The notes beneath the pieces were generated by a model. It searched no databases. It was not told the DNA's origin and worked only from the letters and a program-made list of their open reading frames with translations. The position numbers were made by a program, and so were the translations under genes. This document shows positions 1-39,877 of a stretch of DNA of 39,877 bases, one piece after another. Position 1 is the stretch's first letter, and each line of letters begins with the position of its first letter. Source of the stretch: a virus; IMG/VR virus record IMGVR_UViG_3300020456_000192, positions 1 to 39,877 of that record; one strand, 5' to 3'.

Positions 1-519
1 GCAGAACACAATATCCTTATGCATCCGTTCCACATGCTCGGTGTTGCTGGGGTATTCGGTGGATCTCTTTTCTCTGCTATGCACGGAAGTCTCGTTACTT
101 CCTCACTTGTTCGTGAAACAACTGAAACAGAGTCCCAGAACTACGGTTACAAGTTCGGTCAAGAAGAAGAGACCTACAACATCGTTGCTGCACACGGCTA
201 CTTCGGTCGTTTGATCTTCCAGTACGCTTCATTCAACAACTCTCGTTCACTGCACTTCTTCCTTGCTGCATGGCCTGTAGTTGGTATCTGGTTGACTTCC
301 ATGGGTGTGTCTACAATGGCATTTAACCTCAATGGTTTCAACTTCAACCAGTCTGTCTTGGATGCAAACGGTAAAGTTCTCCCTACTTGGGCAGACGTTG
401 TTAACCGTGCTGGTCTAGGCATGGAAGTAATGCACGAGCGTAATGCTCACAACTTCCCTCTGGATCTTGCTGCTGCTGAAAGCACTCCTGTTGCTCTTAC
501 TGCACCTGCTATCGGTTAA
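1..519 (+). CDS. psbA: Photosystem II D1 protein, 3' part (5' end outside window)
   Basis: This is the C-terminal part of D1, which with D2 forms the photosystem II reaction centre in the thylakoid membrane. The frame is open from base 1, so the gene starts upstream. Visible landmarks are the MHPFHMLGV helix with the conserved His (His215 in plant numbering), the SRSLHFF segment, and the C-terminal [15 protein letters not shown] block that supplies manganese-cluster ligands, followed by a short tail normally removed after the final Ala of that block. Phage D1 is known to keep host photosynthesis running during infection. psbD follows after about 210 bases, and a terminator lies directly downstream. 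Confidence 0.98.
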
Positions 520-540
520 TATGATTGATGGTAGTCTTAG

Positions 541-568
541 CCCCGTCACATATGTGGCGGGGTTTTTT
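541..568 (+). terminator. Rho-independent terminator after psbA
   Basis: CCCCGTCACA (541-550) can pair with TGTGGCGGGG (553-562) with one G-T wobble, and six T follow (563-568). It lies 22 bases past the psbA stop, so psbA can end independently of psbD. Confidence 0.9.
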
Positions 569-615
569 ATAGGAATTCTTACTCTTGTATTGCCTATACT
601 CTGTGTGTTACTCTT

Positions 616-780
616 ATGATAAGTTCTAATACACCACCTATTATCGCCATGATCATTCGTGATACTTGGCCTCAATTATTTTGGTTAAAAGACATTAAAA
701 AAGATTTGAAAGTTTCTAAGGTAAATAAAAATGGTAGCGTCAACATTAGTACAACAACGACAGACGAGGGGGTGGTTTGA
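616..780 (+). CDS. Possible 54-aa ORF between psbA and psbD
   Basis: An ATG-initiated frame of 54 codons fills the psbA-psbD gap and runs 50 bases into psbD in another frame. The peptide has an aromatic/hydrophobic patch ([10 protein letters not shown]) and a Thr-rich tail that comes only from psbD sequence. I see no good Shine-Dalgarno. A TATACT hexamer at 595-600 could be the -10 of a promoter for this ORF or psbD, but I find no clear -35. The overlap with a highly conserved gene argues for caution; it may be leader sequence only. Confidence 0.25.
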
Positions 781-1792
781 TGTCCTTGATGACTGGCTTA
801 AACGAGATCGCTTTGTCTTTGTGGGTTGGTCTGGATTACTTCTTTTTCCCACTGCTTATCTTGCAATTGGTGGCTGGCTTACGGGCACAACATTTGTCAC
901 AAGTTGGTACACCCACGGACTCGCAAGTAGTTACCTTGAGGGTGCTAATTTTCTTACAGCGGCAGTGTCAACGCCTGCTGATGCTATGGGTCATTCTCTT
1001 CTTCTACTTTGGGGTCCTGAGTCTCAGGGGGACTTCATCAGGTGGTGTCAACTTGGGGGACTCTGGAATTTTGTGGCGCTCCACGGAGCATTTGCTCTAA
1101 TTGGTTTTATGCTGAGACAATTTGAGATTAGTCGTCTCGTAGGGATTAGACCGTACAATGCTATCGCCTTTTCTGGTCCGATTGCTGTCTTTACTTCTGT
1201 TTTTCTCATTTATCCTCTCGGACAATCCTCGTGGTTCTTTGCGCCGAGTTTCGGTGTCGCGGCGATATTCCGCTTCCTTCTCTTCCTCCAAGGTTTTCAT
1301 AACTGGACGCTCAATCCCTTCCATATGATGGGTGTTGCTGGTATTCTTGGTGGAGCACTCCTCTCTGCAATTCATGGAGTGACTGTAGAAAATACATTAT
1401 TCCAAGATGGTCAACAATCAAATACATTCAAAGCATTTGAACCTACTCAAGAAGAAGAAACCTATTCAATGGTTACAGCAAACCGCTACTGGTCTCAGAT
1501 CTTTGGTATTGCGTTTAGTAATAAGAGGTGGTTGCATTTCTTTATGCTCTTTGTTCCTGTTATGGGTCTGTGGACAAGTTCCATCGGTATTATTGGTCTT
1601 GCTCTCAACCTTCGTGCTTATGACTTTGTATCCCAAGAGATCAGAGCAGCAGAAGACCCAGAGTTTGAAACCTTCTACACAAAAAACATTCTATTGAATG
1701 AAGGTCTTCGTGCATGGATGGCACCAGTAGATCAACCACATGAATCGTTTGTATTCCCTGAAGAAGTTCTTCCTCGTGGTAACGCACTCTAA
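731..1792 (+). CDS. psbD: Photosystem II D2 protein
   Basis: This is full-length D2 (353 aa, about the usual size), the partner of D1 in the photosystem II core. It has the typical start with [21 protein letters not shown], five hydrophobic helices, the [19 protein letters not shown] segment carrying conserved histidines, the [12 protein letters not shown] helix, and a C-terminus ending in LPRGNAL. No disruption is seen. It follows psbA, a common cyanomyovirus arrangement, which suggests both halves of the reaction centre are supplied together. The upstream psbA terminator implies its own promoter or read-through. Confidence 0.99.
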
Positions 1793-1816
1793 ATATAAAA
1801 AAGTTCCTTTATAATT

Positions 1817-2032
1817 ATGTCTTGTAACTTAAGAGAAAAAACAATATCCGCTTTGCGTAACGATGCAATCGGTAAGATCAGTAAAGCAAAGGTAAACATT
1901 GAAATCTATCTGCATAATCCTGTAGGTATTGGTGAACATTCAGATGTTCTAGGTGCAATCCAAGATCAAATTGATTTGATTGCTAAGGAAGAGGAACGTC
2001 TTGAAGTGCTGGACAAACACTTCGGACCATGA
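1817..2032 (+). CDS. Small conserved-type cyanophage protein (71 aa), function unknown
   Basis: The 71-residue product is mostly helical by composition, with a basic N-terminal half (SALRNDAIGKISKAKVNIE) and an acidic C-terminal half (QIDLIAKEEERLEVLDKHF) that could form a short coiled coil. It starts 24 bases after psbD and may be co-transcribed with it. I recognise no enzyme motif and assign no function. The stop codon lies between the -35 and -10 of the promoter at 2010-2038. Confidence 0.75.
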   Translation: MSCNLREKTISALRNDAIGKISKAKVNIEIYLHNPVGIGEHSDVLGAIQDQIDLIAKEEERLEVLDKHFGP

Positions 2033-2038
2033 TATAAT
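2010..2038 (+). promoter_or_regulatory. Host-type promoter (TGGACA-17-TATAAT)
   Basis: TGGACA (2010-2015), a 17-bp spacer and a perfect TATAAT (2033-2038) make a strong sigma70-like promoter for the glutaredoxin at 2065. The expected start site, near 2045, falls inside the terminator hairpin that begins at 2041, so RNA from this promoter would not carry the intact hairpin. Confidence 0.75.
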
Positions 2039-2040
2039 GA

Positions 2041-2064
2041 GGGGGTCAAACGACCCTCTTTTTT
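2041..2064 (+). terminator. Rho-independent terminator
   Basis: GGGGGTC (2041-2047) pairs with GACCCTC (2052-2058), including one G-T wobble, around an AAAC loop; six T follow. It ends transcripts coming from psbD and the 71-aa gene. Confidence 0.85.
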
Positions 2065-2337
2065 ATGGAGATTATTGCGTATACATCTAAGGGATGTTTT
2101 TACTGTGATCAATTAAAGCTCTTGTTCCAAAGAGCAGATTTAGAATACACATCAATCTTAGTTGATGATGGTCCTGAGTATAATAAAGGATCTACCATGT
2201 CTAGGAATGAGTTTAAGCAGAAGTATCCCAATGCTGTAGGGTTTCCTCATGTTATTATTGATGGAGAACAGTATGGAGGTCTGGTAAATACTGCAAAATA
2301 TCTAGTGAAAAATGGTTATGTCTCGCAAAAACGATGA
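2065..2337 (+). CDS. Glutaredoxin
   Basis: This 90-aa protein has a complete glutaredoxin layout: a first strand (EIIAYTS), a dithiol CFYC site at residues 11-14, the cis-Pro loop GFPHV (Pro61) and a GG turn at 71-72 before the last helix. Family members reduce disulfides with glutathione, and in T4-like phages they supply electrons to ribonucleotide reductase. That role is inferred, as no reductase gene is in the window. The ATG directly abuts the terminator T-run, leaving almost no room for a classical ribosome site. The 3' end overlaps the next gene. Confidence 0.93.
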   Translation: MEIIAYTSKGCFYCDQLKLLFQRADLEYTSILVDDGPEYNKGSTMSRNEFKQKYPNAVGFPHVIIDGEQYGGLVNTAKYLVKNGYVSQKR

Positions 2338-2497
2338 ACCTCTTAACATAAATAAAGGCATAGAGCTCATGTTAAGGAGGGCTAAACCGAGCGAATCCAC
2401 GCTCAAACCTAAGAGGGGTTTGGGTATTAACAATTCATTCACCCTCCTCAAACATAAGTTTTATTTCAACTTAGAACTGAGGTGGGAACATAGGTAA
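2318..2497 (+). CDS. Small basic protein of unknown function (59 aa)
   Basis: The reading frame begins inside the last codons of the glutaredoxin gene (alternative in-frame ATG at 2312) and encodes a Lys/Arg-rich peptide starting MSRKNDEPLNINKGIELML. The first 25 residues look like a structured acidic-to-basic helix; the rest is basic and low in complexity. There is no recognisable domain. The overlap suggests translational coupling to the glutaredoxin. I favour a real gene because the same strand is otherwise fully used here, but the support is limited. Confidence 0.55.
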   Translation: MSRKNDEPLNINKGIELMLRRAKPSESTLKPKRGLGINNSFTLLKHKFYFNLELRWEHR

Positions 2498-2516
2498 ACC
2501 ACTAAGGAGTTGAAAG

Positions 2517-2750
2517 ATGGAAACAGCAACAATCCTATTTTTCTCGGCAACTGCATCATTCATGTTTTTATGTGTCGGGATTGTCGCAGGGTGGACAGTC
2601 AAAGATTTCGTTCATGATTACTTCTACTCTAGAGATGAAGTACAGGCAATGCATCCTGAAATGTACGATGATGATGGTATGATTATTAATGAAGAACTAT
2701 TATCCGTGAGATTTATTGAGGAAAACGAAGATGAAACTTTTGATGCATGA
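2517..2750 (+). CDS. Small single-pass membrane protein (77 aa)
   Basis: An AAGGAG site lies 9 bases before the ATG. Residues 5-29 form one hydrophobic segment (ILFFSATASFMFLCVGIVAGW) and the rest is a strongly acidic tail (NEDETFDA). The orientation is probably N-out, C-in, by charge. The function is unknown; a host-membrane location is inferred. Its last 20 bases overlap the next gene in another frame. Confidence 0.75.
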   Translation: METATILFFSATASFMFLCVGIVAGWTVKDFVHDYFYSRDEVQAMHPEMYDDDGMIINEELLSVRFIEENEDETFDA

Positions 2751-3162
2751 GGTACTTCAAAAAGTATCAAACGCAAAGACCAAAGCAGAAAAGATTAAAC
2801 TCCTTAAGGAATTTAATACCCAAGCATTGAGATCGTTATTGATTATCAATTTTGATGAATCTATTATTAGTATGCTCCCAGATGGTGAACCACCATTCAA
2901 AAAGAATGAATCACCCGATGGAACAGATCATACTGTTCTAGAAAAAGAAGCACGTATCCTTCACCACTTCTTTAAGGGTGGATCTAGTATCTCAAAAACA
3001 AAAAGAGAAACTATGTTCATTCAAATGTTAGAAGGTCTCAGTGAAGGTGAGGCAAATGTTTTGATTCTTGCCAAGGATAAGAAACTTGGCAAGCGTTGGA
3101 AGATTACCAAACAATGTGTAGAAGAAGCTTTCCCACAGATCAAGTGGGGAGGTCGGTCCTGA
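2731..3162 (+). CDS. Conserved cyanophage-type protein, DUF6433-like (143 aa)
   Basis: I chose ATG 2731 (MKLLMHEVLQ) over an upstream TTG because it gives the expected helical N-terminus. The protein is rich in Lys and Glu: a helical N-terminal third, a central HFFKGGSSISKTKRETMFIQMLEGLSEGEANVLI segment, and a basic C-terminus ending KWGGRS. It resembles a family of about 145 aa common in cyanomyoviruses that I believe is called DUF6433; the biochemical role is unknown. It overlaps both neighbours (20 bases upstream, one base downstream), so it sits in a coupled operon. Confidence 0.75.
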   Translation: MKLLMHEVLQKVSNAKTKAEKIKLLKEFNTQALRSLLIINFDESIISMLPDGEPPFKKNESPDGTDHTVLEKEARILHHFFKGGSSISKTKRETMFIQMLEGLSEGEANVLILAKDKKLGKRWKITKQCVEEAFPQIKWGGRS

Positions 3163-3410
3163 TGGGTAAAGGATGTAGAGTTTTACACAAAGATTGTGAC
3201 CCAACCTTGGGTCAAGATAAATCTCTGCCATACACCGCTTATATGGTAGAGTACCTAGAAGGTGGTCTTACAAAATTTGATATTGTATCTGCCAGTAAAC
3301 AAGTAGATATTTTTGATGAGTATTGGGACAAGTACCACCAAGATTTTAAGAACATGACCCAGACAGAGGGTAGGGTTAACCCAAAAATGTGGAACCCTAA
3401 GAAAAAATAA
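3162..3410 (+). CDS. Hypothetical protein (82 aa)
   Basis: The ATG at 3162 shares a base with the upstream stop (TGATG), so translation is probably coupled. The product MGKGCRVLHKDCDP... contains a VEYLEGGLTKFDIVSASKQVDIFDEYWDKYH core and a basic tail. Its compact strand-helix layout recalls small nucleic-acid or adaptor proteins, but I see no diagnostic motif and give no function. It is the last gene before a strong promoter. Confidence 0.7.
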   Translation: MGKGCRVLHKDCDPTLGQDKSLPYTAYMVEYLEGGLTKFDIVSASKQVDIFDEYWDKYHQDFKNMTQTEGRVNPKMWNPKKK

Positions 3411-3417
3411 ACTGTAT

Positions 3418-3479
3418 CATAGGATACAATTGACATACTATACATAGTATGGTATACTAATACCATCGTTCATCCTATG
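3418..3479 (+). promoter_or_regulatory. Strong host-type promoter inside nested inverted repeats
   Basis: TTGACA (3430-3435), 17 bp, TATACT (3453-3458) is a near-consensus sigma70 promoter. Three dyads surround or overlap it: CATAGGAT (3418-3425) with ATCCTATG (3472-3479); CATACTA (3434-3440) with TAGTATG (3445-3451), filling the spacer; and GGTAT (3451-3455) with ATACC (3460-3464) over the -10. This looks like an operator, though no repressor is identified. The leader to the ATG at 3477 would be only about 12 nt. Confidence 0.75.
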
Positions 3480-3677
3480 TTAGCGACACTGCTAGCGATG
3501 ACCATTGCACATCATAATGATGGGTCACCCTATGGGTGGCACATGACTTGTGAAAGGTTCTTACAGAAACGAATTGAAATCCTTATGGATGACAATTTTG
3601 ATCGTAGGTCTAAATATAACTTGATAAGTTACTTTAGATCTAAGGTAGAAGGTCAATGCAATCAGACTCTAACTTAG
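3477..3677 (+). CDS. Small hypothetical protein (66 aa), first gene after strong promoter
   Basis: The protein MLATLLAMTIAHHNDGSPYGWHMTCERFLQKRIEILMDDN... begins with a short hydrophobic stretch and has a His/Trp-rich middle and a basic helical C-terminus. The expected transcript has a leader of about 12 nt and no Shine-Dalgarno, so translation may be nearly leaderless. It heads a cluster of very small genes (3477-4350). The function is unknown; promoter strength and position suggest early expression. Confidence 0.7.
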   Translation: MLATLLAMTIAHHNDGSPYGWHMTCERFLQKRIEILMDDNFDRRSKYNLISYFRSKVEGQCNQTLT

Positions 3678-3712
3678 GACGCAAGTAAGTCGCGGAACGG
3701 AGCGTTCATCCC

Positions 3713-3880
3713 ATGGTAGAACTATTACTCTATGCAACCATGACCTGTGCAGATGCTGATCAACTAATGTTCAGGATTAAAGCACAGAAACATCTTGAAC
3801 CTAAAATTCAAGTTGAATTAGTTGAGACTATTAAGGACTCTGTACCAGAGTGTGACTACTACTGGGACGCAAACGACTAA
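3713..3880 (+). CDS. Small acidic protein (55 aa)
   Basis: This ORF starts at ATG 3713 and encodes MVELLLYATMTCADADQLM..., with two internal helices and an acidic end (SVPECDYYWDAND). The N-terminal strand followed by MTCADAD recalls small conserved cyanophage proteins, but I know no function. A GGAGCG stretch 13-18 bases upstream may serve as the ribosome site. It lies between two other tiny genes in one direction and is probably co-transcribed from 3430. Confidence 0.65.
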   Translation: MVELLLYATMTCADADQLMFRIKAQKHLEPKIQVELVETIKDSVPECDYYWDAND

Positions 3881-3889
3881 AGGAACGGG

Positions 3890-3914
3890 CCTAAAAATCC
3901 AACTACTTTAGGAG
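3890..3914 (+). promoter_or_regulatory. Hairpin covering a Shine-Dalgarno
   Basis: CCTAAA (3890-3895) can pair with TTTAGG (3907-3912); the latter contains the first part of the AGGAG ribosome site (3910-3914) of the gene at 3922. Pairing would partly hide the site. Stem-loop seen; regulation inferred. Confidence 0.4.
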
Positions 3915-3921
3915 TAAAAAG

Positions 3922-4086
3922 ATGAATACACTTACACTCATCAAAAAGCAGATTCAAAAGCAATCTGCACTTCACGACGCACAGATCACTCACACTGCAT
4001 ATCGTGGTGTTAAGTGTTCAGTTCGTAAACCAGTAGAAGAGGCTCATGGCACCTTCTGCTATCGTGGTCGCACCTACACCAAGTGA
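3922..4086 (+). CDS. DUF4278-like small protein (54 aa)
   Basis: An AGGAG lies 7 bases before the ATG. The product has two YRG motifs, TAYRGVKCSV and FCYRGRTYTK, the signature I associate with the cyanobacterial DUF4278 family. The N-terminal 25 residues are a Gln/Lys-rich helix. The molecular role of the family is unknown. A second YRG protein lies at 4192, with a tiny membrane peptide between them, so the three may act together; that is inference. Confidence 0.7.
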   Translation: MNTLTLIKKQIQKQSALHDAQITHTAYRGVKCSVRKPVEEAHGTFCYRGRTYTK

Positions 4087-4093
4087 GGTAACT

Positions 4094-4189
4094 ATGGAAG
4101 CACTAACTATTGTCGGACTCACGTCCTTAGGTTGTGTTGCATTCATTGGTATGATCTATGGTGAACTTCTTCTATTAGAGAGGGGGTAA
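4094..4189 (+). CDS. Single-pass membrane micropeptide (31 aa)
   Basis: Starting at ATG 4094, eight bases after the previous stop with a GAGG site just upstream, this encodes a 31-residue peptide that is nearly all one transmembrane helix (IVGLTSLGCVAFIGMIYGELLLL) with an acidic residue inside and a short ERG end. Size and topology match the one-helix subunits of photosynthetic complexes (PetG/L/N, Psb low-mass subunits), but I cannot match it to a particular one. The reading frame is short, so reality rests on context and the ribosome site. Confidence 0.5.
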   Translation: MEALTIVGLTSLGCVAFIGMIYGELLLLERG

Positions 4190-4191
4190 GG

Positions 4192-4350
4192 ATGCTGAAG
4201 ATCAGACTTGAATATGATCTTCCAGAATACGATCCTTTGAAGCACGATCCAGATAAAACCTTTGCGTTTTTGACTTATCGTGGCGTACATTATGCCAAGT
4301 GGGTCAATTTAAAAGTGAATTTTGGTTTGCACAACTGGAAAGTCAGATGA
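4192..4350 (+). CDS. Small YRG-motif (DUF4278-like) protein (52 aa)
   Basis: The ATG follows the previous stop by two bases, with a GGGGG/AAGG purine stretch before it. The peptide starts with a charged strand (LKIRLEYDLPEYDPLKHD) and then has FLTYRGVHYAKW, the same YRG-x-x-Y motif as the gene at 3922. It is probably a second member of the DUF4278-type group. The stop overlaps the left arm of a terminator, so it is the last gene of this cluster. Confidence 0.65.
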   Translation: MLKIRLEYDLPEYDPLKHDPDKTFAFLTYRGVHYAKWVNLKVNFGLHNWKVR

Positions 4351-4373
4351 GAGGTTAACACCTCTCTTTTTTT
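4349..4373 (+). terminator. Rho-independent terminator
   Basis: GAGAGGT (4349-4355) pairs perfectly with ACCTCTC (4360-4366) around a TAAC loop, followed by seven T. It closes the 3477-4350 small-gene cluster and overlaps the last stop codon. Confidence 0.92.
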
Positions 4374-4414
4374 ATGAGTATATGTTCGTAGGCAATAATT
4401 TTCATTGCAATAAA

Positions 4415-4423
4415 TGGTATAAT
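4415..4423 (+). promoter_or_regulatory. Possible extended -10 promoter
   Basis: TGGTATAAT (4415-4423) is an extended -10 (TG-N-TATAAT). I see no convincing -35 at 16-18 bp upstream. It could drive the tiny ORFs at 4470 and 4526 after the terminator. Confidence 0.45.
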
Positions 4424-4469
4424 AGCGTACAACTTGTTAAATAGTAATAGAATTATGCGAGGTGAACCA

Positions 4470-4556
4470 ATGAACCAAACCCCCTCCCTACATTATGAAG
4501 ACCAACGAAAAGGAGGTTACGACCAATGCACAATCTGTTATCACGCTCACAATTAG
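4470..4556 (+). CDS. Possible 28-aa ORF
   Basis: ATG 4470 (or in-frame ATG 4455 with five extra residues) encodes a 28-residue peptide ending YDQCTICYHAHN, with a CxxC followed by two His, a pattern that could bind a metal. It overlaps the next ORF in another frame. It may be a leader peptide that couples translation of the 57-aa gene. Length alone gives weak support. Confidence 0.3.
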   Translation: MNQTPSLHYEDQRKGGYDQCTICYHAHN

Positions 4557-4699
4557 ATGAGTGGCGACATTTTGAAGATACTCTAGACGATTTAAGTTTA
4601 GAAGAACAAAATTTAAATGACTACTACGAATGTTTAATTGAATGTGATTCATTAAACCAATCGCAGTGTAAAAAGATTTGCAGGAGGATGTTATTGTAA
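4526..4699 (+). CDS. Small acidic protein (57 aa)
   Basis: A strong AAAGGAGG site lies 9 bases before ATG 4526. The product MHNLLSRSQLDEWRHFEDTL... is helical and acidic in the middle (DDLSLEEQNLNDYYECLIE), with three Cys and a basic end (KKICRRMLL). No family is recognised. It lies alone between a possible promoter and a terminator, so it forms its own short transcription unit. Confidence 0.65.
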   Translation: MHNLLSRSQLDEWRHFEDTLDDLSLEEQNLNDYYECLIECDSLNQSQCKKICRRMLL

Positions 4700-4708
4700 A
4701 CCGAATGC

Positions 4709-4744
4709 GAGGGGGGTTGACCCCCTCTTTTTTTGTGTTATAAT
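4709..4744 (+). promoter_or_regulatory. Composite terminator/promoter
   Basis: GAGGGGG (4709-4715) pairs with CCCCCTC (4721-4727) and seven T follow (4728-4734): a clear terminator. The same DNA holds TTGACC (4717-4722) as a -35, starting in the loop, 16 bp, and TATAAT (4739-4744) preceded by TGT (extended -10). It ends the upstream unit and starts the next. Confidence 0.75.
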
Positions 4745-4760
4745 ACAATCAGGTTGCCCC

Positions 4761-4768
4761 TATAAATA
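4761..4768 (+). promoter_or_regulatory. T4-late-type promoter motif TATAAATA
   Basis: A perfect TATAAATA sits two bases before the ATG at 4770. A transcript started about 6-8 bases downstream would miss that ATG, so if active it serves the genes from 4909 on. Confidence 0.4.
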
Positions 4769-4769
4769 T

Positions 4770-4934
4770 ATGGATAGAGAGAAACTGAAACTCGTCGTTA
4801 AAAATTTAAAGTCTTTGGTCAATGCACTAGAGAGTGAAGTATATTCAGATGTGGATGCTTATAAAAAACCTGTAGGCAATCCTGAGTTTGGATTTTATGA
4901 GGGTAGCGATGACGACGATGGATATGCAGACTGA
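4770..4934 (+). CDS. Small acidic protein (54 aa)
   Basis: From ATG 4770 the product MDREKLKLVVKNLKSLVNALESEVYSDVDAY... begins with an amphipathic helix of heptad character and ends in an acidic run (GSDDDDGYAD). No function is recognised. The TTGACC/TATAAT promoter just upstream gives a leader of about 18 nt. Its last 26 bases overlap the start of the next gene. Confidence 0.65.
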   Translation: MDREKLKLVVKNLKSLVNALESEVYSDVDAYKKPVGNPEFGFYEGSDDDDGYAD

Positions 4935-5142
4935 TTGGCTTTACAATGATAGCCGTATGGAATTAAGAGAAGCAGCACTACGTGTTTTGCTAGCAAGATT
5001 TGGTCGCCAGATAAAAGAAAATGGTGAACCAAAGTACTCATCGGAATCAATTTATTCTTGTGCTCATGACTGGGTTTCTCAAGGAAATGTCAGAACAGAT
5101 GGCATTGTAAAATACTACCTAGCATACTACGAAAATAAATGA
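4909..5142 (+). CDS. Hypothetical protein (77 aa)
   Basis: Three nearby in-frame ATGs exist (4909, 4918, 4924). I chose 4909 because GAGGG lies just before it, but MQTDWLYNDSRM (4924) may be the true start. The protein is a compact helical domain (REAALRVLLARFGRQIKENG, then YSCAHDWVSQGNVRTDGIVKYYLAYYENK) with no catalytic motif seen. It overlaps both neighbours (ATGA at the 3' end), consistent with a coupled operon leading to thyX. Confidence 0.7.
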   Translation: MTTMDMQTDWLYNDSRMELREAALRVLLARFGRQIKENGEPKYSSESIYSCAHDWVSQGNVRTDGIVKYYLAYYENK

Positions 5143-5414
5143 GGTTCAAAGATACAATTAAAGTGGCGAAACAAGCAATTAAGCTTGCGGATAAGAATCC
5201 AATGCTGTATACTGATGAGGAAGTCCATTACATGAGGTTGTCACTTCGTGCTGCCAAAGAAGGACTCAAACGTAAACGTGAAATGAATAGTAAAGGATTT
5301 AAGGATGAATCAACAACAGGGATCAGTCCGTCTGGTGACAGTGACACCAGAAGCGGAAAAGACAATGGGATACGTGGCAAGGGTAAGCAATCCAAGCAAT
5401 CAGGAAAATCCTAA
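5139..5414 (+). CDS. Basic hypothetical protein (91 aa) overlapping thyX
   Basis: The start overlaps the previous stop as ATGA. Residues 1-55 are a plausible helical domain (FKDTIKVAKQAIKLADKNPMLYTDEEVHYMRLSLRAAKEGLKRKR). Residues 56-91 are low in complexity (Ser/Gly/Lys/Asp) and are encoded within the first 110 bases of thyX in another frame. The tail therefore looks like an extension after loss of an earlier stop. The N-terminal part is probably a real gene; function unknown. Confidence 0.6.
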   Translation: MRFKDTIKVAKQAIKLADKNPMLYTDEEVHYMRLSLRAAKEGLKRKREMNSKGFKDESTTGISPSGDSDTRSGKDNGIRGKGKQSKQSGKS

Positions 5415-5955
5415 GGTCGCTGGTCTACTAAAATACTGCATCAAACATCAGCATTGGTCTGTGTTTGAGCAAGCACATATGACTGTGGAAATCTCTACCA
5501 CGAGGGGTCTGTGCGCTCAAATTTTGAGGCACCGTTCGTTCACATATCAAGAGTTTTCCCAACGCTATGCTGATTCTTCCCTACTCTCGGAGACGATCCC
5601 TCTACCTGAACTACGCAGGCAAGACACCAAGAATCGTCAGAATTCTATTGATGATATTGATCCGTTTACAAGACAAGAATTCCAGATCAAAATGCAACGG
5701 CACTTTGAAGAAGGAATGAAATTGTATCAGGAAATGCTTGATGCATCAATTGCAAAGGAGTGTGCTCGTTTTGTACTTCCTTTAGCAGTACCCACAAAAA
5801 TCTACATGACAGGATCAGTCAGGTCATGGATCCATTATATTAATCTGAGGACTGCTAACGGTACTCAGAAAGAACACATGGATATTGCAGAACAATGTCG
5901 TGATGTTTTTGTTGAACAGTTCCCTATTTGTGCGGAGGCACTTGAATGGTCATGA
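5305..5955 (+). CDS. thyX: Flavin-dependent thymidylate synthase ThyX
   Basis: ThyX makes dTMP from dUMP using methylene-tetrahydrofolate, FAD and NADPH. The 216-aa length is typical. The family signature RHRSFTYQEFSQRY is at residues 75-88, matching RHRxxSxxxxSxR-type ThyX motifs, and the C-terminal half has conserved Arg/His positions (ARFVLPLAVPTKIYMTGSVRSWIHYINLR). It supplies thymidine for phage DNA synthesis. The first 110 bases overlap the preceding ORF, and the 3' end overlaps the next gene start (ATGA). Confidence 0.97.
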   Translation: MNQQQGSVRLVTVTPEAEKTMGYVARVSNPSNQENPKVAGLLKYCIKHQHWSVFEQAHMTVEISTTRGLCAQILRHRSFTYQEFSQRYADSSLLSETIPLPELRRQDTKNRQNSIDDIDPFTRQEFQIKMQRHFEEGMKLYQEMLDASIAKECARFVLPLAVPTKIYMTGSVRSWIHYINLRTANGTQKEHMDIAEQCRDVFVEQFPICAEALEWS

Positions 5956-6185
5956 AACCTATTACCGTAGAAGATTATCAAGAATACAGTGGCGAGTTCT
6001 TTGATAAATATTTTTTCATCGCCAGAGAACTTGGTGAAGATGCTAGAGCAGAAGACATCCTCAAGGTAATGGAAGCATTGTCTGGGGTTGTTATGCTTAA
6101 GCGTAAAGAAAGTAAGACAAGTGGTCCTATGGGATTCAATAAAACTACTGAGGAGGTGGAAGAAAATGCCGACGTATCCAGTTAA
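5952..6185 (+). CDS. Hypothetical acidic protein (77 aa)
   Basis: I chose ATG 5952 (MKPITVEDYQEYSGEFF), which overlaps the thyX stop as ATGA; ATG 5946 is two codons upstream. The first 50 residues form an acidic helical domain (FIARELGEDARAEDILKVMEALSGVVML); the last 25 are Lys/Ser/Glu-rich and probably disordered. It is a cyanophage-type gene without known function, sitting between thyX and phoH. Confidence 0.7.
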   Translation: MKPITVEDYQEYSGEFFDKYFFIARELGEDARAEDILKVMEALSGVVMLKRKESKTSGPMGFNKTTEEVEENADVSS

Positions 6186-6429
6186 AAATTTGAAGACGGG
6201 AGAGACCCAAGAACTTCACATGACCATGAAAGAATACATGACATGGAAGGAAGAGAATCCTGACTGGGATAAAGATTGGTCTAAAGGTTGTGCTGGTGCT
6301 GGTGAAACTGGTGACTGGCGTGATAAAATGTCCAAGACACATCCTGGTTGGAAGGATGTAATGTCCAAAGTAAAAGAGGCACCTGGTTACGGGATGTCTA
6401 CCAAACATAAAGATGGGTATCAGTGGTAA
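6166..6429 (+). CDS. Small FmdB-like/regulatory-type protein without zinc cysteines (87 aa)
   Basis: A GAGGAGG site precedes ATG 6166. The protein starts MPTYPVKNLKTGETQEL and has a repeated Trp-Lys/Asp pattern (TWKEENPDWDKDWSKG, GDWRDKMSKTHPGWKDVM). The MPTY start and the pattern of a strand pair followed by a long linker recall FmdB-type zinc-ribbon regulators seen in cyanophages, but the CxxC pairs needed to bind zinc are absent, only one Cys remains. Assignment is tentative. It overlaps the previous gene by 20 bases. Confidence 0.6.
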   Translation: MPTYPVKNLKTGETQELHMTMKEYMTWKEENPDWDKDWSKGCAGAGETGDWRDKMSKTHPGWKDVMSKVKEAPGYGMSTKHKDGYQW

Positions 6430-6431
6430 TT

Positions 6432-7181
6432 ATGGCAAGAGGTAGAGGTAACAAGGCACCTGGACAAGGGATGTCTAAGAAACAACTGAAGCGTAAGAAA
6501 CCAATCAATGAGTCTTACCTTCTTGAGATTGAACCACTCACAGATAACCAAGAGGTTTTCTTTAATGAGTGGGCATCAGGAAAGAACATGTTTGGATATG
6601 GTGCTGCTGGTACAGGTAAAACATTCATTGCTTTGTACCTAGCACTGCAAGATATCCTAGATGAAAACTCTCCTTACGAGAAGTTATACATTGTTCGTTC
6701 TCTGGTTGCTACCAGAGAGATTGGTTTCCTTCCTGGTACACACGAAGATAAAGCATCTCTGTATCAGATACCATATAAAAATATGGTAAAGCATATGTTT
6801 GAGATGCCAGATGATAATAGTTTTGAGATGCTCTATGAAAATCTAAAGCATCAAGAGACTATCTCTTTCTGGTCTACATCTTTCCTTCGTGGAACCACTC
6901 TAGACAATGCAGTCGTTATTGTTGATGAGTGTCAGAACCTGAACTTCCATGAACTTGATTCCATCATGACTCGTGTTGGACAAGACTCTAAGGTTTGTTT
7001 CTGTGGTGACATCAATCAGTCTGACTTGCAAAGAACTAATGAAAGGAATGGTATCCTTGACTTCCAAAAGATTCTTGAAAACATGGAAGAGTTTTCTATG
7101 ATTGAATTTGGTGTAGAAGATATCGTTCGTTCTGGATTAGTCAAGTCTTATCTTGTTAGTAAAATGGCTCTCGGTCTATAA
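6432..7181 (+). CDS. phoH: PhoH-like P-loop ATPase
   Basis: I start at ATG 6432 (MARGRGNKAPGQG), three codons after a possible GTG. The 249-aa protein has Walker A GYGAAGTGKT (residues 55-64), Walker B VVIVDE (161-166) and the GDINQSD motif (192-198) of the PhoH/SF1-like ATPase family. A basic N-terminal tail may bind nucleic acid. PhoH-like genes are very common in cyanophages; the role is unsettled and may be RNA metabolism. The one-base overlap with the exonuclease start suggests joint expression. Confidence 0.95.
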   Translation: MARGRGNKAPGQGMSKKQLKRKKPINESYLLEIEPLTDNQEVFFNEWASGKNMFGYGAAGTGKTFIALYLALQDILDENSPYEKLYIVRSLVATREIGFLPGTHEDKASLYQIPYKNMVKHMFEMPDDNSFEMLYENLKHQETISFWSTSFLRGTTLDNAVVIVDECQNLNFHELDSIMTRVGQDSKVCFCGDINQSDLQRTNERNGILDFQKILENMEEFSMIEFGVEDIVRSGLVKSYLVSKMALGL

Positions 7182-7879
7182 TGAAATTGTTTAATCATGT
7201 TGGTGATCTGACACCCATTGAAATGACTGCTGAAATGGTAGACGGTAAGCGCGTCTACCACACACCATCTGGTCATCGTTATCCGTCTATCACCACTGTG
7301 ATTGGTAACAATGCTAAGAAGCAAGCAGGTCTTGCTAAGTGGAGAGCAAGGGTTGGTAAGGAGAAGGCAGCGAATATCTCTGCACGTTCTTCTGGACGCG
7401 GAACTAAGTATCATCTTATCGCTGAAGATTATTTCAACAACGATCTTGATCTGAAAAAGTACAAAGAACATCCTCTTCCTGTACTAATGTTCCATCATTC
7501 TCGGTCTGTTTTAGACCGTATAAATAATATTTACTTACAGGAAGCAGCATTATACTCTGACCATCTTGAAGTTGCTGGGCGCGTTGATTGCATCGCGGAG
7601 TTTGATGGAGTATTGTCCATCATTGATTTTAAGACTGCTGCGGAACCTAAAAAGGAATCTTATTTGTACGACTATTTGGTGCAAGAAACTGCATATGCAT
7701 GTTGTTTGCAAGAGCTCTACGGATTGTCCGTAAAGCAACTCGTTACTATTGTTGCATGTGAAAATGGAGAGACGCAGGTATATGTTACTCCTCCTAAAAA
7801 AGAATACTTGCTCAAACTAATTCAGTACATAGACGAATACCAAACCCGATATGGAAAAAAAGAATCTACTAGAAGATAA
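7181..7879 (+). CDS. PD-(D/E)XK exonuclease, MGME1/Cas4-like fold
   Basis: The 232-aa protein shows the PD-(D/E)XK nuclease layout: RGTKYHLIAEDY with His78, a Glu in LQEAALYS (Glu121), the metal Asp in GRVDCIAE (Asp136), the DFK core at 149-151 and a QETAYA helix near 168. The SITTVIG and GTKYH segments resemble mitochondrial genome maintenance exonuclease 1. Such nucleases in cyanophages probably process DNA ends during replication or recombination, or recycle host DNA. It is coupled to phoH and overlaps gp33 by 29 bases. Confidence 0.9.
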   Translation: MKLFNHVGDLTPIEMTAEMVDGKRVYHTPSGHRYPSITTVIGNNAKKQAGLAKWRARVGKEKAANISARSSGRGTKYHLIAEDYFNNDLDLKKYKEHPLPVLMFHHSRSVLDRINNIYLQEAALYSDHLEVAGRVDCIAEFDGVLSIIDFKTAAEPKKESYLYDYLVQETAYACCLQELYGLSVKQLVTIVACENGETQVYVTPPKKEYLLKLIQYIDEYQTRYGKKESTRR

Positions 7880-8105
7880 ATTTATGACAAGTGCGAAGTT
7901 CTCCCAAGAGGTAGAAAAAATAGCAGTATCTAATGCAGATATGAATTACATTGATGCAGTCCTGCATCTATGTGAACTCAATGAGATTGAAGTAGAATCC
8001 GTATCTAAATTAATCTCCAAACCACTAAAAGAAAAGCTTAAATATGAAGCACAGAAATTAAACTTCATAAAGAAAACGTCCAGAGCAAAGTTAATGTTAG
8101 TCTAA
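7851..8105 (+). CDS. gp33: Late-transcription coactivator gp33
   Basis: The protein (84 aa from ATG 7851, or 73 aa from ATG 7884, MTSAKFSQEV) matches the gp33 pattern: KIAVSNADMNYIDAVLHLCELNEIEVESVSKLISKPLKEKLKYEAQKLNFIK. In T4, gp33 binds RNA polymerase and links the late sigma factor gp55 to the sliding clamp. This fits the TATAAATA late promoters in the window. It overlaps the exonuclease gene by 29 bases and the next gene by one base. Confidence 0.88.
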   Translation: MEKKNLLEDKFMTSAKFSQEVEKIAVSNADMNYIDAVLHLCELNEIEVESVSKLISKPLKEKLKYEAQKLNFIKKTSRAKLMLV

Positions 8106-8449
8106 TGAGCGAATTTTTTCAGTCCGAGTTGGTAAGAGGGGAAATCCAAGAGATGACTATCCTCCAAGAGTATTGTTTTAAGTGTGCCATGAATCTTACT
8201 CTTCTTGATAAAGAAAAGAAGATGGAATACTTTGAAGCGTTAGAAAAGTTGATTGAAAAACAGAAGATCTTTCATGCTAGGGTATCATTAAGTGACGACC
8301 CTGAGGCAAAGTCAGTGGCAGAAAGTATCAAGCAAGCAGTCATCTTGCTTGGTGGTGATGAGTCACTGAGAGCAAACGATATGTTTGATGAACTGCTCGT
8401 CAAAGTTCGTGAGTTCAAAAACCATTTGAAAAGTGGCACAGGGGGTTGA
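8105..8449 (+). CDS. DUF1825-like cyanobacterial/cyanophage protein (114 aa)
   Basis: The sequence FFQSELVRGEIQEMTILQEYCF, then LEKLIEKQKIFHARVSLSDDPEAK, matches the DUF1825 pattern shared by cyanobacteria and their phages. It is predicted all-helical. The role is unknown. The start is fused to the gp33 stop (TAATG). The stop codon lies inside the -35 box and hairpin loop of the gp32 promoter. Confidence 0.85.
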   Translation: MSEFFQSELVRGEIQEMTILQEYCFKCAMNLTLLDKEKKMEYFEALEKLIEKQKIFHARVSLSDDPEAKSVAESIKQAVILLGGDESLRANDMFDELLVKVREFKNHLKSGTGG

Positions 8450-8474
8450 CGCCCGACCCTGTGCCTGTTATTAT
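8435..8474 (+). promoter_or_regulatory. gp32 promoter with -35 in a hairpin loop
   Basis: GGCACAGGG (8435-8443) pairs with CCCTGTGCC (8457-8465). The loop holds TTGACG (8446-8451), with a 17-bp spacer to TATTAT (8469-8474). There is no T-run, so termination would be weak; the hairpin could slow read-through while the promoter gives gp32 its own strong start near 8481. Confidence 0.7.
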
Positions 8475-8480
8475 GTTTCA

Positions 8481-8495
8481 GTGATAGGGCATCAC
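8481..8495 (+). promoter_or_regulatory. 5'-terminal hairpin in the gp32 leader
   Basis: GTGAT (8481-8485) pairs with ATCAC (8491-8495) around AGGGC, right at the expected mRNA 5' end, followed by an unstructured A-rich tract before GAGG and the gp32 ATG. T4 gp32 represses its own mRNA through a 5' pseudoknot and adjacent single-stranded region; similarity of layout only. Confidence 0.35.
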
Positions 8496-8528
8496 AGACC
8501 AAATCCAATAAAAATCCGAGGTAATCTA

Positions 8529-9461
8529 ATGTCATTTGCAGATCTAAAGCGTAAATCCCAGACCAATTTTGACTTCCTTCAGAAGGAACTTGAAAAATCC
8601 GCCAGCGGTAAGCAGGTTGATGAACGTTTCTGGAAACCAGAGGTTGACGCTTCTGGAAATGGGTACGCTGTTATCCGTTTCCTTCCTGCCCCAGAAGGAG
8701 AAACAATCCCATGGGCAAAACTGTACTCCCACGCCTTCCAAGGTCCTGGTGGTTGGTACATTGAAAACTCCCTCACCACTCTTGGCGACAAGGATCCCGT
8801 AGGTGAGGTAAACCGCCGTCTCTGGAACAGCGGTGCTGATGAAGACAAAGAGACTGCTCGTAAACAGAAGCGTAAGCTTCAGTACTACAGCAACATCTAT
8901 GTTGTGAAGGATCCTAAGCACCCTGAGAACGAGGGCAAAGTGTTCCTCTACAAGTATGGTAAGAAGATCCATGACAAGATCCTTGCCGCAATGCAACCCG
9001 AGTTCCAAGACGAGACTCCAGTCAATGTCTTTGATCTCTGGGAGGGTGCAAACTTCAAACTGAAGATCAAAAAGGTCGCAGGTTATTGGAACTATGATAG
9101 CTCTGAGTTTGATAGTGTTAGTGCTCTTAGTTCAGATGATGATGAACTGGAAGCGACATGGAAGCAAGAACATTCGCTAGAAGCGTTCACTTCTAAGGAC
9201 CAGTTCAAGTCTTATGAAGATCTAGAGAAGCGTTTGAACCTTGTGCTTGGCATTGGGTCACGTCCTCCTGCTCGTCCCTCTGTGGATGATGAGGAGTACG
9301 AACCAGTCGCTTCTAGCGGTGGGTTCAACGATGCTGACATCACCCCACAGTCTTCTTTCCGTGAACAGATGAGTGCTTCTGCACCATCTCCTGTAAAGAA
9401 GGAAGCAGTCGTTGATGATGACGATGCGCTGTCCTACTTCGCTCGCCTTGCGGAGGAGTGA
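8529..9461 (+). CDS. gp32: Single-stranded DNA-binding protein gp32
   Basis: This 310-aa protein has the gp32 three-part plan: a basic N-terminal cooperativity domain (residues 1-20, FADLKRKSQTNF), an OB-fold core with YYSNIYVVKDPKHPENEGKVFLYKYGKKIHDKI, and a Ser/Pro-rich acidic tail ending DDDDALSYFARLAEE that in T4 recruits replication proteins. Unlike T4 gp32 it has no Cys at all, so the zinc site is missing. It coats ssDNA in replication, recombination and repair. It has its own promoter at 8446-8474. Confidence 0.97.
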   Translation: MSFADLKRKSQTNFDFLQKELEKSASGKQVDERFWKPEVDASGNGYAVIRFLPAPEGETIPWAKLYSHAFQGPGGWYIENSLTTLGDKDPVGEVNRRLWNSGADEDKETARKQKRKLQYYSNIYVVKDPKHPENEGKVFLYKYGKKIHDKILAAMQPEFQDETPVNVFDLWEGANFKLKIKKVAGYWNYDSSEFDSVSALSSDDDELEATWKQEHSLEAFTSKDQFKSYEDLEKRLNLVLGIGSRPPARPSVDDEEYEPVASSGGFNDADITPQSSFREQMSASAPSPVKKEAVVDDDDALSYFARLAEE

Positions 9462-9462
9462 T

Positions 9463-9576
9463 ATGGATGTAGTTCACGCATGGAATTCCATGTCCTATGG
9501 AGAAGGGTTTCTCTTCTCCCTCTGGGTCATCGGGATGTATTACATTAAATTAAGAATGGATAAGTTCATTCGCTAA
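9463..9576 (+). CDS. Membrane micropeptide after gp32 (37 aa)
   Basis: The ATG overlaps the region of the gp32 stop (TGATATG), with GGAGG just upstream inside the gp32 end. The peptide MDVVHAWNSMSYGEGFLFSLWVIGMYYIKLRMDKFIR has one likely transmembrane helix (GFLFSLWVIGMYYI) and a basic C-terminus. A terminator follows directly, making it the last gene of the gp32 unit. Function unknown. Confidence 0.6.
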   Translation: MDVVHAWNSMSYGEGFLFSLWVIGMYYIKLRMDKFIR

Positions 9577-9581
9577 ACATG

Positions 9582-9608
9582 TGGGTCTCCTAACCGAGAC
9601 CCATTTTT
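9582..9608 (+). terminator. Rho-independent terminator after gp32 unit
   Basis: TGGGTCTC (9582-9589) pairs perfectly with GAGACCCA (9596-9603), loop CTAACC, then five T. Confidence 0.92.
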
Positions 9609-9614
9609 ATTTTA

Positions 9615-9661
9615 AGGTTAACCTAACCTTAGTTTACATGACGGTTAACCCATGCTAAATT
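9615..9661 (+). promoter_or_regulatory. pstS operon promoter with TTAACC repeats (candidate Pho box)
   Basis: TTTACA (9633-9638), a 17-bp spacer and TAAATT (9656-9661) form a moderate promoter. The palindrome AGGTTAACCT (9615-9624) lies upstream, and GGTTAACC recurs at 9643-9650 between the -35 and -10. Cyanobacterial Pho boxes consist of CTTAACCT-type direct repeats bound by PhoB, and cyanophage pstS is known to respond to host PhoB/PhoR. The repeat spacing here is not a clean 11-bp period, so the call is tentative. Confidence 0.5.
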
Positions 9662-9709
9662 ACTTTTGGATCAAACGTCGTTGATCTATTTTTCACTAAG
9701 GAATTACAA

Positions 9710-10072
9710 ATGAAAGCAATCGCTCTTGCCGCACTGGCTATGTCAGCACTGGCAGCACCTGCCCTTGCAGGACCCTATGTTGAGTCCAAACACGAATTTA
9801 AAGGCACCGATGATGACTACAGCAAAGCTGTTCATCAAGGACGTGTCGGTTACGAATGGAAAACTGGTCGCCTCTCTCCTTACATTGAGGCAGGTCTAGG
9901 TGTTTCCGTTCCTGATGGTGGTGATAATGATACATTCAAAGCACTTGAAGTTGGTACAAAACTGAAGGTGACTGATAAGTTCTCTGCTTATGGTAAGTGG
10001 GAGAACATCTTCCAAGATAGCGATGACACTCGTGACTGGAAGGTTGAAGTTGGTACAAAATATAAGTTCTGA
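9710..10072 (+). CDS. Exported small beta-barrel-like protein (120 aa), paralogue of the gene at 27474
   Basis: A clear Sec signal peptide (residues 1-20, ending ALA before GPYVES) precedes a 100-residue mature part with alternating strands (GRVGYEWKTGRLSPYIEAGLGVSV, KALEVGTKLKVTDKFSAYGKWENI, WKVEVGTKYKF) and a C-terminal Phe, as in outer-membrane beta-barrels. It is probably placed in the host outer membrane or periplasm. It leads the pstS operon with a 9-base gap, so a role in phosphate uptake across the outer membrane is possible but unproven. AAGGAA precedes the ATG. Confidence 0.8.
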   Translation: MKAIALAALAMSALAAPALAGPYVESKHEFKGTDDDYSKAVHQGRVGYEWKTGRLSPYIEAGLGVSVPDGGDNDTFKALEVGTKLKVTDKFSAYGKWENIFQDSDDTRDWKVEVGTKYKF

Positions 10073-10081
10073 TAACTGATT

Positions 10082-11062
10082 ATGAAACTCAAAGCACTCG
10101 CTGCTGTCGTTCTGGCAGCACCCCTGATGGTGGCATGTGGGTCCACCGAGAAAGCAAACGAACCGTTTAGATTAAATGGTGCAGGTGCATCATTCCCTGC
10201 CACCTTATATCAGAATTGGTTCACTTCATTCTCAAAAGATACTGGTAACAAAGTAAACTATCAAGCAGTTGGTAGTGGTGCTGGTGTCCGTCAATTCAAA
10301 GCAAAGACTCTTGATTTCGGTGCCTCTGATGGTGCCGTAGCAGACAGTAAGCAACCTGCTGAAGGTATGGTTCACATCCCTATGACTGGTGGTGCTATTG
10401 TCCCTGCTTATAACAATCCTGGTTGTGATCTGAAGATGACACAGACTGAACTTGCTGATGTCTTCCTTGGTAAGATTGATCAATGGTCACACTTCGGGTG
10501 TGATGGTGGTCAAATCAGAACCATCTATCGTTCTGATGGATCTGGCACCACCAAAGGTTTCACTAACTCTCTGTCAGCATTCTCTCCTGAGTGGAAGAAG
10601 ACTGTAGGAACAGGCAAGTCTGTTATGTGGCCAGTTGGTGTTGGTGGTAAAGGTAACAGCGGTGTTGCTGCTGGTATCAAACTTACACCTGGTTCTATTG
10701 GTTATGTTAACTATGGTTATGTGCAGAATGATGATGCACTTGAGCAACCTGCACTTCAAAACAAGGCAGGTAACTTTGTGAAGGCATCTGCTGAGACTGC
10801 ATCTGCTGGTCTTGGTAAGATCATTCTTGATGATCAACTGCGTGGTGCTGATGCTAACCCTGCTGGTGCTAATGCATACCCAATCGTTTCTCTCACTTGG
10901 ATTCTTGCATACCCTGAGTATGAAAAGAATGAAGCAGTGAAAGAAGTCCTTCGTTATGCACTGACACCTACTCAGCAAGCAAAGGCAGACGGTCTTGGTT
11001 ATGTTCCTCTTCCTGAAGACCTTCGTCAGAAGGCACTTGCTGCAGTGAAAACGCTAAAGTGA
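10082..11062 (+). CDS. pstS: Phosphate ABC transporter substrate-binding protein PstS
   Basis: PstS is the high-affinity phosphate-binding component of the Pst transporter. The 326-aa protein starts with a lipoprotein signal ending in the lipobox MVACGS (Cys at 19), then FRLNGAGASFPATLYQNWF, the phosphate-loop region AVGSGAGVRQF, the DFGASDGA segment, and IYRSDGSGTTKGFT, all typical of the family. It would be anchored on the outer face of the host inner membrane and feed the host PstCAB. It is the second gene of a likely Pho-regulated operon. Confidence 0.97.
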   Translation: MKLKALAAVVLAAPLMVACGSTEKANEPFRLNGAGASFPATLYQNWFTSFSKDTGNKVNYQAVGSGAGVRQFKAKTLDFGASDGAVADSKQPAEGMVHIPMTGGAIVPAYNNPGCDLKMTQTELADVFLGKIDQWSHFGCDGGQIRTIYRSDGSGTTKGFTNSLSAFSPEWKKTVGTGKSVMWPVGVGGKGNSGVAAGIKLTPGSIGYVNYGYVQNDDALEQPALQNKAGNFVKASAETASAGLGKIILDDQLRGADANPAGANAYPIVSLTWILAYPEYEKNEAVKEVLRYALTPTQQAKADGLGYVPLPEDLRQKALAAVKTLK

Positions 11063-11076
11063 ATTCCATAAAACTG

Positions 11077-11115
11077 GGAAAATTTTTCCCGCATATTTTT
11101 CACTCAAAAGGTCGC
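11077..11115 (+). repeat. 39-nt intergenic repeat, copy 1
   Basis: This copy and 14859-14897 share 33 of 39 bases by eye: an identical 16-mer GGAAAATTTTTCCCGC, then a T-run and CTCAAAAxGTCGC. The first part is a near-perfect palindrome (GGGAAAATTTTTCCC at 11076-11090). Here it leads into a terminator hairpin. Confidence 0.75.
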
Positions 11116-11135
11116 ACTAAACTGCGACCTTTTTT
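11106..11135. terminator. Bidirectional terminator between pstS and gp53
   Basis: AAAAGGTCGCA (11106-11116) pairs perfectly with TGCGACCTTTT (11123-11133), loop CTAAAC, with T-runs on both strands. It serves pstS on + and the gp4-gp53 operon on -. The last eight codons and the stop of gp53 lie inside it. Confidence 0.9.
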
Positions 11136-11785
11136 AATCTCTTGGAGATGAAGTCAGAAGACTCTGAATATAGATTCTTAGTTTTGAATTCTTCTACAAA
11201 CCTGTCAAAGAAATCACGTTTTAATAGAAAAATTTCTCTCTTCTTTTCGTTTTGACTAACCTCATATTCATAGTTGCTAACAGGTTTACTTACATTACTT
11301 CCTGCAACAGTAATGTAGGATGATCCATTCCAATATGTAAAGGTTGTGTTGTAGAAATTCTCATCAACAATTACACCAGCATCTAATGCTTTTACTTGTA
11401 TACCATCAATAGTTTGACCAGTTAATACTTCTAGTGTTTCATAATGATGAATGCCCGAGTAAGTTTCATCACCATACTTTTCTTCTACAAGTTGTTGATG
11501 TGCATCCGAATTTAATGGTAACCCAAATAAAGGATTGATCATATTATTTGTTAACGCAATGATCCAATCATAATAAGGTTGACCGTATGCTCTTTTTGCA
11601 ATTTGTTCTAACCTTTCACCATCTTCTACTGCATATTTGTTATAAAATACTGCGTAGTCAAAAATGTCAGGATTTACTTGATACCTCCTGAAGAAATTCT
11701 TTGCAGTTACATAGTCAGATTCTGAGAATGGATAACTGACAGGTTTGACATCATATTTAATGTCTGGTATGAGTGAAAAATACAT
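11117..11785 (-). CDS. gp53: Baseplate wedge subunit gp53
   Basis: This 222-aa protein matches gp53, the wedge component that in T4 joins wedges around the hub. Visible: the N-terminal FFRRYQVNPDIFDYAVFYNKYAVEDGERLEQIAKRAYGQPYYDWIIALTNNMINP region, which includes a LysM-like turn typical of gp53, and a basic C-terminus (SKRLKKVAV). It is the last gene of the minus-strand operon, overlapping gp48 by one base. The 3' end is shared with a bidirectional terminator. Confidence 0.92.
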   Translation of the reverse strand: MYFSLIPDIKYDVKPVSYPFSESDYVTAKNFFRRYQVNPDIFDYAVFYNKYAVEDGERLEQIAKRAYGQPYYDWIIALTNNMINPLFGLPLNSDAHQQLVEEKYGDETYSGIHHYETLEVLTGQTIDGIQVKALDAGVIVDENFYNTTFTYWNGSSYITVAGSNVSKPVSNYEYEVSQNEKKREIFLLKRDFFDRFVEEFKTKNLYSESSDFISKRLKKVAV

Positions 11786-12999
11786 TAGAATCCTGCTGCG
11801 ATTTCAGATGCGAATATGAGTTTGGTCTCTACAAATTTGAGAGAAATTTCGGTTGCTACTGGTGAACCATTTTCATAGGTAGCATATGTACCGTCTGGTG
11901 TGTAGTTGATTTCAACTGAAGCAATTCCACATGGTTTATATTGTGCAACGAAGGGATGTCTATCACCTCCTTTCATAAAAGTGAATTTACAAAGTAAAGG
12001 TACTCTAATAAAGTTAGAGTCTGCTAAAGTGTCTGTTTTTTGATTTTTTAAGTCACTGATATCAATTGAACCTTCTCCAGCAAATATTGGTAGTGATGCT
12101 GTTCTGAATGCATCACAAATTGATTTGATCGTATTTGTTTCATCACGATTCATCGGCACCATTTTAAAGACCATGCCGATCTCTCTTATTGATGGACCAT
12201 CATATAATAACTCTGCATTTGGGTTTAAAATAACACCTCTAGTTGATCCAGTTATGTCATTGAATGAGAGGTTACCTCCAACACCTGGAATAGCATTTAA
12301 TCCAGAGGTAGTTATGGCATCTTTAATTGCCTTTAAATTTCCACCAACGTTTCTTGCCATAGCGTCTGCTTTACTAAAACTTCCACCACCAAGTGCAGCA
12401 ATAGCAGCAGCACCAAGACGGGTAAAACTTTTACTTTGCCAGTCTTGTTTCTGTTCAGTACTCAAGTCCTGAGGCATTGGTAAGATTATTGATTTGATTT
12501 CTTGTGTAGCACTCTCACCATCTTTAGGGTTCTTGTTGAAAAATTCCGATTTAGAAACTGTAACAGGTGTTGACTTGAAGTTTTTATTGGAAATGGATGC
12601 ATTATAATTGTCTAGCATATTTCCACCACCTTCTCCAGACTTACCGAAAGGTGGTACATATTTGGCAAATTGAAATATTACATAATCAGTATTATCTTCA
12701 ATCATTTGGTTAGGATATTTTAAACCTATGCCACTACTATCTGTAAGTTTTCCAGCAGATACTGAACCAATGACAAACTTATCTTCCCTATTCTCTATAA
12801 CATCAGCACTTTTATCTATACGGAGGTTTTCTGGTATAACATCAGGAGGAAACTCGCGAAAATTTGAGTTGTCTCCTGCTGGTTTGCCGTTTCTAACATC
12901 AGTAAATCCCTTGTTTCTTTCTTCATAGAGATACCATTTCCCGTCGTTACCACGGAAATAATCATTCTGTCTAAAAAATCCTTCGTCGGGTAATGCCAT
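11785..12999 (-). CDS. gp48: Baseplate tail-tube cap gp48
   Basis: The 404-aa product fits gp48, which sits on the hub and nucleates the tail tube. The C-terminal half carries the tail-tube-like domain (YDGPSIREIGMVFKMVPMNRDETNTIKSICDAFRTASLPIF, then FIRVPLLCKFTFMKGGDRHPFV and the KFVETKLIFA end). The N-terminal part has linkers rich in Asn/Lys. Position between gp2 and gp53 supports the call; gp54 is the alternative because the two T4 proteins share this domain. Starts overlap gp2 by one base. Confidence 0.85.
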   Translation of the reverse strand: MALPDEGFFRQNDYFRGNDGKWYLYEERNKGFTDVRNGKPAGDNSNFREFPPDVIPENLRIDKSADVIENREDKFVIGSVSAGKLTDSSGIGLKYPNQMIEDNTDYVIFQFAKYVPPFGKSGEGGGNMLDNYNASISNKNFKSTPVTVSKSEFFNKNPKDGESATQEIKSIILPMPQDLSTEQKQDWQSKSFTRLGAAAIAALGGGSFSKADAMARNVGGNLKAIKDAITTSGLNAIPGVGGNLSFNDITGSTRGVILNPNAELLYDGPSIREIGMVFKMVPMNRDETNTIKSICDAFRTASLPIFAGEGSIDISDLKNQKTDTLADSNFIRVPLLCKFTFMKGGDRHPFVAQYKPCGIASVEINYTPDGTYATYENGSPVATEISLKFVETKLIFASEIAAGF

Positions 13000-13691
13000 T
13001 ATTTTGCCATCTGTGTGTCTTTTCTTTTACCATAACCACGAACAACTCTTCGTGCTTTGATTCTTTCATAATATGTTTCGTCAGTTTCTTCCCATACAAG
13101 TTCTTTAGTGTATGGAAATTTACCGACGCTGCCTTTCACATTTCTGACGAAATTTTCTATTGGTAAAAGAATGGCAGTGTCCCATTCTTCTGAGGCAAGG
13201 TCAAGTAAATAACCGTCAATATGACTAGTTAAATATTTATGAACGCAGGTCCTAGGTATATCTATACGACCTTCTAATAAACGTTGCACTACCATTACAC
13301 GTTTCTTTGGAGTTAGATAATGTAAATTAGCACCATAGAACTCTTGAGGTGTTGCTTTTATTACATATACAAGAGGAAATTCATCATAGTAAGGCAACCA
13401 TTTTGTTTTTGCCTTGTATTCAAACATGTACATGTGACCAGACACTGCATAACGTCTTAGTAAATTTTCATCTGGTTGTTCTTCTTTTCCTTGACTATCA
13501 ATAAATTCTTGCTTAATTATTTTAGTTGGATCTTTTTTATAATTTTGAGAAGCTTTTATTACTGCGTTCTTATACCATGTAAACGATTTTGGTTGTCCTT
13601 CTGTCGCTGAGTTTATCTTCTCAAATAGTGTTGTGTATCCAGAGTCTTTCTTCTGTTGATTACGCTGGATTGTTGCAAATCCTTGTGCCAT
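12999..13691 (-). CDS. gp2: DNA end protector gp2
   Basis: The 230-aa protein contains SFTWYKNAVIKASQNYKKDP near the N-terminus and the central YMFEYKAKTKWLPYYDEFPLVYVIKATPQEFYGANLHYLTP block that I associate with cyanophage gp2. In T4, gp2 protects the ends of packaged DNA from RecBCD after injection. The start is ten bases after the gp4 stop. The C-terminus is strongly basic (KARRVVRGYGKRKDTQMAK), fitting DNA binding. The family assignment rests on pattern and gene order. Confidence 0.8.
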   Translation of the reverse strand: MAQGFATIQRNQQKKDSGYTTLFEKINSATEGQPKSFTWYKNAVIKASQNYKKDPTKIIKQEFIDSQGKEEQPDENLLRRYAVSGHMYMFEYKAKTKWLPYYDEFPLVYVIKATPQEFYGANLHYLTPKKRVMVVQRLLEGRIDIPRTCVHKYLTSHIDGYLLDLASEEWDTAILLPIENFVRNVKGSVGKFPYTKELVWEETDETYYERIKARRVVRGYGKRKDTQMAK

Positions 13692-13701
13692 TGCTCTTTA
13701 C

Positions 13702-14133
13702 CTAGAATAAGTGATCTTCTGTTAGGATTAAAAAATTCATCTGCCTATCCTCACAGAAGTCCTGAGCAGCGTTCCATTTGGCACGGTTCTTAGCGAACGT
13801 CAGGGCAGCCCGTCTGTAGGCAGCAGTTCTTTTATCTTTAGCATGCGGTGGTGATGTTTGTTTCTTGGGTTTTACTTCAATAATATATTTCGTTAACTTT
13901 CCAGATTTTTCGCGCACCTTGATGTAAAAATCTGGATAGTATCTATGCACTCGTCCATCAGTTGGACAACGATATGGAATAATGACTTCTTCACTACCCC
14001 ACTCTAAAATTGAGGGATTATTATCACAGAACACCATGAACTTACGTTCCCATAATGACCTATAGATAATGCGAGTAGGATTGCCGCGATACTTTTTTGG
14101 ATTGACTGGTTTGTACAGTCCCGAGTATGCCAT
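13702..14133 (-). CDS. gp4: Head completion protein gp4
   Basis: I start at the ATG giving MAYSGLYKPVNPKKYRG (143 aa); the frame is open 15 codons further upstream, but that stretch is hydrophobic and not gp4-like. The protein has ITYRSLWERKFM-type sequence, SEEVIIPYRCPTDGRVHRYYPDFYIK and YIIEVKPKKQT, which is the gp4 nuclease-like core (Glu, Asp, ExK pattern). gp4 completes filled heads before tail joining. It is the first gene of the minus-strand operon and lies back to back with the gene at 14166. Confidence 0.93.
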   Translation of the reverse strand: MAYSGLYKPVNPKKYRGNPTRIIYRSLWERKFMVFCDNNPSILEWGSEEVIIPYRCPTDGRVHRYYPDFYIKVREKSGKLTKYIIEVKPKKQTSPPHAKDKRTAAYRRAALTFAKNRAKWNAAQDFCEDRQMNFLILTEDHLF

Positions 14134-14165
14134 AAATATATAAGATCCCACAATTATATTTAGCA
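14131..14165. promoter_or_regulatory. Divergent promoter region between gp4 and the tail operon
   Basis: Only 32 bases separate the gp4 ATG from the GTG at 14166. The + strand shows CATAAATA (14131-14138), seven of eight bases of the late motif; the - strand shows CTAAATATAA. Both operons probably start here, with leaders reaching into each other's genes. Confidence 0.5.
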
Positions 14166-14837
14166 GTGGCAGTAACAAGAATAGATGAATTCATGGAGAG
14201 CATTGGTGCTAGGGGCGGAATGTCCCTCACCACTCAGTATGAGGTTAGTTTTGATTTCACGGGTAAATCATTAACACCCGTTACAGATTTTTATACTGAT
14301 GAATCTTTTGTGAACATGCTATGTGATGAAGCTCAACTTCCTAATGTACAGTCTGGTGTTGCTCAAATAACAGGAAGATACTTGGGAGAAGGACCAATAT
14401 CTTATCCACACACAAGAATATTTACAGATTTGAGTTTGGGTTTTCAACTAGATGCTGAAGCAACTCCTTTAAAATTCCTTACTGCTTGGTATGATTACAT
14501 CTTTAGTGAAGATTTAGCAGTTGATCCTCAAGGAAGAAAGTTAACTAATAGGGTTAATCGTCTTAGATATATGGATGATTATACATGTAACTGCAAGATT
14601 GTAAAAACTGAAATGCCAGTTACAAATAGACCATTTGGAGAAACTATAATTGGTAGTAGTGGGATACTATCAGCTGATAGTGCAACGGATACTCCAAGAA
14701 AATCAATGACATATATCTTAGAGAACTGTTATCCATATAGTATTGATTCTGTACCTCTTTCTTACGGATCATCACAAATCACACGTGCTACAGCTAACTT
14801 CTATTACACAAGACACCATGTGGTGTACGAAAATTGA
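14166..14837 (+). CDS. Tail-tube-fold baseplate protein (possible gp54-type tube initiator)
   Basis: This 223-aa protein uses GTG 14166 (MAVTRIDEF). Its pattern follows tail-tube proteins: CDEAQLPNVQ, then a strand pair ITGRYLGEGPISYPHTRIFTDLSLGF, LKFLTAWYDYIF, and a C-terminal CYPYSIDSVPLSYGSSQITRATANFYYTRHHVVY. T4 gp19, gp48 and gp54 share this fold. Size and place among baseplate genes suggest a gp54-like initiator rather than the main tube protein, but this is inferred. A 39-nt repeat follows. Confidence 0.65.
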   Translation: MAVTRIDEFMESIGARGGMSLTTQYEVSFDFTGKSLTPVTDFYTDESFVNMLCDEAQLPNVQSGVAQITGRYLGEGPISYPHTRIFTDLSLGFQLDAEATPLKFLTAWYDYIFSEDLAVDPQGRKLTNRVNRLRYMDDYTCNCKIVKTEMPVTNRPFGETIIGSSGILSADSATDTPRKSMTYILENCYPYSIDSVPLSYGSSQITRATANFYYTRHHVVYEN

Positions 14838-14858
14838 TTTTTTGATTCTGTAAAAGTC

Positions 14859-14897
14859 GGAAAATTTTTCCCGCTATTTTTTGCCTCAAAAAGTCGC
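14859..14897 (+). repeat. 39-nt intergenic repeat, copy 2
   Basis: Second copy of the element at 11077-11115 on the same strand (33 of 39 identical). Here its GTCGC end forms the left arm of AAGTCG (14891-14896) / CGACTT (14912-14917), whose 15-nt loop holds the late promoter TATAAATA. Confidence 0.75.
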
Positions 14898-14901
14898 TAT
14901 A

Positions 14902-14909
14902 TATAAATA
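14902..14909 (+). promoter_or_regulatory. Late promoter TATAAATA for gp26
   Basis: Perfect T4-late -10 motif, 21 bases before the gp26 ATG, inside the loop of an inverted repeat and preceded by the 39-nt repeat. Confidence 0.7.
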
Positions 14910-14929
14910 TACGACTTGAAATCATTTTT

Positions 14930-15643
14930 ATGGCATTACCGAAGTTAGGGTATCCTACGTTTGAACTTGAATTACCCTCTACAGGGAAAACCGTTAGATA
15001 TCGCCCATTTCTTGTAAAAGAAGAAAAAGTGCTTCTTTTAGCATTAGAGTCTAAGGACGAAAAGCAAATTACATCAGCGGTTAAGGATCTTATCAAAAAT
15101 TGCTGTATTTCAAGAATTAAGGTTGAAACTTTACCTAGTTTTGATCTTGAATACTTGTTCTTGAAAATTAGAGCAGCATCAATTGGTGAAACGATTACAT
15201 TGTCTGTAACCTGTCAGGATGATGATAAGACTGTAGTTGAGCATGTCATCAATATCAATGAAGTTGAAGTTTTTAAACCAGAAGGACATGATAAGAAAAT
15301 CATGTTTGACGATGAATCTGGTATTATTATGAACTATCCTAGTATGCAACAATTTGTTGATAGGGAGTTTCTGCAGAAAGACATGCAAACTGAAGAGGTT
15401 TATGGGTTTATTGCAGGATCTATTGAACAGATCTTTCAAGGTGAAGATGTCTATGATTCGTCAACTACGTCAAAAAAAGAGTTTAAGGATTTTGTTGATA
15501 GTTTGACCACAAAGCAATTTGAGAAAATTCAGCAGTTTTACTCAACCGCACCTAAACTTCAGCATTCTTTTACTGTTGTCAATCCTAATACTGGAGTTGA
15601 ATCTGAATTCACGATTGAGGGATTACAGAGTTTTTTCGCATAG
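14930..15643 (+). CDS. gp26: Baseplate hub assembly protein gp26
   Basis: The 237-aa protein begins MALPKLGYPTFELELPSTGKTVRYRPFLVKEEKVLLLA, the hallmark of the T4 baseplate gp26 family, followed by KDLIKNCCI, LEYLFLKIRAASIGETI and a C-terminal helix pair. gp26 is needed for baseplate hub formation in T4. It is preceded by its own late promoter and followed by gp51, as expected for a hub cluster. Confidence 0.93.
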   Translation: MALPKLGYPTFELELPSTGKTVRYRPFLVKEEKVLLLALESKDEKQITSAVKDLIKNCCISRIKVETLPSFDLEYLFLKIRAASIGETITLSVTCQDDDKTVVEHVININEVEVFKPEGHDKKIMFDDESGIIMNYPSMQQFVDREFLQKDMQTEEVYGFIAGSIEQIFQGEDVYDSSTTSKKEFKDFVDSLTTKQFEKIQQFYSTAPKLQHSFTVVNPNTGVESEFTIEGLQSFFA

Positions 15644-15678
15644 CACTCTTCCAAAATAATCTGGAAGGGTACTATAGA

Positions 15679-15825
15679 ATGAATTTTGCTTTGATGCAGT
15701 ACCATAAATATAGTTTGACTGAGATTGAAAATTGGATGCCATGGGAAAGGGAAGTTTATACAACCTTCCTCATGCAATACCTTGAAGAAGTCAAACAAAA
15801 ACAAGAAGCAGCTAAGAACAGATAG
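15679..15825 (+). CDS. gp51: Baseplate hub assembly catalyst gp51
   Basis: The 48-aa product MNFALMQYHKYSLTEIENWMPWEREVYTTFLMQYLEEV... has the LTEIENxxPWERxxY signature of gp51, which is required for hub assembly in T4 but not found in the virion. It is short compared with T4 gp51 (about 250 aa), as in other cyanophages. The stop overlaps the GTG start of the next gene (TAGTG), so translation is coupled. Confidence 0.82.
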   Translation: MNFALMQYHKYSLTEIENWMPWEREVYTTFLMQYLEEVKQKQEAAKNR

Positions 15826-18800
15826 TGGCAGCAGCAGCAATCGCAAAAACATTTACACGAAGTCTAACAAGTGCCATTGCTAGTGGTATTGCTAACAAGG
15901 TGCTGAATGCTGGTGACAATGCGAAAGTAGCAAAAAAAGAACGAGCAGCAGAAGGATTAGAAGAAGCAAAAACAGGATCTTTATTTGTCAGTGCATTAAA
16001 AACTGAATTTGGTGGAGATCTCTTTAATAAAGTACTGGGTAGAAAGAAAATTGACAGTACTACACCAAAACCATCCGATAAACCTAATCAATCTTCTCCT
16101 GTTACTAATAGAAGTTCTGGAGATGCTGTAAAAAAGGCTGAGGAATCTTTTAATGAAGATGATGGTAATATTCCAGTAAAAGATGAGCAGGTTAGAAAGT
16201 TCACTGCAAGATTATTAGGTGCAGGACTTGAAAATAAGTTAAATGTAATAAACTATTCTGTAGGCGAGCTGTCAAACGAGGTAAAGTCTTTAAACACTAA
16301 TCTCGTACATACTCAAAAACTAGTCTATGATCAAAATGAACTCTTAGGTGCTAAATTTGATTCAATTCTTGATATATTCTCAGCACAGAGAGACTATCAG
16401 AAAGAAATAGTAGAAGCTGGAAAGGTAGAAAGACGAGAAGCAGAGTTAGAACAGAAGCAAGATTTATCTTCTACACAAAAAATAGAAGAATTTGAAAAAT
16501 CTAAGAAAAAAGGTCAATTACTAGGACTTTCAAATCTTATCAGTAATATAGTTCAAAATGCCTTAAGAAAAAGAACTAAAAATCTTCTTAATTCAGTTGT
16601 TACTGCTCTTAAAGGTAAAACTGACCCTATTGCAAGTTTAGTTCGTAATTTTGCTAGAGCAACATTTCAGGGTAAATCTCCTCTTGCATCAAAATCACCT
16701 ATATTAAGAAGAATTGATAAAAAGTTTAAAAAGGGTCTTGTCGCAACCGTTCAAAGTTTTACTGATTATGGATCTGGAACTGCTGATCAAATTGTTGATC
16801 AACTGGTAAAAGATCCAGGAGGAGCAAAAGCAGCAGCAGATTTTAGAAAAGATTCAGCTGGGCAAGGATTTAGAACTGATTTAGGAAGTACTAGAAAATC
16901 TGGTAAGCAACTTCTTGATGATACTCTTGCATCTGGCGCAGAGGATATTTACAGTAAAAATACTCCTAGAAATATTAAAAAGAAAACTGTAAATAAGAAG
17001 CAAGTAATAAAACAAACAACACAGAGGTTTCAAAAAGGTTTATCGTCAGGTGCTGGTGTAAAAGCAACAAATAAAGCTGCTGAAAAACTTACTGGAAAGG
17101 TTGCAGGAAAGACCGCACAAAAATCTTTAAAGTTTGTTCCTGGTATTGGAACTGGTATTTCTATTATAGAGGCAGGATATAGAGCAAGTCAGGGTGATAC
17201 TGTTGGTGCTATGCTCAGTTTAGGTAGTGCTGTTCCTTTTATTGGATGGGGTTTTGTTGCTGCTGATATTGCAAGAGATTTAGGATATGATCCATTAGAT
17301 ACAATGCCAGATCAGTATGAGACTGGTTCTGGATTGACGAAACCTGGAATGGGAATCTTACATGGTACAGAAGCAAGAATTACTAATTTAGATAGAGAAA
17401 ACTCTATGGATTCTATGCTTTCTAGTATGGATACTCAAATTTCTATGTTAGTAAGTTCTGCTAGATCTTTAGGAGATTCAACTGGAACTAGTAGGGAAAT
17501 ACAATCTGAAATTAATAAAACTGGAGTCCCTTATGAATTTGTGAGACTACCTTTTCAATCTGACATAGGACGTGTTAAAACTGCAACACCAGTATCAGTT
17601 GTCCAACCAGTTGATAGATTACAGCAAATTATTTCAGAACAAAAAATTGCCAGAGCATCTAGTTCTATAGATGAAGGTTCAATACCATCACCAAATGATT
17701 ATGATCCTTCTACTCCTGGTATCAACGCAGAGTATTCTCCTGATGGTCCAATATCATATAAATCTCTTCCAAATAATGCTGTTACTATTTTTAGAGGTAG
17801 TGGACAAGGACCAGATACAAGTGGTGAGCATGGAATAGATTTTAGTTTCAATGATTATAGTAATAACTATGCAGTTTTTCCTGGTGAAGTAGTTTCAGTT
17901 AAACAGAGAAGTGATGGATATGGTATGTCAGTTACCATCAGAAGTAAGGATCCTTTAAATAATAATCAGGAATTTGAAAGTTTATACGCTCACTTTGATC
18001 CTAAAGGTGTAGCAGTAACTGAAGGTTCTACCGTTCATGCTGGTCAATATCTTGGTAAGGTTGGTTGGGATCCTTCTAAAAATAGTGCAATGCCAGGTGC
18101 TGGGGGAATGAGTGGTTGGCATACAAGTCTAGACTTCTATGAACCTAATGGTGGCGGATGGTATAGAAATGCAAGTGATTTAATCAGATATGTTGAGGGT
18201 ATAGAGGGAAGATCTCCCACCTTTAATTTTCCAAATGGAAAAGATTATAGTCAAGGTGCGGGTGGAATTTCTGGAGTTACTTTAACCAGTCACGCAAAAA
18301 GATTAATCGGTGATGATACTGCATTTTTATCTGAAGTTAGTAGATTATCTAGAAAATATGGTGTGAATCCAGCAGATATGTTGGCATTATTTGCATCTGA
18401 ATCTAGATTTGATCCAGCAGAGGATAATGGAACACACGTTGGACTAATTCAGTTTAGTGAAGATAGTGCCCGTGCAGTTGGAACTACGCAAGCAGCTCTT
18501 GTAAGAATGAGTCGTGCTGAGCAGATGAAATATGTTGAAAAATACTTTGATTATTGGGGAGTTCCTAAAAATGCTACAGCAGGACATTTATATGCTGTTG
18601 TATTTGCTCCAAGTTATGCAAGTAAATCAGCTGATTTTGAATTATATCGTTCACCGTCTTCAGCATATAATTCCAATGCTCCGTTGGATACTAATAATGA
18701 TGGAGCAATTACTATTAGGGAATTGGGTGGACGTATTCAAAGTAAGAAAGCAGAATTTGGTATTAATGACGTACCAAGTTTAGAAAAACCAAATGATTTA

Positions 18801-19115
18801 GATAGAAGATTTGGATCTGGTACTACAAGTCCAGAAGTTTTAAGAAATATTAGAATAAATGATGAACTAAAAGAGAAATATAAAAACGATCCTGCTGCAT
18901 ATTTTGGTACTAAAATTTCTTCTTCAAGGTCTTCATTAGATGAAATGGAACGAATTAGTTCTGCTTTAAATGATACTGAAGAATCTGTAGCTATTCAAAC
19001 TGTTATTATTACTAAGACGGTTGTTGCTAAAACTGCTGATAATAGTGTTATAACTAGTAATACTACAAATAGTAATCTTTTGAAGGACTATCAGATGGCG
19101 GTATTAGGAGCATAA
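15825..19115 (+). CDS. Large tail/hub protein with M23-like and lysozyme-like domains (1096 aa)
   Basis: GTG start overlapping gp51. The layout by residue: Ala-rich N-terminus; coiled coil at about 146-219; a tape-measure-like GILHGTEARITNL motif near 510-520; M23-like peptidase region about 655-800 (His669, Asp672, His723, His766); and a lysozyme/transglycosylase-like domain about 830-945 with FASESRFDP (Glu859) and GLIQFS. An EF-hand-like loop DTNNDGAITIRE follows at 955-966. It probably cuts peptidoglycan during DNA entry, the job of the gp5 lysozyme in T4. The first 250 residues resemble the next protein. A tape-measure role is possible. Confidence 0.85.
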   Translation: MAAAAIAKTFTRSLTSAIASGIANKVLNAGDNAKVAKKERAAEGLEEAKTGSLFVSALKTEFGGDLFNKVLGRKKIDSTTPKPSDKPNQSSPVTNRSSGDAVKKAEESFNEDDGNIPVKDEQVRKFTARLLGAGLENKLNVINYSVGELSNEVKSLNTNLVHTQKLVYDQNELLGAKFDSILDIFSAQRDYQKEIVEAGKVERREAELEQKQDLSSTQKIEEFEKSKKKGQLLGLSNLISNIVQNALRKRTKNLLNSVVTALKGKTDPIASLVRNFARATFQGKSPLASKSPILRRIDKKFKKGLVATVQSFTDYGSGTADQIVDQLVKDPGGAKAAADFRKDSAGQGFRTDLGSTRKSGKQLLDDTLASGAEDIYSKNTPRNIKKKTVNKKQVIKQTTQRFQKGLSSGAGVKATNKAAEKLTGKVAGKTAQKSLKFVPGIGTGISIIEAGYRASQGDTVGAMLSLGSAVPFIGWGFVAADIARDLGYDPLDTMPDQYETGSGLTKPGMGILHGTEARITNLDRENSMDSMLSSMDTQISMLVSSARSLGDSTGTSREIQSEINKTGVPYEFVRLPFQSDIGRVKTATPVSVVQPVDRLQQIISEQKIARASSSIDEGSIPSPNDYDPSTPGINAEYSPDGPISYKSLPNNAVTIFRGSGQGPDTSGEHGIDFSFNDYSNNYAVFPGEVVSVKQRSDGYGMSVTIRSKDPLNNNQEFESLYAHFDPKGVAVTEGSTVHAGQYLGKVGWDPSKNSAMPGAGGMSGWHTSLDFYEPNGGGWYRNASDLIRYVEGIEGRSPTFNFPNGKDYSQGAGGISGVTLTSHAKRLIGDDTAFLSEVSRLSRKYGVNPADMLALFASESRFDPAEDNGTHVGLIQFSEDSARAVGTTQAALVRMSRAEQMKYVEKYFDYWGVPKNATAGHLYAVVFAPSYASKSADFELYRSPSSAYNSNAPLDTNNDGAITIRELGGRIQSKKAEFGINDVPSLEKPNDLDRRFGSGTTSPEVLRNIRINDELKEKYKNDPAAYFGTKISSSRSSLDEMERISSALNDTEESVAIQTVIITKTVVAKTADNSVITSNTTNSNLLKDYQMAVLGA

Positions 19116-19116
19116 T

Positions 19117-21423
19117 ATGGCGAATATACAAAAGACATATAGTGGTGATCTAACAACGTCCATCGCTTCTAAGATTTATAATGTTATACAGAATGCTCGT
19201 GGAGATGCAAAGCAAGAAAGAGCAGTTGCTGAAAGAGAAGCAGCAAAATATGATATTGATCCAGAACTTGTAAGGGGTGAGTTTTTTGGTGATGCATTAA
19301 AATATAGAATGACACCAGGATTTCTTAGAGACAAGAAATTTGGTGACAGATATAGTTACCCAGATTATTTTGCAAGGGGGCAAAAATCTGAAGACCCTTT
19401 AATGGGAGTACCTGTTCATCTTAGAGGATTGCCAGAATATCAGCAATTGGCAGGTGAACAGGAAAAAAAGTATAGAGCAAAAAATCCAGTATTAAATAAA
19501 CCGAAGAGCACTACTAGTAATGAAAAACCAGTTAAGGTAAAAGATCCTAAACTTGGAGTTCTATTAACTGCTGCAGTAGAAGCAATTAATAACAACTTCA
19601 ATACATTGAGTGAGAAACTAGATGATACTCAATCATCAGTCATCCAAACCAATGAGGGTATTTTTGGTACTATCAAACAACTTGAGCATAATTCTGATAT
19701 GCTTGAGACTAAGTTGGATTCTATTATAGACATTCTTAGAGATCAAAATAACCTTGCTGTTGATCAAAAAGATGAAAAGCAGATCCAAAGAAGAGAAGGT
19801 GAACAAGAACAAGAGTTTGATTTATCTGGAACTAGAGAGTACATAGATCCTGGTGAAGAGAAATCTGATGTTGTACAGCTGAATCTAATGCAAGATAAAG
19901 CTGATGCTGATGTAGGTGAGCAATGGAATCCTAATGACTATAATGATTTAGGTATTGGATTTGAGCAAGGTGGTATTGCTTCTGGTCCTGATAGTGGATA
20001 TCTTGCAAAATTACATGGCGACGAATTAATTATTCCACTTGATAACAATTACACTCAAGGAGAACCAAGTGCAGTTGATGGTAAGGTAAGACCAAAACCA
20101 CAACAATCAATGATACCTCAGGTTGCTGAAAGAGGTATTATGCCAAAGGCATCAACACCAACAGAACAACCTTTCGCACAAAATCTATTCCAGACAGTAT
20201 TATCAGCAGAACCTCAGTATGTTCCTGATCTTACTGAGAAAACACAGGATCTTAGGAAGGTCATGGAACTTCCTATTAAAGCAACTGGTATTGTTACCAT
20301 GTCTTTATTACAGAAATCTCTTGCTGGCATGGGAGGTATGGTTGAGGGAATTGGATCTCAACTTAGAGAAATTAGTGCTCCTATTGCATCAGCATTTGGT
20401 GTTAATAATTCAATCACATCAAATTTAATTAGAGAGTCTGACGCATCAACCCAAGAACGTACTAGAAGAAATATAATTACAAATCCTTCCATGGATGAAC
20501 CTGAAGAACAAAATTGGTTCCAAAAATTATTAGGTTTATTTAATCGTGGAAATGGTGGATATGGAAAACGTGGTTCAGGTGGTCCTGGAAGAGTTGAAAG
20601 ATATAATAATAATTACGGTAGTGGTGGACCTAGTGGATTAGCAAGAGGAACTAGAGGTGTTCGTGCTGGATTTACTGGTATGAATTATCAAGGATTCAAT
20701 GCCATGATGCAGGGAGAGAGTTTCATACCATCTAACAAACCACAAATCCTTGGTAAAGGTGCATATTCTGCACCTACTTTCGGTGGTGCTAATAGATATG
20801 CTGGTACTACAGGATCTCTTGGTGGTAGACAACTTCCTGGTGGTGTTGTAAATAGTATCGTTCCTGGTGGAGCTCCTCGTATTAATTTCTTAGAACCTCA
20901 AGCAAAGGTATCTCCTCAAATGTTTAATAAGGGTAGAGATCTTGCTACTAAATTACAAGGTGGTGCATATCCTAATAGTGCTAGAGCAAATTATTTGAGG
21001 ACTCAGATATCAACTGGTGGTGTTAAACCTCCTGTTAGAGGTGGAATTAAACCTGCACATCCACTTATTATGCTTGCCCAAATGTTGATTGAAGATCTAA
21101 TTAGTCCACAACCAACAGCAGCATATGATCAGGTGACTGGACCTAATGCGATGTATAATAATCCAAAACTGTCCGATGAGCAAAGAGAGAAACTTTATAA
21201 CTCAGTTCATTCTCCTACAGCAGGTACATCAAAAACTTCTATCGTTGATATGTCATCCAGAATGCAATCATTAGAACGTTTAGATAAGAATTTGGGAACT
21301 ATAGATCCTATTGTGATAAATTCAGTTGATTCTGTAGAAGAACAGACTGATAGATCAGGATCTCGTATTGATGCAAAGGGTGATGCTGGATTCGCTATTT
21401 TATATCCATCTGTATATAATTAA
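19117..21423 (+). CDS. Large coiled-coil tail protein (768 aa), paralogue of the upstream N-terminus
   Basis: The N-terminal LTTSIASKIYNVIQNARGDAKQERAVAEREA and the coiled coil LETKLDSIIDILRDQNN with ERREGEQEQEFDLSGT-type sequence closely follow the 1096-aa neighbour. A GGIASGPDSGYLAKLHGDELIIPL segment (LHGDE at about 299-303) is the motif common in phage tape-measure proteins. The rest is Gly/Asn/Pro-rich without enzymatic motifs. It is probably a tail-interior or hub protein, perhaps playing the gp29 tape-measure role. Two bases separate it from the previous stop. Confidence 0.75.
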   Translation: MANIQKTYSGDLTTSIASKIYNVIQNARGDAKQERAVAEREAAKYDIDPELVRGEFFGDALKYRMTPGFLRDKKFGDRYSYPDYFARGQKSEDPLMGVPVHLRGLPEYQQLAGEQEKKYRAKNPVLNKPKSTTSNEKPVKVKDPKLGVLLTAAVEAINNNFNTLSEKLDDTQSSVIQTNEGIFGTIKQLEHNSDMLETKLDSIIDILRDQNNLAVDQKDEKQIQRREGEQEQEFDLSGTREYIDPGEEKSDVVQLNLMQDKADADVGEQWNPNDYNDLGIGFEQGGIASGPDSGYLAKLHGDELIIPLDNNYTQGEPSAVDGKVRPKPQQSMIPQVAERGIMPKASTPTEQPFAQNLFQTVLSAEPQYVPDLTEKTQDLRKVMELPIKATGIVTMSLLQKSLAGMGGMVEGIGSQLREISAPIASAFGVNNSITSNLIRESDASTQERTRRNIITNPSMDEPEEQNWFQKLLGLFNRGNGGYGKRGSGGPGRVERYNNNYGSGGPSGLARGTRGVRAGFTGMNYQGFNAMMQGESFIPSNKPQILGKGAYSAPTFGGANRYAGTTGSLGGRQLPGGVVNSIVPGGAPRINFLEPQAKVSPQMFNKGRDLATKLQGGAYPNSARANYLRTQISTGGVKPPVRGGIKPAHPLIMLAQMLIEDLISPQPTAAYDQVTGPNAMYNNPKLSDEQREKLYNSVHSPTAGTSKTSIVDMSSRMQSLERLDKNLGTIDPIVINSVDSVEEQTDRSGSRIDAKGDAGFAILYPSVYN

Positions 21424-21425
21424 TC

Positions 21426-22835
21426 ATGGCAAATTTTAAAGAAAAACCATACGCACAGTCGTGTCTTGTTAAGTCAGTTGCCATATGGAAAGTTGGAGAA
21501 GAAGATGGTAAACCATATGCTAACTTAAAACATATGGCATCACACTTTCAATATCACGAGAGTGTTCTTTGGCCATCATATGGTGCTACACTAGTTGTTG
21601 TTGATAATGCTGAAAACTTAATGGCATCCATGCCACTTCAGGGAGGTGAGAAGGTTGTTATTGAAGTTGAGGATGTTGTAGGAGATGATTATTCTTATGA
21701 GTTTCGTGTCTGGAAAATAGATAATAGAATGGCTGTTGATAGAGGACAAATCTACACTCTAATGCTTATTTCAGAAGAAGGTTTAATTAATGAATCAGTT
21801 AGAGTTAATAGAACTATCTCTGGAACAACATCTAAAGTTGTTGAGGATCTTCTTTCTCAATATTTGAATGTAACTGGAGGACTTATTGATTCAGAACCAT
21901 CTGCAAACTCTATAAAGATGGTTCCAGCGAAAAAAACTCCGTATTCAATTATTAGATCTCTGTGTCCTAAAACAATATCAGTAGAAACATTTTCTAAAAA
22001 GATGAAGAATAGTCCTTCTGATAATAAGAGTCAATCTTCAAAAGTTAGTGATGTAACATCCACAAACAAAGGTAGTGGAACAGCTGGATATTTCTTTTTT
22101 CAGACAAGGAAAGGTTTTAACTTCAAATCTATTGATACACTTATATCTGCAGATCCAAAAGAACCTTATAATTATTCACCTGGAAGAACTGAATACGAAA
22201 GCTTGAATAAGATTCAAGAAGTGCGATATAATGGTGAGATAGATGTGATGAAGAAAATGCGCGAAGGTGCATACTCTTCAATTGTTTGTTTTTTCAACAT
22301 AAATACTGGAAAGTATGAGGAGTATGTATATTCTTTAAAAGATACTTGGAATGATATGATTCATCTTGGAAGTCAAACAAAACTTCCAGTTGGACAAACA
22401 ACATTATCTGAGTATCCTACTAGAGTAATGTCAACCATTGTTAATCATGAAAACTGGTATAACGGTACTAGTATTGCTTCAAATGAAGACGACGCTTTAG
22501 GTGATCAAGGAGTTACGAATACGTTTTCCGACATGCAAAAGCAGTATCTTTCACAAGGTATTGCTAGAACAGGCATTATGTTCAATCAGGAATTAACTAT
22601 TTCTCTAACTGGTCATTTAGAATTATGTGCTGGGGATACTATAGAAATAAGAATTCCTAATCAAGTACCAGATGAAATCCGAAAAGATGATGTCTGGGAT
22701 CCAGAACATAGTGGTACATATTTGATCAAAACAGTCAATCAACAAATTGACATATCTGAACAGAATGTATATACTGTACTTGAATTAATCCGTGACTCAT
22801 ACGGTATTAAAAACAAAGAAAGCAACGTACGTTAA
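21426..22835 (+). CDS. gp27-like baseplate hub protein (469 aa)
   Basis: The beta-rich protein begins FKEKPYAQSCLVKSVAIWKVG, has WPSYGATLVVVDNAENLMASMPLQGGEKVVIEVED and RVWKIDNRMAVDRGQIYTLMLIS, then SGTTSKVVEDLLSQYL and YSIIRSLCPKTIS, and a late ISLTGHLELCAGDTIEIRIPNQ. This order of tube-like domains matches T4 gp27/gpD-type hub proteins. Position just before the gp5-like OB-fold gene agrees, because gp27 and gp5 form the hub in T4. No gp27 hallmark is strict enough for full certainty. Confidence 0.75.
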   Translation: MANFKEKPYAQSCLVKSVAIWKVGEEDGKPYANLKHMASHFQYHESVLWPSYGATLVVVDNAENLMASMPLQGGEKVVIEVEDVVGDDYSYEFRVWKIDNRMAVDRGQIYTLMLISEEGLINESVRVNRTISGTTSKVVEDLLSQYLNVTGGLIDSEPSANSIKMVPAKKTPYSIIRSLCPKTISVETFSKKMKNSPSDNKSQSSKVSDVTSTNKGSGTAGYFFFQTRKGFNFKSIDTLISADPKEPYNYSPGRTEYESLNKIQEVRYNGEIDVMKKMREGAYSSIVCFFNINTGKYEEYVYSLKDTWNDMIHLGSQTKLPVGQTTLSEYPTRVMSTIVNHENWYNGTSIASNEDDALGDQGVTNTFSDMQKQYLSQGIARTGIMFNQELTISLTGHLELCAGDTIEIRIPNQVPDEIRKDDVWDPEHSGTYLIKTVNQQIDISEQNVYTVLELIRDSYGIKNKESNVR

Positions 22836-22844
22836 GGAGTAAAT

Positions 22845-23072
22845 ATGGACTCTATTGAATCTCATATTCAAAAAGACAAAGAAATCCTTCAGGATCCAAC
22901 AACCAATCCACAAATGCGTCGTCATGTAGAAGAAGAACTGCATGAACTAGAAGTTTACGCTAAAAACCACAAAAAAGAAATTGAAAGTGGTGATCATCAC
23001 GACCCAACCGCATTGGAATTGTATTGTGAAATGGAACCAGAAGCTGATGAATGTAGAATTTACGAAGACTGA
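22845..23072 (+). CDS. cp12: CP12-like Calvin cycle regulator (75 aa)
   Basis: CP12 binds phosphoribulokinase and GAPDH and shuts down the Calvin cycle. The C-terminus LYCEMEPEADECRIYED has the CP12 signature: two Cys eight residues apart around a Pro, then ECRxY and an acidic end. A helical core (RRHVEEELHELEVYAKNH) precedes it. The N-terminal Cys pair found in plants is absent, as in many marine forms. AAGGAG precedes the ATG. It sits between two virion genes, so it is probably made with them. Phage CP12 is known to redirect reducing power to nucleotide synthesis. Confidence 0.88.
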   Translation: MDSIESHIQKDKEILQDPTTNPQMRRHVEEELHELEVYAKNHKKEIESGDHHDPTALELYCEMEPEADECRIYED

Positions 23073-23077
23073 TTAAT

Positions 23078-25927
23078 ATGGATCTGAACGGGTTATATCC
23101 AGTAAATCAGATTGGAGGAGATGGATTCCAGTGGTGGATTGGTCAAATTGAATCTGATAAGAAAGGTGATTTCAAACAATCTGGACGTTATAAAGTCCGA
23201 ATTGTAGGACATCACCCTTCGTCATGTGATGCAGTATCATCTGATGACTTGGCATGGGCAATTACAATGATGCCTGTGACATCCCCACATACGCCAGGTG
23301 GAGCTACATCAGTATCTGATCAACTAGGACCTGGTATATGGGTAATAGGATTCTTCCTAGATCCTGAAAAACAACAACCTGTAATTATGGGTTCTGTTGG
23401 TAGAGTTGCTAATTCTACTAATGAGGAACCTGCTCAAGATCCTACGCCAGGTGAAACTGGTTGCAAGGAATTTATTACTTATATTGCTGATGATAATAAG
23501 ATTCCATTTGATCAAGATGATGACTCTACAGCAAAACCAACTCCTCAAGAAGCTGGTCATTCTATTACAGGTACTCAAGTTAAAGATGGAGAAACAAATA
23601 CAGTAATTTCTTCAGGTGTTAATAACTTTATAAAAGCAAAATATGCTCCAAACACTGAGAGTAATCCTGGTGGAATTGACTGGTGTCTGGAAGTTGCTGA
23701 TACCTGTGGTAAAGAGACTGATTTAAAAAATACCTTTACTAGATTATTTTCTGAGATGCTTTATGAAACTCAGAGAAATGATGGTAAATTGGGTACTTAC
23801 TTAGTAGGTGAGTTATCTGGAGAATTATTTGATGCTGTTGGCATTGGTAGAAAGTATGTCAATAAATCAATTAGAATTATTAGAACTTTTACTGCTTCAG
23901 TCAAAGGATTTATTTTAGAAAAACTAAAAGCAGGAATCAAAGATCTAATCAATATTCTTCTGCGTCCATCTGAAGATGGTAATTCCCTATCTGGTATTAC
24001 ATTATTCTTTAATAATATCCTAAACTCTGTTGGTTGTCAGATGGCAGACTTAGGAGATAGACTTGCTAAATTTCTTGAGGATCTTATTTTTGGATATCTG
24101 TTTAACATCTACAAGGCAGCAGCATGCCAAGTAGATCAATTTGTAGAGGGTATTCTTAATAAGATTCAATCATTAATGAATGACTTATTGGAAACAGTTC
24201 TTGGACCATTACAAGATATCCTTGGATTAGCTGCTTCTGCTATCAATATTATTGGCGATGCGATTAATTATGTTCTAGATCTACTTGGAATTCAATGTAA
24301 TGGTCCTGGTAAATCATGCTCTAAAACTACAAAAGTTTGTACTAATTGTGGTACAGATGATCGTGGTGATTTCTTAGATGACTTACTAAAAAATATTACT
24401 GATGATTTATTCCCTGTAACTGGTGAAGACTGGGCGAGATATACCTGTGAAGATGCATACACAGGAACTACATTAAGACCTACACAAGTTGTATTTGTTG
24501 GTGGAATTCAAAATCCCCCTGAATCTTCTAAAGCTATTTCTTATTCTTGGAGTGATATAGAAGTACTTGAGGGAGATGTTGCAGAGTTCCAGATTAATAG
24601 ATCTGGTAATATTAATATTTCATCTAGTGTTGGTTACTATACCAGAAACGGTACTGCTGAAGAGAATGTTGATTATCAAAAGACCGATGGTATTTTAGGA
24701 TTTGCTCCTGGCGAAACTTCAAAGACTATTAAAGTCAGAACTTTTGCAGATTCTGTTGAAGACGATGCTGAGAATTTTTATCTTAGAATTACAAGAGGTT
24801 CACCAGGTACTGTTCCTGTGTACGCTAAAAAATATGTTGCTAAATGCACTATAAAAGAGAACCCTATTAATACACCTAACAATCCAGTCCCACCAATTGG
24901 AGAAGTTCCAACATCACCTCCACCACCACCATCTACTCCACCTATTCCTGTATTACCAGAGTTAATTACTCCTGAACCAGAAGATACTACTGACCTAGAA
25001 GATACTGATCCAACAGCAACTCCAACTTATAAAGTTGTTGCTGATAGAAATTCAGTGAAGGAAGGAGAGTTTATTAGGTTTAATATTACTACCACTAATG
25101 TAAGTTCTGGTACTAGGTTATTCTATCGTATATTTGGAACAGGAATTACTCCTAGTGATATTGTTGAAAGAAAACTATCAGGAAATTTTGTAATACAAGA
25201 CAATGCTGCTCAAGTTGTTGTTGGTATTGCTGAAGATGCTGACATTGAAAACGAAGAGGTGTTGGTATTTGGTATTGCAGGTACAGGAGCACAGGATAGT
25301 GTTATAATTGTTTCAGATACTTCAGGATTTAGTCCAGAAGAAATGGAGGATATGGAGAACGAAGAAAGCACTAATGAGGAACCTACTAAGTTACCAGAGA
25401 CTCCTACTGCTGGGAATCCTATCACTACACCAGGTGGTGGTATTATTGATATTCCAATTGATAGACCTGGTGATCCTTATCAGGAAGCACCATCTGTTAT
25501 CATTCCTGGTGAAGGATCTAGAGCAACAGGTATTGCCCTATTAGATGACAGTGGTCGCGTTTCTGAGATTAGGATTACTGATCCTGGATTTGGATATAAA
25601 CTCAATACACCACAAACTGCAAATAAAGAATGTATCATTGATTCATTCACCATGCTAAGTCCTGGTAGAAAATATACATCTCAACCAGATGTATATGTAG
25701 ATGGTGACCCTACAGTTGCTGAAGCTGTAGTAGAGGATGGAAAAGTTGTTAGTGTACGAATAAAGAATAGATCAATCACGTTCAGTAAATACCCTAAGGT
25801 TATTATCTTAGGTGGTGGTGGATATGGTGCAAGGTTTATCCCATCATTCTCATGTCTTGATAGAGAGGCACGAGTTGAGGTTGGATCTGCCAAGATTGGC
25901 ACTGGTAAGTACGTTGATTGTCCATAG
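23078..25927 (+). CDS. gp5-like hub protein: OB fold plus Calx-beta domains, no lysozyme (949 aa)
   Basis: Residues 17-108 (FQWWIGQIESDKKGDFKQSGRYKVRIVGHHP..., ending PVIMGSVGR) closely follow the gp5 N-terminal OB fold. No lysozyme domain follows. Instead there is a helical region (about 200-400), a Cys-rich stretch (CNGPGKSC...CTNCG, about 408-428), a Calx-beta domain (about 488-566), a Pro-rich hinge (601-628), a second Calx-beta-like domain (650-745) and C-terminal beta repeats with GGGGYGA. Calx-beta domains usually bind Ca2+. It probably caps the gp27-like ring and links to the spike encoded next. Confidence 0.85.
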   Translation: MDLNGLYPVNQIGGDGFQWWIGQIESDKKGDFKQSGRYKVRIVGHHPSSCDAVSSDDLAWAITMMPVTSPHTPGGATSVSDQLGPGIWVIGFFLDPEKQQPVIMGSVGRVANSTNEEPAQDPTPGETGCKEFITYIADDNKIPFDQDDDSTAKPTPQEAGHSITGTQVKDGETNTVISSGVNNFIKAKYAPNTESNPGGIDWCLEVADTCGKETDLKNTFTRLFSEMLYETQRNDGKLGTYLVGELSGELFDAVGIGRKYVNKSIRIIRTFTASVKGFILEKLKAGIKDLINILLRPSEDGNSLSGITLFFNNILNSVGCQMADLGDRLAKFLEDLIFGYLFNIYKAAACQVDQFVEGILNKIQSLMNDLLETVLGPLQDILGLAASAINIIGDAINYVLDLLGIQCNGPGKSCSKTTKVCTNCGTDDRGDFLDDLLKNITDDLFPVTGEDWARYTCEDAYTGTTLRPTQVVFVGGIQNPPESSKAISYSWSDIEVLEGDVAEFQINRSGNINISSSVGYYTRNGTAEENVDYQKTDGILGFAPGETSKTIKVRTFADSVEDDAENFYLRITRGSPGTVPVYAKKYVAKCTIKENPINTPNNPVPPIGEVPTSPPPPPSTPPIPVLPELITPEPEDTTDLEDTDPTATPTYKVVADRNSVKEGEFIRFNITTTNVSSGTRLFYRIFGTGITPSDIVERKLSGNFVIQDNAAQVVVGIAEDADIENEEVLVFGIAGTGAQDSVIIVSDTSGFSPEEMEDMENEESTNEEPTKLPETPTAGNPITTPGGGIIDIPIDRPGDPYQEAPSVIIPGEGSRATGIALLDDSGRVSEIRITDPGFGYKLNTPQTANKECIIDSFTMLSPGRKYTSQPDVYVDGDPTVAEAVVEDGKVVSVRIKNRSITFSKYPKVIILGGGGYGARFIPSFSCLDREARVEVGSAKIGTGKYVDCP

Positions 25928-25936
25928 GAGTAAATT

Positions 25937-26962
25937 ATGAGCAGACAGCAAGAATTAGCATCTAGGGACAATTCTTCTCCTAGTACTGAAAATGAATCTC
26001 AAGATCTAGAAATTGATAGAGAGATTACGGTCCTTATTAATGGTAAGAGATACACTCTACTAGATGATGATGGTGATTTAGAGATTCGCAATAAACTTAA
26101 TGGCATGGGTATCTCCATTCAGCAAAATGGAGATATCATGATGCTGACAGGATCTGGTGGCAATGGTAAAGCATGTGGTGGTAGATTCTTAGTTAATGCC
26201 AAAGGCGGTGGTATGTTTAAGTATGATGGACCTAAAATTGAGGTTGCATCTGCTAAATCTGATTCACCTACTGAGGGTGAAGAATCAACAACCACTGAAG
26301 AATCTGGGAGAACTGGTCTTGCAGCTTCTACATTATTATATGGTGATGGTGTTACTGAATGCCATGGTCATGTGACAATCAAGGCAACTAATATAACCCT
26401 TGAAGCTGCTGATGTACTATCTTTGGTTGGTAAAGGATCGGTATTACTTCAAGCTGGTCCTAACGGTGGTGGTGATCTTCAACTTCATGCTGGTCAAATA
26501 ACTGAAGCAGTTGACACAAAGATTTCAGTAGTTGAGGGACAGGAAGCGAAAGTTGCTTCTGAAGAGGTAAGTTTACAGTATGATCCTCGTGCGTCAGTTA
26601 ACGTGGTATCACCAGGACATATGAATATTAAAGCAAAGGGTGATATTAGTCTGGGTGCTGGTGGTATCATTGAGCAAATAGCATTAGGTACTCCTCCTAC
26701 ACCACCTCTTATTAAAGATAGAACTAATGCATTCACAGTTAAAACTGTTGCTGGTAAAATTTCTATTGATTCCGCTAATCTTGTCACAATCAACGCTGCT
26801 GCTGCTCTTAATATTAATGCTGGAGCAGCACTAACAGCTACAGCAGGTGCAGCATTAGGATTAAAATCTGTGGGTCCATCAACTCTTGATTCTGATTCTA
26901 CTGTTGCAATTACTGGTAAAGGTAACGTTACCGTTACAGGAGCACTAATTTATCTTAATTAA
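25937..26962 (+). CDS. Beta-helical spike protein (gp5 C-terminal/VgrG-like, 341 aa)
   Basis: The protein lacks an OB fold or enzyme domain. Residues 30-90 have strand repeats (DREITVLINGKRYTLLDDDGDLEIRN...GISIQQNGDIMMLTG); from about 140 to the end, short repeats such as HVTIKATNITLEAADVLSLVG, HMNIKAKGDISLGAGG, KISIDSANLVTINAAAALNINAGA and NVTVTGALIYLN match the triple-stranded beta-helix of gp5/VgrG needles. It is probably the membrane-piercing tip. AGGAG precedes the ATG, ten bases after the gp5-like gene. Confidence 0.82.
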   Translation: MSRQQELASRDNSSPSTENESQDLEIDREITVLINGKRYTLLDDDGDLEIRNKLNGMGISIQQNGDIMMLTGSGGNGKACGGRFLVNAKGGGMFKYDGPKIEVASAKSDSPTEGEESTTTEESGRTGLAASTLLYGDGVTECHGHVTIKATNITLEAADVLSLVGKGSVLLQAGPNGGGDLQLHAGQITEAVDTKISVVEGQEAKVASEEVSLQYDPRASVNVVSPGHMNIKAKGDISLGAGGIIEQIALGTPPTPPLIKDRTNAFTVKTVAGKISIDSANLVTINAAAALNINAGAALTATAGAALGLKSVGPSTLDSDSTVAITGKGNVTVTGALIYLN

Positions 26963-26964
26963 CT

Positions 26965-27246
26965 ATGATTTTTTGGATTGGATTCTTCGTTATGTTCTTT
27001 AACGAAGGTTTTGTTATGATGAGACACGTATCACCGTGGTTCGCAAATCAAAGAAATAAATTTATTGAACGTTATGGTGCCAACACATGGTACAGATTTC
27101 ATGGCGCTTTAGATTATACATGGATAGGACTTGTGGTCATAGGTCTGATTGTTCATCCTAATAAATTATTCCATTTGGTAGTCTTAGTTACCTTTTGGTC
27201 ACTAGCTTTTCTAATATTTTACTTACCTAGATGGATTAAACGATAA
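26965..27246 (+). CDS. Integral membrane protein (93 aa)
   Basis: Three hydrophobic segments are visible (about residues 1-19, 50-65 and 68-87), with a basic loop FANQRNKFIERYG and a basic C-terminus (PRWIKR). The function is unknown. It begins two bases after the spike gene stop, so it is expressed late; a role in the host envelope is possible but there is no holin-specific mark. Its stop lies in a perfect 7-bp hairpin. Confidence 0.7.
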   Translation: MIFWIGFFVMFFNEGFVMMRHVSPWFANQRNKFIERYGANTWYRFHGALDYTWIGLVVIGLIVHPNKLFHLVVLVTFWSLAFLIFYLPRWIKR

Positions 27247-27258
27247 GTAAAACTTATC
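27242..27258 (+). other. 3' hairpin without T-run
   Basis: GATAAGT (27242-27248) pairs perfectly with ACTTATC (27252-27258), loop AAA. It overlaps the stop of the membrane protein gene. With no T-run it is more likely an RNA 3'-end stabiliser than a terminator. The following bases to 27369 hold only a weak TGCC/GGCA hairpin (27279-27292). Confidence 0.5.
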
Positions 27259-27369
27259 ATAATGGTAAAATATACTCATGCCAAAACTGGCACAAGGGGG
27301 GTTGTTTTTTGGACTTAACCCTGATAAATTATCCTTGTAGCAAATCAGGAAAGTACTCGTACTAACCGA

Positions 27370-27399
27370 TTGACGCGCAACCGCATCATGTGCTACAAT
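27370..27399 (+). promoter_or_regulatory. Host-type promoter for the second beta-barrel gene
   Basis: TTGACG (27370-27375), an 18-bp spacer and TACAAT (27394-27399). The leader of about 68 nt holds two stem-loops, AGTCGG/CCGACT and TGCGG/CCGCA, before an AAAGG site and the ATG at 27474. Confidence 0.7.
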
Positions 27400-27473
27400 A
27401 TTCAAGCAGTCGGGTCAACCGACTCTCCATCTGCGGGTAACCACTCCGCAAGTAAACTAACAAAGGTAAAAAA

Positions 27474-27845
27474 ATGATTAAATCCGCACTCGCAGCAACC
27501 GCTGCTCTCTCCATGTCCGCTGGCGCTGCATTTGCAGGACCCTACGTTAACGTAGAAGCAAACTCAGGTTGGACTGGCTCAAACTATGCAGGTACTGTTA
27601 CAGACGCTCACGTGGGCTACGAAGGTGTTATTGGTGAAAGCACTTCATGGTATGTTCAAGGTGGCGCTAGTCTCGTCTCTCCAGATGGCGGTGAAACTGA
27701 CACTGTTCCTTCGGGTAAAGCAGGTCTCGGCATTGGCGTGACTGACGCACTTAGTGCATATGGTGAGGTTTCTTTCCAAGGTTCAGGTGATTCTGATATT
27801 GACCGTGGTTACGGATCTAAATTGGGTCTGAAGTATACCTTCTGA
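27474..27845 (+). CDS. Exported small beta-barrel-like protein (123 aa), paralogue of the gene at 9710
   Basis: It has a signal peptide ending AFA before GPYVNV. The mature part shares GPYV, VGYE, SPDGG.xDT, VTDxxSAYG and the final KY(K/T)F with the 120-aa protein at 9710. Alternating strands and a terminal Phe point to a small outer-membrane barrel. Here the gene is alone, between its own promoter and a terminator, and not linked to pstS. The role is unknown; it is probably sent to the host outer membrane. Confidence 0.8.
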   Translation: MIKSALAATAALSMSAGAAFAGPYVNVEANSGWTGSNYAGTVTDAHVGYEGVIGESTSWYVQGGASLVSPDGGETDTVPSGKAGLGIGVTDALSAYGEVSFQGSGDSDIDRGYGSKLGLKYTF

Positions 27846-27860
27846 TTCTAACGAAAAGTT

Positions 27861-27898
27861 GAGGGGTGCTTGACACCCCTCTTTTTTTGTCCTATACT
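27861..27898 (+). promoter_or_regulatory. Composite terminator/promoter
   Basis: GAGGGGTG (27861-27868) pairs with CACCCCTC (27874-27881), then seven T: a strong terminator for the barrel gene. TTGACA (27870-27875) starts in its loop, and 17 bp later lies TATACT (27893-27898): a strong promoter for 27921 onward. The T-run forms part of the promoter spacer. Confidence 0.8.
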
Positions 27899-27920
27899 AT
27901 GAACGTATATCTGCTATATC

Positions 27921-28115
27921 ATGCATTACAAACCATATAGTCCAGAGTGGCACAGATACAGATATCTAAAAGAAGCACTGGACAACTATCTTGATGACGA
28001 GATAGATAATCAAACAATCCTTGAAGACATTCTAAATATTGTGTGTGTACGTCAGGAATCGGCACACCTAGAGTTTACTAAACTCTCAGATCTGGAATCT
28101 AAGTTAAGAGAATGA
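27921..28115 (+). CDS. Small hypothetical protein (64 aa)
   Basis: MHYKPYSPEWHRYRYLKEALDNYLDDEIDNQTILEDIL... is a helical protein with an aromatic, basic start and an acidic middle. No domain is recognised. It is the first gene after the composite promoter at 27870, with a leader of about 16-18 nt that lacks a clear Shine-Dalgarno. It stops one base before the next ATG. Confidence 0.72.
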   Translation: MHYKPYSPEWHRYRYLKEALDNYLDDEIDNQTILEDILNIVCVRQESAHLEFTKLSDLESKLRE

Positions 28116-28116
28116 C

Positions 28117-28431
28117 ATGCTATCTACTAAGTATCGCCTCAGATTGGAAGGTATTTGCAAAAAGATCGCGAACAAGGAAGCAGTAGATCTACCAGATATG
28201 ATTTGGGCAGAGAAACTTGCCAAACGTCATACAACTGCTAGAAACTGGTTACAGCAAGCACGTCGTCATGCTGCTCAAGACATTGAGGAGGGCACCATGG
28301 ATGATTTTATGAATAAGATGGGACTAGGAGACCCCGACCCATCTAATTACAAAACGGGGTTTGAAGGAGCAGATGAAATAGTTGACTGGTTTCAACGTGA
28401 CAAACCAGATGATTGGAGACAACGTGACTAA
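28117..28431 (+). CDS. Hypothetical protein (104 aa)
   Basis: The N-terminal 60 residues are basic and helical (YRLRLEGICKKIANKE, then WAEKLAKRHTTARNWLQQARRHAAQ); the C-terminal 40 are acidic (DDFMNKMGLGDPDPSNY, EIVDWFQRDKPDDW). It could be a nucleic-acid or protein adaptor, but no motif proves it. It overlaps the next gene (GTG 28424). Confidence 0.7.
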   Translation: MLSTKYRLRLEGICKKIANKEAVDLPDMIWAEKLAKRHTTARNWLQQARRHAAQDIEEGTMDDFMNKMGLGDPDPSNYKTGFEGADEIVDWFQRDKPDDWRQRD

Positions 28432-28657
28432 ACCTACTGAAAATTACGAACAATTAATTCACCGTTTTACTAAACGTACCATGCAATTGTCTTCTAGAAG
28501 ACAAGAATTGCAAGAAGCATACGACGAGTATGTTAGAATTGAGCGAGATCTTACTAGACTAGAAGGATCTATGCAAGCAATTCAATATTGTGCCTATGGC
28601 AAAATGCCTGGCGATGGAAACCACGATCAATTCAAAGATCATAAACCCCACCAATAA
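28424..28657 (+). CDS. Hypothetical coiled-coil protein (77 aa)
   Basis: I chose GTG 28424 because GGAGA lies just upstream and the frame further upstream is inside the previous gene. The product VTKPTENYEQLIHRFTKRTMQLSSRRQELQEAYDEYVRIERDL... is a long amphipathic helix likely to form a coiled coil, ending in a His/Asp-rich tail. The role is unknown. Its stop abuts the next ATG (TAAATG). Confidence 0.65.
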   Translation: MTKPTENYEQLIHRFTKRTMQLSSRRQELQEAYDEYVRIERDLTRLEGSMQAIQYCAYGKMPGDGNHDQFKDHKPHQ

Positions 28658-28900
28658 ATGACAACTGCAGTAATATACACTGACGGCAGTCAAGAGTGTG
28701 AGAGAATTGCCCAACTTCTTCGCGCTGTTCCTGAAGTCAGTGAATTTCTAGAATATAAATTAGACAAACATTTTACTAAAACCGAATTTGAAATGGAATT
28801 CGGTGGTGACGCAACCTATCCACAAGTGAGTATTGGTAAACAACATGTTGGTAACATGAAAGAAACCTTACAATATCTGAAAAGTAGAGGAATTTTTTAG
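28658..28900 (+). CDS. Glutaredoxin-like protein with an SxxC site (80 aa)
   Basis: The fold markers of glutaredoxin are present: first strand AVIYTDG, the active-site helix start SQEC (residues 11-14), cis-Pro loop TYPQVSIG (Pro55) and the final helix. The nucleophilic Cys of CxxC is Ser, leaving only the second Cys. Activity as a normal reductase is doubtful; it may act by another mechanism or as a binding protein. It precedes the first cpeT. Confidence 0.72.
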   Translation: MTTAVIYTDGSQECERIAQLLRAVPEVSEFLEYKLDKHFTKTEFEMEFGGDATYPQVSIGKQHVGNMKETLQYLKSRGIF

Positions 28901-28902
28901 CA

Positions 28903-29373
28903 ATGAATGTGGTTGATTTTTGTGATAAACTTGAAGGATTCTACGACAATTGGCACCAAGCAGCAGGTAACCCAGCGAAGTATGCACACTGCAAGCTTCG
29001 TTGGGAACGTATAGGACTGCATCAATTTAAATCTAAACAATGGTATCATTACCTAGGTGAAGAAAATCCTTACAGATATAAATGGCATAAAGTTTCTGAG
29101 CAACAGGGAGTTATCATTGTACAGAATTGGACACCTGATTGGGGTGATCATAATTATTGCTGTGATATGATGTTCTTTGATGCTGGTGACCACTATGACG
29201 GTAAAGTTAAGACTGACGCTTGCATTATCAACGGAGGTATGTTAAAATCTACAGTGAAGTTCAACGGAGATTACTACAAGAGCAGAGATCAGGGATGGAG
29301 AGACGGTAAAGTAGTATGGGGAAGTGATGTAATTTATGAATTTGAAAAATCGGATGGACCCATTTGTGTATGA
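28903..29373 (+). CDS. cpeT: CpeT/CpcT-family phycobiliprotein lyase-like protein
   Basis: CpeT/CpcT proteins attach bilin pigments to phycobiliproteins. The 156-aa protein starts DFCDKLEGFYDNWHQAAGNPAKYAHCKLRWERI, matching the family's LxGxFDNxxQA...P start, followed by QWYHYLGEENPYRYKWHKV, CDMMFF and a late KVVWGSDVIYEFEK that fit the lipocalin-like beta barrel. It is shorter than host versions (about 200 aa). It lies two tRNAs upstream of a bilin reductase gene, so pigment handling is the shared theme. Confidence 0.82.
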   Translation: MNVVDFCDKLEGFYDNWHQAAGNPAKYAHCKLRWERIGLHQFKSKQWYHYLGEENPYRYKWHKVSEQQGVIIVQNWTPDWGDHNYCCDMMFFDAGDHYDGKVKTDACIINGGMLKSTVKFNGDYYKSRDQGWRDGKVVWGSDVIYEFEKSDGPICV

Positions 29374-29375
29374 TC

Positions 29376-29448
29376 GCTCGCTTAGCAATCTGGTGAATGC
29401 AGCGAACTCATAATTCGCCTAAGGTCAGTTCAATCCTGACAGCGAGCA
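29376..29448 (+). tRNA. tRNA with CAT anticodon (Met elongator or Ile2)
   Basis: GCTCGCT (29376-29382) pairs with AGCGAGC (29441-29447); anticodon stem GCGAA/TTCGC with loop CTCATAA; T-loop TTCAATC. The G1-C72 pair rules out the initiator type. CAT could be read as Met or, if modified to lysidine, as Ile; I cannot decide. CCA is not encoded. Confidence 0.9.
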
Positions 29449-29451
29449 TGA

Positions 29452-29536
29452 GGGAGCGTGGTGGAATAGGTAGACACACCAGACTTAAAATCTGTTGACC
29501 ATTACGGTCGTGGGGGTTCAAGTCCCCCCGCTCCTA
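29452..29536 (+). tRNA. tRNA-Leu (TAA)
   Basis: GGGAGCG/CGCTCCT acceptor (with a terminal G-T), anticodon loop CTTAAAA with TAA, a long variable arm GACC/GGTC, and GGGGG/CCCCC T-stem around TTCAAGT. It lies three bases after the previous tRNA. Confidence 0.93.
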
Positions 29537-29546
29537 TATTAAAACT

Positions 29547-30176
29547 ATGTGGAAAGAATACCAAAATTTTATAGTAGAAACTTTAAGTTTAAATGCTATA
29601 GAAAAGAGTAATAATGGATCTAGGTTATCATCTATACTATATGATGGACCAAACATTTTAAAATCAAGAGAGACTATTATTACTGACGGTCCAACCAGTA
29701 TCTACAATAATATTGTTTATCCTAAAACTGGTGAAAATCTTCCATGCTTAGGCATGGATTTAATGTGTTTCAATGAGAAGAGAGTATTAGCAGTCTGGGA
29801 CTTTCAACACCCAGCATCAAATTATGATTTTGATCATCCTATTATTACTCATTTGATAGGTGATATGCTTGGAAACACAAAACGAGATATTAGATTTTTT
29901 GAATCTGGAAATCATTTCTCTAGGTACATCTATGTTAGAAAGTGTACATCAAATGAAATCCTAGATCATTTGAATAATTTTAAACGATATGTTAGTGCAT
30001 ATAAAGAACTTTTAGATTTTGCACAACCAAAAGGAATTGATACACAGGTGTATAAAAACTTTGATCAGTATATGCTAGACCTAGATCCTGTCATTGGATA
30101 TATGTCAAATAAGTTTGGAAAAGAATGGTCCGATGAGTATGTAAATAACTTTTTGTTCTCATATGCACATAAATAA
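29547..30176 (+). CDS. pebS: PebS-type ferredoxin-dependent bilin reductase
   Basis: These enzymes reduce biliverdin to phycobilins with electrons from ferredoxin. The 209-aa protein carries IVYPKTGENLPCLGMDLMCF with the Asp matching PebS Asp105, VLAVWDFQHP, RFFESGNHFSRYIYVR, and DQYMLDLDPVIGYMSNKFGKEW with the second catalytic-type Asp (Asp206 in PebS), ending VNNFLFSYAHK. This resembles the phage phycoerythrobilin synthase PebS (about 233 aa) with a shorter N-terminus. PcyX or PcyA are alternatives; product specificity cannot be read from sequence alone. Confidence 0.85.
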   Translation: MWKEYQNFIVETLSLNAIEKSNNGSRLSSILYDGPNILKSRETIITDGPTSIYNNIVYPKTGENLPCLGMDLMCFNEKRVLAVWDFQHPASNYDFDHPIITHLIGDMLGNTKRDIRFFESGNHFSRYIYVRKCTSNEILDHLNNFKRYVSAYKELLDFAQPKGIDTQVYKNFDQYMLDLDPVIGYMSNKFGKEWSDEYVNNFLFSYAHK

Positions 30177-30197
30177 TGCAGATTGTGACAATGTAAT

Positions 30198-30494
30198 ATG
30201 TCATTTCCAGGTTACAAGCTTTCCTCAAAATACGTTTTTTGCACCTTTTCAGATAACTATTCAACCATTGTGAAGATGTATTTTATTGAGGGAATGCCGT
30301 TCGCTTACGATACTATTGATAAGGAAGAACTAGAAGACCATTGGGTTAAGTCTGAAGCAGCAACAAATCCTGAATTTACTTGGGATCAAGTTGAAAGAGC
30401 ATCAGAATATTTAATTCAAGAAGAATTACACCCATGTCTATTTCCTGTAGAAATGATGAATCCAGAATTAATGCCTGATGACACTTTTTCATGA
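30198..30494 (+). CDS. Hypothetical acidic protein (98 aa)
   Basis: MSFPGYKLSSKYVFCTFSDNYSTIVKMYFIEGMPF... has a beta-rich start and an acidic helical second half (DKEELEDHWVKSEAATNPEFTWDQVERASEYLIQEEL). No motif is recognised. It lies between the bilin reductase and the second cpeT, overlapping the latter by 17 bases, so it may belong to the same pigment module; that is inference. Confidence 0.7.
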   Translation: MSFPGYKLSSKYVFCTFSDNYSTIVKMYFIEGMPFAYDTIDKEELEDHWVKSEAATNPEFTWDQVERASEYLIQEELHPCLFPVEMMNPELMPDDTFS

Positions 30495-30957
30495 TTATCT
30501 TGAAGGAACTTTTGACAATAAAGAACAAGCATTAAAATATCCCACCAGATATGCTAGAATTATTATTAATCATGAATGGATTGGTGGCGATTGGTTTCAT
30601 GGTACACAAGCATACTATCATTCTCAGGATAAACCCTACAGGGAATTTAGGATGCGTGTTTACCCAGAAGGGGAAAAATTTCGCGTCAAAAATTTTGACA
30701 TAAAAGGCGAGACATATAAAGAGGGATGTGATACACTGTTTAAATTAGTTGGCAATAAGTTCTATGGCAAGAACACCGATTGTAATTGCTGGATCCAATG
30801 GAAAGGGATTAAAACTTACTTGACAAATGATATCATCCTAGGTTATAATTTCTATAACGTTATGGATTCGGGAATTGATCCTGAGACAGGTAAAAAACTT
30901 TGGGGTTCCCAGTGGGGACATTTAGAATTTAAACGCCAAACTAGCTCAGCTGGATAG
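30478..30957 (+). CDS. cpeT: Second CpeT/CpcT-family protein
   Basis: The 159-aa protein begins FHDYLEGTFDNKEQALKYPTRYARIIINHEW, an even clearer CpeT/CpcT start than the first copy, followed by QAYYHSQDKPYREFRMRVY, CDTLFKLVGNKFYG and NDIILGYNFYNVMDSG...WGHLEF. It probably acts on bilin attachment or carriage. The two copies differ widely, so they may handle different substrates. Its last 23 bases form the 5' strand of tRNA-Thr, so the terminal residues (QTSSAG) are fixed by tRNA sequence. Confidence 0.85.
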   Translation: MTLFHDYLEGTFDNKEQALKYPTRYARIIINHEWIGGDWFHGTQAYYHSQDKPYREFRMRVYPEGEKFRVKNFDIKGETYKEGCDTLFKLVGNKFYGKNTDCNCWIQWKGIKTYLTNDIILGYNFYNVMDSGIDPETGKKLWGSQWGHLEFKRQTSSAG

Positions 30958-31008
30958 AGCAACTGTTTTGTAAACAGTAGGTCAACGGTTCAAGTCCGTT
31001 GTTTGGCT
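30935..31008 (+). tRNA. tRNA-Thr (TGT), overlapping the cpeT 3' end
   Basis: GCCAAAC (30935-30941) pairs with GTTTGGC (31001-31007), T discriminator; anticodon stem ACTGT/ACAGT with loop TTTGTAA (TGT); T-stem CAACG/CGTTG around TTCAAGT-type loop. The first 23 bases are also coding. Confidence 0.92.
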
Positions 31009-31284
31009 TTCCACTTTTGTGGAATAGGTGACGCCACCGATATTTCGGACAGGGGTTCAACTCCCCTCACCTCCATTCACGGGGGTGCCATGGTTTTGAC
31101 GGGGTATAAGGAGCGTGACTGAAACCTGCTTGGATAAGCAACCAATAGATGCAAAAACATCTGATGTCGCAGCGAACAACATCGTTGCATTCTCCCGCAC
31201 TCGCGAACTTGCGACTGCCTGAATGGGAGATGGGGGTTAGACTAGCCTTCTTACCCAAGTAGTCCATGGGGGTGAAATGCCCCC
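31009..31284 (+). ncRNA. ssrA: Circularly permuted two-piece tmRNA
   Basis: tmRNA rescues stalled ribosomes and tags the peptide for degradation. The acceptor piece comes first (about 31009-31075): TTCGGAC, T-arm AGGGG/CCCCT (31051-31067) and CACCTCC plus A. After only five bases (31076-31080) the coding piece starts GGGGGTGCCATGG with TTTTGACGGGG, as in tmRNA 5' ends. GGGGGTG (31081-31087) pairs with CACCTCC (31068-31074), with a G-T at the third pair, the Ala-tRNA identity element. GATGTC precedes resume codon GCA (31169-31171), and the tag AANNIVAFSRTRELATA ends at TGA (31220-31222). Piece ends outside these helices are estimated. Confidence 0.9.
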
Positions 31285-31288
31285 TTCT

Positions 31289-31360
31289 GGGGGTTTAGCT
31301 CAGCGGTAGAGCGCCTGCTTTGCAAGCAGGATGTCAGGAGTTCAAATCTCCTAACCTCCA
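31289..31360 (+). tRNA. tRNA-Ala (TGC)
   Basis: GGGGGTT (31289-31295) pairs with AACCTCC (31353-31359), with the G3-T70 identity pair; anticodon stem CCTGC/GCAGG, loop TTTGCAA (TGC); T-loop TTCAAAT. This is the amino acid that charges tmRNA. Confidence 0.95.
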
Positions 31361-31561
31361 TTGGAACCTGATCAGTTCCATAGGGTGTGACTGAATAACT
31401 CTGTTGGAATTTGGCGGAGTAAGGTAAATGGTTAGAGGTGGTACTCGCCTTCCCTAAAGGAAGTGAACCCGAACCAAGGGAACCATTGTTGTTATGTACA
31501 AATATTCGCTTTAGCGATTCCCATAACTTGAGGGTATGAAGTATTCCCTCCACCCAACCAA
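31361..31561 (+). ncRNA. Unassigned structured RNA between tRNA-Ala and tRNA-Asn
   Basis: There is no coding potential on the + strand, but many helices: TGGAAC/GTTCCA (31362-31380), GGCGGAGTA/TACTCGCC with a bulge, CTTCC/GGAAG, GTTATG/CATAAC enclosing TCGC/GCGA, GAGGG/CCCTC, and long-range GGGTG/CACCC plus TTGG/CCAA closing the ends. It has no intact tRNA cloverleaf and matches no RNA family I know. It could be processed by the flanking tRNA enzymes. Confidence 0.5.
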
Positions 31562-31633
31562 TCCTGAGTAGCTCAGTGGCAGAGCGGACGACTGTTAATC
31601 GTTTGGTCGCAGGTTCAAATCCTGCCTCAGGAG
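31562..31633 (+). tRNA. tRNA-Asn (GTT)
   Basis: TCCTGAG (31562-31568) pairs with CTCAGGA (31626-31632), G discriminator; anticodon stem GACGA/TCGTT, loop CTGTTAA (GTT); T-loop TTCAAAT. It ends three bases before the late promoter. Confidence 0.94.
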
Positions 31634-31636
31634 TTG

Positions 31637-31644
31637 TATAAATA
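31637..31644 (+). promoter_or_regulatory. Late promoter TATAAATA for the giant structural gene
   Basis: Perfect T4-late motif, 41 bases before the ATG at 31685. The leader contains CCGCAGCGG and GAG before the start. Confidence 0.7.
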
Positions 31645-31684
31645 ATCTGAGATCAGATCTTAGTAACCGCAGCGGTTGAGTAAT

Positions 31685-34600
31685 ATGGCTTTGACTAGAC
31701 TTGACAATCTTATTAGTAGTAAAACTGGTAAGTATTTGTACGTCTCCCCCGATGACTTCAATGCATCGGATGAGTTGAATAACAGGGGTAATTCACCCAT
31801 TAGACCTTTTAAGTCTATTCAACGTGCTTTTTTAGAAATAGCAAGGTATTCGTACCTACCAGGACCAGATAACGATAGGTTTGACCAATTTACGGTCATG
31901 CTTATGCCTGGTAATCACTACATTGATAACCGTCCAGGTCTTGTAGGGACCACAGGTATTGATGCGTTTGCTTTCAATCAAACGATGAATGAGTGGGAAG
32001 ATAATTCCAACTTAGATATTTCTGATCCTAACAATATTCTTTACAGGTTTAACAATACTGAAGGTGGTGCTATTCTTCCTAGAGGTTCATCTCTTGTAGG
32101 TTATGATCTCCGTCGTACTATTGTTCGTCCTCTTTATGTTCCTGATCCTGCTGATAGACTAGAAAAAAGATCTGCAATTTTTAATGTTACTGGTGGTTGC
32201 TATTTCTGGCAGTTCACTATTAAAGATGGTGATTTAGAACCTTCCTCACCTCTTTATGACAAGAATGATGGTGTAGGTAAAGTATACTATCAGAATGGAT
32301 ACTGGGATCAGTTAGCAATTCCTAATTATTCTCACCATAAGCTAACTGTATTTGAATATGCAGATAAGGAAGAACTAGGTCTATATTATCAGAAAGTTGC
32401 TAAGGCATTCTCACAGTATCAACCAACAATTGATGATCCTGGTGAATTCAGCGAGAGAATTCAAGAAACTAGAATCGTTGGTCCTCTGTCGGATATCCGT
32501 TCTATTGAAAGTATTAAGTGTAGTGATTCTTCTCCTGCAGGAACAATTACAGTTGAAGTTACTACAAAGGTTAATCACGGATACTTTAAGAACCAGTTCG
32601 TTTCCATTGAGAACAATGGTCTAGATGATCAACTCAATGGTACTTTCCCCGTAGAAGATATTGATCTGGTAGACGGTAGAAAGTTCACATACAAAATTCC
32701 TGGAACTGTTGCAGCTCTTGGAACTAGCGTAAGTCTTGTTAGCGGAACTGTATACACAGCACAAAGCGGACTAAGTGCAAACGCGGTAGTTAAAGCGGAA
32801 GTTGACTCTGTTGAATCCGCATCTCCGTATGTCTTTAACTGTTCTATCCGTTCTACTTGGGGTATTTGCGGTATTTGGGCGAATGGTTTGAAAGCCACTG
32901 GTTTCAAATCAATGGTTATCGCTCAGTATACGGGTGTTTCGCTCCAGAAAGATGATAGAGCATTCATTCGTTACGATGAATATTCTAACACGTTCAATCA
33001 GGCATCACTAACTGATGCATTTGCAACAGTACCTTACCACACTAAGGGTGATGCATACTGGAAGGATGATTGGAGAAACTTCCACGTTCGTGCATCTGAT
33101 GACGCATTTATTCAGAACGTTTCTATCTTCGCTGTTGGTTTCGCTGATCACTTCCTGATGGAGTCAGGTGGTGACATGTCAATCACCAACTCTAACTCCA
33201 ACTTTGGTAATACCTCATTACACGCAATTGGTTTCAAAGGATTTGCGTTTAATCAGGACAAGGGTGGATACATCACTGATATTATTCCACCAAAAACTAT
33301 TCCTGAAACCCAAGGGAATACGAAAAAGAATGCTTACTACACCATTGATGTAAAGGCATCAAATGATCCTAACAACCACAGTAAGATCTACTATGGTGAT
33401 GATGAAGCATATGATCCTGGCAAGAGACCAGCAGCATCTATTGATGGATTCCGTATTGGTGCTAGAAGTGATGAAAAACTATATGTTAAACTAACTCCTA
33501 GAAGTGCTGGCGCAGGTAACATTTATAATGCTACCCTATCTCCTAATGGATTTAAGAAATTTACTGCAACTGCATCTATTCTTAATCCTAGCAGTCTTAC
33601 TATTAATAATAAAGATCTTGATGCTGCAGATAGAATTGAAGAGAACAAAAACTTCATTGCACATGAAGCATATGGTTACATTACTGGAAAATATCCAAGT
33701 CTTGTAATTAAATCAGGTATCACTATTGAAAAGTGCCGTCGTGATATTGGTTATTTGATTGATGCTGCTGTACAAGATCTAAGATTGGGTGGTAACATCA
33801 ATACGATTCAGGCAGCTGAATCATATTATGTTGGTAATAACCTTTCTTATATTACTGGTGAACTTAATGAAACTCTAGAAGGATACAACTACGCCAGAGA
33901 TTTAGCAATCGCAGCAATGCGTAACTTTGCATATCTCCGTCAGGGAACTTCTACTACCGCAGCATCTTCTATTGTAAACATTGGAGATACTTCTGGTATT
34001 GTTCAGGGCATGGTTGTCGCTGACTATGATCCTTCTGAGTTTACTGATGGTAAACTAAATGCTGGTGCTTCACGTCCTAATTCTCCTGTAATTCCTGATA
34101 ACACCTATGTTAAGCGTGTTATTGATGCTACTACAATTGAGCTCGGACAAAAAGCAGTATTCAGTGAGAAGAAATTAGTATCTGATCGTTTTGGAGATGC
34201 TAAGGATCAAATTCTTGCTAACAAAGAATTCATCGCTGCTGAAGCATATGACCGTATGGTCCTTGACTTCCCTGGCTTTGTTACTCCTACAGGAAATCCT
34301 CAGGATTGTAAGGATGACATCATTGATGTTATTGAGGCAATTGCAGAGAACACTGCTTTCGGTGGTAATGCCGAAACTTATGATGCAGCATACCTTTATG
34401 AAACTGGTGCTCACGTAGCAGGTGAGGAAGATCAAACTATCAAGGCATTTACATATGCTAGAGATATGTGTATTCAGGTTATGCGTAATGAGGATGTATT
34501 CATCTTCGGTACACATGGTCTAACACAGTCTAAAGATACTACTATTACATATGTTGCTCCTGAACTTGTTAAAGATCGCTATGGAGACGCACGTAATCTA

Positions 34601-37600
34601 ATTCTTGCTAACAAAGAACTTATTGCTGAAGAAGCAGTAGCAAGGATGATGATTGAGTTTCCTAATCATCAGTATGGTGCTGGATACACCTCCGCTGATT
34701 GTGTTGATGACGTTAGAGATCTTCTTGAAGCAGTTGCTGACAACCTAGCATATGGTGGTAACGATAAGACATGGGATGCAGCATACTCTTATGTTAAAGG
34801 TGCTCACGTAGCAGGTGAAGAGTCAGAAACTGCATATGCGTTTGATCAAGCAAAGGAGATGGCTTCTCAGGTAATGAGAAACCAGAAAGTACTTTCTATT
34901 GGATCTCATGGTCTAACTCAGACATATGGTAACGCTCAACACACATGGGCAGGTGGCACAGCAACTGCTGCAGTACAGTCTGGTGGTGGATATAACCACA
35001 CATTTGTATCTGCTACTGCTGGCGCTATTTCATCTGGTGGTAACTACGCACATACATTTGTATCTGCTGTTGCAAATGGAATCACAGCAAACACGGGCAC
35101 TCAATACACAGTAACGGGTGCTGCATATGATCCTGCTTCAGGTGATATTGTATTCACTAGTGCAAACCATGGATTATCAACTGGTAATACTATTACTATT
35201 GCTGATAATGCATTAACCTTCACTTGTGATATGGATAATAATGCTACTCAGCATGTATATCCACGTCCAACAGATCCTGCTTCTGGACAAGCATTATCAA
35301 TTACAAATGCAACTCCATCTACATTCACAGTTAATGTGGGTGCATCACCTATTGTTCAGTTTAACGTATCTGCTGCAGATTACAATCCTACTACAGGATT
35401 GATGACATTGACGATTGGTAATCACACTTTATCTGGTGGCACAAGTGTCAGGATTGCTGATAACTCATTGACATTCACTTGTGAGATGGATGGCAATACT
35501 TCTAATAAGACTTATCCTAGATCAAGTGACCCTTCATATCAAACATCAGTTAACATTACTAATGTAACAGCAACAACAATTACTTTAGATGTTGGTGCAT
35601 CACCTATCGTAAATCATGACGTTACGAGTGCATCTTACGATCCAATTACAGGTACAATGGTACTTACGATTGGTAATCATTCCTTGACAACAGGGACAAG
35701 TGTTAAGATTGCTGATAATGCATTAACCTTCACTTGCAGCCAGGATGGAAATGCAACCAAGCACACTTATCCTCGCCCATCTGATCCATTCTATGACAAT
35801 GCTATCAATATTACTGCAGTAACTCCAACTACAATTACACTCAACGTTGGTATTGCTAATTCTGGTTTTGATACTATTACATACAACTTACCACAACCAG
35901 TAATTGATCGTAATGGTGATGCTCGCAATCTAATCATTGCTAATAAGGCAGTGATTGCTGCTGAAGCATATGAAAGAATGATGGCTGAGAATCCTGGATA
36001 TGTCCATCCAACTGGATATGGTCCACAGGATTGTATTGATGATATTCTAGATTTTGTCAATGAAGTTTCCTACAACCTAGCATTTGGTGGAAATGACAGA
36101 ACTTGGGATATGGCAAACCTATATGTTGTAGGACAACATGTCGTAGGTGAAGAACTACAAACCACTCAAGCGTTTGAGTATGCTAGAGACCTAATGGTCC
36201 AAGCAATGAGAAATGAAACCATGCTCCTTATTGGTAGCCATGGTTTAACTCAGACAAAAGATACAACTATTACAGTTAATGCTCCTACACCTGTAGATAA
36301 TAAGTCTGCAGATGCAAGAAACTTGATCCTAGCAAACACAGACTTTATCTCTGAGATTGCTTTGGGTAGAATGTTAGCAAACTTCCCAACATATTCATCT
36401 CCTGCTGGATATACGACTGACGATTGTCTTGATGACATTAAAGATGTTGTAAATGTTGTTGCTCATAACTTAGCATATGGTGGTAACGATAGAGTATGGG
36501 ATGCTGCTAATTTCTATGCTACTGGAGGACATGCTTCAGGATCTGTAAACGAAACAATCTACGCATTTACTCAAGCTCGTGACATTATAATTGAGGTCAT
36601 GAGAAATGAGGATGTAACTGTTGGCGGACATACAACTCTAACTCAAAGTAAGGATTTAACAATCACTGCTGATAGTACACCTAAGTGTGCATCGCAGGTT
36701 GCTACAGTTAATACCCTAATTCAAATTCTTACTAATACAGTACAGTCACCGAACCTTCTATATGGTATTACACGTACTTTCTCTAATGCAAAATGTAATG
36801 ATGTAAAGGCAACACTAACAACTCTAACTGATATTGTTACTACTGCAGTTAATACGCCATCTTCTCTTGCTAATGTTGCAAGAACTCTATCTGTTGGATC
36901 ATGTGAAGATGCAAGAACTACTATTACTACACTCTTTGATATTGTCAAGAATGCAGTATTGACACCAGCATCACTTTCTAATGTCCTTAGAACAGTATCT
37001 AACGGATCTTGCCAAAATGTAGCATCTGCTATCACAACTCTATTCCAGATTGTTAACAATACTATCGCTAATACTGGATATTTACAGTCAGTTGATAGAG
37101 TTGAGTCCCCACTTGGTCTTGCATTTGGTCCATCTGTAAATGCTAATGCATCTACAACAAATTCATATCTATACTTTACTTTAACTGATGGAGTTTATAC
37201 TTCTGAGTATTCTCCAACTACTGATGATACGATCACACAACACACTTCATATCCTGAGTGTGCTGATCAAGCATCTGCTATCCGTCAGTATTTTACTAAT
37301 ATTTCTACCATTATTCAGACTGGACTTAACTCTGTTCCTAGAGTTGAACCATCTCAGTTAACTACAGAACTTGCTTCTAGAGCAACTGTATGGACACTTA
37401 GAACTGGTTCTGGATCTAACCCTCACAACCTAGAAACTGGTACTCCTATCAGATTGGTTCCACGTGCTCGTTATGATAGTGTAACCAATTCTTATGTTGA
37501 TGTTGATAAGAGAAAGGTCAGACTTCCTAATGGATTCAATACTAATGAAGAGTATTATGTAATTGCTCCTGCAAGAAAGACAAAACCAGAACCTTATGAG

Positions 37601-39877
37601 GGTACATCTGTATTCAATGGAACTGATCAAACAAAGATCATGCTCGCAAGCAGCAAAGAAAACGCTGCAGCAGGTATTTACATTCACTCTGCTGAAGTAG
37701 AGGCTATTGATCCTGATATTGAAATTGATGTATATCAGTTTGTACTAGATGACAACTTTGATCTACATCAGTACTCTTGTATTCTAGAAGCAAATACTAA
37801 CTCTCAAATCCGTACTGACGTACCACACATCTTTGATATTCCTTTTGCAGATATTTCTGGTCATCAGGTATTCTTCAGAGAGAATGAGGGTGGAAGTGTT
37901 CCTCTTGTAGGTTCTAACTACGCAGGAGATCCTTCTATTGCTGACGGTAATGGTAGAATTCGTGGAGATAAGTTCTTCTGGGCAAGATATCAGACTGAGA
38001 AGACTTTTACAATTCACGCAACTAAGGCAGATGCAATTGCTGATATTAATGCAATTACATTCCAGACAGGTTCTTATGACTTCTCTGTATTCGCAGACAA
38101 GCGTGAATCACCTGTAAGATTTGATCCATCATATCTAAATCCAAACACCACACCAGCAATCTATGGTAAGTGGTATATGCAGGTTGAAGATCATTCTTCT
38201 AATATTAATGATCCTCAGTATGAGTATAGCATTTTAACTAGACTACATGAGAACACTTATAGTGATATCTCTGGTCAAGATAAAACTAATGATGCTTGGT
38301 TTGAAAGAATCAAGGATGAAAGAGACAAAGATGATCGTATCTATCGTCTACGTTATGTCATTCCTGATTATTTACAGGCAGTTCGTGATCCTATTAATGG
38401 TTTCTCCATTAAGATCCGTAAGGACGAGACTAGAAAACTTCTACCACAGAAACTTGTACTTAAGCCTGTCTCTGGTGCAGTAACAAAGGCAAGATTCTTT
38501 AACCCAGTTCAACCAAACGAAGTTATTGGTTTCACTAAAGCAGACTTTATTAGCAATAGTCTAAATGAAGAGTCTGCATATGATCCATATAAGAGAGATA
38601 TTGTAGGAACAACTCAGTATGCTAAGTCTATTGAGACTTCTAACTATGTCTCAATGACAATTCAGTCTGGTAGATATTTCACTGATAGTCAAAGTGGTGA
38701 CGAATTACTAGAGTTGACTGTATTTGATCTTGGTATCACCAACGTTGGATTGTTAAATGAAACCTTCACTACTGTTAAAATTACGGCACCTCAGGGTGGT
38801 TCTTTCGTTGCTGATAAGACTCAATCAAATTCAGCAAATAGAATTGATTGGTATGGTAACTCCTCGGGTTATGCATTCATCCATGCAGCACTTAATGTCC
38901 CTAACACGAGTGATTGGTACTTAATCCTTAAGGGTATCTCTGGTAAGATTGATTATTCTGAGTTTGAAAATACTAGATTTGCCCAAGATGCTACATTTGC
39001 TGATCTATTAACTGATGAAGATTTTGGTAAGTCACTATACATTAAGGATCTTATCCGTAAGGAATATCCAGAATACTACTATAGACAACTCGGATCTAAA
39101 GTATACACTATAACTCCTGGCGATATCATCACTGATGATGCAAATGTTCAGTTCTACGTAGATTCTGTAACTGACACTGGTGAACTAGATGATACCTTCT
39201 ACATCTTTGATGTTGAGGAGATCCAGCGTCGTATTTACGGTCAGCAAGATGGTATTTACTATCTAACTGCTGTTCGTGGTAACATCTCACCATTCCCAAC
39301 TGGTGCTGGTAATCAGGGTAACTTCCGTAACTTTAAGTTCTCCCAACCAATCAGCAAACTATATCCACTCAACTACAAGAACGATCCTCTCTGGTTCAAG
39401 CAGTTAGATAATACAGAAGTTGATGTTCCTGCAACATCTTCTGCTGCTGATAACTATACTCATGGTCTTGTAAGAGTTAATGACTTTAAAGGTTCATTAA
39501 CCAGAGAAATGGTTTCTGACTTTACCACTCAGCAAGCACTTATTCAGAACACTTATACACAAGTAAGTTCTACTATTGATAATAGACTAAGAGCTCAGAA
39601 AGGTAACGCTGCATCTGGTTCAGAAGATCGTAAGATTCCAATTGCTGGTGACAGCACTGTAATGTCTGATCAGAGACTCTATGTTGAATTACGTAGACCA
39701 TCTATCGCTCGTGCTGGTAACCACACGTTTGAATATCTTGGTTTTGGTCCAGGTAACTACTCTACTGGTCTACCTGCTAGACAGGAGATTGTTCTCACCC
39801 CAACTCAAGACTTCTATGCACAGTCTAAGAAGCAAGATGGTGGTCTCGTATTCTACACTGGTCTAAACTCTAATGGT
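31685..39877 (+). CDS. Giant virion structural protein, 3' end outside window (at least 2731 aa)
   Basis: One frame is open from ATG 31685 to the last base. The N-terminus MALTRLDNLISSKTGKYLYVSPDDFNASD... with RPFKSIQRAFLEIARYSY and MLMPGNHYIDNRPG looks like the start of a right-handed beta-helix, as in tail fibres and spikes. The middle holds five helical repeats of about 130 aa (from about 33640, 34184, 34574, 35906, 36296), three 85-aa beta repeats (from 35126) and three and a half 36-aa Cys-bounded repeats (36686-37080). It is probably a baseplate-attached fibre or scaffold protein. Confidence 0.88.
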   Translation, partial: MALTRLDNLISSKTGKYLYVSPDDFNASDELNNRGNSPIRPFKSIQRAFLEIARYSYLPGPDNDRFDQFTVMLMPGNHYIDNRPGLVGTTGIDAFAFNQTMNEWEDNSNLDISDPNNILYRFNNTEGGAILPRGSSLVGYDLRRTIVRPLYVPDPADRLEKRSAIFNVTGGCYFWQFTIKDGDLEPSSPLYDKNDGVGKVYYQNGYWDQLAIPNYSHHKLTVFEYADKEELGLYYQKVAKAFSQYQPTIDDPGEFSERIQETRIVGPLSDIRSIESIKCSDSSPAGTITVEVTTKVNHGYFKNQFVSIENNGLDDQLNGTFPVEDIDLVDGRKFTYKIPGTVAALGTSVSLVSGTVYTAQSGLSANAVVKAEVDSVESASPYVFNCSIRSTWGICGIWANGLKATGFKSMVIAQYTGVSLQKDDRAFIRYDEYSNTFNQASLTDAFATVPYHTKGDAYWKDDWRNFHVRASDDAFIQNVSIFAVGFADHFLMESGGDMSITNSNSNFGNTSLHAIGFKGFAFNQDKGGYITDIIPPKTIPETQGNTKKNAYYTIDVKASNDPNNHSKIYYGDDEAYDPGKRPAASIDGFRIGARSDEKLYVKLTPRSAGAGNIYNATLSPNGFKKFTATASILNPSSLTINNKDLDAADRIEENKNFIAHEAYGYITGKYPSLVIKSGITIEKCRRDIGYLIDAAVQDLRLGGNINTIQAAESYYVGNNLSYITGELNETLEGYNYARDLAIAAMRNFAYLRQGTSTTAASSIVNIGDTSGIVQGMVVADYDPSEFTDGKLNAGASRPNSPVIPDNTYVKRVIDATTIELGQKAVFSEKKLVSDRFGDAKDQILANKEFIAAEAYDRMVLDFPGFVTPTGNPQDCKDDIIDVIEAIAENTAFGGNAETYDAAYLYETGAHVAGEEDQTIKAFTYARDMCIQVMRNEDVFIFGTHGLTQSKDTTITYVAPELVKDRYGDARNLILANKELIAEEAVARMMIEFPNHQYGAGYTSADCVDDVRDLLEAVADNLAYGGNDKTWDAAYSYVKGAHVAGEESETAYAFDQAKEMASQVMRNQKVLSIGSHGLTQTYGNAQHTWAGGTATAAVQSGGGYNHTFVSATAGAISSGGNYAHTFVSAVANGITANTGTQYTVTGAAYDPASGDIVFTSANHGLSTGNTITIADNALTFTCDMDNNATQHVYPRPTDPASGQALSITNATPSTFTVNVGASPIVQFNVSAADYNPTTGLMTLTIGNHTLSGGTSVRIADNSLTFTCEMDGNTSNKTYPRSSDPSYQTSVNITNVTATTITLDVGASPIVNHDVTSASYDPITGTMVLTIGNHSLTTGTSVKIADNALTFTCSQDGNATKHTYPRPSDPFYDNAINITAVTPTTITLNVGIANSGFDTITYNLPQPVIDRNGDARNLIIANKAVIAAEAYERMMAENPGYVHPTGYGPQDCIDDILDFVNEVSYNLAFGGNDRTWDMANLYVVGQHVVGEELQTTQAFEYARDLMVQAMRNETMLLIGSHGLTQTKDTTITVNAPTPVDNKSADARNLILANTDFISEIALGRMLANFPTYSSPAGYTTDDCLDDIKDVVNVVAHNLAYGGNDRVWDAANFYATGGHASGSVNETIYAFTQARDIIIEVMRNEDVTVGGHTTLTQSKDLTITADSTPKCASQVATVNTLIQILTNTVQSPNLLYGITRTFSNAKCNDVKATLTTLTDIVTTAVNTPSSLANVARTLSVGSCEDARTTITTLFDIVKNAVLTPASLSNVLRTVSNGSCQNVASAITTLFQIVNNTIANTGYLQSVDRVESPLGLAFGPSVNANASTTNSYLYFTLTDGVYTSEYSPTTDDTITQHTSYPECADQASAIRQYFTNISTIIQTGLNSVPRVEPSQLTTELASRATVWTLRTGSGSNPHNLETGTPIRLVPRARYDSVTNSYVDVDKRKVRLPNGFNTNEEYYVIAPARKTKPEPYEGTSVFNGTDQTKIMLASSKENAAAGIYIHSAEVEAIDPDIEIDVYQFVLDDNFDLHQYSCILEANTNSQIRTDVPHIFDIPFADISGHQVFFRENEGGSVPLVGSNYAGDPSIADGNGRIRGDKFFWARYQTEKTFTIHATKADAIADINAITFQTGSYDFSVFADKRESPVRFDPSYLNPNTTPAIYGKWYMQVEDHSSNINDPQYEYSILTRLHENTYSDISGQDKTNDAWFERIKDERDKDDRIYRLRYVIPDYLQAVRDPINGFSIKIRKDETRKLLPQKLVLKPVSGAVTKARFFNPVQPNEVIGFTKADFISNSLNEESAYDPYKRDIVGTTQYAKSIETSNYVSMTIQSGRYFTDSQSGDELLELTVFDLGITNVGLLNETFTTVKITAPQGGSFVADKTQSNSANRIDWYGNSSGYAFIHAALNVPNTSDWYLILKGISGKIDYSEFENTRFAQDATFADLLTDEDFGKSLYIKDLIRKEYPEYYYRQLGSKVYTITPGDIITDDANVQFYVDSVTDTGELDDTFYIFDVEEIQRRIYGQQDGIYYLTAVRGNISPFPTGAGNQGNFRNFKFSQPISKLYPLNYKNDPLWFKQLDNTEVDVPATSSAADNYTHGLVRVNDFKGSLTREMVSDFTTQQALIQNTYTQVSSTIDNRLRAQKGNAASGSEDRKIPIAGDSTVMSDQRLYVELRRPSIARAGNHTFEYLGFGPGNYSTGLPARQEIVLTPTQDFYAQSKKQDGGLVFYTGLNSNG

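Follow-up and report, generated by a model that had tools for sequence, protein, structure and literature searches.

A permuted, cyanobacterial-type tmRNA gene in a marine cyanomyovirus-like genome, with remodelled tags and nested tRNA genes among its phage relatives

Introduction

The closest described counterparts of the gene reported here are the tmRNAs of Prochlorococcus and marine Synechococcus (Rfam RF01851), with which it shares the permuted order, a G-U third acceptor pair, the T-arm, the tag core ANNIV.FSR and a short spacer between the two pieces (5-6 nt in several Prochlorococcus). Northern blots of Prochlorococcus have revealed two tmRNA molecules (PMC1242208). Among phage genomes, 53 two-piece tmRNAs have been counted, 50 of them marine or aquatic, and the accompanying tree places cyanobacterial phages beside cyanobacteria (PMC9004378); a separate survey lists 79 unique phage tmRNAs (PMC11915505). 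The two-piece tmRNAs of methylophage Melnitz and of pelagiphages are likewise phage-borne, permuted and marine, but are of the alphaproteobacterial type and lie under a glutamine riboswitch (PMC9004378), whereas the gene described here is of the cyanobacterial type and sits within a tRNA cluster.

Here we analyse this gene in a virus record of 39,877 bases (the window, meaning the whole stretch of DNA). Its presence on a phage is not in itself new, given the 2022 report of two-piece phage tmRNAs with a cyanobacterial branch (PMC9004378). The identification as a tmRNA is correct, and both the kind of gene and its short spacer are already known; the remodelled tags of the phage genes and the tRNAs nested in some relatives are worth following.

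Results

Positions 31009-31284 of the window comprise a complete cyanobacterial-type permuted (two-piece) tmRNA gene. The cyano_tmRNA model RF01851 matches 30993-31283 over its full length (model positions 1-288, 154.5 bits against a gathering score of 70, E 1.1e-42), and tmRNA_permuted (RF04321) matches the same locus with 85.8 bits. ARAGORN, which the initial annotation had proposed alongside the RF01851 search, calls a permuted tmRNA (tmRNA*) with tag frame, stop and the tag AKTSDVAANNIVAFSRTRELATA. The sequence, RF04321 and ARAGORN agree on the permuted order that had been claimed, and since the 3′ half precedes the 5′ half, a standard one-piece tmRNA of the RF00023 type is ruled out. A chance origin of this tmRNA-like sequence is excluded.

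The 3′ (acceptor) piece spans 31009-31075 on the + strand according to the RF01851 alignment, ARAGORN and the sequence, its 5′ end at 31009 being an estimate. It contains a hairpin (TTCCAC/GTGGAA, 31010-31024), the 3′ strand of the long tRNA-domain helix and the T-arm, and terminates with CACCTCC (31068-31074) and the discriminator A (31075); CCA is not encoded. The segment TTCAC, described earlier as a 5-nt insert between the pieces, is read directly at 31076-31080 (+ strand), in accord with the RF01851 alignment and the lengths in relatives, and is expected to be removed. The 5′ (coding) piece follows on the same strand at 31081-31284, opening with GGGGGTG (31081-31087), CCATGG (31088-31093) and TTTTGACGGGG (31094-31104) and closing with the terminal hairpin GGGGGTGAAATGCCCCC (31268-31284). 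The acceptor stem that joins the two pieces is complete, with seven of seven pairs and G-U at pair 3, just as first described. In pseudoknot-free folding, the coding piece alone beats 200 of 200 dinucleotide shuffles (z -3.7).

The predicted tag frame runs from 31151 to 31222 (+ strand), with an A at -4 of the resume codon GCA (31151-31153), 23 open codons, the C-terminal end -LATA and the stop TGA (31220-31222). This open frame rules out a tRNA-domain-only tmRNA of the DS6A type. The predicted resume codon itself lies in a small hairpin (AGATG-CAAAAA-CATCT, 31145-31165); at the matching place one relative, L005, has ATCTG-CAAAAA-CAGAT, as if compensated, an observation made by eye and uncounted.

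The window has a marine cyanomyovirus-like gene content, with matches to PHROG families for photosystem II D1, PhoH, a phosphate transporter subunit, a CpeT-like antenna protein, ferredoxin oxidoreductase, single-strand DNA binding protein, baseplate parts and tail lysozyme. ARAGORN and Rfam give the + strand order tRNA-Met, tRNA-Leu, tRNA-Thr, tmRNA, tRNA-Ala, manA RNA and tRNA-Asn. The upstream neighbour of the tmRNA is tRNA-Thr(tgt) (30935-31008, + strand, ARAGORN), and tRNA-Ala(tgc) (31288-31361, + strand, ARAGORN and Rfam tRNA) lies 3 nt downstream. The manA motif (RF01745, 123.6 bits) occupies 31362-31560 between tRNA-Ala and tRNA-Asn, and also occurs near the tmRNA of another viral contig (L295). 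Beyond the cluster, 31676-39877 is a single reading frame of at least 2734 codons that is still open where the window stops; in relatives, this position is taken by a gene for a fiber or peptidase S74 protein.

Synechococcus phage Sf-FS3 carries a tmRNA gene 90% identical across the full query, with the same predicted tag and likewise a 5-nt spacer. Further relatives occur in S-CAM1, S-CAM3, AG-345-P14, S-SSM7/S-SSM6a and S-CBWM1, and the phage relatives that were scanned all match RF01851. In their public records the gene lies under a "hypothetical protein" or is unannotated, and none is labelled tmRNA among the records shown. Such "hypothetical protein" genes over or into the tmRNA gene, as at 1836-2045 of L002 and in similar features of L003, L004 and L006, are probably misannotations. 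A standard tmRNA called by ARAGORN at 1218-1635 of L002 overlaps tRNAs and looks spurious.

The locus very probably encodes a functional two-piece tmRNA of the cyanobacterial type, host enzymes carrying out trans-translation with the phage RNA. From established tmRNA biology we infer transcription, cutting, charging, tagging and a benefit to the phage. The tmRNA would be transcribed together with the surrounding tRNA cluster, and host tRNA-processing enzymes would excise the 5-nt spacer, with RNase P cutting at 31081 and 3′ tRNA processing after 31075, followed by CCA addition to the 3′ piece. The acceptor stem and the long tRNA-domain helix would then hold the two pieces together, and host AlaRS would charge alanine through the G-U third pair. 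A search for an SmpB gene found none in 11 related phage records, while control genomes were found by the same search; host SmpB would therefore be used. With it, the phage tmRNA would free ribosomes stuck on broken mRNA in the infected cell and append a tag ending in -LATA. The earlier suggestion that a phage copy keeps ribosomes recycling while mRNA is destroyed is thus a plausible one. The host already has its own tmRNA, and the sequence offers no reason for a phage copy.

One possible reason is the tag. Compared with the host tag, that of the window has a 7-codon N-terminal extension and ends in -RELATA instead of -PVAA. The extension is found in 102 of 137 phage genes listed (near-copies counted, the window included) and is absent from 35, with no length other than seven codons seen. 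An A stands at -4 of the upstream resume codon in all 102 extended phage genes and in 103 of 104 hosts, against 1 of 102 at the inner codon, which supports the upstream start, within the limit that ARAGORN's choice of start may itself weigh that base. A 16-aa tag beginning at the inner, host-like ANNIV codon (31172 in the window) was set aside on the same count.

At the C-terminal end, host tags are almost uniform, with -VAA in 87 of 88 and -GAA in one, and 32 further host readings (from family-drawn genomes that partly overlap the first 88) all end in -VAA. Among 91 distinct phage genes listed, the frame is open and the final residue is A or V in every one, whereas -VAA appears in 24; one viral scan had demanded the tag core NNIVAF[ST], which leaves the tag end unconstrained. 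The tags of S-CAM1 and S-CAM3, for example, differ from that of the window in ending with -STVAA. The predicted S-SSM7 tag differs in its 31 aa, which include an extra hairpin-encoded segment. This hairpin-like segment in the tag frame, TTCTCTCGTATTCTTACGAGAGAA in S-SSM7 (L006, about 1626-1722), adds 8 codons relative to the -TRELATA class and is also seen in L256, L266 and L308.

These differences lead to the tentative proposal that the altered tag is the main benefit of the gene, in that proteins tagged during infection would be degraded more slowly or differently than with host -PVAA; it would add to a working phage tmRNA and not exclude it. The departure of most phage tags from the host ending, a trait that changes 10 times across the tree, speaks in its favour. 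So does work on E. coli ClpXP, for which the final Ala-Ala of the tag matters most and a change at either residue raises KM (PMC7652416), and the slower degradation of AAV-ended tags (PMC9382460), if cyanobacterial proteases treat tag ends as those of E. coli do, as we infer. This protease evidence comes from E. coli, however, and none was found for cyanobacteria; some phages retain -PVAA (L251), and all the ends are small and uncharged (A or V) and so compatible with ordinary degradation.

RNA structure may also drive the variation. In the -TRELATA class a hairpin with compensatory variation in its stem (TCGCG/CGCGA, TGACG/CGTCA, TAGCG/CGCTA, TCGCC/GGCGA) encodes the end of the tag, and covariation places the corresponding hairpin of the window, which encodes the -RELATA end, at 31197-31218 (+ strand). 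Across 16 distinct variants, 89.8% of cells pair, and the covariation score was reached by 0 of 500 shuffles and was far lower in slid registers; the shuffles ignore relatedness and so support the hairpin without proving it. Variation in the tag is thus tied in part to RNA structure, which counts against the altered tag as the main benefit.

That the gene instead came recently from a host and is a functionless passenger or a copy in decay is very unlikely. Phages do acquire host genes, and Synechococcus WH7803 itself has a decayed second coding piece (L433, CT971583, about 2209-2436; 153.6 bits to RF01851). The latter is without a 3′ piece, ARAGORN finds no gene there, and a second working gene is ruled out; at least two RF01851 matches also occur in a number of 201 host genomes. 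Across 71 aligned phage sequences, however, double changes maintain base pairing in three helices, namely the acceptor stem, the T-stem and the long tRNA-domain helix, acceptor pair 5 being G-C, A-U, C-G or U-A, and such compensatory changes imply selection on pairing. All genes that were delimited correctly have G-U as their third acceptor pair, the apparent exceptions being genes wrongly cut by the search pattern. Together with the covariance model, ARAGORN and the phage relatives, these compensatory changes bear out the initial annotation of a phage-borne cyanobacterial-type permuted tmRNA.

The phage genes also stand apart from those of hosts in the tree. A single change separates the two (SH-aLRT 98) among 105 phage and 25 host coding pieces, and the window falls within a phage clade of nine (SH-aLRT 97), nearest to L346, L348 and Sf-FS3; the tree is unrooted, with long branches that come together and weak support at many inner forks, so that it establishes neither which way the gene was transferred nor that the phage genes arose once. 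The window's relatives have the same extended tag, a further point against a passenger. Besides its place on a phage and in a separate tree lineage, the gene differs from host tmRNA in its RF01851 score, about half that of host genes (154 against about 300-329 bits), which indicates that its structure has drifted and counts against the reading of a working tmRNA.

Still more improbable is a decoy role, in which the phage RNA would titrate SmpB or ribosomes and so inhibit host trans-translation. Inhibition has been reported for a DS6A-like molecule, the tRNA-domain-only RNA of mycobacteriophage DS6A (PMC4131195, PMC11915505), but DS6A is without a tag frame, whereas the divergent phages compared here all retain a tag frame with its resume context and stop. 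The intact tag frame thus makes a DS6A-like inhibitor unlikely and fits the preferred reading of a working tmRNA.

The initial annotation had also regarded the 5-nt spacer as unusual. In 88 host genes with readable tags, spacers range from 5 to 68 nt and seven are of 5 nt; four of these seven genes lie on contigs named Prochlorococcus, where the spacers include TAAAT, TACAT and CATAT. Five nucleotides is the commonest spacer length in phages (57 of 126 among entries listed, a tally that contains 3 host loci and some genes wrongly delimited by the search pattern). Given its occurrence in both Prochlorococcus and phages, the 5-nt segment is no evidence of anything new.

Of 115 cyanobacterial-type phage tmRNA loci listed, 17, on as many viral contigs and with 12 distinct sequences, enclose a complete tRNA between the two pieces, tRNA-Tyr in 13 and tRNA-Asn in 4 (L297 at 1234-1645 on the minus strand, L298, L311, L327, L332, L335, L336, L337, L343, L344, L350, L358, L371, L375, L377, L385 and L388). 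The window, with its 5-nt spacer, is without one. Several acceptor stems had looked odd (L297, L327, L313, L338, L339, L379) because the search pattern had picked up a T-arm that belongs to an adjacent or nested tRNA, and it was through these cases that the tRNA-in-spacer genes came to light. The junctions are tight, with 2-4 nt on each side, as in CACCTCCA-TT-[tRNA-Tyr]-TCCT-GGGGGTG, and RF01851 covers the whole gene in L297, L332 and L335. The trait requires seven changes on the tree and occurs in several phage sublineages. No nested tRNA was found in 164 other permuted tmRNA loci listed, none of 400 host-family genomes matched an exact pattern of the host consensus that allowed a spacer of 72-102 nt, and no record of an isolated phage covered 80% of such a gene. 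One nominally archaeal permuted tmRNA with a tRNA-Ala inside has been reported as a unique feature (PMC11915505); it shares the tRNA in the spacer with the cyanophage relatives and differs in being a single case with tRNA-Ala.

Such tight nesting suggests that the two pieces behave as separate members of a tRNA array, and it fits cutting at both spacer ends. That an uncut, single permuted molecule is the active form, 5 nt being too short for processing in a case known here from its sequence, is barely credible, given that neighbouring phage tRNAs are equally close (3 nt between tRNA-Met and tRNA-Leu), that 5-6 nt spacers occur in Prochlorococcus, where there are two tmRNA molecules (PMC1242208), that charging requires a free 3′ end and that a whole tRNA fills the gap in relatives.

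Discussion

In the literature searched we found no earlier report of phage tmRNA lineages apart from host copies, of extended or remodelled phage tags or, beyond the one nominally archaeal gene, of cyanophage tmRNAs with a tRNA in the spacer. We put forward, as a possibility that we hold to be well short of probable, that cyanophages possess old tmRNA lineages distinct from those of hosts. In these the two ends of the tag would have been rewritten, by a 7-codon N-terminal extension with a new resume site and by C-terminal ends that depart from the host's and partly lie in covarying RNA hairpins, and proteins tagged during infection would have a different proteolytic fate; the two-piece gene would act as two beads of a tRNA array, taking up and losing whole tRNA genes in relatives.

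Cyanomyoviruses are abundant in the sea, and the annotated records that we checked give the gene as a "hypothetical protein" or leave it blank, so that an influence of phages on ribosome rescue is easily overlooked. Processing can be tested directly in the relatives whose gene encloses a tRNA. If the remodelled tags alter the fate of proteins, the family would supply naturally occurring degradation tags and a direct way of testing why phages have a tmRNA.
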